A DNA stretch of 64,000 bases, taken from assembly GCF_001305595.1 (NCBI RefSeq), contig NZ_CP012402.1:99501-163500 (forward strand), in the 5' to 3' direction. A program made the position numbers and the translations under genes. Source of the stretch: Azospirillum thiophilum. Its GTDB lineage: Bacteria; Pseudomonadota; Alphaproteobacteria; Azospirillales; Azospirillaceae. Shown one piece after another: positions 1 through 64,000 of this stretch. A model generated the notes under the pieces. That model had not been told where the DNA came from and searched no databases. It worked only from the letters and a program-made list of their open reading frames with translations. Position 1 is the first letter of the stretch. Every line of letters begins with the position of its first letter.

Positions 1-227
1 CCGGCCTCTATCCGCGCCACGCGCGCATCCTGAAGCTGATCATGGACGGGTGCAGCAACAAGGAGATCGCGCGCGAGATGCTGATGACCGAGGATCTGGT
101 CAAGCTGCATGTCCGCCACATCATGCAGACCATCAACGTCCGCAACCGCACCCAGGCCGCCCTGTGGGCCGCCCAGAGCGGCATCATCCAGGAGATGGAG
201 TATTTCCTGGAGCGGACCGTGCCGTAG
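1..227 (+). CDS. LuxR/GerE-type transcriptional regulator, C-terminal part (cut by window edge)
   Basis: The frame runs in from the left edge (first full codon at 3) and stops with TAG at 225-227, so only about 74 residues are present. They form a GerE/LuxR DNA-binding helix-turn-helix: SNKEIAREM is the conserved turn region and VRNRTQAALWAAQSG is the usual final helix. A tail of about 15 residues (IIQEMEYFLERTVP) follows. Any receiver or ligand domain lies outside the window, so the signal it answers to is unknown. A DMT exporter starts 108 bp downstream on the same strand, but nothing shows that they are co-transcribed. Confidence 0.85.
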   Translation, partial: GLYPRHARILKLIMDGCSNKEIAREMLMTEDLVKLHVRHIMQTINVRNRTQAALWAAQSGIIQEMEYFLERTVP

Positions 228-335
228 GAAGCGCCGGGCAGGCGGCCGAAGGGATCGCCGACAGGGCCGGGCGGCAGCGCATTCCGCAGTGCGGCACCCA
301 TTGCAGCCGCTCCCCGCGTCAGCTATGCAACCCGC

Positions 336-1310
336 ATGAGCGCCGACGCCCTTCCCGACCCCACCCTTCCCCGCCCGCCCGCCGCCTCGTCCGCCGCCCC
401 GCCTTCCGCGGCGGAGGTCCGGCATGCGACCGGGGTCGGCTCCATCGCCATCCTGCTGTGGTCGACGGCGGCGCTGCTGACCTCGCTGTCCAGCGCCATG
501 CCGCCGCTGCAACTGGTCGCGGTCACCTTCGGGCTGGCCTTCCTGACCGGCATCACCGTCGCGGCGCTGCGCGGGCGCGGCGTGGTGAGCGCGCTGCGGC
601 AGCCCCTGCCGGTGTGGATGGTCGGGGTCGGCGGGCTGTTCGGCTACCATGCCTGCCTGTTCCTGGCCTTCCATCTGGCGCCGGCCGCCGCGGTGGAGGT
701 CAACCTGCTGAACTATCTCTGGCCGCTCTGCATCGTGCTGTTCTCCGCCCTGCTGCCGGGCGAGCGGCTGAAGGCGGCGCATGTCGCCGGGGCGCTGTGC
801 GGCTTGGCCGGCACCGCGCTGATCCTGTCGGGCCGCGGCGGCAGTCTCGCTCTGGACGGGCTGCATCTGGACGGCGCCAACCTGTCCGCCTATGGCGCGG
901 CGCTGGCCGCCGCGCTGATCTGGGGCGCCTATTCGGTGCTGTCGCGGCGCTTCGGCAGCGTCCCGACCGAAGCGGTGAGCGGCTTCTGCCTCGTCACCGC
1001 CCTGCTGGGACTGGCGGGCCATCTGCTGTTCGAGGATGCCACGGTGTGGCCGCAGCACCTGATGGGCTGGCTGGCGCTGCTGGCGCTCGGCCTCGGGCCG
1101 GACGGGCTGGCCTTCTTCGTCTGGGACCATGGGATGAAGCGCGGCGACATCCGGGCGCTGGGCGTGCTGTCCTACGCGGTGCCGCCGGCCTCCACCCTGC
1201 TGCTGATCCTGTTCGGGCAGGCCAGCGGCGGCTGGACCGTGTGGGCGGCCTGCGCGCTGATCGCCGGCGGCGCGGTCATGGCCAGCTGGGACATGATCCG
1301 GGGCCGGTGA
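336..1310 (+). CDS. DMT/EamA-family inner-membrane exporter, YddG-like
   Basis: The 324-residue protein has a Pro/Ala-rich cytoplasmic N-terminus of about 30 residues, then about ten hydrophobic segments in two EamA repeats, the normal size for the drug/metabolite superfamily. The stretch VEVNLLNYLWPLCIVLFS near residue 130 resembles the aromatic amino acid exporter YddG, and GLAFFVWDHGMKRGD in the second half is also typical of that branch. Family knowledge suggests efflux of amino acids or related metabolites across the inner membrane; the substrate cannot be read from sequence. It appears monocistronic, with the next gene 93 bp downstream. The start at 336 is the first ATG that keeps the whole fold. 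Confidence 0.85.
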   Translation: MSADALPDPTLPRPPAASSAAPPSAAEVRHATGVGSIAILLWSTAALLTSLSSAMPPLQLVAVTFGLAFLTGITVAALRGRGVVSALRQPLPVWMVGVGGLFGYHACLFLAFHLAPAAAVEVNLLNYLWPLCIVLFSALLPGERLKAAHVAGALCGLAGTALILSGRGGSLALDGLHLDGANLSAYGAALAAALIWGAYSVLSRRFGSVPTEAVSGFCLVTALLGLAGHLLFEDATVWPQHLMGWLALLALGLGPDGLAFFVWDHGMKRGDIRALGVLSYAVPPASTLLLILFGQASGGWTVWAACALIAGGAVMASWDMIRGR

Positions 1311-1403
1311 GCGGGAAAAGGGTGACAGCGATTTCATGCCGCGGGCGCTGCGAATGGTGGTAATCGGCAAGGATCGTCCCGACGGCCTGCGAGTGCCTGC
1401 CAA

Positions 1404-3239
1404 ATGCCAGAGCGTTCGTCCGATTTGCGTTCGTCCGATTGTCCCCCCTCCTCTTCCGAGCCTCTTTCCGGACGCCTGTCCGCCACCCGCCGATTCCTTG
1501 CCGATGTCTGGCGCCTGACCCGCCCCTACTGGTTCTCGGAAGAGAAATGGGCGGCGCGCGGCCTGCTGGCGGCGATCGTCGCGCTGAATCTGGCCGCGGT
1601 GTTCATGGAGGTCTGGTTCACCCGGATCAACGCCGAGCTGTTCGACGCGCTCCAGGACAAGAACCAGGACGGCTTCATCCATGCCCTGCTGATGTTCGGC
1701 GGGCTGGCGCTGGTCTTCATCGCGGTGGCGGTCTACCGGCTCTACCTGAACCAGATGCTGCAAATCCGCTGGCGCCGCTGGCTGACCGGGCGGTATCTGG
1801 GCGACTGGCTGGAGAACCAGACCTACTACCGGCTGGCCTTCGCCGGGACGGGCACCGACAACCCCGACCAGCGCATCGCCGAGGATCTGCGTGGCTTCGT
1901 GCAGATGACGCTCAGCCTGTCTCTGGGATTCCTGACCAACATCGTCTCGCTGGCCTCCTTCCTGGTCATCCTGTGGAGCCTGTCGGGCGCGGTCGCCCTG
2001 CCCTGGCTCGGCATCGAGCTGCCCGGCTACATGGTGTGGGTGGCGTTGGCCTATGCGGTCGCCGGCACCTGGATCACCCACCGCATCGGCAAGCCGCTGG
2101 CCCGGCTCAGCTTCGACCAGGAGCGTTACGAGGCCGACTTCCGCTTCGCCCTGGTCCGTCTGCGCGAGAATGCCGAGAGCATCGCCCTCCAGCAGGGCGA
2201 GGCGCAGGAGGCGCGCGGCTTCGACGGCCGCTTCGCCAACGTCGTCGCCAACTGGTGGGCACTGATGCGCACGCAGAAGCGGCTGGTCTGGTTCACCTCC
2301 GCCTACGGCCAGATCGCCGTCATCTTTCCCTTCCTGGTCGCCGCTCCCCGCTATTTCAGCGGCGCCCTGCCGCTGGGATCGCTGATGCAGACCTCGCAGG
2401 CCTTCGGGCAGGTCCAGGGCTCGATGTCCTGGTTCATCGACGCCTATGTCAGCCTGGCCGACTGGCACGCCACCACCAGCCGCCTGACCGGCTTCCGCCA
2501 TGCGGTGGAGACGGTGCGGGCCGCCGGCCGCGACAATGCCGGGATCGAGCGGACGACCGCGGCGGACGACGCCCTGCGGCTGGACGGGCTGGCCCTGACC
2601 CTGCCGGCGGGCGGCGCCCCGCTGGTCCGCGCCGACCTGACGGTACGGCCGGGCGAGCGGCTGCTGATCGCCGGCCCGTCGGGGTCGGGCAAGAGCACCA
2701 TCCTGCGCGCCATCGCCGGCATCTGGCCCTTCGGCCGGGGCCGCATCGTCCTGCCAGCCGCTGGGCCGGGCGAAGGGCCGGCAGGCAGTCCTGACGCCCC
2801 GAACGGCACCATGGTCCTGCCGCAGAAGCCCTATCTCCCCATCGGCCCGCTGCGCGCCGCGGTGACCTATCCGTCGGCTCCCGACGTCTTCGACGACGAG
2901 GCGGTGCGCGAGGTGCTCGACGCCGTCGGCATGGCGGGACTGGCCGAGCGGCTGGCGGAGGAGGATCATTGGACGCAGCGCCTGTCCGGCGGCGAGCAGC
3001 AGCGCATCGCCATCGCCCGCGTCCTGCTGCACAAACCCGATTGGCTCTATCTGGACGAGGCGACGTCAGCCTGCGACCCGGAGACCGAGGAACGGCTCTA
3101 CGGCCTGCTGCGCGACCGCCTGCCCGGCACCGCGATCGTCAGCATCGGCCACCGCCCCGGCCTCGCCGCGTTCCACGACCGCCGGCTGACGGTCCGGCGC
3201 GACGGCGACGGGATCGGCGATCTGGTGGGGGCGGCCTGA
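1404..3239 (+). CDS. Fused ABC transporter permease/ATPase, ABC_membrane_2 (YddA/ABCD-like)
   Basis: One 611-residue polypeptide carries both halves of an ABC half-transporter. Residues of about 50-330 are a membrane domain of the SbmA/YddA/peroxisomal ABCD type (for example LYLNQMLQIRWRRWLTGRYL). Residues of about 395-600 are the ATPase, with Walker A GPSGSGKST, signature LSGGEQQRIAIARVLL and Walker B LYLDEATS. It should act as a homodimer in the inner membrane; relatives move hydrophobic or peptide-like substrates, but the cargo here is unknown. The start is uncertain because no clear ribosome site precedes 1404. The first codons include a tandem duplication of the 15-mer gcgttcgtccgattt (about 1412-1441) that encodes repeated RSSD residues. 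It converges with the LysR gene, one base away. Confidence 0.85.
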   Translation: MPERSSDLRSSDCPPSSSEPLSGRLSATRRFLADVWRLTRPYWFSEEKWAARGLLAAIVALNLAAVFMEVWFTRINAELFDALQDKNQDGFIHALLMFGGLALVFIAVAVYRLYLNQMLQIRWRRWLTGRYLGDWLENQTYYRLAFAGTGTDNPDQRIAEDLRGFVQMTLSLSLGFLTNIVSLASFLVILWSLSGAVALPWLGIELPGYMVWVALAYAVAGTWITHRIGKPLARLSFDQERYEADFRFALVRLRENAESIALQQGEAQEARGFDGRFANVVANWWALMRTQKRLVWFTSAYGQIAVIFPFLVAAPRYFSGALPLGSLMQTSQAFGQVQGSMSWFIDAYVSLADWHATTSRLTGFRHAVETVRAAGRDNAGIERTTAADDALRLDGLALTLPAGGAPLVRADLTVRPGERLLIAGPSGSGKSTILRAIAGIWPFGRGRIVLPAAGPGEGPAGSPDAPNGTMVLPQKPYLPIGPLRAAVTYPSAPDVFDDEAVREVLDAVGMAGLAERLAEEDHWTQRLSGGEQQRIAIARVLLHKPDWLYLDEATSACDPETEERLYGLLRDRLPGTAIVSIGHRPGLAAFHDRRLTVRRDGDGIGDLVGAA

Positions 3240-3240
3240 G

Positions 3241-4146
3241 CTATCCCGGCGGCAACGCCCCCCGCGCCTCCGCCAGCAGCCATTGGCGGAAGGCGGCGAA
3301 GGGCGGGTGGTTGGCCTTGCCGCGGGGATGCACGAGGTAATAGGCCCGCGCGCTGCGGTGCGGGCGGTCGATGGCCGGAACCAGCGTGCCGTCGGCCAGC
3401 TCGCCGCGCACCAGCAGGGTCGGCAGCAGGGCGACGCCCAGCCCGGCCTCCGCCGCCTGGGCGGTGGTGGCGAACTGCTCGAACACCATGCCGGCGCCGG
3501 GGCGCGGGGCCAGCCCCTGGGCGGCCAGCCAGTCGTTCCAGGCATCGGCGCGCGTGCTGGTGTGCAGCAGCGGCAGCGCCGGCAGGTCAGCCGGCTCCGT
3601 CACCGGATGCGCCGCCAGGAAGGCGGGGGAACAGACCGGCAGCACCTCCTCGTCCAGCAGATGGTCGCAGACGGCATCGGGCCAGTCGCCGAAGCCGTAA
3701 TGGATGGCGGCGTCCAGGTCATGGACGCGGAAGTCGAAGGGAGCCAGCTTGGTGGTGAAATGGATCGTCACATGGGGGTGGGCCGCCTGGAAGGCCGGCA
3801 GCCGCGGCACCAGCCAGCGCGTGCCGAAGGTCGGCAGGATGGCGAGGTTCAGCACGCCGCCCTTGGGCGCCGCGATGGTCCTCACCGTGGCTGCCGCGAT
3901 CTGGCGCAGCGCGTCGCGCACCGGGTCGGCATAGAGCGCGCCGGTGGGGGTCAGCGTCACCCGCTGGCCCTTGCGGACGAACAGGGCGGTGCCGATCTGC
4001 TCCTCCAGCGCCTTGACCTGCCGGCTGACCGCCCCTTGCGTCAGCGACAGTTCCGCCGCCGCCGCGGTGAAGCTGCCGGTGCGCGCCGCCGCCTCGAAGG
4101 CGGTCAGCATGCTCATGGAAGGGAGGAGGCGGCGCTGCAGGTCCAT
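3241..4146 (-). CDS. LysR-family transcriptional regulator, GcvA-like
   Basis: The 301-residue protein has the standard LysR plan. The N-terminal winged HTH covers roughly residues 8-68 (LTAFEAAARTGSFTAAAAEL, then LTQGAVSRQVKALEEQIG), and the rest is a periplasmic-binding-protein-like effector domain. The PS-free 'LTQGAVSRQ' helix and the RRLLPSMSMLTAFEAAAR opening are typical of the GcvA subgroup. It is transcribed away from the ThDP enzyme that starts at 4260; the 113-bp spacer carries a textbook T-N11-A box at 4153-4171. The likely role is control of the ThDP enzyme/ALDH pair and of itself; effector unknown. Confidence 0.88.
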   Translation of the reverse strand: MDLQRRLLPSMSMLTAFEAAARTGSFTAAAAELSLTQGAVSRQVKALEEQIGTALFVRKGQRVTLTPTGALYADPVRDALRQIAAATVRTIAAPKGGVLNLAILPTFGTRWLVPRLPAFQAAHPHVTIHFTTKLAPFDFRVHDLDAAIHYGFGDWPDAVCDHLLDEEVLPVCSPAFLAAHPVTEPADLPALPLLHTSTRADAWNDWLAAQGLAPRPGAGMVFEQFATTAQAAEAGLGVALLPTLLVRGELADGTLVPAIDRPHRSARAYYLVHPRGKANHPPFAAFRQWLLAEARGALPPG

Positions 4147-4152
4147 GCCACT

Positions 4153-4171
4153 TCATTACCAAAGCTCATGA
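4153..4171. promoter_or_regulatory. Candidate LysR operator between divergent genes
   Basis: TCAT, eleven bases, then ATGA form a dyad with the T-N11-A geometry bound by LysR-type regulators. It lies 7 bp in front of the LysR start (4146) and about 90 bp in front of the ThDP-enzyme start (4260), the expected place for autoregulation plus divergent activation. This is a pattern match only. Confidence 0.45.
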
Positions 4172-4259
4172 CCTGTGGAAAGAAAGTCGTTTGCGCTCTG
4201 GTGCGGGGCACGGCACCGTCGGTATCCTGGAGATCCGGAACAGGTGGGGCGGAGCAGCG

Positions 4260-5918
4260 ATGAAGACCGGTGGTCAGTTGATCGTCGAAGCGCTGGAGGC
4301 GCAGGGCGTGCGGCGGGTGTTCGGCGTGCCGGGCGAGAGCTATCTCGCCGTGCTGGACGCGCTGCATGACAGCCCCATCGACATGGTCGTCTGCCGCCAC
4401 GAAGGCGGCGCGGCGATGATGGCGGAGGCGCAGGCCAAGCTGACCGGCCGTCCCGGCGTCTGCCTGGTCACCCGCGGCCCCGGCGCCACCAATGCCGCGT
4501 CGGGCATCCATGTCGCCCAGCAGGACGAGACGCCGCTGGTCGTGCTGGTCGGCCAGATCGAGCGCGGCATGCGCGGCCGCGACGCCTTCCAGGAGGTCGA
4601 TTACGGCAAGCTGTTCGGCGGCATGTGCAAGTGGGTCGCCGAGATCGACAGCGCCGACCGCGTGCCGGAGATGATCTCCCGCGCCTTCCACACCGCGATG
4701 GCCGGCCGTCCCGGCCCGGTGGTGCTGGCCCTGCCGGAAGACACGCTGACCGAGACCGCCGATGCTGCCGCCGCCCCGCGGGCCGAGCCGGTGGACAGCG
4801 CGCCGACGCCGGCGCAGGTGGCATCCTTCGCCGATCTGCTGGCCAAGGCGGAGAAGCCGCTGCTGGTGGTCGGCGGTTCCCGCTGGACGGAGGAGTCGGT
4901 CGCGGCGCTGAAGGGTTTCGCCGAGCGGCTGTCGCTGCCGGTGGCCGTCACCTTCCGCCGGCAGATGCTGTTCGACCATGCCCATCCGCTCTATGCCGGC
5001 GACATCGGGCTGGGCATCAACCCCAAGCTGACCGCGCTGGTCAAGGACAGCGACCTGCTGATCCTGCTGGGCGACCGCTTCTCCGAGGTGCCGTCGCAGG
5101 GCTACGGCCTGCTTGGCATCCCCGATCCGCACAAGGCGGTGGTCCACATCCATCCGGGCGCCGAGGAGATCGGCCGCGTCTTCCGCCCGACGCTGGGCAT
5201 GGTCGCCACGCCGGGCGCCTTCCTGGAGGCGGTGTCGGCGCTGGCCGTCACCCCGAACCCGGTCTGGGCTGCCCGCGCCGAGACCGCGCATGCCGCCTAC
5301 GAGGAGTGGAGCACCCCGCCCGACGCCATCCCCGGCGAGGTGCAGATGGGCCGCATCATGGCCTGGCTGGACGAGCGGCTGGCCGACGACGCGATCTTCA
5401 CCAACGGCGCCGGCAACTACGCCACCTGGATCCACCGCTTCCACCGCTTCCGCCGGTTCGGCACGCAGGTGGCGCCGGTCTGCGGCTCGATGGGCTACGG
5501 CCTGCCGGCCGCCGTCGCCGCCAAGCTGCAGCACCGCACCCGCGACGTGCTGTGTTTCGCCGGCGACGGCTGCTTCCAGATGACCGGGCTGGAGTTCGGC
5601 ACCGCCGTCCAGGAGGGCGCCGCGGTCATCGTGCTGGTGGTCGACAACGGCATGTACGGCACCATCCGCATGCACCAGGAGCGCGAATATCCCGGCCGCG
5701 TCTCCGGCACGGCGCTGAAGAACCCGGACTTCGCCGCCTTCGCCCGCGCCTATGGCGGCCATGGCGAGACGGTGGAGACCACCGACCAGTTCGCCCCGGC
5801 CTTCGAGCGCGCCCGCGCGTCCGGCCTGCCGGCGATCATCCACATCAAGCTCGACCCCGAGGCCCTGACCCCCAACCGGACCCTGTCCGAGATCCGTGCG
5901 GCGGGTAAGGGCAAGTAA
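4260..5918 (+). CDS. Thiamine-diphosphate-dependent enzyme, acetolactate synthase-like
   Basis: The 552-residue protein has the three-domain layout of the ThDP enzymes: N-terminal pyrimidine-binding domain with the catalytic Glu in RHEGGAAMMAEA (about residue 50), a central domain, and a C-terminal domain whose ThDP motif begins GDGCFQMTG and ends VVDNGMYG. The first domain also has GPGATNAASG, as in acetolactate synthases. The start at 4260 follows a GGAG-containing ribosome site; an upstream in-frame ATG at 4191 would only add sequence unlike the family. Relatives decarboxylate or ligate 2-oxo acids. The ALDH7 gene downstream suggests that this enzyme yields an aldehyde or feeds lysine/pipecolate breakdown, but the true substrate is unknown. 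Confidence 0.85.
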   Translation: MKTGGQLIVEALEAQGVRRVFGVPGESYLAVLDALHDSPIDMVVCRHEGGAAMMAEAQAKLTGRPGVCLVTRGPGATNAASGIHVAQQDETPLVVLVGQIERGMRGRDAFQEVDYGKLFGGMCKWVAEIDSADRVPEMISRAFHTAMAGRPGPVVLALPEDTLTETADAAAAPRAEPVDSAPTPAQVASFADLLAKAEKPLLVVGGSRWTEESVAALKGFAERLSLPVAVTFRRQMLFDHAHPLYAGDIGLGINPKLTALVKDSDLLILLGDRFSEVPSQGYGLLGIPDPHKAVVHIHPGAEEIGRVFRPTLGMVATPGAFLEAVSALAVTPNPVWAARAETAHAAYEEWSTPPDAIPGEVQMGRIMAWLDERLADDAIFTNGAGNYATWIHRFHRFRRFGTQVAPVCGSMGYGLPAAVAAKLQHRTRDVLCFAGDGCFQMTGLEFGTAVQEGAAVIVLVVDNGMYGTIRMHQEREYPGRVSGTALKNPDFAAFARAYGGHGETVETTDQFAPAFERARASGLPAIIHIKLDPEALTPNRTLSEIRAAGKGK

Positions 5919-5936
5919 CCGACACCTCGCTTTATC

Positions 5937-6052
5937 CCCTCTCCCCCCTGGGGAGAGGGTTAGGGTGAGGGGGACGCACTGCAGGATTTTCGCAATAGTC
6001 CCGCCGCGCCTCCCCCTCACCCCGTCCCTCTCCCCGAGGGGGAGAGGGGGAG
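5937..6052. repeat. Bipartite GC-rich palindromic element (REP/BIME-like), copy A
   Basis: Two inverted copies of a ccctctcccc/[17 protein letters not shown], each flanked by a tract of the type ggttagggtgaggggg, face each other across about 36 bp of unrelated sequence. It fills the spacer between the ThDP enzyme and the ALDH gene. Related elements occur at 8907-9011, 28394-28494 and 45871-46004. It could act as an mRNA-stabilising or attenuating hairpin pair; this is inferred from structure only. Confidence 0.75.
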
Positions 6053-6078
6053 ACCTACACACCCAAGGAGCCACCCCG

Positions 6079-7572
6079 GTGCAGCACAGCGACATCCTCT
6101 CCCGTTTCGGCCTGACCTCCAGCGGGTCCGGGCTGACCGCCCGGTCGCCGGTCGACGGCGCCACCCTCGCCACGGTGGCGGAGACCGCGCCGTCGCAGGT
6201 GTCCGACATCGCAGCCAACGCCGCCCGCGCCTTCGAGGCGTGGCGCTCGGTGCCGGCGCCGCGCCGGGGCGAGCTGGTCCGCCTGCTGGGCGAGGAGCTG
6301 CGCGCCGCCAAGGAGGATCTGGGCCGTCTGGTTTCACTGGAAGCCGGCAAGATCTATCAGGAAGGCCTTGGTGAAGTTCAGGAGATGATCGACATCTGCG
6401 ACTTCGCCGTCGGCCTGTCGCGCCAGCTCTACGGCCTGACCATTGCGTCGGAGCGGCCGGGCCACGCCATGCGCGAGACCTGGCACCCGGCCGGCCCCTG
6501 CCTCGTCATCTCCGCCTTCAACTTCCCGGTGGCGGTGTGGTCGTGGAACGCGGCGCTGGCGCTCGTCTGCGGCGACCCGGTGGTGTGGAAGCCGTCGGAG
6601 AAGACCCCGCTGACCGCCGCCGCCTGCCAGGTGATCTTCGAGCGCGCCGCGGCCCGCTTCGGCGATGCGCCGGCCAACCTGTCCCAGCTGGTCCAGGGCG
6701 GCCGTGAGATCGGCGAGGCGCTGGTCGCCCATCCGGGCTTCCCCATCGTCTCGGCCACCGGCTCGACCCGCATGGGCCGCGAGGTCTCCAAGGTGGTTGC
6801 CGAACGCTTCGGCCGCTCGATCCTGGAGCTGGGTGGCAACAACGCCATGATCGTGGCGCCGTCGGCCGACCTGGACATGGCGCTGCGCGCCATCCTGTTC
6901 TCCGCCGTCGGCACCTGCGGCCAGCGCTGCACCACGCTGCGCCGGCTGATCGTCCACCGTTCGGTCAAGGACCAGCTGCTGCCGCGCCTGAAGGCGGCCT
7001 ACGCCTCGGTTCCGATCGGCAGCCCGCTTGACAGCGGCGTGCTGATGGGGCCGCTGGTCGATGCCGACGCCTTCAAGGCGATGCAGCGCGCGCTGGAAAC
7101 CGCCAAGACCGAGGGCGGCACGGTGACCGGCGGCGAGCGCACGCTGGCCGACCGCTTCCCCGACGCCTTCTACGTCACCCCGGCCATCGTCGAGATGCCG
7201 GGCCAGACCGAGGTGGTCCGGCACGAGACCTTCGCGCCGATCCTCTATGTCCTGACCTACGACACGCTGGACGAGGCCATCGCGCTTCAGAACGCGGTGC
7301 CGCAGGGCCTGTCCTCCTGCATCTTCTCCACCGACCTGCGCGAGACCGAGCGCTTCCTGTCGGCCGGCGGCTCCGACTGCGGCATCGCCAACGTCAACAT
7401 CGGGCCGAGCGGTGCGGAGATCGGCGGCGCCTTCGGCGGCGAGAAGGAGACCGGCGGCGGCCGTGAGTCCGGCTCCGACGCCTGGAAGGCCTACATGCGC
7501 CGCCAGACCGCGACGGTGAACTACTCCTCGGCGCTGCCGCTGGCCCAGGGCATCAAGTTCGAGATCGGCTGA
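6079..7572 (+). CDS. amaB: ALDH7-family semialdehyde dehydrogenase (L-aminoadipate-semialdehyde/P6C type)
   Basis: The 497-residue protein is very close in pattern to antiquitin/AmaB. It has NFPVAVWSWNAALAL and the NAD-site residues VVWKPSEKTPL, the general-base motif ELGGNNAMIV, the catalytic Cys in GTCGQRCTTLRR, and the family-specific C-terminus GAFGGEKETGGGRESGSDAWK. ALDH7 members oxidise 2-aminoadipate semialdehyde (in equilibrium with piperideine-6-carboxylate) to 2-aminoadipate in lysine/pipecolate catabolism; betaine-aldehyde activity is an alternative for some relatives. The GTG start at 6079 follows AAGGAG at 6065-6070; the open frame upstream of it only translates the palindromic repeat. 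It probably forms a transcription unit with the ThDP enzyme. Confidence 0.88.
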   Translation: MQHSDILSRFGLTSSGSGLTARSPVDGATLATVAETAPSQVSDIAANAARAFEAWRSVPAPRRGELVRLLGEELRAAKEDLGRLVSLEAGKIYQEGLGEVQEMIDICDFAVGLSRQLYGLTIASERPGHAMRETWHPAGPCLVISAFNFPVAVWSWNAALALVCGDPVVWKPSEKTPLTAAACQVIFERAAARFGDAPANLSQLVQGGREIGEALVAHPGFPIVSATGSTRMGREVSKVVAERFGRSILELGGNNAMIVAPSADLDMALRAILFSAVGTCGQRCTTLRRLIVHRSVKDQLLPRLKAAYASVPIGSPLDSGVLMGPLVDADAFKAMQRALETAKTEGGTVTGGERTLADRFPDAFYVTPAIVEMPGQTEVVRHETFAPILYVLTYDTLDEAIALQNAVPQGLSSCIFSTDLRETERFLSAGGSDCGIANVNIGPSGAEIGGAFGGEKETGGGRESGSDAWKAYMRRQTATVNYSSALPLAQGIKFEIG

Positions 7573-8029
7573 GCACCGTCCCGCCGCAGCGTCACCGCCC
7601 CCCGCATCGCGGGAACGGTGGCGCCGCGGCGGGGCTTCCCAACTCTCCAATTGAACCGCGGGCTGTCGCTCCATATCGCCCGCGGCGGCCGGCTCCCCCG
7701 CTCCCCCGCCGCCCTGGAAGGGAAACGCGGGCCGAGCCGGGCGAATCCGTAGGGGCTGGGTTTGATTTGACGCAATGCCGCAAAACGCATTGCCGGTCTA
7801 TGCTTGAGCCTGGTGGTCGATCTGGTTGACGCTTTGCCCTCCGCCCCGACGGCGCCGCCCCCAGGAACCAATCCTCCATGGTGGCACACAGGCGCCCCTT
7901 CCCCCGCCCGCCGGGGGAAGGCCGGGTGGCCGGGCGGAACGCTCGCTCGTCCTCGTCGACTGGCAATGTCGGCAACGCATCCGTCTCCTCCTCTGCGGAA
8001 GCGTTCCTCCGTTCACTTCCCCGCTTCGG
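7573..8029. other. 457-bp gap without a supported gene
   Basis: The gap lies between the ALDH stop and the xdhC stop (convergent genes). No open frame here has coding-like composition or family resemblance. It holds one stray iteron (7657-7677) embedded in a CCGCGGGC-N14-GCCCGCGG dyad, and a 10-bp-stem hairpin at 7897-7921 (ccttcccccg/cgggggaagg). The latter could end transcription from either side but lacks a T-run. Confidence 0.6.
7657..7677 (-). repeat. Isolated copy of the replication iteron
   Basis: CGCGGGCTGTCGCTCCAT (7657-7674) is an exact 18-base match to the reverse complement of the iteron at 37549-37569. It sits in the largest gene-free gap of the left half, about 30 kb from the iteron arrays. 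It also lies inside a CCGCGGGC...GCCCGCGG dyad (7656-7685). It would be a natural distant binding site for the RepA encoded at 38021-39283. Confidence 0.7.
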
Positions 8030-8868
8030 TCAGGCTGGCATGAAGACTGACGGAACCTTCGCGAACGCCACCAGCAGTTCCGCCGCGACCAGGGCCGCGA
8101 TCACCTCCGGCCGCTTGTCGCCGGTCAGCGCCGCGCCGACCGGGCAGGTCAGCCCGTCCAGCGCCCCGGTGTCGCGGTCACAGTCCCGCGCCCGCGCCCG
8201 GAACCGGCGCTCGAACTTCGCGCGCTTGGTTGCCGAGCCGATCATGCCGACATAGGCCGCATCGCCCCGGCGCAGGGCCGCTTCGGCGATCTCGAAATCC
8301 AGGGCATGGCTGTGGGTCAGCACCAGATAGCCGGCCCCGGCCGGGGCGTCGGCCAGCGGGTCGAGCGGACTGTCGGTCAGGATGCGCTCCACCCCCGGCG
8401 GGATCGCGGCGGGGAACTCCTGCGCCCGGCCGTCGATCCACAGCAGGCGTAGCGGCAGCGGCGCGAAGGCCGTCGCCATCGCCCGTCCGACATGGCCGGC
8501 GCCGAACAGCAGCAGTACCGGGCGCGCGTCGGCGGCGCGGCACTCGCGTTCCCCCAACGCCGCGGCGGTCTCCCGCCCGGCGCGCTCCAGCCGCAGCACG
8601 ACATGGCCGCCACAGCATTGGCCGGTGGCGGGGCCGAGCGGCAGGTCGAGCGTCTCCTGTGCGCCGCCCTCCCCGATCATCCGGCGCGCGGCGGCGATGG
8701 CCGTCCATTCCAGCCGGCCGCCGCCGACCGTGCCGGCGCAAGTCCGCCGGCCGACCAGCATCCCGGCGCCCACCTCCCGCGGGGTCGAGCCGCGCGCCTC
8801 TGCCACCGTCACCAGCACCGCCGGCTCGCCGCGCGACAGCCAGTCGGCGAGGGTTGCGGACAGCAGGG

Positions 8869-8872
<4 letters not shown>
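8030..8872 (-). CDS. xdhC: Xanthine dehydrogenase accessory protein XdhC
   Basis: The 280-residue protein opens with an XdhC/CoxI domain (LVTVAEARGSTPREVGAGMLV, then GTVGGGRLEW and the Cys pair QCCGG) and ends with the Rossmann-like domain (LLFGAGHVGRAMA, LTHSHALDFEIAEAALRR, YVGMIGSATKRAKF). XdhC binds molybdenum cofactor, promotes its sulfuration and hands it to the large subunit. Its ATG overlaps the xdhB stop by four bases (ATGA), so it is the last gene of the xdhABC operon. Confidence 0.95.
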
Positions 8873-11398
<2,526 letters not shown>

Positions 11399-11412
<14 letters not shown>

Positions 11413-12871
11413 GCCTCCGGTCGCCGGCCAGACGGGTGTCCGCCGCCGGATCGCTGGTCTCGATATGGAACTTCATCAGCAGATTGGCGGCGACCATGGA
11501 GCGATAGCCCGCGCTGGCCCGCCAGTCGCTCAGCGGCGTGAAATCGCCGGACAGCGCCGCCATCGCCTCTCGCACCGTCTCCTCGCTCCAGTCCCGGCCG
11601 CGCAGTGCCGCCTCTGCCCCGGCGGCCCGCCTGGGCGTGCCGGCCATGCCGCCGAAGGCGATGCGGATGTCGGCGACCCGGCCGTCGGCGTCCAGCCTGA
11701 GGCGGAAGGCGCCGCAGACGGCGGAGATGTCCTGGTCGAAGCGCTTGGCGATCTTGTAGGCGCGGAAGCGCTCGCCAGGCCCCGGCTTCGGCAGGATCAC
11801 CGCCTCGACGAATTCGCCCTCGCGGCGGTCCTGCCTGCCGTATTCGATGAAGAACGCCTCCAGCGGCAGCTCGCGCGTCTCGTCGCCACGCCGCAGCCGC
11901 AGGGTGGCGGCGCAGGCGATCAGGGCCGGCGGGGTGTCGCCGATCGGGGAGCCGTTGGCGATGTTGCCGCCGATGGTGCCCATGTTGCGTACCTGCTCCG
12001 CCCCGATGCGGCGGATCAGCTCGCCGAAATCGGGATAGAGCGCGGCGATGGCGGGGGCGGCCTCGCTGTAGGTGACGCCGGCCCCGATCACCAGAGCGTC
12101 GCCGCGATCCTCGATCCGCCGCAGGGCGCCGACCCGGCCGGTATGGATCACCGTCGCCAGCACCCGCTGGAACTTGGTCACCCACAGCCCGACGTCGGTG
12201 GCGCCCGCCACGATGGTCGCACCGGGGTGGTCGAGCAGGAGCTGCGCCAGCTGCGGCACCGTCGCCGGGGCGAGGAACCGCCGCCCGCCGGTCCCGACAT
12301 CGAGGATCTCCTCGTCGCGCAGGGCCTTCAGCCTGTCCGCCCAAGCCTCGCGGTCGGCGAAGCGGTCGCTCCCTTGGCCGCCGATCCCGTACATGGCGTG
12401 CGCCGCCCGGACGATGGGGGCATAGCCGGTGCAGCGGCACAGGTTGCCGGCCAGCGCGTCGTCGATCCGCCGGTCGTCGGGCTTCTCCTCGTTCAGGTAG
12501 AGCGCCAGCAGCGACATGACGAAGCCCGGCGTGCAGAAGCCGCATTGCGAGCCGTGGCAATCGACCATCGCCTGCTGCACCGGATGCAGGGCGCCGTCCT
12601 GACCCTTCAGATGCTCGACCGTCAGCAGCAGGCAGCCGTCCAGTGTGGCGAGGAAGCGGATGCAGGCGTTCACCGCCTCGTAGCGCACCGCATCGCCGTC
12701 CAGCCGGCCGACCACCACGGTGCAGGCGCCGCAATCGCCCTCGGCACAGCCTTCCTTGGTGCCGACCCGCCGTTCCGACAGCCGCAGCCAGTCGAGCACC
12801 GTCAGGGTCGGATCGACATCGCCGATCTCCCGAAGCTCGTCGCCGAGATAGAAGCGGAGGCGCTGGCGCAT
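11399..12871 (-). CDS. xdhA: Xanthine dehydrogenase small (FeS/FAD) subunit
   Basis: The 490-residue protein has two [2Fe-2S] domains (first cluster GCAEGDCGACTVVVG plus NACIRF; second QCGFCTPGF and NLCRCTGY) within residues 1-160, a FAD domain (IVAGATDVGLW; MGTIGGNIANGSPIGDTPPAL) and a CO-dehydrogenase flavoprotein C-terminal domain. It passes electrons from the molybdenum site of XdhB to NAD. Start choice is supported by GGGAG six bases in front of the ATG. It is the first gene of the xdhABC operon; a long inverted repeat lies upstream at 13035-13076. Confidence 0.95.
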
Positions 12872-13034
12872 GGCTGCTCCCGATGAACTGGTGACGATGC
12901 GGTGCAGTATTTCACCTGCATCGACTCTGTCACCAGATCGGCAGCGGGGGAAAGAGTTTCAAATGGATCGGATAGATCGGATCTCGCAAAATCTGAATCG
13001 ATTTGGAACGTGAATCCGATCGCCAAACAAAGGA

Positions 13035-13076
13035 CTACAGTTTCGTGCGTTTGATATGAAACGCACGAAACTGTAG
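13035..13076. promoter_or_regulatory. 18-bp perfect inverted repeat with 6-nt loop upstream of xdhA
   Basis: The arm ctacagtttcgtgcgttt (13035-13052) is followed by gatatg and its exact reverse complement (13059-13076). The arms are about half A/T, unlike the region's GC-rich hairpins, and there is no T-run, so an operator or RNA switch is as likely as a terminator. It lies about 165 bp in front of the xdhA start. Confidence 0.6.
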
Positions 13077-13115
13077 CCACCGGTCGGGAAACGGGCAGCC
13101 TGCCCAACCGGAAAG

Positions 13116-13153
13116 CACGAAGGCCGGCGCTCCGCGGAGCGCCGGCCTTCGTG
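13116..13153. terminator. 38-bp perfect palindrome, terminator of the FlaF-like gene
   Basis: The 19-base arm cacgaaggccggcgctccg is followed directly by its exact complement. It starts 27 bp past the stop of the minus-strand FlaF-like gene. The T-tract on the minus strand is only CTTTCC, so rho-independent function is likely but imperfect. Confidence 0.65.
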
Positions 13154-13179
13154 AAATCCCGATGGATGGGAAAGCCCGG

Positions 13180-13677
13180 TCAGATCGAGATGCGCAGGGA
13201 TTCGCGGTTGACCGGCGGCGCGTCGGACTGGCCCATCGGGCGCGGCGGCACAGCCGGGCGCATGCCGGCGGGCTGGCCCGGGGCCGGCGGCGGCGGCTGG
13301 GTCGCCTGCTGGGCAGCGATGAACTCGCCCTGGGCGGTCAGTCCGCTGGCGACGTTGCGGTTGATGTTGACCAGCGTGTCGATCTTGGAGAAATCGAGAT
13401 CGACCAGACGGCTGGTCGTCTCGCGGTCGACCAGCAGCGACAAGGCCGCGATGTTCGTCCGCACCTCCGGCGGATGGCCGCAATCCTCTTCGGTGATCGC
13501 CGCCTGGAAGATGGTCCACAGCCGCTGATTCAGCTGCAAAGCCTCGCGGTAGGCATTCTCGTCCTTGGCATGGCTGGCGGCGATGATGCGTCGCGCCGCC
13601 TCCGCCAATGCCCATGCCTCGACGTCGCGCGGATTGTCCGAGGTCGGCTTGTTGGCGTAGGTGGGAGTCGGCTTCAT
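13180..13677 (-). CDS. FlaF-family flagellin regulator-like protein with Pro-rich tail
   Basis: The 165-residue protein matches FlaF through residue about 120: an N-terminal helix (REVEAWAL-type, here RDVEAWALAEAARRI), then NQRLWTIFQAAI, RTNIAALSLLVDRET and LVNINRNVASGL, which are the family's most conserved stretches. FlaF proteins are normally about 110-125 residues and help flagellin translation or secretion, usually beside flbT and flagellin genes. Here there is no flagellar neighbour, and about 40 Pro/Ala/Gly-rich residues are added at the C-terminus. Role in this setting unknown; a motility link is inference from the family. Confidence 0.75.
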   Translation of the reverse strand: MKPTPTYANKPTSDNPRDVEAWALAEAARRIIAASHAKDENAYREALQLNQRLWTIFQAAITEEDCGHPPEVRTNIAALSLLVDRETTSRLVDLDFSKIDTLVNINRNVASGLTAQGEFIAAQQATQPPPPAPGQPAGMRPAVPPRPMGQSDAPPVNRESLRISI

Positions 13678-13796
13678 TCCAAACCCTCGGGGGAAAACCC
13701 ATCCGGTCGGGGCGTACCTGCCCCTTGCGTTGCTTGCGAAGTGTCGGTTATCCGGCCGGCTTTGTCAACGCGACGGGGACGTGTCGACCCTCGCGG

Positions 13797-14774
13797 TCAG
13801 CCCTGACGCAAACTGGTCACACGTCCTATGCGATTCGGCAGAAGGGAGAGGGCGGCCTTCGCCACGCCGTCCTCGCCGATGCCGTCCATCAGGCCGCGGG
13901 CGTCGGGATCCGCGGCGACGCGGGCCAACAGCTCCGCCTGGGGGACGCTGCCGGTCACCGCCCGGCCATGCGGCCCCCAGGGGCCGTAGATGGCGGGATA
14001 GCCGGGGCCGAACAGCCCGACGGTCGGCACCCCGGCCGCCGCCGCGATGTGCATCAGCCCGCTGTCGTTGCCGACATAGAGCGCCGCGCGTTCCAGGCAG
14101 GCGGCGGCGGCCATGGGATCGGTGCGGCCGGTCAGGTCGATGGCCCGCGGCCCCAGCGCGTCGAGCAGCGGACGCGCCCGCTCCCGCTCCGGCCCGGCGG
14201 CCAGCACCGCCACCCGCGCACCCGCCAGCGGACCATCCGGCCCGGTCAGCCGTGAGGCCAGCCGGGCGAAGCGGTCGGCCGGCCACTCCTTGCCCAGCCA
14301 GTTGGCGGTCGGGCCGATGGCCAGGAACGGGCCGGTGCCGGCGGGGATCAGGGCGTCGGCCTCCGCCCGCGCCGCGGCGTCGATCCACAGGCGCGGGGCC
14401 GGTGGCGGCGACAGGCCCAGCACCGCTGCATTCTCCTCCACCTTGTGCATTGGACGGGCCGCCTTGGCGTGGAAGACCCGCCGGCGCGCCGGCACCAGCC
14501 GCCCGACCGCCGAGTTGCGCAGATCGACCACCAGATCCCAGCGCGTCGTCACGCAGTCCAGCCACAGCCGCAGCCAGTGCCGGGCGTAGGACCGCTTCGG
14601 CATCGGGATCAGCCGCTCCAGCCCGGGCACCGAGCGGAACAACGGGGCCGGCAGCGGCCCGCAGGCGATGGTCAGCCTCGCCCCCGGACAGGTCTCGGTC
14701 AGGTGGCCGAGCAGCCCGGTCGACAGCACCGCATCGCCCAGCCGGTTGGAGGTGATGAAGAGGATGCGGGTCAT
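13797..14774 (-). CDS. GT9-family (heptosyltransferase-like) glycosyltransferase
   Basis: The 325-residue protein starts RILFITSNRLGDAVLSTGLL, the classic GT9 opening, and has the nucleotide-sugar-side motif YVGNDSGLMHIAAAAGVPTVGLFGP near residue 235. GT9 enzymes add heptose or other sugars to the lipopolysaccharide core at the cytoplasmic face of the inner membrane. Its ATG overlaps the end of lptF by four bases (ATGA), so the two envelope genes are translationally coupled. The exact acceptor and donor cannot be read from sequence. Confidence 0.9.
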   Translation of the reverse strand: MTRILFITSNRLGDAVLSTGLLGHLTETCPGARLTIACGPLPAPLFRSVPGLERLIPMPKRSYARHWLRLWLDCVTTRWDLVVDLRNSAVGRLVPARRRVFHAKAARPMHKVEENAAVLGLSPPPAPRLWIDAAARAEADALIPAGTGPFLAIGPTANWLGKEWPADRFARLASRLTGPDGPLAGARVAVLAAGPERERARPLLDALGPRAIDLTGRTDPMAAAACLERAALYVGNDSGLMHIAAAAGVPTVGLFGPGYPAIYGPWGPHGRAVTGSVPQAELLARVAADPDARGLMDGIGEDGVAKAALSLLPNRIGRVTSLRQG

Positions 14775-15952
14775 CGCGTCCCGGCCGTAGCGGCGCCGCT
14801 CCCCGCCCCATTCCCGTCACCATTTCCGGGGGTATCCTGCCCGGATTGGTCCTGCCCGCGTCCGGGCCGCAGCATCAGCCCGCGCGACATCACCCACAGG
14901 GCCGGCAGCAGCACCACCAGCGGCATGGCGTACATCAGCGGCACGAAGACGGTCGCCTTGCCGGCCAGGCTGGTCAGCCCGAGCGCCCCGGCCTGCAACC
15001 CCATCACCAGCAGCACGGCGATGGTGACGCGCGAGGATTGGCCACGCCGGTTGAACTCGCCCGACAGCAGCGCCGCCAGCGCCACCAGCGCATAGGACAG
15101 AGCCAGCAGCGGCGAGGAGAAGCGGTGGTGCAGCTCGGCGATCAGGCCGCGGCGCATGCGGTCGTCCTGGGCCGGGACATTGCCGTCCATCAGCTCCGCG
15201 GTGGTGCGCTCCCGCGCATCGGGCCAGCGTTCGGCCGCCTGCGGCGCCACCGCCTTCAGGTCGACGGCATAGCGGTCGAAGAACAGCTGCGACAGCCGGT
15301 TGGTCTTGCGGTCCAGCTCCTGCCGGTTGCCGTCATAGACGACGAAGCGCGTGCCCTCCGGCCCGGTCTGCATCACGGCGCGGTCGCCCATGATCGTCAC
15401 CGGCTTGTCCGGCAGGCGGCCGTCATGGATCAGCACCTTGTGCAGGTTGCCGTCCGAATCGCGGTCGCGCAGGAAGACGCTGAACTGGTCGCCGACCTCG
15501 TTGAACACGCCCTCGCGCAGGAACAGCTGCGAATAGTCGCTGCGCACCGTGTATTCCATGCGCACCAGTTCGCGATGGGCGGACGGGGTGATCCAGACGT
15601 TCAGCACATAGACGACGACCATCACCCCCGCAGCCAGCACCAGCGCCGGCTGCGACAGCGACAGCGGCCCGACGCCGGCCGCGCGCATCACCACCAGCTC
15701 GCTGTCGGCCGCCATCTTGTTGTAGGTGAACAGGATGGCGCCGACCAGGGCCAGCGGCAGCACGATGCCGAGGAAGGTCGGCACCGTCAGCAGCAGCAGC
15801 CACAGGAACATCCCCATCGGCGCGCCGGCGCTGACCACGATCTCGATCAGGCGCAGCGACTGGCTGAGCCAGATGGTCAGCGTCAGGCCGGCCGTCGAAT
15901 AGAGGGTGGCGATCAGCAGGTTGCGGAACAGGTACCGTTGCAGTCGGTTCAT
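14771..15952 (-). CDS. lptF: LPS export ABC transporter permease LptF
   Basis: The 393-residue protein belongs to the LptF/LptG family: membrane segments near residues 15-35, 55-80 and 100-125, a large periplasmic jellyroll region containing LREGVFNEVGDQFSVFLRD, and three more membrane segments near the C-terminus. LptF with LptG and LptB extracts lipopolysaccharide from the inner membrane. The start at 15952 (MNRLQRYLFRNLL) is chosen because the family begins there; the longer frame would overlap the divergent TPR gene. The usual partner lptG is not beside it; a GT9 gene follows instead. Confidence 0.88.
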   Translation of the reverse strand: MNRLQRYLFRNLLIATLYSTAGLTLTIWLSQSLRLIEIVVSAGAPMGMFLWLLLLTVPTFLGIVLPLALVGAILFTYNKMAADSELVVMRAAGVGPLSLSQPALVLAAGVMVVVYVLNVWITPSAHRELVRMEYTVRSDYSQLFLREGVFNEVGDQFSVFLRDRDSDGNLHKVLIHDGRLPDKPVTIMGDRAVMQTGPEGTRFVVYDGNRQELDRKTNRLSQLFFDRYAVDLKAVAPQAAERWPDARERTTAELMDGNVPAQDDRMRRGLIAELHHRFSSPLLALSYALVALAALLSGEFNRRGQSSRVTIAVLLVMGLQAGALGLTSLAGKATVFVPLMYAMPLVVLLPALWVMSRGLMLRPGRGQDQSGQDTPGNGDGNGAGSGAATAGTR

Positions 15953-16115
15953 GGACTTCGGCCGGATCTCCAATACGGGCGGCAAGCTGACCGCCCCGGC
16001 CCGCCGGGTCAAGTGCTGAAAACCGGCCGGCCCTCCCGCGGACCCGGCGCAGGCCCGGCGGCACCCACCCGGCATAGGTCCGGGAAAGCGCTGGCGCGGG
16101 CCGCGGCCAACAGCT

Positions 16116-18317
16116 ATGACGGTCGTCATGGCGACGATCCAGGAAGCGCTGAGCGCCGCGCTGGCGCATCATCAGGCCGGCCGGCTGGCCGAGGCGGCGG
16201 CGCTCTACCATGCCGTGCTCGACGCCGTGCCCGGCCATGCCGACGCCTCCCATCTGCTGGGGGTGGTCCATCTGCAGTCGGGCCAGCCCGACCGCGCTGC
16301 CGCTCTGATCCGCACCGCCATCCAGGCCAGCCACCGGGTCGCCGACTATCACGACAATCTCGGCAGCGCGCTGAAGGCGCTCGGCCGCCACGAGGAGGCG
16401 GTGGCCGCCCACCGGCAGGCGATCCGGCTGCGGCCCGAATTCGCCCAGGCGCTCTACAATCTCGGCAACGCGCTGGAGGCGCTCGGCCGGCTGGAGGAGG
16501 CGGCGACCGCCTTCCGGCAGGCGGCGGCGCGGCGGCCGGGCTATGCCAAGGCCCGCTTCAACCTGGGCAACGTGCTGGCGGCGCTCGACCGCCGGGCCGA
16601 TGCCGACGACGCCTACCGTGCCGCCATCACCGACGATCCCGCTTTCGTCGAGGCCCATGCCAACCGCGGCTCGCTGCTGCTGGCGCTGGAACGGCCGGCG
16701 GACGCGGCGGCGGCGCTGGCCCGCGCACTGGCGCTGCGTCCCGACCATGCCCCGGCGCTGGCCAACCGGGCGGCGGCCCTGCTGGCCCTGGGAAAGCCCG
16801 ACGCGGCGGAGCGCGCCGCCCGCCATGCCGTGGCGTCCCGGCCGGAACTGGCCGACGCGCTGCTGCGGCTGGCCGAGATACGCCAGCGCGCCGGCCGGCT
16901 GGACGCCGCCGCCAGCACCTATGCCGCGGCGCTGGCCTGGAACCCGGCGCTGGCGCAGGCGCATGCCAACCTGGCCCTGGTGCGCCAGACCCAGGGGCTG
17001 CTCGACGCGGCGGAGGCCGGGAACCGGCGGGCGCTGGCGCTCGACCCCGGTCTGGCCGACGTGCGCTCCAACCTCGCCTATCTCCGGCTGTTCCGGCCGG
17101 GGGTGACGCTCGCTGCGGTGCTGGAGGCCCATCGCGCCTGGGACGCCGCGCATGGGGCGCCGCACCGCGGGCGCTGGGCCAAGCCCGGCCGGTCCACCGC
17201 CGCCGTCGCCGCCGCGAAAGGACCGCTCACCGTCGCCATCCTGTCCGGCGACTTCCGCCGCCACCCCGCCGGCCTGTTCGCGCTGCGCACGGTGGAGGCG
17301 CTGCCCGCCCAGGACATCCGCCTGCTGCTCTATGCCAACCAGACCGAGGCCGACGACGTGACCGCGCGCTTCCGCAAGGCGGCGGCGCGCTGGATCCCGG
17401 TCGCCGGCCTGCCTGACGGGGAGGTGGCGGCGCGGATCCGCCACGACCGGCCCGACATCCTGATCGATCTGGCCGGCCACAACGCCCGCGGCCGGCCCGG
17501 CGTGTTCGCGCGCAAGCCGGCGCCGCTGCAGGTCGCCTGGGCGGGCTACATGGCGACCACCGGCCTTGCCGCCATGGATGCGCTGGTCGCCGACCGCCAC
17601 CATGTGCCAGACGGCATGGAGGCGTTCTATGCGGAGCGGGTGCTGCGCATGCCCGACGCCTTCATCGCCTTCGAGCCGCCGGGCGACGGGGAGGCGCTGC
17701 CGCTGACCCAGCCGCCCAGCCTGTCCGGCGGCCCCGTCACCTTCGGGTCCTTCAACATCCTGACCAAGCTGAACGACGCGGTGCTGGCGGCCTGGGCGGC
17801 GATCCTCGGCCGGCTGCCGGGGTCGCGCCTGCTGATGAAGACCAAGGCCTTGTCCTGCCCGGTCACCGCCGCCCTGTGGCGCGGCCGGCTGGCCGCCGCC
17901 GGCATCGAACCGGACCGTGTGACGATGGTCGGCGGCAGCAGCAGCCTGGACCATATGCGCCATTGCGGCTCGGTCGACGTGGCCCTCGACCCCTTCCCCT
18001 TCTCCGGCAGCACGACGACGCTGGAAACCCTGTGGATGGGGGTGCCGGTCGTCACCCTGCCGGGGGAGACCTTCTCCAGCCGCCATTCGCTGGCCTTCCT
18101 GACCGTGGCGGGGGTGGAGGGCTGCATCGCCGCCGATCCGGCCGACTATGTGGAGCGCGCCGTCGCCTGGGCATCGGCGCCGCAGCGGCTGGCGGATCTG
18201 CGCCGCACCCTGCGCGCTCGGATGGCCGCCGGACCGCTGTGCGACGGCGGTCGGCTCGCCGCCGCATTGGCGGCGGACCTGCGGGCATTGCAGTCGTCGG
18301 CTGCAAGACGTTCCTGA
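16116..18317 (+). CDS. TPR-repeat protein with C-terminal GT41 (OGT/SPINDLY-like) domain
   Basis: The 733-residue protein has about ten TPR units over residues 5-340 (repeated patterns such as ALYNLGNALEALGRLEEAATAFRQA). An O-GlcNAc-transferase-type domain follows over about 365-720: GDFRRHPAGLF, DILIDLAGHNARGRPGVFARKPAPLQVAWAG (split motif), FGSFNILTKL, DVALDPFPFSGSTTTLETLWMGVPVVTLPG. Family members transfer a sugar from a nucleotide donor to Ser/Thr of proteins; the target here is unknown. It is divergent from lptF, with a 163-bp spacer. An alternative ATG at 16128 is equally possible, since neither has a clear ribosome site. Confidence 0.88.
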   Translation: MTVVMATIQEALSAALAHHQAGRLAEAAALYHAVLDAVPGHADASHLLGVVHLQSGQPDRAAALIRTAIQASHRVADYHDNLGSALKALGRHEEAVAAHRQAIRLRPEFAQALYNLGNALEALGRLEEAATAFRQAAARRPGYAKARFNLGNVLAALDRRADADDAYRAAITDDPAFVEAHANRGSLLLALERPADAAAALARALALRPDHAPALANRAAALLALGKPDAAERAARHAVASRPELADALLRLAEIRQRAGRLDAAASTYAAALAWNPALAQAHANLALVRQTQGLLDAAEAGNRRALALDPGLADVRSNLAYLRLFRPGVTLAAVLEAHRAWDAAHGAPHRGRWAKPGRSTAAVAAAKGPLTVAILSGDFRRHPAGLFALRTVEALPAQDIRLLLYANQTEADDVTARFRKAAARWIPVAGLPDGEVAARIRHDRPDILIDLAGHNARGRPGVFARKPAPLQVAWAGYMATTGLAAMDALVADRHHVPDGMEAFYAERVLRMPDAFIAFEPPGDGEALPLTQPPSLSGGPVTFGSFNILTKLNDAVLAAWAAILGRLPGSRLLMKTKALSCPVTAALWRGRLAAAGIEPDRVTMVGGSSSLDHMRHCGSVDVALDPFPFSGSTTTLETLWMGVPVVTLPGETFSSRHSLAFLTVAGVEGCIAADPADYVERAVAWASAPQRLADLRRTLRARMAAGPLCDGGRLAAALAADLRALQSSAARRS

Positions 18318-18366
18318 TGTGCGCCTTGCGATCGTTGTGGGTGAAAATATTGTAACGCGCCACCGA

Positions 18367-18395
18367 TTGTAAAAGACCCTGATTATCGGTATGAT
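18367..18395 (+). promoter_or_regulatory. Sigma70-like promoter
   Basis: TTGTAA (18367-18372), exactly 17 bases, then TATGAT (18390-18395). It is in an A/T-rich patch just after the GT41 gene and points at the small ORF beginning at 18491. Pattern match only, but rare in DNA this GC-rich. Confidence 0.5.
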
Positions 18396-18490
18396 CCAGC
18401 CGTCCGGCCGGAAAGCCAGCGGGCCTATCGTCCCTTTCCGCCTTGCGACATCGCCTTACCCCCTGTCCGCCCCCCCCCGGTCGTGGAGCG

Positions 18491-18727
18491 ATGATGATCG
18501 ATCCAGCGGCGATACGCCGAGCGATTGCCGAAGTCGAACAGGCGGTGGGCGCAGCCCATGCGCGTGGCGAGATGGCGGCACAGGACGGCGCCACCGCACT
18601 GGCCCGGCTCTATACGGTCTATGCCCAGAGCGTGCTGCGCCGCCACGGGGTGGGGGTCGATCTCGAGGAGCTCTGCCACCGCGGCGGCCGGCACCACCGG
18701 CTCGACGCCGCATCCCGCCCCCGCTGA
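18491..18727 (+). CDS. Small hypothetical protein (78 aa)
   Basis: It starts with two consecutive ATGs (18491, 18494) behind a GGAG-containing stretch, and a sigma70-like promoter lies 96 bp upstream. The product is helical in character (AIRRAIAEVEQAVGAAHARG, then TALARLYTVYAQSVLRRHG) with a His/Arg-rich end. No family was recognised and no membrane segment or signal peptide is visible. The minus strand also has open frames here, so coding status rests mainly on the promoter, ribosome site and helical pattern. Confidence 0.4.
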   Translation: MMIDPAAIRRAIAEVEQAVGAAHARGEMAAQDGATALARLYTVYAQSVLRRHGVGVDLEELCHRGGRHHRLDAASRPR

Positions 18728-18827
18728 AATGCCGAGTTCCTGAAGGCCAGGCCATGGGAACCAACCGGTGCCGCCCGGGTTGGCGTGGGGAGGCCCCTTC
18801 GGCCACACAAAAGCGGGAATCCGGCGC

Positions 18828-20198
18828 ATGCGTACCACCACACGGCTCGCCCTCATGCTGTCCGCGGCGGTCGTCGCGCTTCCGCTCGCCGGTTGCAGCG
18901 AGCAGGCGACGCTGCCGGTCGCGGCCGGCACCGGCCCCAACCCGACCCTGCCGGAACCGAAATCCACGCTGATCCCGACGGTCGACATCGCCGACGCCGT
19001 CGGCTGGCCGCAAGGCGTACAGCCGGCGGCGGCCCAAGGGTTGAGCGTGACCGCCTTCGCCACCGGGCTGGATCATCCGCGCTGGCTGCTGAGCCTGCCG
19101 AACGGCGACGTGCTGGTGGCGGAGACCAACGCCCCGCCCAAGCCGGAGGACGGCAAGGGCATCAAGGGATGGGTCATGGGGCTGGTGATGGGCAAGGCCG
19201 GGGCAACCACGCCCAGCGCCAACCGCATCACCCTGCTGCGCGACAGCGACGGCGACGGCAAGGCAGACGTCCGCGAACCCTTCCTGGAAGGGTTGAACTC
19301 GCCCTTCGGCATGGCGCTGGTCGGCAGCGACCTCTACATCGCCGACACCGACGCGGTGGTGAAAGTCCCCTACCGCGAGGGCGACACCAAGGCCACCGCC
19401 CGGCCGGAGAGGGTGGTCGACCTGCCCGGCGGGCCGCTGAACCACCATTGGACCAAGAACATCGTCGCCAGCCGCGACGGCTCCAAGCTCTACGCCACCG
19501 TCGGTTCCAACAGCAACGTCGCCGAAAACGGCATCGAGGCCGAGCAGGGCCGCGCCGCCATCTGGGAAATCGACCTGAAGACCCGGTCGCACCGCATCTT
19601 CGCCTCCGGCCTGCGCAATCCCAACGGCATGGATTGGGAGCCGACCGGCGGGGCGCTGTGGACCGCCGTCAACGAACGGGACGAGATCGGCAGCGACCTT
19701 GTGCCCGACTACATGACCTCGGTGAAGGACGGCGGCTTCTACGGCTGGCCCTACAGCTATTACGGCCAGCATGTCGACAGCCGGGTCGAGCCGCAGCGGC
19801 CCGATCTGGTCGCCAAGGCGATCCCGCCCGACTATGCGCTGGGGCCGCACACCGCCTCGCTCGGGCTGGCCTTCTCCCGGCCGGGCGCGCTGCCGCCGGG
19901 CCTGACCGAGGGCGTGTTCATCGGCCAGCACGGCTCATGGAACCGCAATCCGCCCAGCGGCTACAAGGTGATCTTCGTTCCCTTCCGCGACGGCCGTCCG
20001 TCCGGCGAGCCGGTCGACGTGCTGACCGGCTTCCTCGACAAGGACGGCAATGCCCAGGGCCGTCCGGTCGGCGTGACGCTGGATGCAAAGGGCGCCCTGC
20101 TGGTCGCCGACGACGTCGGCAATGCCGTCTGGCGCGTCAGCGGCGCCGGCACCGCGCAATCGGCCGAGCGGCCGGCCCCGCAGCAGCCGGCACAATAG
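18828..20198 (+). CDS. Sorbosone dehydrogenase-like (PQQ-type beta-propeller) lipoprotein
   Basis: The 456-residue protein has a lipoprotein signal with lipobox LAGC (Cys about residue 22), then a beta-propeller of the L-sorbosone/glucose dehydrogenase type: [87 protein letters not shown]. It should sit in the periplasm anchored to a membrane and oxidise a sugar or sugar derivative, probably with PQQ; the substrate is not known. The start at 18828 places the signal peptide correctly; an upstream ATG at 18768 would not. Confidence 0.85.
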
Positions 20199-20271
20199 AC
20201 CGGCGCGACAAGCGGACCGGCGCGACGAGGAAGGGCCTCCCCTTCCGCGTCCGCCGGCGCGATACTGCGTC

Positions 20272-21453
20272 ATGATCTATCTCGACCATCTGGCCTCGAC
20301 GCCGCTCGATCCGCTGGTGCTGGAGGCGATGCTGCCCTGGATGCGGCCGGAGGCGGCGGGCAACCCGCATGCCGCCCACCGGGCCGGCTGGCGTGCCGCC
20401 GACGCCGTCGAAGAGGCGCGGGCGGAGGTCGCGGCCCTGGTCGGGGCGCGGCCGGGCGAGGTGGTCTTCACCTCCGGCGCGACGGAGGCGAACGCGCTCG
20501 CCCTGCTGGGCGGCGTACCGCCGGAGGGCGGCTGCATCGTCTCGGCGGTGGAGCATGCGAGCGAGCTGGCCTGCCTGCCGGAGTTGCGGCGGCGCGGCCA
20601 TCCGGTCGCGGTCCTGCCGGTGGACGGGACGGGACGGGTCGATCCCGCCGAACTGGAGCGTCATCTGTCCAGCCTCGGCAAACCGGCGCTGGTGTCGGTG
20701 ATGGCCGCCAACAACGAGGTCGGAACGATCCAGCCGCTGGCGGAGCTTGCGGCGGTCGCGGCCTGCCATGGCGCGACGATCCACAGCGACGCGGTGCAGG
20801 CACTGGGCACGCTGGCGCTCGACATGCCGGCTCTCGGCCTCCACGGGCTCAGCCTGTCGGGGCACAAGCTGTACGGGCCGATGGGCATCGGCGCCCTGGT
20901 CGTCCGCCCGCCCTTCCGGCCGGTGCCGGCCTCTGCCGGCGGATCGGCCGGCGGCGGGCAGCAGCGCGGGCTGCGCGGAGGAACGCTGCCGACGCCGCTC
21001 TGCGTCGGGCTGGGCATCGCCTGCCGGCTGGCGCGGGAGCGGCGGGAGGAGGATGCGCGGCGCATCGCCGGCTTGCGCGACCGGCTGTGGGACCGGCTGC
21101 ATGACCTGCTGGGCGACCGCCTGCCCGGCCTCCGCCGCAATGGCGCCGCCGATGGGCTGGCCGGCTGCCTCAACGTGACGATCCCCGGCATCGACGCCGC
21201 CGACCGGCTGCTGGATCTGCCGGAGCTTGCCGCCTCGACCGGTTCCGCCTGCCACAGCGCCGCGGGCGAGCCGTCGCATGTCCTGCTGGCGCTGGGCCTC
21301 CCGGCGGCGGATGCCCATGCCAGCCTGCGCTTCGGCCTCGGCCGCGGCACGACGGCGGAGGAGGTGGACGCAGCGGCGGCCCTGCTGGCGGCAGCCTTGT
21401 CGGGGCGCGGACCGGCCGGTCCGCTCAGAACTGCAGGCGCGCGCCGACCTTGA
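20272..21453 (+). CDS. Cysteine desulfurase (class V aminotransferase, IscS/NifS-like)
   Basis: The 393-residue protein begins IYLDHLASTPLDPLVLEAM, as in IscS/NifS. It has the PLP-site features ASGATEAN-like (TSGATEANALALL), HSDAVQALG, the PLP lysine in SLSGHKLYGP (about residue 202) and the active-site Cys in STGSACHS (about residue 328). It converts cysteine to alanine and passes sulfur to an acceptor. No isc or suf partners are adjacent, so it may serve a specialised pathway. It follows the sorbosone-type gene by 73 bp and overlaps the convergent porin-like gene by 29 bp. Confidence 0.9.
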   Translation: MIYLDHLASTPLDPLVLEAMLPWMRPEAAGNPHAAHRAGWRAADAVEEARAEVAALVGARPGEVVFTSGATEANALALLGGVPPEGGCIVSAVEHASELACLPELRRRGHPVAVLPVDGTGRVDPAELERHLSSLGKPALVSVMAANNEVGTIQPLAELAAVAACHGATIHSDAVQALGTLALDMPALGLHGLSLSGHKLYGPMGIGALVVRPPFRPVPASAGGSAGGGQQRGLRGGTLPTPLCVGLGIACRLARERREEDARRIAGLRDRLWDRLHDLLGDRLPGLRRNGAADGLAGCLNVTIPGIDAADRLLDLPELAASTGSACHSAAGEPSHVLLALGLPAADAHASLRFGLGRGTTAEEVDAAAALLAAALSGRGPAGPLRTAGARRP

Positions 21454-22189
21454 CCACCGCCCCCATGGACTCGGCGGCGCCGTCGAAATCGGTGTCGGCC
21501 ATCACCTGCCAACGCGGCGTGATGGCATAGGACAGGTCGGCAAGGTAATGGTCGCTCGCCGCCGCACCCTCGGGCGCCGTCCGCCGCACCCGCAGCGACA
21601 GCGTCATGTCGCCACGGCCATAGGCCAGCGCCGCGTTCAGGCTGCGGACGGAAACGCCGTCGGCCTCCTGCTGCCGGCGCAGGTCGCCGTCCAGCGTCAC
21701 GCTCTGCCATGCGAAGCGGGTGCCGAGGATCCAGGATTGACGCGGCAGGCGCCGGCTGTCGCTGCGCACCCGCGCCCGGCTGGTCCCGGCGGTCAGCCGG
21801 GCATTGACGCCGCCGAGCGTGACGGTCTTGCGGATCGCCGCCTCGACCAGATGCAGCGCCTCGCGCGGGTCGGGCAGGTCGGCGTTGCCGCGCGGCAGCG
21901 GCGTGTAGCTCGCTCCCACCTCGAAGCCACGCAGCGGCGGCGTGTAGTAGGTCAGCTTCGCCGTGCTGTTCCCGGCCCCGGCCGCCAGCGGCATCGCCCC
22001 CGCCGCCACCAGCCGGTTGCGCGCCCCATCGGTCTGCCCGATCTCCAGCTCGCCCCAGGACACATCGACCTGCAAGAAATGCCGGCGATCCGAAACGCTA
22101 CCTTTCGTGTAGAGAATATCAGCGGACGCCTCGCCGGCCGAAACAATCGCCATTGCCGCCAGAATAGGCATGGAAATTCGTCGTTGCAT
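21425..22189 (-). CDS. Short porin-like outer-membrane beta-barrel protein
   Basis: The 254-residue protein has a signal peptide (about 23 residues, cleavage after SAGEASA) and ends in Phe (GARLQF), the outer-membrane barrel signature. Alternating strands are visible throughout, and KLTYYTPPLRGFEVGASYTP resembles the general porins of Rhodospirillales. Those are usually 330-400 residues, so this one lacks roughly a third, mostly from the N-terminal side. It may be a shortened barrel or a decayed porin that is still in frame. Start chosen for the signal peptide; the end overlaps the cysteine desulfurase gene. Confidence 0.65.
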   Translation of the reverse strand: MQRRISMPILAAMAIVSAGEASADILYTKGSVSDRRHFLQVDVSWGELEIGQTDGARNRLVAAGAMPLAAGAGNSTAKLTYYTPPLRGFEVGASYTPLPRGNADLPDPREALHLVEAAIRKTVTLGGVNARLTAGTSRARVRSDSRRLPRQSWILGTRFAWQSVTLDGDLRRQQEADGVSVRSLNAALAYGRGDMTLSLRVRRTAPEGAAASDHYLADLSYAITPRWQVMADTDFDGAAESMGAVVKVGARLQF

Positions 22190-22384
22190 GGCAAGACCTG
22201 TGCTGGTTGGTCGGGGGTCGACTATCCATTCCGTCGATACCGCCCCTGTGTATCCTTTCGTGTTTGAGGGATGTTCGTCTAAAAATCTGACAAAACTGTG
22301 ACCTGGACTTTGCGTGTTGCGACGCAAAAACACCCAGACATTCGCCCGCCGCGCGAAGCCGGGCGGCGCTCCGACCCTCTCCCG

Positions 22385-23146
22385 TCAGGCGGGCGCCCGC
22401 ACAGCCACGCCGGCCCGTTCCAGCGCATGGCGCACGGCCGCGGCCATGGCGACGGCGGTCGGGGTGTCGCCATGGACGCAGATGGTGTCGGCGACGATGG
22501 GCAGGCGGGTGCCGTGGCGGCTTTCGACCGCGCCATCCAGCACCATCCGCACCACCCGCGCCGCCGCCAGATCCGGGTCGTGGATCACCGACCCGGCGAC
22601 GGTGCGCGGGGTCAGGGTGCCGTCATCCTCATAGGTCCGGTCGGCGAAGGCCTCGCGGGCGATGCGCAGGCCGGCGGCCTCGCCGGCGCGCTCCATGGCG
22701 CTCAGCGGCGGCACGACCAGCAGCAGGGCGGGGTCCACCGCCTTCACCGCGCGGGCGATGGCTCCGGCCGGATCCGGCTCGACCGCCGCCATGTTGTAGA
22801 GGGCGCCGTGCGGCTTCACATGGGTCACGCGCTGCCCGGACAGGGCGGCGCAGGCCTGGAGCGCCCCCACCTGATATGCCACCAGCCGCTCGACCTCGGC
22901 GGCGCTCAGCCCACGAATGACGCGGCGGCCGAAGCCGGCGCGGTCCTCGAAGCCCGGATGGGCGCCGATCCGCACGCCCTTCTCCCCGGCCAGCCTCGCG
23001 GTGTCGGCCATGATGGTGGGGTCGCCGGCATGGAAGCCGCAGGCGATGTTGGCGGAGGTGACGATGTCCAGCATCGCCCGGTCGTCGCCCATGCTCCAGG
23101 CGCCGTACCCCTCGCCCATGTCGCAGTTCAGATCGATGGTCGGCAT
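22385..23146 (-). CDS. pxpA: 5-oxoprolinase subunit A (LamB/YcsF family)
   Basis: The 253-residue protein opens TIDLNCDMGEGYGAW and has SANIACGFHAGDP, IGAHPGF, HVKPHGALYN and EAFADRTY, all hallmarks of PxpA. With PxpB and PxpC it hydrolyses 5-oxoproline to glutamate using ATP. The start at 23146 has GAGAGA just upstream. Unlike the common pxpBCA order, a chemoreceptor gene separates it from pxpC by about 1.6 kb; all are on the same strand. Confidence 0.92.
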   Translation of the reverse strand: MPTIDLNCDMGEGYGAWSMGDDRAMLDIVTSANIACGFHAGDPTIMADTARLAGEKGVRIGAHPGFEDRAGFGRRVIRGLSAAEVERLVAYQVGALQACAALSGQRVTHVKPHGALYNMAAVEPDPAGAIARAVKAVDPALLLVVPPLSAMERAGEAAGLRIAREAFADRTYEDDGTLTPRTVAGSVIHDPDLAAARVVRMVLDGAVESRHGTRLPIVADTICVHGDTPTAVAMAAAVRHALERAGVAVRAPA

Positions 23147-23195
23147 GATCTCTCTCAAGGGTTGGTCTGGTCTGTTCGGGCCGGCGGCTTCCCGC

Positions 23196-24779
23196 TCACG
23201 CCGCATCGGACTGTCGCAGAGAGCGGATGAAGCCGGCAACCTCGCTGCGCAGCCTGTCCATCTGGCCGCCAAGGTCGCCCGCCGCCCCCTCCAGCCGGTG
23301 CGAGGCCTCGCCGGTCCGCCCCGCGGTGTCAGACGTCGCGTTGACGTCGCCCAGCAGCGCCCGCACGCCCTGCGCCGCCTCGGTCACGCCGCGGCCGATC
23401 TCGCCGGTTGCGGCGTTCTGCTCCTCCACCGCCGCGGCGATGGAGGCGCTGATCTCGCTGAGGTCGTGGACGACGCGGGCGATCTCGACGATCTCGCCGG
23501 CCGCCGACCCGGTGGAGTCCTGGATGGCCCGGATCTGCGTCTCGATCTCCTCGGTCGCCCTGGCGGTCTGGGTCGCCAGCGCCTTCACCTCGCCCGCCAC
23601 CACGGCGAAGCCCTTGCCCGCCTCGCCGGCCCGCGCCGCCTCGATGGTGGCGTTCAGCGCCAGCAGGTTGGTCTGCTTGGCGATGGCGTTGATCAGCGTC
23701 ACCACCGCCGACACCCGGTCGGAAGCCTGGACCAGTCCCGAAACCCGGTCGGTCGCCCGGGCGGCGCGGCGCGACGCCTCGTCGGCGATGGACTGCGACT
23801 GCTGGGCCTGGACCGAGATCTCGCGGATCGAGGCCACCAGCTCATCCACCGCGGCGGCCATGCCGTCGACCGAGGCATCGACCGCCGCGGCGTTGCCGGC
23901 GGCCTGCCGGCTGACCTGCCCGTTCTGCTCCGCCATGCCGGCAAGGCCGCGGGTCGCATCGCCCATGCCGCCGGTGGTGCGCAGGGCCTCGGCGAGGGTG
24001 GAGCCGACGCGCCGCTCGAAATCGTCGGCGACGGCGGCGATCGCGGCATGGCGCTCGGCGTCGGAGCGGCGGCGCAGTTCCACCTGTTCGGCCTCCAGCC
24101 GCTGCTTGGCGGCTCCCTGCTCCTTGAAGACCTGGACGGCGGCGGCCATCCGGCCGATCTCGTCGCGTCGCTCCCGCGACGGCACCTCGACGGCACCGTC
24201 ACCGTCGGCCAGCCGCGTCATCACCGTGGTCAGCCGGACGATGGGGCGGGTGGCGCCGCGCACCATCAGGAACAGCACGCCGCACAGCGCAACCAGTGCC
24301 GCCAACCCGCCGCCAGCCAGCAGCCACGCCCGTTCCGTCGCCTGCCGTTCGGCCCGGCGGGGCGACAGGTGCAGTTCCACCGCGCCCAGCCGGTCGGTCC
24401 GGGCGCCGGCCTTGCGCAGGATGTCGGCGCGGCGGACCAGCAGGGCCGGATCGGCTGCCGACACGTCGCCGCTCCTGGCGAAGACCTCCCCCTTCGGGTC
24501 GAGCACGCGGCTGCCGACGAAATCCGGGTCGTTGGCGAGCGCCGCCAGTTGCGCCGCGGCGGAGTCCTGATCGACGTTCCATAATGGCTCGGCCAGCCCA
24601 CCGGCGATCACCAGGACGGTGACGGCGGCTCTGTCCTCCAGGGCGGTGCGGGCATCCTCGCGGTTCATGGTGACGACGGCGGCGATGCCGGTCCAGCTGA
24701 TGACGGTCACCATCAGCGCGATCGGAACGACGACACGCATGGCAAGGGTACGGCCCACACGCTGCAGCATCAGGTCCAC
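23196..24779 (-). CDS. Methyl-accepting chemotaxis protein inside the pxp cluster
   Basis: The 527-residue protein has an N-terminal membrane segment (about 12-35), a short periplasmic sensor of about 110 residues, a second membrane segment (about 147-172), HAMP, then the signalling domain with the conserved hairpin [20 protein letters not shown]. The sensor is small and contains [16 protein letters not shown], seen in several alphaproteobacterial chemoreceptors. It lies 49 bp before pxpA and 47 bp after pxpC, in the same direction, so it is probably co-transcribed. Its ligand may be the substrate of this locus; that is inference. Confidence 0.92.
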
Positions 24780-24826
24780 TCCATGGCGATTTGAGAGGGC
24801 AGGTCGGAAGAAGGGCCGGACCGGCG

Positions 24827-25849
24827 TCAGTCCCAGCCGGTGACGGCGCCGCCGATCAGGTTGAAGCCGAGCAGCCGCGCGCTGTCGTACAGCGCGAAGC
24901 CGCCGGCCGATTGCAGCAGGCCGGGAAGCGCCTCCAGCGTCTGGCGGTGACGGGCCTGGATGCGGGCGGCCTCCGCCGCATCGACGGCGGCGAAGCGCAG
25001 CCGGTCGCCGGGCCGCATCTGCGCCAGCGCCGCGACGTCCGGCCCGACGACGCAGGCGATCTTGGGATAGCCGCCGGTGGTCTGGCGGTCGGCGAGCAGC
25101 ACGATGGGCCGGCCGGTCCCCGGCACCTGGACGGCGCCGAGCGGGATGCCATCCGAGGTGATGTTGAACCCCCGGGCATGCTCGATCACCGGGCCGTCGA
25201 GCCGGCAGCCCATGCGGTCGGCCTCATGGCTGACGGCATAGTCCTCCTCCAGGAAGGCCCCGATCCCGGCCTTGGTGAAATACTCCTGCTGCGGCCCCAG
25301 CATGACCCGCAACGTCCCGCCGCGCGCCGGCAACAGCGACGGGTCGAGGCAGCGTTCCCCCCGGTCGGCCGCCTGGTCGAGCCGCAGCGGCAGCCGGTCC
25401 CCCGCCTTCAGGGCGGTGCCGTCCAGCCCGCCCATGCGGCTGCGTATGTGGGTGGCGACGCTGCCCAGCACCGGCTGCAGGGCGAAGCCGCCCTCCACCG
25501 CCCAATAGCCGCGCATGCCACTGCGCAACGCGCCAATGCGCAGGGTCTGGCCGTCGGTCAGGCGCAGGCTGGTCCAGGCCGGGACCGGCTCGCCGTCCAC
25601 CGTCAGGGCGGCGTCGGCGGCGACCGCGATGCGCACCGGCCCGCCCTCCACCGCGATGCTGTCGCCGGCCAGGGTGAACTCCACCGCCCCGTCCCCCGGT
25701 GCATTGCCGGCCAGCGCATTGGCGGCGGCATGCAGCAGCGGGTCGGCCGCCCCGGCGACCGAGACGCCATAGCGCTGGTAGCCCGCCCGCCCGCGGTCCT
25801 GCACGGTGGAGCTGGGGCCGGGAGCCAGGATGCGCAGATGGCTGGTCAT
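24827..25849 (-). CDS. pxpC: 5-oxoprolinase subunit C (biotin-dependent carboxyltransferase-like)
   Basis: The 340-residue protein begins [32 protein letters not shown], the typical KipA/PxpC start, and contains [20 protein letters not shown] and [10 protein letters not shown]. It forms the ATP-using 5-oxoprolinase with PxpA and PxpB. Its ATG overlaps the pxpB stop by four bases (ATGA), so the start at 25849 is well fixed. Confidence 0.92.
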
Positions 25850-26649
25850 GCCGCCGCTCCCTGCATCACGGCGTCGGCGGTGGATGCCGACGCCCCAAGG
25901 GAAGCCACCGTCTCGCAATCCGGCAGATAGCCGCCGATCCCCTCCAGCCGGTCAAATTCCGCCGCCGTGATGGCGGTGAAACGGATGCGGTCTCCCGGCG
26001 CCAGTAGGAAGGGCGGTTCGCGCCGCAGGTCGAAGGTGCGGGCCGGCGTCCGCCCCAGCAGATGCCAGCCGCTCGGCATGACGATGGGGGAGATCGCCGC
26101 CTGCGCGCCGCCCTGCATCACGCTGCCGGCCGGGGTGTGCATGCGCGGATTCTTCCGCCGGGGCTGGTGCAGCACCTCCGGCAGGCCGCCGAGATAGGCG
26201 AAGCCGGGAGAGAAGCCAAGCATGTAGACCCGGTAGTCGGCGCTGCAATGCAGCCGCACCACCTCGTCGCTGGACAGGCCGCAGCGGCGTGCCACCTCGT
26301 CCAGATCCTCGCCATGGGCGCCGCCGAAGCAGACCGGGACGATCCAGCGCAGCTGCGGCCCGGTTGCGGCCTCGTCCGGCCCGGCGGCCAGCTCCAGCAG
26401 CGCGGCGCCCAGCGCGTCGGCCGTCGTCACCGACGGGTCGAACTGCACCAGGATCGAGCGGTAGGTCGGGACCGTCTCGACGATCCCGGCGATGCCGGCC
26501 CCGGCGATGCGGCGGTCGAGCCGGTGGACGGCGGCGTTCAGGTCGGGGGCGATGCCGTCGCCCAACTCCACGATCAGGGCGCTGTCGCCGGCCGCCCGCA
26601 AGGTGGGGGTCGGCGGTACGGGTGCCGGATACGGGGTGGTCACGCTCAT
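25846..26649 (-). CDS. pxpB: 5-oxoprolinase subunit B
   Basis: The 267-residue protein belongs to the KipI/PxpB family: AAGDSALIVELGDGI, VPTYRSILVQFDP, VPVCFGGAHGEDL, YRVYMLGFSPGFAYLGGLP, TPAGSV and SPIVMPSGWHLLGRTP. It is the partner of PxpC (translationally coupled) in 5-oxoproline hydrolysis. About 25 Ala/Ser/Thr-rich residues at the C-terminus go beyond the conserved core. Confidence 0.92.
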   Translation of the reverse strand: MSVTTPYPAPVPPTPTLRAAGDSALIVELGDGIAPDLNAAVHRLDRRIAGAGIAGIVETVPTYRSILVQFDPSVTTADALGAALLELAAGPDEAATGPQLRWIVPVCFGGAHGEDLDEVARRCGLSSDEVVRLHCSADYRVYMLGFSPGFAYLGGLPEVLHQPRRKNPRMHTPAGSVMQGGAQAAISPIVMPSGWHLLGRTPARTFDLRREPPFLLAPGDRIRFTAITAAEFDRLEGIGGYLPDCETVASLGASASTADAVMQGAAA

Positions 26650-26688
26650 GGGGGCTCTCGGGGGCTCTCGGGGGGTGGTCTGGAACGG

Positions 26689-27459
26689 TCAGCGCGCGTA
26701 TTTGTCCAGCACCTGCCGGTAGGCGCCGCTGGCCTTCATCGCCGCGACGCCGGCATCGAACTCGTCGCGCAGCTTGGTGGTGTCGCGCGCCTTGGTGAAG
26801 GCGATGTAGCTGGGAATCTCCTGCACCGCCGGGGTCAGCTCCTTCACCTTGTCCAGCGCGCCGGCCTGCTTCAGGAAATACTGGGCGACATAGCGGTTGC
26901 TCGGCATCACCTCGAAGCGGCCGGACAGCAGCTTCTTGACGTTGCTGTCGCTGTCGTTCGACTTTTCCACCGCCGGCAGCACGCCGCCCTTGATCGCGTC
27001 GTCGACGATGGAGCCGTAGCTGATCTGGTTGACGACGCCGAACCTGTGGCCGGCCAGCTTGGACAGGTCGCCGTCGAAGCCGACCGGGCTGTCCTTGGCG
27101 ACGAACAGCGACACCACCTGCGGCACCAGCACCTGCGTGGAGTAGTTCAGGAACTGCTCGCGCTCCGGCGTCTTGTAGGCGGTGAAGACGGCGTCCGCCC
27201 CGCCGTCGCGCACGGTGTCGAGCGCGCGGGCCCAGGGCATGATCTCCACCGTGACACTGTGGCCGGCGGCCTTCATCGCCTCGGTCACGATGTCGTAGGC
27301 GATGCCGGCGGGCTTGCCGCCATCGTCGTAGATCAGCGGCGGGAAGCTGAGCGCCACCATGCGCAGCTGGTCGGCGGCGGCCGGCGCCGCGAGGACGGTC
27401 AGCAGACCGGCGGCCAGAATGGAACTCGACGGCAGGCGGGAGGAAAACGGGCGCGGCAT
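26689..27459 (-). CDS. Periplasmic solute-binding protein, family 3 (amino-acid type)
   Basis: The 256-residue protein has a signal peptide (cleavage after AAPAAA, about residue 29) and the family-3 fold: MVALSFPPLIYDDGGKPAGIAYDIVTEAMK, MPWARALDTVRDG, and a second lobe with FGVVNQISYGS. Relatives bind polar amino acids or similar molecules, but no matching permease is adjacent. It may work with a distant permease or act as a chemoreceptor ligand carrier. Placement 39 bp before pxpB on the same strand links it to the 5-oxoproline locus. Confidence 0.85.
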   Translation of the reverse strand: MPRPFSSRLPSSSILAAGLLTVLAAPAAADQLRMVALSFPPLIYDDGGKPAGIAYDIVTEAMKAAGHSVTVEIMPWARALDTVRDGGADAVFTAYKTPEREQFLNYSTQVLVPQVVSLFVAKDSPVGFDGDLSKLAGHRFGVVNQISYGSIVDDAIKGGVLPAVEKSNDSDSNVKKLLSGRFEVMPSNRYVAQYFLKQAGALDKVKELTPAVQEIPSYIAFTKARDTTKLRDEFDAGVAAMKASGAYRQVLDKYAR

Positions 27460-27542
27460 CGGGCAAGCCTCCACTGTGGCCGCGCCAGCGGGATGCTCGC
27501 GCGGCGGCCGGTTATGCGGGGGATGGGACGGGAGGACGACGC

Positions 27543-28343
27543 TCAGAGCACCGACAGGTGGGTGTTCAGCAGGTCGGTGATCAGCATGGCGCCGGGGCTG
27601 TGGGTGATGGCGATCGGCGGGCGGGCGTTGCGGATCGCGACCTGTGGCGTCACCCCGCAGGCCCAGAACACCGGCACTTCGCCGGGCTCGATCGGAACCG
27701 CCTCGCCATGCTCGGGGTCGGCGATGTCGCGGATGCCGATGGCCGCCGGATCGCCGAAATGCACCGGCGCGCCATGCACCGACGGGAAGCGCGAGGTGAT
27801 CTGGATGGCGCGGATCGCGTCGCGGGGCACCATCGGCCGCATCGACACCACCATGGTGCCGCCGAACCGGCCGGCGGCGACGCAGGGGATGTTGGTCTCG
27901 TACATCGGGACGTTGCGGTTCATCGCGATGTGGCGCACCGGCAGCCCGTCGGCCAGCAGCGCCTCCTCGAACGAGAAGGAGCAGCCGATCAGGAAGGCGA
28001 CGAAATCGTCCCGCCACAGGTCGAGAATGTCGGTCGGCCCCTCCATCAGCACACCCTCGCGGTAGACGCGGTAGCGCGGCACGTCGGTGCGGATGTCGAT
28101 GTCGTGGCCGAGCGTCGGCAGCCGCGGATCGCCGACTTCCGACACCGCCAGCAGCGGACAGGGCCGCGGGTTGGCCTGGCAGAAGCGCAGGAAGTCGCCG
28201 GCCCAGTCGGCCGGCAGGATGGCGAGGTTGGCCTGGACATGGCCGGGCGCCAGCCCGGCGGTCTGGCCGCTGTTGGCGCCGCTGCGGATGCGCAGGCGTT
28301 CGGCGGCGGCGAGGGGGGCGGCACTGAGGGGGGCGGTCATCAT
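27543..28343 (-). CDS. DUF1445 family putative hydro-lyase / D-glutamate cyclase-like
   Basis: The 266-residue protein shows the DUF1445 signature: [89 protein letters not shown] and [12 protein letters not shown]. The mitochondrial relative (DGLUCY) turns D-glutamate into 5-oxo-D-proline. Beside pxpABC this suggests production of, or conversion to, the 5-oxoprolinase substrate; that link is inference. A second ATG at 28340 is equally possible as the start. Confidence 0.85.
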
Positions 28344-28393
28344 GGGAATGGTCCGGGGTTCGGTGTTCGTGTGGAGGCCTTGGCGTCGCGTTG

Positions 28394-28494
28394 CCCCCAC
28401 CCCAACCCTCCCCCTCTTCGAGGGAGAGGGTGCCTTACGGAAAGGCGGCGGCAGTCCCCTCTCCCGCGTGAGCGGGGGAGGGTTAGGGAGGGGG
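28394..28494. repeat. Bipartite GC-rich palindromic element, copy C
   Basis: The arms ccccaccccaaccctccccc and gggggagggttagggagggg enclose two hairpins and the core ggcggcagtcccctctcccg, shared with the copies at 8907-9011 and 45871-46004. It separates livF from the DUF1445 gene on the minus strand and could set relative expression of the transport and catabolic halves. Confidence 0.8.
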
Positions 28495-28510
28495 TCTACC
28501 CCCGCCCCCC

Positions 28511-29278
28511 TCACATGCCCAAATACGCCTGCCGCACCTCGTCGTTGCCGAGCAGGTCCTGGCCACTGCCCTCCATCACGACGCGGCCGGTCTGGATGAC
28601 ATAGCCGCGGTCGGCGATCTCCAGCGCACGATGGACGTTCTGCTCGACCAGCAGCACGGTGATGCCGCGTTGGCGGATCAACTGGATGGTCTCGAAGATG
28701 CGGGTCACCAGCTTGGGCGCGACGCCCCAGGAGGGTTCGTCGAGCATCAGCAGGTCGGGTTGGCTCATCAGGCCGCGGCACATCGCCAGCATCTGCTGTT
28801 CGCCGCCCGACAAAGTGCCGGCCTGCTGGCGGCGGCGTTCGCCCAGCACGGTGAAGGTGTCGTAGGCGAATTGGAGCGTTTGCTCGCGTTTGGCCGCATC
28901 GCTGGTGGTGAAGCCGCCCAGCATCAGGTTCTGCTCGACCGTCAGGCGCGGGAACAGGCGGCGGCCTTCCGGCACCAGCACCAGCCCGCGCTTCACCCGC
29001 TCATGGGCGGGAACGGCGGAGATGTCCTGCCCCTTCAGCATGATGGTCCCGCCGTCGAGCGCGTTCAGCCCGGCGACGGCCCGCAGCGTGGTCGACTTGC
29101 CGTTGCCGTTGCCGCCGACGATGGCGACGATCTCGCCCCGGTTCAGGCTGAGGCTGACGTCGCGGATGGCCGGGACGCGGCGGTAGCTGGACTGGATGTT
29201 GCGGACATGGAGCATCGGCTCGCCATGGACTGCGGCCGGTACGGGGCGGACGGGTTCGGACAGCATGGGTTGAAGCAT
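28511..29278 (-). CDS. livF: LIV-type ABC transporter ATPase, LivF-like
   Basis: The 255-residue protein has Walker [10 protein letters not shown], signature [16 protein letters not shown] and Walker [14 protein letters not shown], and the LivF-type loop [15 protein letters not shown]. It is one of two ATPases for a hydrophobic/amino-acid-type importer. About 20 residues precede the usual start ([11 protein letters not shown]), so an internal ATG is possible. It starts 4 bp after livG. Confidence 0.92.
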
Positions 29279-29282
29279 CGTC

Positions 29283-30002
29283 TCATTCCCCCAGATAGGC
29301 GGCGATGACCGCCGGGTTCTCGGCGATCTCCGCCGGGGTACCGTCGGCGATCTTGGCCCCGTAATCCAGCACCAGCATCCGGTGGGCGATCGGCATGATG
29401 CCCTCCATCACATGCTCGACGATGATGCTGGCGATGCCGCGCTGGTGGATGCGGCGGACCAGCGCCGACGCCTCTCGCACCTCGGTCGGGTTCAGCCCGG
29501 CCATCACCTCGTCCAGCAGGATCAGCTTCGGTTCGGTGGCGAGCGCGCGGGCGACCTCCAGCCGTTTCTGTTCCGAGACGGTCAGGTCCGACGCCGGGGT
29601 GTCGGCCCGGTGCAGCAGGCCGACGAAGGACAGTTCCTGCTCGGCCCGGTCGCGCGCCTCGGCCACCCGCTTGTTGCGCAGCATGGCGCCGACCATGACA
29701 TTCTCCAGCGCGGTCATCGAATGGAAGACGCGGACGATCTGGAAGGTCCGGGCGATGCCGAGCGCCGCCGCCGCCTCCGGCGTGGAGCCGGTGATGTCAT
29801 GGCCTTCGAAGGCGATGCGCCCGGTCGTGGGGGTGTGGAAGCCGGCAAGGCAGTTGAACAGGGTGGTCTTGCCGGCGCCGTTGGGGCCGATCAGCCCGAT
29901 GATCTCGCCGTGATGGACGGTGAAGCCAATGTCGCGGTTGGCGACCAGACCGTCGAAGGCCTTGCCCAGGCCGTCCACGGCCAGCAGGGGAGCGGTGTTC
30001 AC
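29283..30002 (-). CDS. livG: LIV-type ABC transporter ATPase, LivG-like
   Basis: The 239-residue protein has Walker A GPNGAGKTTLFNCLAGF, the LivG-type ARTFQIVRVF segment, signature LTVSEQKRLEVARAL and Walker B ILLDEVMAGLNP. The signature has VSEQ in place of the usual SGGQ, which is normal for LivG. Its ATG overlaps the livM stop by four bases. Confidence 0.93.
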   Translation of the reverse strand: MNTAPLLAVDGLGKAFDGLVANRDIGFTVHHGEIIGLIGPNGAGKTTLFNCLAGFHTPTTGRIAFEGHDITGSTPEAAAALGIARTFQIVRVFHSMTALENVMVGAMLRNKRVAEARDRAEQELSFVGLLHRADTPASDLTVSEQKRLEVARALATEPKLILLDEVMAGLNPTEVREASALVRRIHQRGIASIIVEHVMEGIMPIAHRMLVLDYGAKIADGTPAEIAENPAVIAAYLGE

Positions 30003-31042
30003 GGGCGGATCTCCATCTTCTCGGCCTTCACCTCGGCCTGCTTGGCACCGGGCAGGTGGCGGCGCAGATTGCGCCCCAGATCGCCCAGCAGCCCCAGCAC
30101 GCCCGACGGGCTGAAGACGGCGACCAGGATGATCATGGCGGCATAGATGATCATGTCGGTGCCGGATCCGGTGCTGCCGAACAGGGTGCGGCTGTATTCC
30201 TCGATGGTGATCAGGATCACCGCGCCCAGCACCGGGCCGAGCAGCCGGCCGACCCCGCCCAGGATGGCGATCAGCGCGATCTTGATCGAGATCGTCGTGG
30301 CGAACACCGAGCCCGGATCGATGAACATCTCCTTCTGGGCGTAGAAGCTCCCGCCGAGCGCGGTCAGGAAGGCCGACACCGACAATGCTATCAGCTTGTA
30401 GCGGGTCAGGCTGACGCCGAGAGCGCGGGCGGCCTCGGGCTCATCCTTGATGGCGCGGAAATAATAGCCGATGTGGCTGCGCTCGATCGCCCAGGACACC
30501 AGCACCGTCAGCACCAGCAGGCCGAGGATGACGTAATAGTAGGGCAGCTTCGACAGGAAGATCAGCACGCCCCAGCCGCTGCGGTCCATCGGCATGTAGA
30601 GGCCGACGGCGCCCTCCAGGAACTCGCTGTTGGTCACCAGGATCTGGATGATCTCGGCCACCGCGATGGTCGCCATCGCGAAATAATGCCCCTTCAGCCG
30701 GAAGCAGGGCCAGCCCATGGCGAGCGCGAACAGCGCTGCCACCAGCCCGCCGGCCAGCGCCCCCACCCAGGGCGTCAGCCCCAGGGTCAGCAGCAGCATG
30801 GTCGAGGTGTAGGCGCCGATGCCGTAGAACACCGCATGGCCCAGCGAAACCTGCCCGGCATAGCCGCCGACGATGTTCCAGGCGACGCCCATCTGGGCGC
30901 CCATCAGGATCAGGATCAGGAAATTCTGCTGCGACGGCTCGGTCACGGCCAGCGGCAGCAGCGCGGCCAGGGCGAGAAGGGCGACAGCGCCTGCGGCCTT
31001 CAGCGTCGCGGGCTGCGATTGGAGCTTGGTTCCGGTCGTCAT
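29999..31042 (-). CDS. livM: LIV-type ABC transporter permease, LivM-like
   Basis: The 347-residue inner-membrane protein has about ten hydrophobic segments and the LivM markers NIVGGYAGQVSLGHAVFYGIGAY and FYAQKEMFIDPGS. The start at 31042 gives the overlap TGATG with livH, so coupling is tight. A cytoplasmic charged tail (about 25 residues) ends the protein. Confidence 0.93.
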   Translation of the reverse strand: MTTGTKLQSQPATLKAAGAVALLALAALLPLAVTEPSQQNFLILILMGAQMGVAWNIVGGYAGQVSLGHAVFYGIGAYTSTMLLLTLGLTPWVGALAGGLVAALFALAMGWPCFRLKGHYFAMATIAVAEIIQILVTNSEFLEGAVGLYMPMDRSGWGVLIFLSKLPYYYVILGLLVLTVLVSWAIERSHIGYYFRAIKDEPEAARALGVSLTRYKLIALSVSAFLTALGGSFYAQKEMFIDPGSVFATTISIKIALIAILGGVGRLLGPVLGAVILITIEEYSRTLFGSTGSGTDMIIYAAMIILVAVFSPSGVLGLLGDLGRNLRRHLPGAKQAEVKAEKMEIRP

Positions 31043-31908
31043 CAGGCTTTCCCCAGCAGGCCGCGCGGACGCACCAGCAGCACGATCAGCAGCAGCGACA
31101 GCACGATGGCGGTCTTGTATTCCGGTCCGATCAGGAAGCCGCCCAGCACCTCGATCAGCCCGACGACGATGCCGGCCAGGAAGGCGCCGGTGACGCTGCC
31201 GAAGCCGCCCAGCACGACCACCACGAAGGCGATCAGGATGAAGTTCGACCCCACCTCGGGGAAGATCGGGAAGAAGGTGGCGATCAGCCCGCCGGCAAGC
31301 CCGGCGCAGGCCGCCCCGATGCCCCAGGCGAGAGCGAACATCTTCTGCCCGTCGATGCCCATCAGGGTGGCGGCCTCGCGGTCGATGGCGGTGGCCTCCA
31401 GCGCGGTGCCCAGCCGGGTGCGGTGCAGGAAGAGCCACAGCGCACCGGTGACGCCGACCGCCCCCAGCGCCGCGACGAACTGCGGCAGTCCGAACTGGAC
31501 GGGGCCGAGCGCGATGTTGCCGCTGACAAGGCTGTGCGGGATCAGCCGGTGGTCCGGCTTCCAGAAGAACTGGGCCAGCCCGCGCAGCAGGATCATCAGG
31601 CCGAAGGTCGCGAAGATCTGCGACAGCATCGGCGCCTTCAGGATGCGGCGGATCACCGTCTGGTAGACGATGACGCCGACCGCGAACAGCAGCAGTGCCG
31701 TCAGCGGCAGCGCCACGATGGGATCGACGGCGAACAGCGCGAAGGCCCAGAAGCTGGCATACATCCCCAGCATCAGGAACTCGCCATGGGCGAAATTGAC
31801 GATGTCCATGACGCCGAAGATCAGCGTCAGGCCGACCGCGACCAGGGCGTAGATCAGCCCGATCAGCAGGCCCGAGACGAGCACTTGGAAAAGAATGTCT
31901 GCGGTCAT
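31042..31908 (-). CDS. livH: LIV-type ABC transporter permease, LivH-like
   Basis: The 288-residue membrane protein has GLIYALVAVGLTLIFGVMDIVNFAHGEF and a final VRPRGLLG, both standard for LivH. The start at 31908 is preceded by AGGGGCGCGGCA in the coding sense, a usable but weak ribosome site; a longer frame would add repeat-derived sequence. It follows the binding-protein gene by about 106 bp, which includes a hairpin. Confidence 0.93.
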   Translation of the reverse strand: MTADILFQVLVSGLLIGLIYALVAVGLTLIFGVMDIVNFAHGEFLMLGMYASFWAFALFAVDPIVALPLTALLLFAVGVIVYQTVIRRILKAPMLSQIFATFGLMILLRGLAQFFWKPDHRLIPHSLVSGNIALGPVQFGLPQFVAALGAVGVTGALWLFLHRTRLGTALEATAIDREAATLMGIDGQKMFALAWGIGAACAGLAGGLIATFFPIFPEVGSNFILIAFVVVVLGGFGSVTGAFLAGIVVGLIEVLGGFLIGPEYKTAIVLSLLLIVLLVRPRGLLGKA

Positions 31909-31954
31909 TGCCGCGCCCCTCTTTCGGTCAGGGTGGGCCGGAGGAGCGATGACG

Positions 31955-31977
31955 CCCTCTCCCGGGACGGGAGAGGG
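31955..31977. terminator. Hairpin between the binding-protein gene and livH
   Basis: ccctctcccg, three bases, then [14 protein letters not shown] a 10-bp stem. There is no T-run, so it more likely stabilises the 3' end of the binding-protein mRNA or attenuates than terminates fully. Confidence 0.5.
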
Positions 31978-32014
31978 GAGCCGGTCCGTCAAAGCCCCAG
32001 CGAGAAACGTGGGC

Positions 32015-33349
32015 TCAGCGGCCGTCCCAGGCGGGCATCGGGTAGACGACCGGCTTGGTCGCCACGTCGAACGGCCACACCGTCACATACTGGCCGCCCT
32101 GGACCTGGACGATGATGCCCGTGCCCAGCTCGTTCTGGCCGTTGGCGTCGAACTTGACGCCCTTCCACGGCATGATCAGGCCGCTGGCCGGGATGTCGGT
32201 CTTCTGCAGCGCCTCGCGGATCGCGTCGGGCTTGGTCGAGGCGGCGCGGTCCAGCGCGTCGGCCAGCACGGCGATGCCGGTGAAGGCGCGGGCCGAGTTG
32301 CCGTTGAAGTTCACGCCCGAGCGCTGCTGCATCAGGTCGTTGACCTGTTTGATCAGCGGGTTGCGCTCCGCCTGGTCGAGCGCCCAGACCTCGCGGCTGA
32401 TGACGAACTCGCCATCCTTGCCCATCGTCTTCAGGAACTCGCTGTCGTTGAAGCCGGCGTCGTTGGCCAGCAGCATCTTCGGCAGGAAGCCCAGCTCCTT
32501 GTAGGTCTTCATCGACAGGATGGCGTCGCCGAGATAGCTCGACTGCATGATCACCGCCGGAGCGGCGGCCTTGATCCGCTGCACCTCGGACGTCATCTGC
32601 GTCGTCTTGGCCGGGTAGAGGATCTTCTCGGCGATGGTGAATTTCTGCTCTTCCGACAGCTTCACCTGCAGCTTGGTCGTCTCGTTGCCCCACAGCGTGT
32701 TCTCGTTGAACAGCGCGATGCTGCGCAGCTTGTCGCCGGTCTTCTTCTCCATGTCGGCGAGGAAGGTGAAGAAGTTGCCGACGAACAGGTCGTCATGCGG
32801 CGTGGTGCGGAAGAACCATTTGAACTTGCGCTGGGTCAGCGAGGCCGACGAGGATTCGCCGTTGAGGAACGGCACGCCGTAGCGCTCGGCCACCTGGCTG
32901 GCGGTCGCGGTGACGTTGGAGAAATAGGCGCCGGTCAGCGCGACGACCTTCTCGCTGGTGATCAGCCGTTCCGCTTCGGTGGCGCCGACCTGCGGGTTGC
33001 CCTGGTGGTCGCCGAAGATCAGCTTGATCTTCGCGCCGTTCAGGTGCGGCAGGCCGATGCCGGCGACCAGGCCCGGCGGCGCCGGGATTTCCTTGTTGAT
33101 GATGGCGGCGGCCAGTTCGGCCGCGGCCTTCAGCTCTACGCCGGTAGAGGCGGCGGCACCGGTCAGCGGATAGATCACGCCGATGCGGATTTCCTCTTCG
33201 GCGCGGGCGCTGCCGGCGCCGAAGCCTGTCAAGGCGGTCGTGGCCAGCAGGGCCGCCGCGGCAAGCATGCGCTTGAGCGTCTGGCGACGGGTGGCGGCCT
33301 TGGGGGTGGGCATGCGGGTGGGTTCGGTTTTCGCTGCCGCGAACCGCAT
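32015..33349 (-). CDS. LIV-type periplasmic substrate-binding protein
   Basis: The 444-residue protein has an unusually long Arg/Thr-rich signal sequence ending in GAGSARA (about residue 50), which includes TRRQTLKRML and may be read as a Tat-like signal. A two-lobe LivK-type domain follows: IRIGVIYPLTGAAASTG, GNPQVGATEAERLI, ALTGAYFSNVT, FFRTTPHDD. The start at 33349 has AGAGGAG eight bases upstream. The ligand cannot be deduced; context with pxpABC and DUF1445 suggests 5-oxoproline or another amide/amino acid. Confidence 0.9.
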   Translation of the reverse strand: MRFAAAKTEPTRMPTPKAATRRQTLKRMLAAAALLATTALTGFGAGSARAEEEIRIGVIYPLTGAAASTGVELKAAAELAAAIINKEIPAPPGLVAGIGLPHLNGAKIKLIFGDHQGNPQVGATEAERLITSEKVVALTGAYFSNVTATASQVAERYGVPFLNGESSSASLTQRKFKWFFRTTPHDDLFVGNFFTFLADMEKKTGDKLRSIALFNENTLWGNETTKLQVKLSEEQKFTIAEKILYPAKTTQMTSEVQRIKAAAPAVIMQSSYLGDAILSMKTYKELGFLPKMLLANDAGFNDSEFLKTMGKDGEFVISREVWALDQAERNPLIKQVNDLMQQRSGVNFNGNSARAFTGIAVLADALDRAASTKPDAIREALQKTDIPASGLIMPWKGVKFDANGQNELGTGIIVQVQGGQYVTVWPFDVATKPVVYPMPAWDGR

Positions 33350-33475
33350 CGTGAAATCTCCTCTGTTCAGTGCCTTGGTGGCTTGGGACGCCTGCCTTTG
33401 CGGCTGGTTGAGTGCGTCTCTGACAGGATGATGACACGAACAGTCTTGGGGTCGTCCAATCGTATGTTTTGATCT

Positions 33476-33502
33476 GGATTGATAAACGGCCGCTATCAAT
33501 CC
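33476..33502. promoter_or_regulatory. Dyad upstream of the LIV operon
   Basis: GGATTGATA and its exact complement TATCAATCC are separated by nine bases. The geometry contains a T-N11-A pair, as used by LysR-type regulators, and a LysR gene ends 26 bp away. It lies about 127-153 bp upstream of the binding-protein start. It could also be a weak terminator for the LysR gene. Confidence 0.4.
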
Positions 33503-33527
33503 TCCGCTAATGCACGAGCGCCGGTCA

Positions 33528-34439
33528 TCACGCCGGGGCCTCGTTCCCGGTCGTCGCCTCATACTCGGCGGCGACGGCGACGGCCAGATCCGCGACCACC
33601 GACGCCATGTGGTTCTCGGCATTGGCTGAATAGGCGGCGCAGAAGGTCATGCCGGGCAAGGGCGCCTGCGAGCGGACCTGCCGCAACCGGCCCTCCGCCA
33701 GTTCACGCTGGACGATGACGGTCGGGATGACGCTGACCCCTACCGCATCGACCGCCATGCGCACGACGCTGGCGAGCGAGCTGTTGCCGAACATCCGCAC
33801 CGTCAGCCCGAGGGAGGAGAACATTTCGCGGATCACCCCATAGGGCTGGGTGGTGCGGGAAAATGTGATGATCGGCCAAGCCGCCAGATCGGCCAGCGAC
33901 ACCGGCTCTTCCGGCAGCGCCAGGGATGGGCTGACCACCCAGCCAAGCGGATAGGTGCCGACCGGCACCGCCTTGAAACGGACGTCGGTGTAGGAGGCCA
34001 GCATCACCGCGACGTCCAGCTCATGCCGGGCCAGCGCATCCCGCAGGCTGGGCGAGGTTTCGACCTCGATCTCCAGCGACACGGCGGGGTAGAGCGCGTT
34101 CAGCCGCTCGATCAGCCGGCTGAGCCAGGTATGGACCACCGTTTCGGCCACCCCCAGCCGGATCACCCCGCGGATGGCGCTGCGGTCGGCCACCGCGGTC
34201 AGCAGCTCCGACCGCAACGCCATCATCTTCTCGGCATAGGTCAGCAGGACCATCGCCTGCGGCGTCGGGGCGACCCGCCGGCCGACCCGCTCGAACAGCA
34301 CGACGCCCAGTTCGTCCTGCAATTGGGCGATGCGGGCGGAGATGGCCGGTTGCGTGGTGTTCAGTCGCTCCGCCGCCCGGCGGAAACCGCCCAGCCGCAT
34401 GGTCCAGATGAAGGTTTCCAGCGACTTCAGGTCCAGCAT
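33528..34439 (-). CDS. LysR-family transcriptional regulator
   Basis: The 303-residue protein has an N-terminal HTH (LETFIWTMRLGGFRRAAERL, TTQPAISARIAQLQDELG) and a LysR substrate domain. It is on the same strand and immediately upstream of the LIV operon, whose promoter region carries a LysR-like dyad (33476-33502), so it is the best candidate regulator of the transport/5-oxoproline locus. Effector unknown. Confidence 0.9.
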   Translation of the reverse strand: MLDLKSLETFIWTMRLGGFRRAAERLNTTQPAISARIAQLQDELGVVLFERVGRRVAPTPQAMVLLTYAEKMMALRSELLTAVADRSAIRGVIRLGVAETVVHTWLSRLIERLNALYPAVSLEIEVETSPSLRDALARHELDVAVMLASYTDVRFKAVPVGTYPLGWVVSPSLALPEEPVSLADLAAWPIITFSRTTQPYGVIREMFSSLGLTVRMFGNSSLASVVRMAVDAVGVSVIPTVIVQRELAEGRLRQVRSQAPLPGMTFCAAYSANAENHMASVVADLAVAVAAEYEATTGNEAPA

Positions 34440-34494
34440 GCCTCACCCATTCCCGCCTTGGAGCATCGCACGCGGCACCGTCCTCGCCGGCCCG

Positions 34495-35064
34495 TCATTC
34501 CTCGCCGTCAAGCACCGCCAGCTCGGCCTCGATCACGGCCAAACGCTCGCGCAGCCGGTCGCGTTCCGCCTCCAGTGCCTCCCGGCGTCCGACATGGTCG
34601 ATCGCCTTGTTCCGCAGGTCGCGCTTGAAGCGGACGATTTCCGGCCGCGTGACGTCGGGACGGATCAGATTGCTCTGGTCGGCCAGCCGCAGCTGTTCGG
34701 TGGTCAGGGTGGCGAGCTGATAGACGGTGGCATAGCTCGGCGGCAGCTTCGCTCCCGGCAGCCGGCCGCTGTCGACCGCCTCCGCCACCATGCGCAGCTG
34801 GTAGGCCACCTGATAGCCGAAGGGCAGCTCGTTCTCGACCATCGCCTGGAACTCGCCATGCGGCAGCCGCACCCGGGCCTGGACCAGATAGCGGCCGATC
34901 AGCAGGAACTTCTCCTGCGCGCTGCGCCACAGGGTGGAGATCTCCTGCACGAACTCCTCGCGCCGCAGCAGGTCGATGGGAGCCTCGGCCATGCGCTCGA
35001 TGCGTTCGTCCACCGCCATGTGGCGGCGGGCCTGCGCCTTGGAAACCTGCTTGAACCCGCTCAT
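34495..35064 (-). CDS. ParA-partner protein, DUF3102-like
   Basis: The 189-residue protein is coupled to parA by an ATGA overlap, in the place where parB normally sits. It has no ParB N-terminal or HTH motif. The centre (EKFLLIGRYLVQARVRLPHGEFQ, LPFGYQVAYQLRMV) resembles DUF3102 proteins found on phages and plasmids. The end is a charged coiled coil (REALEAERDRLRERLAVIEAE). A role as DNA-binding adaptor for ParA is inferred from position and coiled coil only. Confidence 0.75.
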   Translation of the reverse strand: MSGFKQVSKAQARRHMAVDERIERMAEAPIDLLRREEFVQEISTLWRSAQEKFLLIGRYLVQARVRLPHGEFQAMVENELPFGYQVAYQLRMVAEAVDSGRLPGAKLPPSYATVYQLATLTTEQLRLADQSNLIRPDVTRPEIVRFKRDLRNKAIDHVGRREALEAERDRLRERLAVIEAELAVLDGEE

Positions 35065-35747
35065 TGCGCCAGCTCCAGTTCGTGACGGACAAAGGCCCAG
35101 ACTCCGGCGACATGCTCGGACCCCTTGCCGCCCTTCAGCTCCAGCAGGCCGAGCCCGCGCCCGGCGGTGAACTGGATGTCCTCGTAATCCGGGACCTCGA
35201 CCGGGCAGATCCGGCCGTCGCCCAACAGCTTGCGCTGCGCTTCGGTGAATCCCCGGGTGCGCGGCTTGACGCGGTTCATGACGAAGGCAGCGTTCTTGCC
35301 GTAGCGGCGGACGAAGCGCATCCAGGGCCGGACCGAATCCAGGTCGTCGTCGCTCTGGCCGGTCGGGACCACGATCAGGTCCGACGACAGGGCCAGCAGC
35401 TTGAACTCCTCCGGATGGTCCTCGATCGACGGCGGGGTGTCGATGACCAGCAGGTCGAAACCGTCGATGCCATTCAGCGCGTCGCGGATGTCGGACGAAC
35501 TCATGCCCGCTTCGAAATGGGTGATCGACACCATACCGTCCGGACGCTTGGCGAACCATTTGGTCAGGCTGCGCTGCGGATCGAGATCGAGTGTCGCCAC
35601 CGTGCAGCCGTCGAGCGCCGCCGCGACCGCGATGTTGCGGCTGAGCGTGGTCTTGCCGACCCCGCCCTTCGGGCCATTGACCAGCAGGCGCTTCACCTGT
35701 CGGGTCCGCAGCCTGTTGCCGGGCTCCTGTCCCGTCTCGTCGGTCAT
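35061..35747 (-). CDS. parA: ParA-family partition ATPase
   Basis: The 228-residue protein has the deviant Walker A NGPKGGVGKTTLSRN, Walker A' LDLDPQRSLTKW and Walker B LLVIDTPPSIED. It lacks an N-terminal HTH, so it is the small ParA type and needs another protein for DNA binding and autoregulation. The start at 35747 follows GGGACAGGACG; an ATG at 35768 is an alternative. Upstream lie three stacked palindromes (35812-35868). It should segregate this replicon with its coupled partner. Confidence 0.9.
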   Translation of the reverse strand: MTDETGQEPGNRLRTRQVKRLLVNGPKGGVGKTTLSRNIAVAAALDGCTVATLDLDPQRSLTKWFAKRPDGMVSITHFEAGMSSSDIRDALNGIDGFDLLVIDTPPSIEDHPEEFKLLALSSDLIVVPTGQSDDDLDSVRPWMRFVRRYGKNAAFVMNRVKPRTRGFTEAQRKLLGDGRICPVEVPDYEDIQFTAGRGLGLLELKGGKGSEHVAGVWAFVRHELELAQ

Positions 35748-35811
35748 CGTCCTGTCCCTTTCCGCCATAGGCTGTCGGCGTCTTTTAGCAAAGCGCGGCC
35801 GTGGCGCAAAC

Positions 35812-35868
35812 CTAAGACATGTCTTAGCTTCATATCCCCGGCGCCGGGTATCGCATCCGTCACGGATG
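35812..35868. promoter_or_regulatory. Three stacked palindromes upstream of parA (operator or centromere candidate)
   Basis: CTAAGACATGTCTTAG (35812-35827) is a perfect 16-bp palindrome, CCCGGCGCCGGG (35837-35848) a perfect 12-bp one, and CATCCGTCACGGATG (35854-35868) has 7-bp arms. They fill the spacer between parA and the loader-like gene. The first is A/T-rich for this genome. Small ParA systems often keep the centromere/operator here. Confidence 0.5.
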
Positions 35869-35895
35869 GACGGGTGCAAGACAGAACATTCCCCA

Positions 35896-36558
35896 TCATC
35901 GCATGCGGCGCACCGCCGACGCCAGCACCGGGCGTACCGCAGCCGCCCCTGCTCCGCCATCGCCGGTCCGGTCGCCTGCGGTTGCAATCGCGCGCAACCG
36001 GTCGGCCAGACCACGCTCTGCCGTGCAGGCCTCCTCGCACAGGGCACGGATCTCGGCGATGCTCGGCCGCCATTTGCGGGTGCGGCGCCAAATGCGCGCC
36101 GCCTGGTCGATCGCCCAGGCCGGAAACTCGCCCAGATCGTCTGCCCAGTCCATCGCGAGCAATTGCTCCACCTCCGGCGTCGTCGCCTTGGCCGGGAAAT
36201 GGCTCAGCAGGGCCAGCACGCGGCCAAGCAGATGGTTGGCCGGTGCCGGTGCCAGGATACCGTCGTCGATCTCCGCCAATGCCCGGCGGGCAAGCGCGGC
36301 GTGGCGCGGCGTCACCTCGTCCGGCGGCGTCCACTCCTCCACCACGCCGGCAAAGCCGTCATCGGTGAAGCGGCTGTGCCGTCCGACCTGCCCCCCGTCG
36401 AGCAGCCGTTGCAACGCTTCCGGCAACGCCTCGCGCAGCATCCGGCTGCGCAAAGCCGGCGGCATGGCCGGGTCGAAGGGCAACGGCAGGCTCGGGGCCG
36501 GCGCTCCGGCCGCGGATCCGGGGAACGACGATCCGGGGAACGGGTGCAGGTTGCTCAT
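35896..36558 (-). CDS. Replication-locus protein, possible helicase loader (lambda P-like)
   Basis: The 220-residue protein has no certain family. A Pro/Ser/Gly-rich N-terminus of about 40 residues is followed by a helical region with LGEFPAWAIDQAARIWRRTRKWRPSIAEIRAL, a pattern seen in phage and plasmid replication proteins that follow an initiator gene. It is coupled to the HTH/DnaT-like gene by ATGA overlap. Together the pair resembles lambda O/P or DnaT-type primosome partners; this is inference from pattern and position. Confidence 0.6.
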   Translation of the reverse strand: MSNLHPFPGSSFPGSAAGAPAPSLPLPFDPAMPPALRSRMLREALPEALQRLLDGGQVGRHSRFTDDGFAGVVEEWTPPDEVTPRHAALARRALAEIDDGILAPAPANHLLGRVLALLSHFPAKATTPEVEQLLAMDWADDLGEFPAWAIDQAARIWRRTRKWRPSIAEIRALCEEACTAERGLADRLRAIATAGDRTGDGGAGAAAVRPVLASAVRRMR

Positions 36559-37394
36559 GCCGCCCCCCACGGGTTGGCGGCTGTGTTGGCGGCTGTACCA
36601 CCGGCAGGTGACTGTCCGTTCAGCCTTGCCGCGACGCTGGCCCAGGCCGACAGGCGTTGTTCGGCATCCACCGCCGGACGGGATTGGCTGCGGGGGGCAT
36701 GGCGTGGCGCAGGACCGGCCGCGCGGCGGTCCGCGCCGTTCCCGCTTTGCAGCCCGGCACGTGCCATATCCTGCAGCAGCCATGACCGCCATGCCGCTGC
36801 CGCATCACGGTAGCGGTAGCCGTGGGCACGGCATTGCTGCACGAAGCGCTCGGCATGCCGGTCGACGTCGACGGTTGGAAAGCGATCCTGCGCCCACTGC
36901 CGATCCTCGGCGGACGGCACCCAGTCTTGGGCGACCTGCTCGCTTTCGCCGGATCGGGCCTTGCCCGTCCGCAGGTGGAGCGTGTCCGGAATCTGTTCTG
37001 ATTCAGGCTGTTTCTGACTCGCTGCCGGACAGGGGGAGTCCGCCCTTGAGTCAGCGGGGATGTCCGCCCCTGCACCCCCCGTCGCAGCCCCTTGCGGTGT
37101 GGTCAGGACGAGCCGGTAGCGGCAGCTCAGCCGGCCGCCGTTGGTGGCGCGGCGATGCTCGATCGTCACCAGCCCCAGCGACTCCAGCCGTCCCAGGATC
37201 CGGTTGACGGTCGGGCGGCTGCGTTTCAGCTTGTCGGCCAACGTCGCCTGTGACGGCCAGCAGATCCCGGCCTCGTCGGCATAGGTGCTGAGGGCGGCCA
37301 GTACGGCGAGGCCGTCGGCGTCGAGATCGGGGTGGTCGAGCCACCAGGCCGGGATTCGGCCCCAGCGGTTTGGGTTTGCGGTATGGTCGGTCAT
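36555..37394 (-). CDS. HTH_36/DnaT-like replication protein
   Basis: The 279-residue protein has an N-terminal winged helix (residues of about 10-85: IPAWWLDHPDLDADGLAVL, CWPSQATLADKLKRSRPTVN), a low-complexity linker, and a C-terminal segment (W..SAEDRQWAQDRFP... AAAAWRSWLL) like the DNA-binding end of phage O and DnaT-type proteins. It starts about 80 bp from the first iteron and runs away from repA, so it may bind the origin and recruit helicase with the next gene. Function is inferred. Confidence 0.7.
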   Translation of the reverse strand: MTDHTANPNRWGRIPAWWLDHPDLDADGLAVLAALSTYADEAGICWPSQATLADKLKRSRPTVNRILGRLESLGLVTIEHRRATNGGRLSCRYRLVLTTPQGAATGGAGADIPADSRADSPCPAASQKQPESEQIPDTLHLRTGKARSGESEQVAQDWVPSAEDRQWAQDRFPTVDVDRHAERFVQQCRAHGYRYRDAAAAWRSWLLQDMARAGLQSGNGADRRAAGPAPRHAPRSQSRPAVDAEQRLSAWASVAARLNGQSPAGGTAANTAANPWGAA

Positions 37395-37472
37395 CTGTGG
37401 CGATACTCCTCCGCTCCATCGGCGGTCGCGATTGGAGCGCAGGATTCGAAGCGGTCCGCGGCAGAGTCGAAT

Positions 37473-37766
37473 CGCGGGCTCCGGCTCCATGGAGCATCAG
37501 CCCGCGCACCGTCAGCGATAGCCCGCGACCGTAAAGCCCCGGCCCGCGACCATGGAGCGACAGCCCGCGATGCCGTCCCGAATCGGGATCCTGGCGTCTT
37601 TGGCCGCGGTCATGGAGCAGTAGGCCGCGATTGCCGCCTGCCATTGAGCGGCCATTCCTGGAGTTTTAGCCCGCGTTTCCCCCGGCGCGCCGCCTTGGCC
37701 GGCCGCAAAGACGGTATGGCGGCGGTAGCGAGCCGGCCGGGCTTCCCCATGGAGCGATGGCCCGCG
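37473..37766 (+). repeat. Iteron array I: seven forward copies plus one reverse copy
   Basis: The 21-bp units share the core CATGGAGCnACAGCCCGCG. Forward units: 37486-37506, 37507-37527, 37528-37548 and 37549-37569 (four in perfect tandem register), then 37609-37629, 37655-37675 and 37746-37766 at irregular spacing. A reverse unit at 37473-37493 overlaps the first forward one, making a CGCGGGCT...AGCCCGCG dyad. The second and third units are degenerate in the left half but keep GCCCGCG. The length of about two helical turns is typical of initiator-binding iterons. Confidence 0.85.
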
Positions 37767-37857
37767 GTTCCCCGGCCGGCTGCCGGTGCCGATTCTCCCC
37801 GATTCTTCAGGGAGTCGCGGCGCCCGCTCCCCTGCGCGGAGCTCCCCTCCGGCCAAT

Positions 37858-37941
37858 CGCGGGCTATGGCTCCATGATCGCGGGCTGCGGCTCCATCACC
37901 GCGGGCTGTTGCGCCATGGGCGCGGGCTGTTGCTCCACGCC
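37858..37941 (-). repeat. Iteron array II: four reverse copies in tandem
   Basis: Four 21-bp units at 37858-37878, 37879-37899, 37900-37920 and 37921-37941, all in the opposite orientation to array I, each beginning CGCGGGCT. They end 79 bp before the repA start, in the position expected for autoregulation of the initiator gene. Confidence 0.88.
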
Positions 37942-38020
37942 TGAGGCGGTAATTCCCTTCGGTCCTGTTGCGCCGGTGGCCCCGGCGCGCCATGGTTACT
38001 CCCGACTTCCGGAGACGTTC

Positions 38021-39283
38021 ATGTCCAAGATGGCCCCGACCAGCGCCGCACAGCTCATCCTGTTCGAGCTGGAAGACCGTTCGCAATCACACCTGATCGC
38101 GCTCTACGATCTGGCGCCGCGCTTCGTCTTCGTCTCCCGCGACAATGACAAGGAGAAGGTGGCGAAGGACAAGGGCGAACTGGTCACCAAGGACAGCTTC
38201 ATAAAGTCGGTGCGGCGCGAGTTCGCCTTCCGCGGCCGCAACTACCGCCTGACCGTGCAGCCCGCCCGCATCGACCGGCTGGGGCCGGCGAAGAAGGACG
38301 ACCGCGCTCCCGGCGCAGGCCCGGATCTGGTCGAAGTGGAGATCTTCCCGTCGGAGCGCGAGCAGGTGGTGGAACAGGTGGTCCGTCGCCTCGCCATGGA
38401 CCGCTCGCGCCTGTCGCTCACCGGCGAGAACCGCGACAAGGTGCAGATGCGCTTCAGCCTCTACGAGATCCAGCGCGAGCTGCGGGCTGTCAGCCACACC
38501 CTGTCGATCCAGGACATCCGCGAATCGCTGACCATCCTGGCCCGCTCGCGCATCATCATCTCCACCGGCGGCAGTGCAGAGGCCGGGAAGAAGAACCGCG
38601 GGCAGAATTTGCTGGAATCGACAGCCTTTCCGGTGCTGGCGATCCGTTCGCGCCCCGATCTGGTCGACGAGGATGGCGGAGTCGAGGAAACCTATCTGGA
38701 ATTCAACCCGCTGGTCTCCGCCGCGATCCGCGACCTGGAATTCAAGCCGGTCTCCTATGCCTGGCTGATGAAGCTGAAGTCGCCGGTGTCGCGCTGGCTC
38801 TACAACCGCCTGTCGATCGAATACGACACGGCCGAGGACGATGCGAGGCCGGTGTCGATCAGCGCCGACGAGATCATCAAGAACAGCGGCATGAACGAGT
38901 GGTCGCGCCGCCGCGACACCCTGCGCGTGGTGACCTCAGCCGTCGATGCGCTGGTGGAGGAGGGGATCCTCGACGTCGCCGACAAGGAATACACCAAGGT
39001 CGGCAAGCGCATCGACGCCATCGACTATGTGCTGACGCCGTCGGCGAAATTCCTCGATCAGGTCCGCCGCGGCCGGCGGGTGCAGACCACCAACATCGAT
39101 CTGCTCAAGCAGATCGTCGGCAATGCCATGCGTCCCGACGGCTTCGTGCCGCTGAAGGCAGGCGAGGCGGCCGACATGCGCAACAAGCGGACCAAGCGTC
39201 TGGCCGGTTCCTCATCCGATCCGGGGACCGGCCGGGCCGACAAGCCCCCGGCGCAGGCGGTCTTGCCGCTGCCGAGGAAATAG
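38021..39283 (+). CDS. repA: RepA-type replication initiator
   Basis: The 420-residue protein starts at an ATG with GGAG six bases upstream. The middle and C-terminal parts carry winged-helix-like segments (LYEIQRELRAVSHTLSIQDIRESLTILARSRIIIS; SRRRDTLRVVTSAVDALVEEGILDV) like plasmid RepA/RPA initiators. The iteron arrays directly upstream strongly support an iteron-binding initiator. It converges with the PAP2 gene 4 bp away. A longer in-frame extension upstream would only translate the iterons. Confidence 0.82.
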   Translation: MSKMAPTSAAQLILFELEDRSQSHLIALYDLAPRFVFVSRDNDKEKVAKDKGELVTKDSFIKSVRREFAFRGRNYRLTVQPARIDRLGPAKKDDRAPGAGPDLVEVEIFPSEREQVVEQVVRRLAMDRSRLSLTGENRDKVQMRFSLYEIQRELRAVSHTLSIQDIRESLTILARSRIIISTGGSAEAGKKNRGQNLLESTAFPVLAIRSRPDLVDEDGGVEETYLEFNPLVSAAIRDLEFKPVSYAWLMKLKSPVSRWLYNRLSIEYDTAEDDARPVSISADEIIKNSGMNEWSRRRDTLRVVTSAVDALVEEGILDVADKEYTKVGKRIDAIDYVLTPSAKFLDQVRRGRRVQTTNIDLLKQIVGNAMRPDGFVPLKAGEAADMRNKRTKRLAGSSSDPGTGRADKPPAQAVLPLPRK

Positions 39284-39287
39284 CGGA

Positions 39288-39911
39288 TCAGCGCGGCAGC
39301 AGGCGCCGCGCCAGCAGGGTGATCGCCGTTCCCAGCAGGGCACCGGCCAGCACGTCGGACGCCCAATGGCGGTGCTTGGTTACCCGCCCGCCGGCCAGCG
39401 CCGCCGCGGTGCCGTAGATCATCAGGCTCTGTGCCGGCGACCGGCTGACCGTGGCGAGCGCGGTCGCCGCGGCGAAGGCGCTCGCCGCATGGCCCGACGG
39501 CAGGGACCGCGCGCTGATGCGCCATCCCGGTTTGCGGCGCGGGGCGCATTCGTCCGGACGGCGGCGTTTGACATAGCGCTTGATCGAGCGGCTGGCGGCG
39601 GCGGTGGCCACCAGCCCGGCCACGCCGACGCTGCCGGCGCGGCGCAGATCCGCACTCCCGGACAGCAGCCCGACGATGCCGGCCACCGCGAAGCCCGGGA
39701 TCAGGACGTGCCGCTTTATGGCGTAATGGCCCGCGGTTGCCAGTGCGCGGCTGACCGGGCCGGGATCGCAGGTGACGATGTCGTGGACCTGGGCATCCAG
39801 CGCATCGACGGCGGTCAGGGCGGGCCGGAGGAGTGCTGGTGCCGGATTGCCGCCATAGCCGAAGCCGCCGCCCGGATTCTCGATGCCGTTCTGTTCGATC
39901 AGGTCGCTCAA
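39288..39911 (-). CDS. PAP2-family membrane phosphatase
   Basis: The 207-residue protein shows the three phosphatase motifs: KRYVKRRRP, the PSGH box, and RVTKHRHWASDVLAG (motif 3 with the nucleophile His in HWASD). Hydrophobic segments lie near residues 65-85, 90-110 and 145-200. PAP2 enzymes remove phosphate from lipid phosphates such as undecaprenyl pyrophosphate. No partner gene is adjacent; it lies between repA and hut. Confidence 0.85.
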   Translation of the reverse strand: MSDLIEQNGIENPGGGFGYGGNPAPALLRPALTAVDALDAQVHDIVTCDPGPVSRALATAGHYAIKRHVLIPGFAVAGIVGLLSGSADLRRAGSVGVAGLVATAAASRSIKRYVKRRRPDECAPRRKPGWRISARSLPSGHAASAFAAATALATVSRSPAQSLMIYGTAAALAGGRVTKHRHWASDVLAGALLGTAITLLARRLLPR

Positions 39912-40016
39912 CGCCGGTCCCCTGCATCTCGCGCCCCAGCATGGGCGCCGCAGGGGAACGCGGCGGCAGCGGGAACGGTTCCCTGTCCCCGCTGCATGGC
40001 TCCCTGGCGTGCGGCT

Positions 40017-40823
40017 TTACGGACGCCAGCCGGCGAAGGCCTCCAGCACCGCCGCCAGCACCCGTTGCAGCCGCTCGGCCCGGTCGGGACGATAGGCGAA
40101 GGGCGGCGCCTCCTCGTCCATGTAGCGGTCCTGCGTCAGCTCCATCTGCAAAGCGTGGATGTTCTCCGCCGGCCGGCCGTAATGACGGGTGATGTGGCCG
40201 CCGACGAAGCGGCCGTCGGCGACGCAGGTCAGCCCCTCCGCCGCCGCTGCGCCGTCCATCGCCGCGACGACGCCGGCGATCAGGCCGGGATCGGCGCTGG
40301 TCCGGCGGGCGGAGCCGAGATTGAGGTCGGGCAGCCGTCCCTCGAACAGGCGCGGCACATGGCTGCGGATCGAATGGGCGTCATAGAGCAGGGCGAAGCC
40401 GTGCCGCGCTTTCACCCGTGCCAGCTCCGCCGCGAGCGCCTCGTGATAGGGGCGCCAATAGCCCTCGACCCGCTGTGCGATTTCCGCAGCGTCTGGCGCC
40501 TGCCCCTCGCGGTAGAGCGGCGTGCCGTCGAACAGGGTGTCGGGGCACAGGCCGGTGGTCGCCTGTCCGGGATAGAGGCTCTCGCCGCTCGACGGCCGGT
40601 TGAGGTCGACGACATAGCGGGAATGGCGGGCGCTCAGCAGCGTCGCCCCCATCCCGGCGGCGAAGCCGTACAGGCGGGGCATGTGCCAGTCGGTGTCGCG
40701 CAGGGTCAGCGCCTCGTCGGTCAGCCGTTCGGCCAGACCGGGGGAAAGGGCGGTGCCGCAATGGGGCATGCTGACCACCAGCGGCCCGTCGCCCCGCACC
40801 AGATCGAAGATACCGTCCGTCAT
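40017..40823 (-). CDS. hutG: N-formylglutamate deformylase
   Basis: The 268-residue protein has [55 protein letters not shown] and [11 protein letters not shown], all typical of HutG. It carries out the last step of the five-enzyme histidine pathway, giving glutamate and formate. Its ATG overlaps the hutH stop (40820-40823). Confidence 0.95.
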
Positions 40824-42373
40824 CGTGCCGTCTCCAAATCAACCGGCATCAGATGGTCGAGCGCGCCGTTGCGGACAAGCCCGCCGATGGCGGCCAGATC
40901 CGGGGCGAAGTAACGGTCGACCTCGTAGCGCGGCACCTCGGCGCGGATGGTGGCGATGGCCTGCTCCAGCCGAGCCGAGCTGGTCAGCGGCCGGTGGAAC
41001 TCCAGCCCCTGAATCGCGGCCAAAAGCTCTATGCCGACGATGTCGGCGACATTGCCCGCGATGTCGCCCAGCCGGCGCGCCGCGAAGGTCGCCATGCTGA
41101 CATGGTCCTCCTGGTTGGCGGAGGTCGGCAGGCTGTCGACGCTGGCGGGGTGGGCGAGGCTCTTGTTCTCCGACGCCAGCGCCGCCGCGGTGACATGGGC
41201 GATCATGAAGCCGGAATTCAGCCCCGGTTCCGCCACCAGGAAGGGCGGCAGGCCGCTGATGGTGGTGTCGATCAGCATGGCGATGCGCCGTTCCGACAGC
41301 GCCCCGATCTCCGACGCGGCGATGGCGAGCTGGTCGGCGGCCATCGCCACCGGCTCCGCATGGAAATTGCCGCCGGACAGCACCTCGTCGGTGTCGACCA
41401 GGACCAGCGGGTTGTCGGTGACGCCGTTCGCCTCGATGGTCAGGGTGCGCGCCGCCTGCCGCATCTGGTCGAGCACGGCGCCCATCACCTGCGGCTGGCA
41501 GCGCAGGCTGTAGGGGTCCTGCACCCGATGGCAGTCGGGGCCCTGGTGGCTGGCATTCAGGGCGCTGCCCGCCAGGGCCTCGCGGAAGGCGGCGGCGACG
41601 GCGATCTGGCCGGGCTGTCCGCGCAGCGCGCTGATGCGGGCGTCGAAGGGGCGGTGGCTGCCCTTGACCGCCTCGACCGCCAGGGCTCCGGCGACCAGCG
41701 CCGCCTTGAAGGTGCGCTCGATCTCGAACAGTCCGGCCAGCGCCAGCCCGGTCGACACCTGGGTGCCGTTGATCAGCGCCAGCCCTTCCTTGGCCTTCAA
41801 CTCGAAGACGGCCAAGCCGGCGATGCGCAGCCCCTCTTCCGCCGGCAGGGTCTCGCCCTTCACCCGGACATGGCCGATGCCGAGCAGCACGCCGCACAGA
41901 TGGGCCAGCGGCGCCAGATCGCCCGACGCACCGACGGAGCCCTTGCCCGGCACCACCGGCAGCACGTCGGCCTCGTAGAGCTTCAGCAGCGCATCGACCA
42001 GCGCCGGCCGGACGCCCGACGCGCCGACGGCGAGGCTCACCGCCTTGATCACCAGGATCAGCCGGACCACCCCGTCGGCCAGCGGCGTGCCGACGCCGGT
42101 GGCGTGCGACAGGATCAGGTTGCGCTGCAGCTTTTCCAGATCGCTCGCCGCGATGTGGGTGTGGGCCAGCTTGCCGAAGCCGGTGTTGACGCCGTAGACC
42201 GGCTCGTCGCCGCCGGCGATCCGGTCGATCAGCGCGCGGGACCGCTCCATCCGCGGATAGGCCGCCGGGTCGAGCGCCAGGGCCGGACGGTCGCGGTAGA
42301 TGCTGCGCAGCGTGTCGAGCGACAGCGCGCCCGGAACCAGGGTGGCCACAGCAGAGTTGGTATCGTCGCTCAT
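40820..42373 (-). CDS. hutH: Histidine ammonia-lyase
   Basis: The 517-residue protein contains the MIO-forming Ala-Ser-Gly in [15 protein letters not shown] (about residue 150), [27 protein letters not shown] and [10 protein letters not shown]. It turns histidine into urocanate and ammonia. The ATG at 42373 overlaps the hutF stop by four bases; a longer upstream frame is the shadow of hutF. Confidence 0.95.
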
Positions 42374-43734
42374 CCCAGAAGTCTCCCAAGGGTTATTTTG
42401 AAGCGCTCGGCGATCTCGTCCTCGCGCGGGTGGCGGCGGTCGCGGACGACGGCGCGTCCGGCGATCACCACGTCGCGCACCAGGGCGGCATTGCCGGCGA
42501 AGATCCAGCTGTCCAGCAGCGCGTCGCCCCGGCGTGCCGCCAGCAGCGGATGGTCGGTGTCGAGGACCGCGATGTCGGCGCGCAAGCCCGGCGTGATGCG
42601 GCCCGCCTCGAAGCCGGTGGCCTGCGCCCCGCCGGCCTGGGCCGCCTCCACCAGCCGGCGGGCGGTCGAGCGGCGCGGGCCGCCGGCCAGCACGGTGCGC
42701 CGGCCGCTGGTCAGGCGCATGCCATATTCCAGCCAGCGCAGCTCCTCCACCGGGCTGACCGAGATGTGGCTGTCCGATCCGATGCCCCAGCGCCCGCCCT
42801 GTTCCATGTAGGACTCCGCGGCGAAGTAGCCGTCGCCCAGATTGGCTTCGGTCGTCAGGCACAGGCCGGCGACCGCGCCGCTGGCGGCGACGCCCGCCAC
42901 CTCGGCATCCGTCATGTGGGTGGCGTGGATCAGGCACCAGCGCCCATCGACCGGCTGCGTCTCCAGCAGATGCTCGACCGGGCGGCGGCGGTGGTGGGCG
43001 AGGCAGTCCTCCACCTCCCGGCGCTGCTCGGCGATGTGGATATGGATCGGGCCTTGCGGATGGGCGGCGAGGGTCTCGCCCAGCAATTCGTCCGGCACGG
43101 CGCGCAGGGAATGGGGGGCGATGCCCAGCCGCACGTCGGAGGATTCGCCATAGGCGCCGCGCAAGGCGCCGGTCAGCCGGTCGAACCCTGCCCCGTCATG
43201 GACGAAGCGCCGCTGTCCGGCATTGGGCGGCGTGCCGCCGAAGCCCGACGCGTTGTAGAGCACCGGCAGCAGCGTGATCGGCAGACCGGCCGTCCGCGCC
43301 GCGGCGACGGCGCGATGGCTCATCTCCGCCGGGTCGGCATAGGCGCTGCCGTCGCGGTCGTGGTGCAGGTAATGGAACTCGGCGACGGCGGTGAAACCGG
43401 CCTTCAGCGTCTCCACATAGAGCTGTGCGGCCACCGCCTCGAAATCCTCGGGCTCCATGCGGTCGAGCGCGCGGTACATCGCGTCGCGCCAGCTCCAGAA
43501 GCTGTCGGCCCCGTCACCTGACGATTCGCCCATGCCGGCGATGGCGCGCTGGTGGGCGTGGGAATGCAGGTTGGCGATGCCGGCGACCGCCGCCCCGGCG
43601 AAGCGGTCGGCCTCCGCCGGGCAGGCGGCGCCGGCCGTCACCGACAGGATTCGGCCTTGGCCGTCCGTGGCGACCAGCACATCCTCCGCCCAGCCGTCCG
43701 GCAGCAGAGCCGCGGCAAAAAACAGGTTGCTCAT
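42370..43734 (-). CDS. hutF: Formimidoylglutamate deiminase
   Basis: The 454-residue amidohydrolase has the metal motif [32 protein letters not shown] and [22 protein letters not shown]. It makes N-formylglutamate and ammonia from formimidoylglutamate, which with HutG gives the five-step route instead of the one-step formiminoglutamase. The start at 43734 fits the family length; an upstream frame would run through the operator region. Confidence 0.95.
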
Positions 43735-43751
43735 GGGGGCGCCCTCGCTAT

Positions 43752-43780
43752 TATAGACAACACTATACAAGTATAGGCAA
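43752..43780. promoter_or_regulatory. Divergent hut operator (three half-sites, HutC candidate)
   Basis: TATAGACAA (43752-43760), ACTATACAA (43762-43770) and TATAGGCAA (43772-43780) recur every 10 bp, and CTATACAAGTATAG (43763-43776) is a dyad around them. The A/T-rich patch sits between the divergent hutF and hutI starts. HutC-type repressors are known to bind TTGTATA-like dyads, and hutC is in the rightward operon. Confidence 0.6.
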
Positions 43781-43831
43781 CCTGCTGCCAAGAGGGTTTG
43801 CTGCACGACCTTGTGGGAAGGAGCCGAACCG

Positions 43832-45112
43832 ATGCCGACCAGTGCGCCTTGGGATAGCCTGTGGATCGACCTGTCCGTTGCCACGATGGACGGGGCGGCC
43901 ACGGACGGAGCGGACGGCTACGGCTCCATCGCCGACGCGGCGGTCGGCATCAAGGACGGCTGCATCGCCTTCGTCGGCCGCCGCGCCGAGCTGCCGGGCG
44001 CGCCGGAGACCCTGGCTGCCGAGGTCCGGTCCGGCGGCGGCGGCTGGATGACCCCCGGCCTGATCGACTGCCACACCCACATCGTTTATGGCGGCAACCG
44101 CGCCCGCGAGTTCGAGGCGCGGCTGAACGGCGCCAGCTACGAGGAGATCGCGCGGGCCGGCGGCGGCATCCTGTCCACCGTCGCCGCCACCCGCGCGGCA
44201 AGCGAGGACGAGTTGCTGGCCGCCACCCTGCCGCGGCTCGACAGCCTGCTGGCCGAGGGGGTGACGACGCTGGAGGTGAAGTCCGGCTACGGCCTCGACA
44301 CCGAGACGGAAACCCGCATGCTCTGCGTCGCCCGCCGGCTGGGGCAGATGCGGCCGGTGGAGGTGCGGACGACCTTCCTCGGCGCCCACGCCCTGCCGCC
44401 GGAATTCAGGAACGACGCCGACGGCTACATCGACCGCCTGTGCGCCGAGACGCTGCCGGCGGTGGCCGAAGCCGGGCTGGCCGATGCGGTGGATGCCTTC
44501 TGCGAAGGGATCGGCTTCTCGGTCGCCCAGACCCGCCGGGTGTTCGAGACGGCGCGGCGCCTCGGCCTGCCAGTCAAGCTGCATGCCGAGCAGCTCAGCA
44601 ACCTCGGCGGCGCCCGGCTGGTGGCGGAGTTCGGCGGCCTGTCCGCCGACCATGTCGAGCATCTGGACGAGGAGGGCGTCGTCGCCATGGCCGGGGCCGG
44701 CACCGTCGCGGTGCTGCTGCCCGGCGCCTTCTACGCCCTGCGCGAGACCAAGCTGCCGCCCATCGAGCTGCTGCGCCGCCATGGCGTGCCGATGGCGCTG
44801 TCCACCGACAACAACCCCGGCACCTCGCCGGTGACGTCGCTCCTGCTGATGCTGTCGATGGGCTGCACCTTCTTCCGCCTGACCCCGGCGGAGGCGCTGG
44901 CCGGCGTCACCCGCCATGCGGCGAAGGCGCTGGGGCTCGACGACCGCGGCGTGATCGGGCCGGGCAAGCGCGCCGATCTGGCGCTGTGGCGCATCGCGCA
45001 TCCGGCGGAGCTGGCCTACGCCATCGGCCTCAACCCCTGCATGGCGGTGGTCAATGGCGGCGTCGTCCGTGCGCCGCGCATCGCGGCGGATATCTCGGGG
45101 GAGGCCCCATGA
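43832..45112 (+). CDS. hutI: Imidazolonepropionase
   Basis: The 426-residue amidohydrolase has [50 protein letters not shown] and [12 protein letters not shown]. It hydrolyses imidazolonepropionate to formimidoylglutamate. The ATG at 43832 has GGAAGGAG upstream; a slightly earlier ATG at 43811 has none. It is the first gene of the rightward hut operon. Confidence 0.95.
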
Positions 45113-45855
45113 CCGACGCCGTCTCGACCGCCCAGCCGCGCTACGCCCAGATCAAGGAGACCATCCGCCGCCGCATCAGCTCCGGCGACTGGGCGGAGGG
45201 CTTCCAGATCCCGTCCGAGCACCGGCTGCTGGAGGAATTCTCGGTCAGCCGCATGACGGTCCACCGCGCGCTGCGCGACCTGACGGAGGAAGGGCTGCTG
45301 ACCCGCGTCCAGGGGCTCGGCACCTTCGTCGCAGAACGGCCGCCCAGCGCCGACGTGGTGGAACTGCGCAGCATCGCCGACGAGATCGCCGAGCGCGGCA
45401 ACCGCCATGGCTGCCGGATAGAGCGTTTGCTCGCGGTCACCGCCGACGCCGGCTTGGCCCGCCGTTTCAACCTGCCGGCCGGCGCCCGGCTGTTCCATTC
45501 CGTCGTCATTCACAGCGAAAGCGACGTGCCGGTGCAGCTTGAGGAGCGCTGGGTCAACCCGGCGGCGGCGCCCGACTATCTGGAGCAGGACTTCACCCGC
45601 CAGACGCCGGGCGAATACCTGATCCGGCTGGAGGCCGCGCCGCGGGTCGAGCATGTCATCGAAGCGGTGTCGCCGACGCCGGAGATCGCCCGCCTGCTCG
45701 ACATCCCCGTCACCGAGCCCTGCCTGCGCGTCACCCGCCGCACCTGGGCCGGTGGGGGAGCGGGTGCTGGAGGGCGTGTCGTGACGGTGGCGATGCTGGT
45801 CCATCCCGGCAGCCGCTACCGTCTGGGCGCGCGCTTCCAGCTGCCGCCGCCTTAG
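45109..45855 (+). CDS. hutC: GntR-family histidine-utilisation repressor
   Basis: The 248-residue protein has the HutC-type GntR winged helix ([57 protein letters not shown]) and a UTRA effector domain. Urocanate is the known effector in the family. A small Gly/Ala-rich insertion (GGGAGAGG, about 45753-45776) sits in the last strands, where relatives have a tighter turn. ATGA overlap with hutI shows coupling. The likely operator is at 43752-43780. Confidence 0.93.
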
Positions 45856-45870
45856 CAGTTTTCGTCCACG

Positions 45871-46004
45871 GCCCCCTCCCTAACCCTCCCCCGCTCTCGG
45901 CCGGCCAAAGGCCGGTCCGATCGCGGGAGAGGGGACTGCCGCCACCTTCCCGAACAAGCGCCTGCTCCCTCTCCCGCGAAGCGGGGGAGGGTTGGGGAGG
46001 GGGC
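45871..46004. repeat. Bipartite GC-rich palindromic element, copy D
   Basis: This is the longest copy (134 bp): gccccctccctaaccctccc and its inverted counterpart gttggggagggggc enclose two hairpins, with ctgccgcc as the reverse-strand core. One hairpin loop carries an extra ggccggcc/ggccgg stretch absent from copies B and C. It lies between hutC and hutU. Confidence 0.8.
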
Positions 46005-46051
46005 AAGAACCAGCATCACACGCACCACCCCTCCCACCAGGAGCCCGTCGC

Positions 46052-47734
<1,683 letters not shown>

Positions 47735-47751
47735 CAGGCGGTCGTCTTAAG

Positions 47752-47774
47752 CCCTCTCCCGCCCCGGGAGAGGG
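47752..47774. terminator. Hairpin between convergent hutU and GMC gene
   Basis: ccctctcccg, three bases, cgggagaggg. It is the same stem family as the large palindromic elements and lies between two convergent genes, so it may serve both. No T-run. Confidence 0.5.
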
Positions 47775-47789
47775 AATCGAAGGCAAGCC

Positions 47790-49427
47790 TCACCCCCGCG
47801 TCGCCGCGCGCCGCTCCGCCCGCATCAGGGCGGCGCCGCGCTCGGCGATCATCACGGTCGGGGTGTTGGTGTTGCCGGAGGTCAGCGTCGGCATCACCGA
47901 CGCGTCGATCACCCGGAGGCCGCGGACGCCGCGCACCCGCATCTCGGCATCGGTGACGGATGTCGCGTCGTCCCTGCCGCCCATCCGGCAGGTGCCGACC
48001 GGGTGGAAGATGGTGGTGCCGATGTCGCCCGCCGCATTCGCCAGCTCCTCTTCCGTCCGGAAGCTCGGGCCGGGCTTGTATTCCTGCGGGTGGTAGGGGG
48101 CGAGCGCCGGCTGCGCCACGATGCGGCGGGTCAGCGCCAGCGCCTTGGCCGCCTTCGCCCGGTCGGCCGGATCGGACAGGTAGCAGGGCGCGATCGCCGG
48201 ATTCTCGCGATGGTCGGCCGAGGCGATGCGAGTCCAGCCGCGGGAGGCCGGGCGCAGGTCGCAGACGCTGGCGGTGAAGGCCGGGAAGGCATGCAGCGGA
48301 TCGCCGAACTTCTCCAGCGACAGCGGCTGCACATGATATTCCAGGTCGGCCGTCGCGACCTCGGGCGAGGATTTGGCGAAGACGCCGAGCTGGCTTGGCG
48401 CCATGGTCAGCGGCCCCTTGCGGAACAGGGCGTATTCCAGCCCCATCATCGCCTTGCCGAACAGGCTGCCGGCCCGCTTGTTCAGCGTCACGATGCCGTC
48501 GACCTTGTAGATCATGCGCAGTTGCAGATGGTCCTGCAGGTTGGCGCCGACGTCCGGCGCGTCCAGCACCACCGGAATCCCCAGCCCCTGCAGATGCGCC
48601 GCCGGACCGATGCCGGAGCGCTGGAGGATGGCCGGGCTGCCGATGGAGCCGGCGGCCAGCACCGTCTCGATCCGCGCCGCCGCCCGTGCCGGCTCGCCCT
48701 TCACAGTGAAGCGGAAGCCGGTGGCGCGGCCGTCCGCCATCTCCACCCGGTCGATGGCGGCGTCGATCACCAGCTTCAGGTTCGGGCGGTCGAGCGCCGG
48801 CCGCAGGAAGGCCTTGGCGGCGCTCCAGCGCACGCCGCCCTTCTGGTTGACCTCGAAGCTGCCGACGCCGAGATTATCGCCGCGGTTGAAATCGTCCGAG
48901 CGCGGAATGCCCGCCTGCTGCGCCGCCTCGGCGAAGCGGTCGAGCAAATCCCAGCGCAGCCGCTGCCGCTCCACCCGCCATTCGCCGCCGGCCCCATGCA
49001 TCTCGTCGGCGCCGCGCCAGTAATCCTCGCTGCCCTTGAAGACCGGCAGCACCTCGCTCCAGCTCCAGCGCTTGTCCCCGGTGATCGCGGCCCATTCGTC
49101 GTAATCGCGGGCCTGCCCGCGCATGGCGATCATGCCGTTGATCGACGAACAGCCGCCCAGCACCTTGCCGCGGGCGTAATGGATGCTGCGCCCGTTCAGC
49201 CCCGGCTCGGCTTCCGTCTTGAAGCACCAGTCGGTGCGCGGGTTGCCGATGCAGAACAGATAGCCGGCGGGGACATGCAGCCACACCCAATTGTCCTTGC
49301 CGCCGGCCTCCAGCAGCAGGACCGAGACGTCGGGATCGGCCGACAGCCGGTTGGCCAGCACGCAGCCGGCCGTGCCGCCACCGGCGATGATATAATCGAA
49401 GCTGCCGAAATCGAGCACGTCCGCCAT
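47790..49427 (-). CDS. GMC-family FAD oxidoreductase (choline dehydrogenase-like)
   Basis: The 545-residue protein begins with the FAD motif YIIAGGGTAGCVLANRLS and has YARGKVLGGCSSINGM, LAAGSIGSPAILQRSGIGP, NLQDHLQ and the C-terminal HPVGTCRMG/SGNTNTPT stretches (active-site His and Asn). It oxidises an alcohol to an aldehyde; the family is broad and choline is only one option, since no betaine genes are adjacent. The start at 49427 follows GGGAGGG; a longer start at 49466 is less likely. Confidence 0.88.
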   Translation of the reverse strand: MADVLDFGSFDYIIAGGGTAGCVLANRLSADPDVSVLLLEAGGKDNWVWLHVPAGYLFCIGNPRTDWCFKTEAEPGLNGRSIHYARGKVLGGCSSINGMIAMRGQARDYDEWAAITGDKRWSWSEVLPVFKGSEDYWRGADEMHGAGGEWRVERQRLRWDLLDRFAEAAQQAGIPRSDDFNRGDNLGVGSFEVNQKGGVRWSAAKAFLRPALDRPNLKLVIDAAIDRVEMADGRATGFRFTVKGEPARAAARIETVLAAGSIGSPAILQRSGIGPAAHLQGLGIPVVLDAPDVGANLQDHLQLRMIYKVDGIVTLNKRAGSLFGKAMMGLEYALFRKGPLTMAPSQLGVFAKSSPEVATADLEYHVQPLSLEKFGDPLHAFPAFTASVCDLRPASRGWTRIASADHRENPAIAPCYLSDPADRAKAAKALALTRRIVAQPALAPYHPQEYKPGPSFRTEEELANAAGDIGTTIFHPVGTCRMGGRDDATSVTDAEMRVRGVRGLRVIDASVMPTLTSGNTNTPTVMIAERGAALMRAERRAATRG

Positions 49428-49548
49428 CGCGTCCCTCCCGGGGGGATTTATCGTTTTGTCGGACATACTAAATTGCTGATCGAACGAACGATCCAGCGAA
49501 ATTTCGCCGCAGCCGGACCGCCCGCTGCAGAAATACCGCTTCTTGCAA

Positions 49549-50463
49549 TCATCCGGCCGGGCTGTGCCTGCTCCGCTCGCGGTCGGTCAACACATCGACG
49601 AAGGCCCGCACCTTGGTCGGGCGGAAGCGGGCGGCCGGGAAGACGGCGTGGATCCCGCCGGACGGCAGCGTCCAGCGCGGCAGGACCTGCACGAGGCGTC
49701 CGGATGCCAGGTCGTCGGCCACGCAATAGTCCGGCAGCACCGACAGCCCGGCGCCCTCGCGCACCGCCTCGCGGACGGCGAAGGTGGCGTCCAGCGTGAT
49801 GGCGGCCCGCGTCGTCACGCTGTGCTGCTCGCCGCTGTCGGACGAAAAGCGCCAGGTCAGCGGATCGCGCAGCGCCGCGTTGGCGACGAAGGGCAGGGCG
49901 GCGATGTCCGCGGGACTGGCCGACCCGACGAGCCGGCCGGCCAAGGCCGGCGCGGCGACCAGCAACTGGCGGAAACTGCCGAGCTGGCGAGCTTGCAAAC
50001 TGGTGTCGGCCAGCCAGCCGACGCGGATGGCCAGATCGAAGCCGCGGGCGACGATGTCGAGCGACTGGTCGGCCAGCACCATGTCGGCCTTGCAGGCCGG
50101 ATGGGCATTCACGAAAGCGGCGACGGCCGGCACCACGACCGAGACGCCATAGTCGAAGGGCGCGGTGAGCCGCAGCATTCCGGACGGTTCCGCCGCCGTT
50201 TCCGCCAGCTCGGCGAACGCATCCTCGGCCTCCTGGAGGATCACGACGCAGCGCCGGTGGAACGTCCATCCCGCCTCGGTCGGCCGGACCTTGCGCGTGG
50301 TGCGGACCAGCAGGGTCGAGCCGACCTCCTCCTCCAGCCGCGCGACCTGCTGGCTGACCACCGCCTTGGTGATCCCCAGCCGCGCCGCCGCCGCGGTGAA
50401 GGAGCCGGTCTCCACCACCGCGGCGAAATGGGCGATGCGGTTCAGGTTCCTCGGTTCGCTCAT
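49549..50463 (-). CDS. LysR-family transcriptional regulator
   Basis: The 304-residue protein has an HTH (HFAAVVETGSFTAAAARLG, ITKAVVSQQVARLEEEVG) and an effector domain with DLAIRVGWLADTSLQAR, typical of the LysR subgroup beside quinone/aldehyde genes. It diverges from the DsbA-like/MBL pair across a 124-bp spacer and is the likely regulator of that pair. Effector unknown. Confidence 0.9.
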   Translation of the reverse strand: MSEPRNLNRIAHFAAVVETGSFTAAAARLGITKAVVSQQVARLEEEVGSTLLVRTTRKVRPTEAGWTFHRRCVVILQEAEDAFAELAETAAEPSGMLRLTAPFDYGVSVVVPAVAAFVNAHPACKADMVLADQSLDIVARGFDLAIRVGWLADTSLQARQLGSFRQLLVAAPALAGRLVGSASPADIAALPFVANAALRDPLTWRFSSDSGEQHSVTTRAAITLDATFAVREAVREGAGLSVLPDYCVADDLASGRLVQVLPRWTLPSGGIHAVFPAARFRPTKVRAFVDVLTDRERSRHSPAG

Positions 50464-50587
50464 GGGACTGGAGGGCTCCGATTGTCTGCCGATGCCATAC
50501 GATATGTCCATTTAATGCCGGCTACACAGCACAATTGCCGCCGGATAAGGTCCGTCCATTCCTTCACCGGCATCCCGGCGGGCGACC

Positions 50588-51244
50588 ATGAGCCAGACCA
50601 AGACCGTCATCTACCTGTTCGATCCGCTCTGCGGCTGGTGCTATGGCGCCTCGCCGGCGCTCGCGTCGCTGGCCGGCCTCGCCGGCCTCGCGCTCGACCT
50701 GCTGCCGACCGGCCTGTTTTCCGGCGCCGGGGCGCGCCCGATGGACGAAGGCTTCGCCGCTTATGCCTGGGCGAACGACCAGCGCATCCAGGCCATGACC
50801 GGCCAGCCCTTCAGCGGGCTCTACCGGACCCGCATCCTCGCCGACCGCCGGCGGCCATTCGACAGCGGCCCCGCGACGCAGGCACTGACCGCGGTATCGG
50901 TGACCGCGCCCGAACGGGAGTTCCAGGCGCTCGCCGCCATCCAGGCCGCGCGCTATGTCGACGGGCGGGACGTCACCGCGGCGCAAACGCTGTCGGACAT
51001 CCTCGCTGGGCTTGGGCTCGCCGCCGCCGCCGCGCTTGTCGCCGGGCGGGAGGGCGGACAGGACGGCGCGCTGACTGCCGCCACCGCCGCACGGGTGGAG
51101 CGGGGCCGGCAACTGATGGCGGAGCATCGCGCCAACGGCGTGCCGACCCTGCTGTTCGACGACGGCTCGCACCGGCGCAAGCTGGACTCCGACATCCTCT
51201 TTTCCAAACCCGGCAGGCTGGCCGCGCTCCTGCGCGCCTTATGA
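50588..51244 (+). CDS. DsbA-family (FrnE-like) thioredoxin-fold protein
   Basis: The 218-residue protein has the active site CGWC at about residues 17-20 (LFDPLCGWCYGASPAL) and the cis-Pro loop NGVPTLLF near residue 185. There is no signal peptide, so it should act in the cytoplasm, like FrnE-type proteins. The next gene, an exported MBL-fold protein, starts 65 bp downstream and is probably co-transcribed. Confidence 0.88.
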   Translation: MSQTKTVIYLFDPLCGWCYGASPALASLAGLAGLALDLLPTGLFSGAGARPMDEGFAAYAWANDQRIQAMTGQPFSGLYRTRILADRRRPFDSGPATQALTAVSVTAPEREFQALAAIQAARYVDGRDVTAAQTLSDILAGLGLAAAAALVAGREGGQDGALTAATAARVERGRQLMAEHRANGVPTLLFDDGSHRRKLDSDILFSKPGRLAALLRAL

Positions 51245-51309
51245 CGGCCGGCTTTGATTGCCAGCACCGATTCCAACTCCAATTGCCCGATCCAACAGGA
51301 GACAACAGC

Positions 51310-52218
51310 ATGTTGACCCGCAGGGATATCCTCGCGGCCGCCGGCCTTGCCGGCGTGGCCGGCCTCGCCACCACTCTCGTCCCGGCCGGTGGTTTCGCCG
51401 CCAGCGGTGCCCCGCTGTCCTGGACGCATTTCCCCGCCGGTGAGGCCGGCTTCCTCCGCGCCCCGGTCCTGCTGTCCGGCGAGCGCGAGGCGATCCTGAT
51501 CGACGGCGGCTTCACCCTGTCCGACGGCAAGGCGCTGGCTGATGCGATCAAGGCGTCCGGCAGGACGCTGACGACCATCTATGTCAGCCAGAGCGACCCC
51601 GACTATTATTTCGGCCTGGGGCCGGTCAAGGCCGCCTTCCCGGCCGCCCGTGTCGCCGCCGCGTCCGCCACCGTCGCGGCGATCAAGGGCAATGTCGTAA
51701 AGAAGCTTGCCGTCTGGGGGCCCAAGCTGAAGGAGAACGGCCCCCAGACGCTGGCCGACATCGTCATGCCGGAGCCGTTCGACGGGCCGGCCCTGACGCT
51801 CGAGGGCAGGGCCGTCGAGATCGTCGAAGCCCAGGGGCTGGCCAACCGCCGCTATCTCTGGGTTCCGTCGCTGCGTGCTGTCTTCGGCGGCGTGCTGGTC
51901 TTCTCCGGCGTCCATGTCTGGACCGCCGACACCCCCACCGCCGAGGCGCGGGCGGCCTGGGTGAAGACCCTCGACGCGATGGCCGGGCGCGACCCGGCCA
52001 TCGTGGTCGCCGGCCATGCCGCACCGGGTGCCGTGCCCGATGCCGCGGCCATCGCCCACACCAGGGCGTATCTGCTGGCGTTCGAGGAGGAGCTGGCCAA
52101 GGCGAAGACCGGCGCCGACCTGATCGCCGCCATGAAGCGGCGCTATCCCGATGCCGGGATGGGCATCGCGCTCGACATCGGCGCCAAGGTGGCGACCGGC
52201 GAGATGAAATGGGGCTGA
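51310..52218 (+). CDS. MBL-fold protein lacking the metal-binding histidines, Tat-exported
   Basis: The 302-residue protein starts with an RR-type signal (TRRDILAAAGLAGVAGLA). The fold follows metallo-beta-lactamases, but the HxHxDH motif is replaced: SQSDPDYYFG aligns with the expected THGHPDHYFG, so three His are Gln, Asp and Tyr. A later VVAGHAAPG is kept. It is therefore unlikely to bind two metals in the usual way; function unknown. AGGAG precedes the start. Confidence 0.75.
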   Translation: MLTRRDILAAAGLAGVAGLATTLVPAGGFAASGAPLSWTHFPAGEAGFLRAPVLLSGEREAILIDGGFTLSDGKALADAIKASGRTLTTIYVSQSDPDYYFGLGPVKAAFPAARVAAASATVAAIKGNVVKKLAVWGPKLKENGPQTLADIVMPEPFDGPALTLEGRAVEIVEAQGLANRRYLWVPSLRAVFGGVLVFSGVHVWTADTPTAEARAAWVKTLDAMAGRDPAIVVAGHAAPGAVPDAAAIAHTRAYLLAFEEELAKAKTGADLIAAMKRRYPDAGMGIALDIGAKVATGEMKWG

Positions 52219-52233
52219 GCGGGAGCGGGGAGG

Positions 52234-52252
52234 GGAGGGCGCACCGCCCTCC
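52234..52252. terminator. Bidirectional terminator hairpin
   Basis: GGAGGGCG, a 3-base loop, CGCCCTCC. It lies between the convergent MBL-fold and DMT genes, 16 bp past the former's stop. Confidence 0.55.
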
Positions 52253-52264
52253 TCCTGCCCGCCA

Positions 52265-53149
52265 TCATTTCCTGTTCACCAGCGCCACGCCGCAGACCGC
52301 CACCGCCATGCCGGCCAGCGCGACGATGCCGAGCTTCTCGCCGAACAGCACCCAGGCGACCAGCGCCGTCACCGGCGGGGTCAGGTAGAACAGGCTGGCG
52401 ACCTTGGCCGCGGCACCGCGGCGGATCAGCGCGAACAACAGGAAGATCGCCCCCACCGACAGCACCAAGCAGAGCCACAGCAGGGCGAAGACGAATTCCC
52501 CCGTCCACTCCACATGCATCGTCTCGACCATCGGCGCGGCGATGGCCAGCGCCAGCGCGGTGGCGGCATATTGGATGGCCGTGCCGCTGCGCAGATCCAT
52601 GCCGCCGCCATGGCGCTTCTGGTACAGTGTGCCCAGCGTGATGCCGACCAGCGACACCAGGGCGTAGCCCAGCGGGACCAGATGCGCGGCGTCGATCGCC
52701 ATCTTCTCGCGCACCACCAGCCCGACGCCGGCCAGACCCAGCAGCAGGCCCGCCCATTGCCGGCCGCTCACCCGCTCGCCCAGCAGCGGGCCGGACAGGG
52801 CGGCGGTCAGCAGCGGCTGGATGCCGACGACCAGCGCCGTGACCCCCGCCGGCAGCCCATGCGCGATGGCGATGAAGATGCCGCTGAGATAGACGCCATG
52901 GACCAGCAGCCCGGCCAGCGCGATACGCCCGGCCGTCGCCCAGTCCTTCGGCCAGGGCGCGCGGCTCACCAGCGCCACCAGCGCCAGCACGACGGCGACC
53001 AGCCCCAGCCGGATCAGCAGGAAGGTCAGCGGCTCCGCATAGGGCAGGCCGTATTTCGCCCCGATGAAGCCGGTGCTCCACAGCAGCACGAAAAGACCCG
53101 GCATCAGGCGCAGCCAGGGCTGGCCGCCGCCCGTCGCGGTCTCGTTCAT
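52265..53149 (-). CDS. EamA/DMT-family transporter
   Basis: The 294-residue protein has about ten membrane segments in two EamA repeats, with VLLWSTGFIGAKYGLP at the start and GVALVNRK at the end. A probable exporter of small metabolites; the substrate is not readable. It is on the same strand as the antiporter upstream but separated by a 135-bp spacer with two hairpins. Confidence 0.88.
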   Translation of the reverse strand: MNETATGGGQPWLRLMPGLFVLLWSTGFIGAKYGLPYAEPLTFLLIRLGLVAVVLALVALVSRAPWPKDWATAGRIALAGLLVHGVYLSGIFIAIAHGLPAGVTALVVGIQPLLTAALSGPLLGERVSGRQWAGLLLGLAGVGLVVREKMAIDAAHLVPLGYALVSLVGITLGTLYQKRHGGGMDLRSGTAIQYAATALALAIAAPMVETMHVEWTGEFVFALLWLCLVLSVGAIFLLFALIRRGAAAKVASLFYLTPPVTALVAWVLFGEKLGIVALAGMAVAVCGVALVNRK

Positions 53150-53166
53150 CGAAGATCCTTCCCTAA

Positions 53167-53277
53167 GCAGGTTTTCCGAACTCCGCCCATGAATGGGGGG
53201 GCTCGGAAAACCTGCAAAACCATGGAGTCCGCAGGTTTCTCCAGGCCGGGCCTGCGGCCCGATCTGGAGAAACCTGC
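53167..53277. repeat. Two successive inverted repeats sharing GCAGGTTT ends
   Basis: The first dyad is GCAGGTTTTCCGA (53167-53179) with TCGGAAAACCTGC (53203-53215); the second is GCAGGTTTCTCCAG (53231-53244) with CTGGAGAAACCTGC (53264-53277). Both lie in the spacer after the antiporter gene (minus strand) and in front of the DMT gene. They may terminate, attenuate or be relics of a small mobile palindrome. Confidence 0.65.
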
Positions 53278-53284
53278 CTGGCGG

Positions 53285-55798
53285 TCAGCTTACCGCCGGG
53301 ATTGCCGGCGCCGACTGGGTCGGCTGCCGGCGTGCCTCGGCGACCGCCTGGATGTGGACGCGCAGATCCGCGTCCTTCTGCACCAGCCGGCGGAAATCCT
53401 TCTCATCCAGCACCAGCAATTGGCAATAGCCCAGCGCCCGCACGTCTGCATTGCGCCGCTGGCGGGTCAGCAGCGCCATCTCGCCGAAGAAGTCGCCGGT
53501 GCCGAGCTTCACCGGTTCCGCCAGATTGGGCACCAGCACCTCGACCGCGCCGGACGCGATGAAGAACATCGACTCGCCGCGGTCGCCGCGGCGCAGGATG
53601 GTCTCGCCCGGCAGCGCCAGCTGGGCGCGCAGCAGCGTGGCGATGGTCGCCACCCGCTCCGCCGGCAGGTCGGCGAACAGCGGCACCCGGCGCACCAGCT
53701 CCGCCACGTCGAAGCGGACGTCCAGCCTCGGCAGCCGTTCCAGCACCCGGCGCCGCTGCTCCAGGTCGCGCTCCAGGTCGGTCAGCACCTCCTGGCTGAT
53801 GATCGATTCGGCATGCATGGTGCGGTAGTCGGCATGCTCCAGCCGCAGGGCGGCGCGGCCGACATAGCGGCTCTGCAGCACCACCGCATAGTCCGGATAT
53901 TGCAGCTTCAGCGCCGCCAGCGCCTGTTCGACGATGCCCAGCCGGCCGACCAGCATGCCTTCCAGCTCGAACGCCACGTCCTGCCCCAGCACGCGGGCCA
54001 GCCGGTCGCGGGTGAAGGCCAGCAGCTCGCGCAGCACGGTGCGCACGGCGACCAGCACCTCGAACCGCATCGACAGGCGCCGTGCCAGCGGCCGGTGGAT
54101 GCCGAAGCGGCGCTGGAGCCAGCTCGCCGTCCGCATCCAGACGGAAAAGGCGATGAAGGGCTCCTCGAACGCCCGGTAGCCGTTGCGGCCCTGGCTCTTG
54201 ACCGCGTCGAGCAGCCGGCCGCTGCGCCCCGCCAGCATCTCCATCACCGAGCGCGACACCACCCCTTCGGAGAAGTGGGCGTAATAGAGTTCTTCCTCGC
54301 GATTCACCAGGATGACGAGGCCGATGGTGACGCGGTCCTCGTCGCTCAGTTCGGCTTCGCCATGGCGCTCCCGGTCGATCCTTTTCAGCCGCTCCTCGTA
54401 CCGCGCGATCATCACGTCCTTGACCGCGGCGTCGACCTCGTAGGTCTGGGCGACGGCGGCGACGCGGTCGCGGATGCTGTCGGTGGACAGCGCCAGCGCC
54501 CGGTTGCGCATGGCGCGCTCCACCGTCGTCAGCTCGTCCAGCTTCAGCACGCGGATCAGCCAGCGCAGCGTCGTGCCGTTGACGAACAGCGTGACGAAGA
54601 CGAAGCCGGTGACCATCACCGCGACGAAGCTCTGGACCCGGTCGGGCACCCGGAAATTCTCGGTCACCGCCAGGGCCAGCGTCAGCGACACCGCGCCGCG
54701 CAGGCCGCCCCACAGCATCACGGTCTTGTAGGAGTTGCTGACCTTCTGCGACAGCCCGGCCCAGGACAGCACCGGGAGCAGGCCGAACAGCACCACCGCG
54801 CGGGCGGCGAAGGCGGCGGCCACCACGACCAGCACCAGCCCGACCTCCGCCCAGCCGGCGTCGGCCATCAGCCGCGGCACCAGGATGGCGGTCAGCAGGA
54901 AGATCATCGAGTTGGCCCAGAAGCCCAGCTGCTGCCAGACATGCTCCATCGCGCCCCAGGTGGCGGGCGAGATGCGGGTCTTGCCGACCGAGCCGATGAC
55001 CAGCGCCGCCGTCACCACAGCCACCACGCCGGATGCGCCGACATAATGCTCGGCCAGCACATAGGACAGGTAGGCCAGCGCCACCGTCAGCGTGATCTCG
55101 GCCATCGGCTGGTTGCGCACCGGCTCCACCACCATGCAGACGACCCGGCCGCAGACATAACCGGTGACGACGCCGCCGGAGAAGTCGCGCAGGAAGTCCA
55201 GCGCCGCCGCCCACACGCCGCCGTGCGAGGTGCGGGTCAGCATCTCCAGCAGCAGGGTGAACAGCGCGATGGCGGCGGCGTCGTTCAGCAGGCTCTCGCC
55301 CTCGACCAGCGTCGTCAGCCGTCTCGGCGCGCCGAGGTCGCGGAAGATGCCGATGACCGCCGCCGGGTCGGTGGAGGCGACGATGGCGCCCAGCAGCAGG
55401 CAGGCGACCAGCCCCAGCGAGGTGAACAGGCTGACCGCATAGCCGACGGCGAAGGTGCAGACGAACACCGCGACCACCGCCATCAGCAGGATCGGCCCCA
55501 GATCGTCGAACAGCCGCCGCACGTCGACCGCCAGCGCCGTCTCGAACAGCAGGATCGGCAGGAAGATGTGCATCAGCACGTCGGACGAGACGTCCAGTTC
55601 GGCCAGCGAGTTCAGGAAGTCGTGGAACGGATCCTTGCCCGGCCCGGCGAAGGTCTGGATGACCGCGCCCAGCGCCACGCCGACACCGGCAAGCAGCACC
55701 GTGTAGGGCATCCGGAAACGGGCGGCCAGCGGCGGAAGGAAGCTGACGAGGGCGAGGAGCCCGGCAACGCCGAGGACTTGGATGACGATGTCGTGCAT
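53285..55798 (-). CDS. CPA1-type Na+/H+ antiporter with cyclic-nucleotide-binding C-terminus
   Basis: The 837-residue protein has about twelve membrane segments in the first 420 residues, with the transport motifs STDPAAVIG, EGESLLNDAAAIALF and GGLRGAVSLTLAL. A long helical cytoplasmic region of about 280 residues follows, then a cNMP-binding domain near residues 700-820 (GDFFGEMALLTRQRRNADVRA). The plan resembles plant SOS1 and some bacterial NHEs. The cyclic-nucleotide domain suggests ligand control of ion flux; which nucleotide is unknown. The ATG at 55798 is preferred to a TTG at 55858. Confidence 0.88.
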   Translation of the reverse strand: MHDIVIQVLGVAGLLALVSFLPPLAARFRMPYTVLLAGVGVALGAVIQTFAGPGKDPFHDFLNSLAELDVSSDVLMHIFLPILLFETALAVDVRRLFDDLGPILLMAVVAVFVCTFAVGYAVSLFTSLGLVACLLLGAIVASTDPAAVIGIFRDLGAPRRLTTLVEGESLLNDAAAIALFTLLLEMLTRTSHGGVWAAALDFLRDFSGGVVTGYVCGRVVCMVVEPVRNQPMAEITLTVALAYLSYVLAEHYVGASGVVAVVTAALVIGSVGKTRISPATWGAMEHVWQQLGFWANSMIFLLTAILVPRLMADAGWAEVGLVLVVVAAAFAARAVVLFGLLPVLSWAGLSQKVSNSYKTVMLWGGLRGAVSLTLALAVTENFRVPDRVQSFVAVMVTGFVFVTLFVNGTTLRWLIRVLKLDELTTVERAMRNRALALSTDSIRDRVAAVAQTYEVDAAVKDVMIARYEERLKRIDRERHGEAELSDEDRVTIGLVILVNREEELYYAHFSEGVVSRSVMEMLAGRSGRLLDAVKSQGRNGYRAFEEPFIAFSVWMRTASWLQRRFGIHRPLARRLSMRFEVLVAVRTVLRELLAFTRDRLARVLGQDVAFELEGMLVGRLGIVEQALAALKLQYPDYAVVLQSRYVGRAALRLEHADYRTMHAESIISQEVLTDLERDLEQRRRVLERLPRLDVRFDVAELVRRVPLFADLPAERVATIATLLRAQLALPGETILRRGDRGESMFFIASGAVEVLVPNLAEPVKLGTGDFFGEMALLTRQRRNADVRALGYCQLLVLDEKDFRRLVQKDADLRVHIQAVAEARRQPTQSAPAIPAVS

Positions 55799-56164
55799 GT
55801 TCCGATGGGGCGGCTGCGGCGTGGGCTGCACGGTATCGCCGCACTGTGGCGGGAGCAAGACCGTGCACCGCGCGGCGCTGCGGCAAAAAATGGCTTTTCC
55901 CGCGGCGGCGTTGCGGCGGGCCTTGTGGCGACCCCTGTGGAGGGCTGGTTACGGCCGGGCCGGGGGCGCCGCGATGCCGCGGGAGGGCGGATATCGGCGT
56001 CGGCGTTGCCGCCGAAGGCGAGCAACGGCGCCGTGTCTGGTGCCCTATATGAGGCTGAATTGGCTGGGGAGACCACAACCCGGACGGTCGCCTCTGGTCG
56101 GCGGGCACGCTGTCGTTTAGGATATGCCTAAATTTGTCCGCATCGCAATTGGGGGGCGTAGAGG
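55799..56164. other. 366-bp gap without a supported gene
   Basis: Divergent spacer between the antiporter and the OmpA-family gene. Open frames here are short and GC-driven. The only distinct element is the A/T-rich dyad at 56116-56132. Promoters for both neighbours must lie here, but no clear boxes were found. Confidence 0.5.
56116..56132. promoter_or_regulatory. TTTAGG-N5-CCTAAA dyad upstream of OmpA-family gene
   Basis: TTTAGG, ATATG, CCTAAA is a perfect dyad 33 bp in front of the OmpA-family start, in A/T-rich surroundings. It is placed like an operator overlapping a promoter. Confidence 0.45.
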
Positions 56165-56779
56165 ATGAAAAGCGGGACTGTCAGGGTATTGCGGCCGGCA
56201 TTGGCCGGGTTGTGCCTGGTGCTGGCGCTGGGGGGCGCCGGCTGGGCGGCCGACCCGGCCGCCGCGCCGACCACGTCGGAGGATTTCATCAAGGCGCTGA
56301 AGATGGCGGCCCCCGATGCGCCGCCCGACGCACCGCTGATCGGCCAGAAGCCGAAGACCCGCGGGCTGGCGCTCGGCACCGCAGACACGGCGGCGCCGGC
56401 TGCTCCCGCCGCGGCGGCAACCCGGCCCAAGGCGGCGCCTAGGATCAGCTTCCAGGTGGAGTTCGCCTTCAACTCGGCCGACCTGACGCCGAAGGCGAGC
56501 GGCATCCTGAACGAGCTTGGCCGCGCCCTGACCTCGCCGGAGCTCAGCGCCTACAGCTTCCAGCTGACCGGCCACACCGACGGCGTCGGCGGCGCCGACT
56601 ACAATCTCGCCCTGTCGAAGCGGCGGGCCGCCGCGGTTCGCGACTATCTGACCAGGACCTTCGCCGTGGCGCCCGACCGCCTGAAGTCGCGCGGCCTGGG
56701 ATCGCAGCAACTGCTCGACCCGGCCAACCCGGCCAGCGACGTCAACCGGCGGGTGGAGATCGTCAATCTCGGCTCGTGA
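56165..56779 (+). CDS. OmpA-family peptidoglycan-binding protein
   Basis: The 204-residue protein has a signal peptide (cleavage after GAGWA, about residue 28), an Ala/Pro-rich linker, and a C-terminal OmpA domain with FAFNSADLTPKAS, TGHTDGVGGADYNLALSKRRAAAV and SDVNRRVEIVN, including the Asp and Arg that bind peptidoglycan. There is no barrel and no lipobox. It is followed by 17-bp tandem repeats beginning at its last codons. Confidence 0.88.
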   Translation: MKSGTVRVLRPALAGLCLVLALGGAGWAADPAAAPTTSEDFIKALKMAAPDAPPDAPLIGQKPKTRGLALGTADTAAPAAPAAAATRPKAAPRISFQVEFAFNSADLTPKASGILNELGRALTSPELSAYSFQLTGHTDGVGGADYNLALSKRRAAAVRDYLTRTFAVAPDRLKSRGLGSQQLLDPANPASDVNRRVEIVNLGS

Positions 56780-56848
56780 GTGGGCTCGGCTCGTGAGCGG
56801 GCTCGGCTCGTGAGCGGGCTCGGCTCGTGAGCGGGCTCGGTTCGTGAT
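56766..56848 (+). repeat. 17-bp tandem repeat at the OmpA-family 3' end
   Basis: The unit ctcggctcgtgagcggg occurs about five times (CTCGTGAG at 56773, 56790, 56807 and 56824, and a variant TTCGTGAT at 56841). The first copy holds the last codons and the TGA stop. Because 17 is not a multiple of three, the copies put the stop motif in all frames. Confidence 0.8.
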
Positions 56849-56862
56849 CGGCGCGGAGGCGC

Positions 56863-57777
56863 TCACCGCCATCCGCCATCCTCGGTCAGCCCGGCCAGGA
56901 TGTCGCGCAGGATGCCCCGTGCCGCGCGGGCGGCGGCAGGCATCGGCCGGCCGGACGCATGGGCCAGCAGGATGCTGCGGTCGATCTGCGGGTCGGCGAT
57001 GGGCAGGCCGGTCAGCCGCTCCGCCACCGCGCCGTAGCGCGCCACCCGCTCCGACAGCACGGTGTAGCCGCAGCCTTCCGCCACCAGCGCCTTGATCTGT
57101 TCCAGCGCGTCGATCTCCATGGCGACGGTGACGCCGCTGCGGGCGAGCATCGCCGCATGCTCCACCTCCTCGCGCACGCCGTGGGGGCGGCCGGGCAGGA
57201 TCAGCGGCAGGGCCAGCGCCTCGGCGAAGGGGATCGCGCTGCGGCCGCGCAGCAGCGGGTCGTCCGCCGGCCCGACCAGATGCAGCTTTTCCTGCGCCAC
57301 CGGCTCGGTCTCCAGCCCGCCCATGTCCTTGGCGCCGAACACCAGCGCGAGGTCGAGCTGTCCCGACAGCACCCATTCCCGCATGTGACCGGACAGCCCC
57401 TCGACCACCCGCAGGCGGATCTGCGGATAGGCGCGGCGCACCGCCAGCGCCAGCGGCACCGTCAGGACCGGGCCGAGCGAGGTCGGGATGCCGACCGTCG
57501 CCGGCCCCGCCGGCACCGCCTCCACTGCGCGGACCTCGTCGCGCAGCCCGTCCATCGCCTCGATCAGTGTTGCCGCCCGCTGCGCCAGCCGCCGGCCGCT
57601 TTCCGTCGGCACCACGCCGCGGGCCGTGCGCAGGACGAGCTGGCAGCCGAAATCCTCTTCCATCCGTTTCAGATGCAGGCTGAGCGCCGGCTGCGCCACC
57701 CGCAGCACCTCCGCCGCGCGGGAGATCGAACCATGCTCGACGATGCCCAGGAAATAGCGCAGCTGCCGCAGATCCAT
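56863..57777 (-). CDS. LysR-family regulator, Nac/CatM-like subgroup
   Basis: The 304-residue protein begins MDLRQLRYFLGIVEHGSISRAAE and VAQPALSLHLKRMEEDFG, and ARGVVPTESGRRL follows, a pattern seen in Nac (nitrogen assimilation control) and related LysR proteins. A Nac role would fit a replicon rich in nitrogen catabolic genes, but this is inference. It converges with the OmpA-family gene and diverges from clpB. Confidence 0.85.
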   Translation of the reverse strand: MDLRQLRYFLGIVEHGSISRAAEVLRVAQPALSLHLKRMEEDFGCQLVLRTARGVVPTESGRRLAQRAATLIEAMDGLRDEVRAVEAVPAGPATVGIPTSLGPVLTVPLALAVRRAYPQIRLRVVEGLSGHMREWVLSGQLDLALVFGAKDMGGLETEPVAQEKLHLVGPADDPLLRGRSAIPFAEALALPLILPGRPHGVREEVEHAAMLARSGVTVAMEIDALEQIKALVAEGCGYTVLSERVARYGAVAERLTGLPIADPQIDRSILLAHASGRPMPAAARAARGILRDILAGLTEDGGWR

Positions 57778-57887
57778 GATGCCGGAGCCTCCACCCTCGA
57801 TACCGCGACGCTATGAAGGGGGAGGCGGGGATCGCGTGTCAATATGGCCCTGCGCCGCCGCCCGGCCGGGCAGGTCGCCTCACCCCT

Positions 57888-57917
57888 CTTGATCGCCGCA
57901 ATTCCGTTAACCATTTA
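57888..57917 (+). promoter_or_regulatory. Possible heat-shock (RpoH) promoter of clpB
   Basis: CTTGAT (57888-57893), 17 bases, CCATTTA (57911-57917) fits the alphaproteobacterial RpoH pattern CTTG-N17-CYTATNT with mismatches. It lies about 97 bp upstream of the clpB start. Confidence 0.4.
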
Positions 57918-58013
57918 CCCATCAGGCGCCGGGCGGTCGCGCATTTTGCGGACCGTGGACGCGCCGTCCCGCGCCGGATGGCTGGGCGGGAGACCATGGA
58001 AACGGAGTGCCGG

Positions 58014-60695
<2,682 letters not shown>

Positions 60696-60733
60696 CCGGC
60701 AGGATAGCGGCCACGGCGTGACGACATGGGAAA

Positions 60734-60765
60734 GGCCTCGGATGCCCGCCATCCGGGGCCTTTTT
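60734..60765 (+). terminator. Rho-independent terminator of clpB
   Basis: ggcctcggat, loop, atccggggcc (one G-T pair), then ttttt. It starts 38 bp after the clpB stop. Confidence 0.8.
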
Positions 60766-60812
60766 CCCATCCGGCCGGGCGGCCATCTTCCTGGGGCATC
60801 ACCCTGCGGCCA

Positions 60813-61502
60813 TCACCATTTGGACTTCAGCTTCTTGGCGCCGTCGCTCGACCAGATGATGGCGACGGCATCGACCACCAGTTCGGCATTCGCCTTTTCA
60901 TTCTGCTTCCACTCGCCGCACAGCATCATGATCGAGGCGATCGCGCACACGCAGCCGCCGCGCGCTCCCTCGATCAGGCTGGTGCAGACATTCTCCTTCG
61001 GGCTGTCCTTGCGGAAGGATTTGCGGATCGACCAGATGCGGTCGGCGATGAAGGGCAGGCCGGCGGTGAAGACGCTGACCGCCTTGATCGCCGTGTTGTT
61101 CTCCTTGCGGTCGATCACATAGGTCAGGTTGGCCTTGCATTTGCCGCAACTGCACGGATAGCCGTTGCTGCGCGTGGCGGCGGTGCGCAGGTCGTGCAGG
61201 GCGAAGATGCCGTTCGCGGTGATGCCGATGGCCAGCGCCACCAGCCACGGCCCCAGCGCCGCCCCCAGCGGGAACAGCGAGATGGAGCCGATCCCGACAT
61301 TGACGCTCGTGGTCGCCACCCCGCTGAGCGCGGTGACGCCGGTCTGCAGGCCGCTCTGGGCACCGCCGATCAGCGCCATCTTGGAGTATTTCGCCAGCTT
61401 GGTCCGTGTTTCGCTGAAAGGCTCGAAGCTGTCGGCGGCCGGCGCATTGGTCGCGAACATCGTCGCAAGCTCGCGGAGCTTGTCGGGTGGCGGAAGCGGC
61501 AT
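60813..61502 (-). CDS. Unrecognised protein with Cys cluster and hydrophobic segments
   Basis: The 229-residue protein has no family I can name. It has a hydrophilic N-terminus, two or three Gly/Ala-rich hydrophobic segments (about 45-110; LVALAIGITANGIFAL), then a CSCGKCK cluster (about residue 123) followed by charged NLTYVIDRKENN, and a final Cys-bearing hydrophobic part (GGCVCAIASIMMLC). The Cys cluster suggests metal binding. Start at 61502 with GGGAAGG upstream. It stands alone, between clpB and an SDR gene. Confidence 0.65.
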   Translation of the reverse strand: MPLPPPDKLRELATMFATNAPAADSFEPFSETRTKLAKYSKMALIGGAQSGLQTGVTALSGVATTSVNVGIGSISLFPLGAALGPWLVALAIGITANGIFALHDLRTAATRSNGYPCSCGKCKANLTYVIDRKENNTAIKAVSVFTAGLPFIADRIWSIRKSFRKDSPKENVCTSLIEGARGGCVCAIASIMMLCGEWKQNEKANAELVVDAVAIIWSSDGAKKLKSKW

Positions 61503-61546
61503 GGTCGGAACCTTCCCGGTGAGGCGGCCAATGGAACCTGTCTGTC

Positions 61547-61578
61547 CGATGGCCCATCTGTTCGATGGCCCATCTGTT
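61547..61578. repeat. 16-bp tandem repeat upstream of the Cys-cluster gene
   Basis: cgatggcccatctgtt twice in tandem (61547-61562, 61563-61578), with a partial third (cgatgg). It lies about 45-76 bp in front of the minus-strand gene at 61502, where a promoter is expected. Confidence 0.7.
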
Positions 61579-61705
61579 CGATGGTGGTAGACGGGCAACA
61601 ATCGGCCGGCAAGCGCATGCCGCATCGAGGCTGCCAATGCGCTCGAGGGTCTGCTAAATCTCGGCGTCGGGCGCATGACGTGCCGCAACAGCCGGAGGCA
61701 CAGGC

Positions 61706-62527
61706 ATGGGAACGGACATGGAAGCGGACGGGGAGACGGGCATGGCCGCGACGACCCCGCCCTATCTGTCGGCCTTCTCGCTCGCCGGGCAGGTGGCGCT
61801 GGTCACCGGGTCGGGGCGCGGGCTGGGGCTGGAGATCGCCAGGGCGCTGGCCGGTTCGGGGGCGCATGTGCTGCTGAACGGCCGCGACGCGGCGGTGCTG
61901 GATGCCCGCGTGGCGGAGATCCGCGCGGCTGGCGGAACGGCGTCGGCGCTGGCCTTCGACGTGTCCGACCGGGCGGCGGTGCGCGAGGCCTTCGCCCGCA
62001 TCGCGCAGGAGCATGGCCGGCTCGACGTGCTGGTCCAGAATGTCGGGCAGCGCAACCGCAAGCCGCTGGCTGACCTGACGGACGACGAGATCGTCGGCCT
62101 TCTCGACGTCGATCTGGCCTCCTCCCTGATCCTTGCGCGGGAGGCGGCGCGGCTGATGCTGCCGCAGGGGCGCGGGCGGCTGATCGCCGTCACCTCGGTC
62201 GCCGGGCAGATCGCGCGGGCCAACGACAGCGTCTATGCCGCGGCGAAGTCCGGGCTGAACGGCATGGTGCGGGCGCTCGCCGCCGAATACGGGCCGCTCG
62301 GCCTGACCAGCAACGCCATCGCACCGGGCTTTTTCGCGACCGAAACGAATGCGGCGATCACCGGCGATCCGGAGCGCGCCGCCTATTTCGCCAAGCGCAC
62401 GCCGATGAACCGCTGGGGCCGGCCCGACGAGATCGCCGGGGCGGCGGTGTTCCTGGCCTCCGCTGCGGCCTCCTACGTCAACGGCCATGTCCTGGTCGTC
62501 GACGGCGGCGCCACCATCTTGATGTAG
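61706..62527 (+). CDS. Short-chain dehydrogenase/reductase
   Basis: The 273-residue protein has TGSGRGLGLEIARAL (cofactor motif), LDVLVQNVGQ (NVG in place of the usual NAG) and YAAAKSG with Ser in TSVAG, the catalytic Ser-Tyr-Lys set. It ends VNGHVLVVDGGATILM, the standard tail. Relatives reduce or oxidise sugars and hydroxyacids; substrate unknown. The start at 61706 has GGAGG seven bases upstream; MAATT at 61742 is another option. pabB starts 33 bp downstream. Confidence 0.9.
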   Translation: MGTDMEADGETGMAATTPPYLSAFSLAGQVALVTGSGRGLGLEIARALAGSGAHVLLNGRDAAVLDARVAEIRAAGGTASALAFDVSDRAAVREAFARIAQEHGRLDVLVQNVGQRNRKPLADLTDDEIVGLLDVDLASSLILAREAARLMLPQGRGRLIAVTSVAGQIARANDSVYAAAKSGLNGMVRALAAEYGPLGLTSNAIAPGFFATETNAAITGDPERAAYFAKRTPMNRWGRPDEIAGAAVFLASAAASYVNGHVLVVDGGATILM

Positions 62528-62560
62528 GCCGCCCATGCCCGCCGGCCCTTTGGCACCGCC

Positions 62561-63928
62561 ATGCTGACCATACCCGTCTCCTGCGGCGATCCCGCCGCCG
62601 CCTTCCGTCCCTGGAGTGCCGAGCCCTGGGCGATGCTGCTCGACAGCGCGGCGGCCCATCCGCAGAACGGTCGCTATTCCTATATCGTTGCGGAACCGTT
62701 TCAAACCATCGAGGCCATTGGCAGCCGAACGCTGCTCGACGGCGCCCCGGTGGCGGGAGGCTCCTTCGACGCGCTGGAACGGGCGCTCGCCGCCCATCCA
62801 CTGCCGGCTGCCGGACCGTTCCCCTTTACCGGAGGCGCGGTCGGCTTCATCGGTTACGAAACCGGAATGTCTTTGGAGGGGATGCGCTCCCGCCACGCCA
62901 ATCCGGGCGGCCAGCCGGACATGGCCTTCGGCCTCTACGACGTCGTCGCCGCCTTCGACCGGCAGGAACGGCGGGCCTGGGTCGTCGCCGCCCGGCCGGA
63001 GGCGGAGGAGCGCGCCCGCCGGATGGCCGCGCGGCTGTCCGTTCCGCATCCGGAACGATCGGCCGGACCGGCCCCGCTGTCCTGGCGGTCGGAGCTGTCG
63101 CGTCCCGACTATCTCGACCGGGTCGGGCGGGTGCTGGAGTATATCCGTGCCGGCGACATCTATCAGGCCAACTTCACCCAGCGCTTCCTGGCCGACGTGG
63201 ACGGGACCATCGACGCCTACGCGCTGTATGAGCGGCTGCGCGCCCTGAGCCCGGCGCCCTTCGCCGCCTTCCTGAACTGCGGCCCGCGGCTGCGGCTGGC
63301 CGGGGCGTCGCCGGAGCGCTTCATCCGGCTCGGCGCCGACCGGACCATCGAGACGCGGCCGATCAAGGGCACCCGCCCGCGCCACGCCGATCCGGCGGCA
63401 GACGCGGCGGCGGCGGCGGAGCTGTGTGCCAGCGTCAAGGACCGGGCCGAGAACCTGATGATCACCGACCTGCTGCGCAACGACCTCGGCCGCGTGTCGG
63501 AGATCGGCAGCGTCAGGGTGCCGGTGCTCTATGGGCTGGAGAGCTTCGCCAGCGTCCATCATCTGGTGTCGGTGGTGACATCCCGGCTGCGGCCGGGGCT
63601 GGGTCCGGTCGATCTGCTGCGCGCCGCCTGTCCCGGCGGGTCGATCACCGGCGCGCCCAAGATCCGCGCCATGCAGATCATCGACGAGCTGGAGGTGTCG
63701 CGCCGCGGCGCCTATTGCGGGACGGTGGCCTGGATCGGCTTCGACGGCGCGATGGACAGCAACATCGTCATCCGCACCCTGTCGGTGACGCCGGACGCGG
63801 TGATCGCCCAGGCCGGCGGCGGCATCGTCGCCGATTCCGACCCGGCGGCGGAGCATGAGGAGATGCTGGTCAAGGCCCGTGCCCAGCTGCGCGCGGTCGG
63901 CGAATTGGCAGGGGAGGGGACGGCATGA
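62561..63928 (+). CDS. pabB: Aminodeoxychorismate synthase component I
   Basis: The 455-residue chorismate-binding enzyme has AGDIYQANFTQRF, ASPERFIRLG, ETRPIKGTRPR, NDLGRVSEIG and GGSITGAPKIRAMQIIDELE. It makes aminodeoxychorismate for folate. The N-terminal region is shorter than in TrpE, fitting PabB rather than anthranilate synthase. ATGA overlap with the pabC-like gene supports the folate assignment. Confidence 0.92.
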   Translation: MLTIPVSCGDPAAAFRPWSAEPWAMLLDSAAAHPQNGRYSYIVAEPFQTIEAIGSRTLLDGAPVAGGSFDALERALAAHPLPAAGPFPFTGGAVGFIGYETGMSLEGMRSRHANPGGQPDMAFGLYDVVAAFDRQERRAWVVAARPEAEERARRMAARLSVPHPERSAGPAPLSWRSELSRPDYLDRVGRVLEYIRAGDIYQANFTQRFLADVDGTIDAYALYERLRALSPAPFAAFLNCGPRLRLAGASPERFIRLGADRTIETRPIKGTRPRHADPAADAAAAAELCASVKDRAENLMITDLLRNDLGRVSEIGSVRVPVLYGLESFASVHHLVSVVTSRLRPGLGPVDLLRAACPGGSITGAPKIRAMQIIDELEVSRRGAYCGTVAWIGFDGAMDSNIVIRTLSVTPDAVIAQAGGGIVADSDPAAEHEEMLVKARAQLRAVGELAGEGTA

Positions 63929-64000
63929 CGGTCTGGCTGAACGGGCGGCTGGTCGAGGACGCCGCGGCGCGGATCGACCCGGCGGACCGCGGTTTCACCC
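63925..64000 (+). CDS. pabC: Aminotransferase class IV, pabC-like (cut by window edge)
   Basis: Only 25 codons are present: VWLNGRLVEDAAARIDPADR and GFT, the usual start of class IV PLP enzymes. Coupling to pabB (ATGA overlap) makes aminodeoxychorismate lyase the best guess; branched-chain or D-amino acid aminotransferase cannot be excluded from so little. Confidence 0.75.
   Translation, partial: MTVWLNGRLVEDAAARIDPADRGFT

Follow-up and report, generated by a model that had tools for sequence, protein, structure and literature searches.

Why should a single copy of a replication iteron lie some 30 kb from the origin, in a gap that holds no gene, and does it serve the replicon there? The copy occurs in Azospirillum thiophilum, within what we call the window, the whole stretch of 64,000 bp analyzed here (C2:99501-163500). 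C2 is 1,354,909 bp long and belongs to a genome of 7.6 Mb in 8 contigs. At about double the length of the matching replicons of A. lipoferum 4B (648 kb), B510 (682 kb) and A. ramasamyi (686 kb), C2 may be a fusion of two replicons.

The stray iteron and the origin

The origin iterons form a cluster at 37473-37939, in which a single minus-strand copy stands opposite a plus-strand block and is followed by four minus-strand copies at 21-bp spacing. Scored with a weight matrix (PWM) built from 188 sites in loci around rep, ten sites in this interval exceed 11, and they adjoin the rep gene, as expected of an iteron-controlled replicon. The focal stray iteron, TATGGAGCGACAGCCCGCG, occupies 7657-7675 on the minus strand and scores 29.3 of a possible 30.6. 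It is a real copy, as the sequence-only reading had noticed, with the last 18 of its 19 bases identical to those of the origin iteron at 37551-37569. Allowing up to three mismatches, we counted 11 iteron matches in the window compared to a mean of 0.32 in shuffled sequence (100 shuffles, largest 2); nine of these are at the origin and the remaining two at 7657 and 11495.

A random scatter of such copies, including copies inside genes, would argue against a kept function. Across all 8 contigs (7.6 Mb) there are ten instances of the exact core TGGAGCNNNNGCCCGCG, always within C2:92183-137437, with seven copies at the origin and one each at C2:92183, C2:107157 (window 7657) and C2:110997 (window 11497). 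Permitting TGGCGC, that is TGGMGC-N4-GCCCGCG, gives 11 sites in the genome, all within 45 kb, the eleventh being C2:137400 at the origin. A reversed control pattern also yields 11 sites genome-wide, indicating that the signal lies in the clustering of the sites and not in their number. Copies inside genes do exist, yet they gather around the origin and show no random scatter.

The protein most likely to bind these sites is the predicted 420-aa product of rep, a putative initiator encoded beside the iterons (38021-39283, plus strand). With low confidence, its modelled fold resembles RepE, Pi and similar iteron initiators. The Pfam RPA profile (PF10134) matches the window's Rep below cut-off (E = 0.051) and matches 5 of 16 Rep members, at best with E = 0.0012. 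A Foldseek search with a low-confidence structure model (mean pLDDT 50.7) placed RepE and other Rep structures at ranks 2-11, with probabilities of 0.98-1.00 but TM scores of 0.19-0.37; the first rank, an RNA polymerase III subunit, we regard as spurious. A second candidate binder is the HTH_36 or phage O-like replication protein encoded at 36555-37394 (minus strand). On the same strand lie a gene for a 220-aa protein (35896-36558), hereafter parA-adjacent, and an open reading frame for a ParA-family ATPase (35061-36047, true start uncertain). Searches of the parA-adjacent protein, whose structure model is of good confidence (pLDDT 81.1), returned no confident family or fold match and no match to ParB. 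The pairing at 35896-37394 of an O-like (HTH_36) protein with a mostly helical one, encoded beside ParA and the iterons, recalls a phage O/P pair.

Two rep paralogues are found elsewhere, at G000:C5:27752-28984 (L018) and G000:C8:46427-47533 (L019), with identities of 57% and 47%. No iteron of the present type scored above PWM 11.9 in the ~4.2-kb loci around them, which suggests that those replicons rely on different sites.

A gap left by a decayed gene

The stray iteron was originally described in a 457-bp gap without a gene. The size is right, the gap extending from the stop of the aldehyde dehydrogenase (ALDH) gene at 7572 to the end of an XdhC gene on the opposite strand at 8030, and no intact gene is present now, but the remnant of one lies inside. 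On the plus strand, 59 positions (7655-7713) align to positions 620-678 of a 1233-bp gene of A. lipoferum 4B, the ~410-aa gene that follows ALDH in relatives. This gene order is found in A. lipoferum 4B, A. oryzae, G037, G025, G024, G034 and G035, and the encoded protein has a weak EAL-like match (E = 0.075). Across 21 genomes, this EAL-like gene next to ALDH (L021:6776-8008 and its relatives) is broken or missing in most. Farther into the gap, at 7736-7929 (plus strand), is an orphan leader of the atpD operon, a copy of the stretch that precedes atpD in A. lipoferum 4B and A. ramasamyi, with identities of 83% and 81%, respectively, over 196 columns; its neighbouring gene here is xdhC, on the other strand. 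Taken together, gene piece and orphan leader mark the gap, on sequence comparison, as the scar of the ~410-aa gene.

The dyad in which the iteron had been said to be embedded, CCGCGGGC-N14-GCCCGCGG at 7656-7685, is present to the letter, with CCGCGGGC at 7656-7663, 14 intervening bases and GCCCGCGG at 7678-7685, but it is not an element of its own. It derives mostly from the dead-gene codons CGC GGG CTG ... GCC CGC, both arms are codons in relatives, and G027 has a broken 3' arm but an unchanged 19-mer. We likewise discarded our first impression of a conserved 30-bp noncoding element, as the corresponding bases in relatives are codons of a gene.

The locus had also been proposed as the remnant of an older origin, and the strong likeness of the focal site to the origin iterons would fit such a history. 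Relatives, however, hold the same bases within an intact gene, with no origin at the locus. In 21 genomes, the ~1.5 kb that follow ALDH showed no iteron array, the locus carries ordinary annotated genes in five named plasmids, and neither an array nor a rep gene is present there in the relatives examined. We reject a relic origin as wildly improbable.

Retention of the focal site through gene decay

To follow the fate of the host gene we surveyed ~1.5 kb downstream of ALDH in 21 genomes. Five hold it intact, G018 and G027 hold fragments, the window strain retains the small piece identified by DNA comparison, and 13 show no trace. At the thresholds used, these 13 of the 16 genomes without an intact copy yielded no trace of either the gene or the focal site. 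Near-matches to the focal site downstream of ALDH comprise another one in G020 (14/16) and 13/16 matches in G013, G031, G041 and G042. In coordinates of the 4B gene, the G018 fragments cover 1-76, 573-807, 1126-1192 and perhaps 1214-1230, those of G027 cover 277-409 and 620-685, and the window strain's piece covers 620-678. Positions 622-640, which are the focal site, are retained in every decayed copy (window strain, G018 and G027). In a phylogeny built on four genes of 20 genomes (key supports 0.785 and 0.977), G018 pairs with G037, in which the gene is intact, G027 adjoins this pair and the window strain stands apart. This placement, together with the differing fragments, suggests that the three losses were probably separate.

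The retained bases also changed less than their surroundings. Relative to 4B, the three decayed copies differ by 1, 0 and 2 changes within the 19 bases (3/57), compared to 45/215, 9/47 and 8/37 in the flanks (62/299), a difference with a Fisher p of 0.0024 across three cases with flanks taken from local alignments. Without the window strain, whose copy came to attention through the site itself, p is 0.0028. All three changes either raise the score or fall within the variable spacer, with scores of 24.9 for the form in 4B and G027, 25.6 in G018 and 29.3 in the window.

These observations have to be weighed against the possibility that the focal site is functionless, a piece of a dead gene that resembles an iteron by chance. 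These bases code for RGLLRHIAR in the intact ~410-aa protein of relatives. Within intact host genes the site is under no special constraint (rank 66 of 369), and synonymous changes in G034 and G024 break its core while the gene is intact. Most lineages that lost the gene retained nothing, and the genome-wide number of sites is not above that of the reversed pattern. On the other side, three apparently separate decays retained exactly these 19 bp with fewer changes than the flanks, and a perfect second site lies 3.8 kb away. A rare TTG codon at the site was read in 9/9 ALDH-linked copies (7 intact, 2 decayed) and in 0/6 homologs elsewhere, which is weak evidence as the nine copies are mutually related. 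We consider chance resemblance rather unlikely, and judge from the comparisons that the focal site has probably been selected as a site. The kept function first suggested for it is plausible, with similar sites enriched near the origin (below) and the focal 19 bp outlasting the host gene.

The second site, not mentioned in the sequence-only reading, is CATGGAGCGATAGCCCGCG at 11495-11513 (plus strand, PWM 29.9), a perfect consensus iteron inside the gene for the FAD subunit of a molybdenum hydroxylase (11399-12871, minus strand). Its locus was read in 30 of 45 genomes. The identical 19 bases are present in G026, G018, G037, G027 and G021, with one change in G035; scores are lower in G041 and G013 (22.6) and in G024, G031, G020 and G025 (11.6-17.0). 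Overall the site is weak or lost in ten close genomes, and none of the thirteen more distant genomes displayed has it. Conservation across the whole set was rejected, with variable codons and rank 440 of 484 in 17 close genomes; within the seven holders the rank is 42 of 484, a weak result for a group picked by its outcome. The two distal sites co-occur in 5/7 compared to 1/8 genomes (p = 0.04, relatedness ignored). A third core match at C2:92183, outside the window, scores 17.6. G011 carries three iteron-like sites (G011:C2:425646-428939, PWM 14.5-25.2) about 15-18 kb from its rep, in positions that had no counterpart among the other genomes scanned.

Iteron-like sites inside genes around the origin

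Outside the origin, sites with the initiator motif exceed chance. We scanned 400 kb of C2 with the weight matrix, as well as 200 kb around rep in six relatives. In C2:1-400000, 21 matches scored above 11, ten at the origin, ten in 92-145 kb and one elsewhere, whereas 50 permuted matrices gave a mean of 3.4 and at most 18; no site in C2:150-400 kb scores above 10.7. The window strain has 7 off-origin sites within 10 kb of the rep start, compared to 0.14-0.21 expected. Fifteen close genomes, its own included, each have 4-7 such sites above 11 with the origin excluded, for a sum of 81; column-permuted matrices give about 0.14 per genome and a mean sum of 2.2 (largest 33), and none of 400 permutations reached the observed count for any genome or for the total. 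Since this first matrix was trained on rep +/- about 1.5 kb, and thus partly on off-origin sites in the HTH gene, we repeated the analysis with a matrix trained on the origin alone, obtaining a sum of 82 compared to a permuted mean of 3.3 (largest 21, 0/200 reaching it). Shuffling synonymous codons in 12 reading frames near the origin gave a mean of 0.21 sites and at most 2 in 300 runs, compared to the 7 observed. Beyond 20 kb from rep, seven genomes with longer stretches show 0-2 matches per 20 kb. A. lipoferum 4B, whose stretch does not extend to the outer sites, is included only where stated.

Four off-origin sites in the window recur in 15/15 close genomes: GGTGGAGCAATTGCTCGCG at 36154-36172 (minus strand) in the parA-adjacent gene, TATGGCGTAATGGCCCGCG at 39717-39735 (plus) in a PAP2 gene, CATAGAGCTTTTGGCCGCG at 41015-41033 (minus) in hutH, and GATAGAGCGTTTGCTCGCG at 45417-45435 (plus) in hutC, where many relatives have GGTGGAGCAATTGCTCGCG. 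A fifth recurrent site, in the HTH gene, is present in 12/15 close genomes, the window strain not among them. The stretches of 10 close genomes extend to a site in an ABC-transporter gene at 28870-28888 (plus strand, PWM 11.1), and 5 of these genomes have it. Two further matches are probably due to chance, one at 29206-29224 (plus, PWM 13.6) found in this genome only, and a weak one at 39508-39526 (minus, PWM 13.8) in the PAP2 gene, with low codon conservation and present in 3/15 genomes.

The four recurrent sites are conserved at the level of codons. Synonymous conservation ranks 1 of 197 at the PAP2 site, 18 of 227 at the hutC site and 7 of 249 at the parA-adjacent site, the last computed over the open frame 35896-36792, which extends past the gene. 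At the hutH site the six core codons rank 8 of 517 (20 genomes), but a 7-codon window in close genomes ranks 116 of 509. The rare hutH codons ATA, CTT and TTG are invariant in 21 genomes with hutH at least 88% identical. Rare codons are used at these inner sites generally, with ATA making up 3.7% of Ile codons, CAA 12.6% of Gln codons, and CTT and TTG 4.3% and 6.3% of Leu codons in the 12 frames. We conclude that the inner sites are very probably under selection as sites.

In G016, G042 and G011, hutC is at least 30 kb away from rep and lacks its site, and no score above 9.8 was reached in hutH of the nine distant genomes displayed. hutH of G011 retains the site, though about 135 kb from rep, and in G002 both hutC and hutH retain their sites while rep is on a different contig, so proximity to rep is not strictly required. 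A middle group of six genomes has 17 off-origin sites and a far group of six has 8 in sum, counts that were each reached by 1/200 permutations. In the far group, G010 and G028 have four sites each, three of which differ in position or in sequence, and the matrix scan found no off-origin sites in G001, G003, G007 and G008. The four far-group relatives without off-origin sites (L201, L202, L203 and L205) share the origin iteron core. With 4 of 6 far-group genomes lacking them, such sites are dispensable for this kind of replicon, and by these comparisons off-origin sites are a property of some lineages.

A different account would make the dispersed sites parS-like centromere sites for a partition protein working with the ParA encoded at 35061-36047, and the distal pair outlying copies. 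Clustered parS sites near chromosome origins, also inside genes, are typical; in the window a ParA-family gene adjoins the origin, and in most of the close genomes two inner sites contain the perfect dyad GAGCAATTGCTC. Nonetheless, a single matrix fits the origin iterons and the distal sites alike, a comparison with ParB that covered the parA-adjacent protein gave no match, the PAP2, hutH and distal sites are imperfect dyads, and dispersed sites are missing from four of the six far-group genomes, which do have origin iterons. We find the partition account unlikely.

A proposed role in replication control

Our preferred reading, to which we assign a probability of roughly 0.57, is that the focal site would be one of a set of extra-origin sites for the replicon's own initiator, most likely Rep, acting by titration or handcuffing. 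The sequence-only reading, which had raised such an effect on the initiator, is to that extent supported, though its older-origin alternative is not. We infer Rep binding and the titration or handcuffing effect from the layout of the sites. Initiator bound at the extra-origin sites would be titrated away from the origin; alternatively, these sites could pair with origin iterons via the initiator, by handcuffing or looping. The sites would be copied early in a replication round, so that re-initiation would be restrained and copy number set. The set may consist of an inner ring of four sites inside genes, none farther than about 8 kb from the rep start and all conserved across the window strain's clade, and a distal pair (7657 and 11495) that is nearer the iteron consensus and retained in some lineages only.

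More tentatively, the secondary replicons of one clade of Azospirillum could hold a copy-control map within their genes, in which initiator titration gauges the replicated length. Such a map, itself a doubtful extension, might comprise single sites on both sides of the origin and two outer posts, be maintained through selection on synonymous codons, and have sites able to outlive the host gene.

Comparison with known replication systems

Among the papers listed by literature searches on Azospirillum iterons or replication control, none dealt with these replicons. Extra iterons beyond the minimal origin, as in P1 incA and F incC, lower copy number via titration and handcuffing, and they form arrays next to rep. 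The Azospirillum sites, in contrast, are single, mostly in genes, and 1-30 kb away, or up to about 130 kb in relatives. As in chromosomal parS clusters, the sites are short, close to an origin and in part within genes; in contrast to such clusters, they share the motif of the origin iterons, and the protein encoded next to parA was not recognised as a ParB. In E. coli, datA is a DnaA-box locus for DnaA titration and has no iterons. As described in a Vibrio study (PMC3937223), datA is an initiator-binding locus near yet outside the origin and copied early, which the Azospirillum sites resemble, with binding here predicted.

The closest parallel is V. cholerae chromosome II, where, according to that study (PLoS Genet 2014, PMC3937223), extra-origin RctB sites titrate the initiator and inhibit replication; its authors liken these sites to datA, and RctB ChIP-seq is described in PMC11711613. 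The Azospirillum layout fits the same logic, in which binding and inhibition would apply here by analogy. Extra-origin initiator sites on a secondary replicon are known in Vibrio. If our reading is true, Azospirillum would be a second case in a distant group, with in-gene sites visible by codon conservation alone; multi-replicon copy control would become testable via simple synonymous recoding, and there would be a route to such sites in other bacteria. About 59% of Azospirillum DNA is on extrachromosomal replicons according to a 2026 survey (PMC13342612). Compared to V. cholerae, the initiator and the iteron are different ones, and Azospirillum adds an inner ring within genes, with frozen rare codons, and a site that has outlived its gene.
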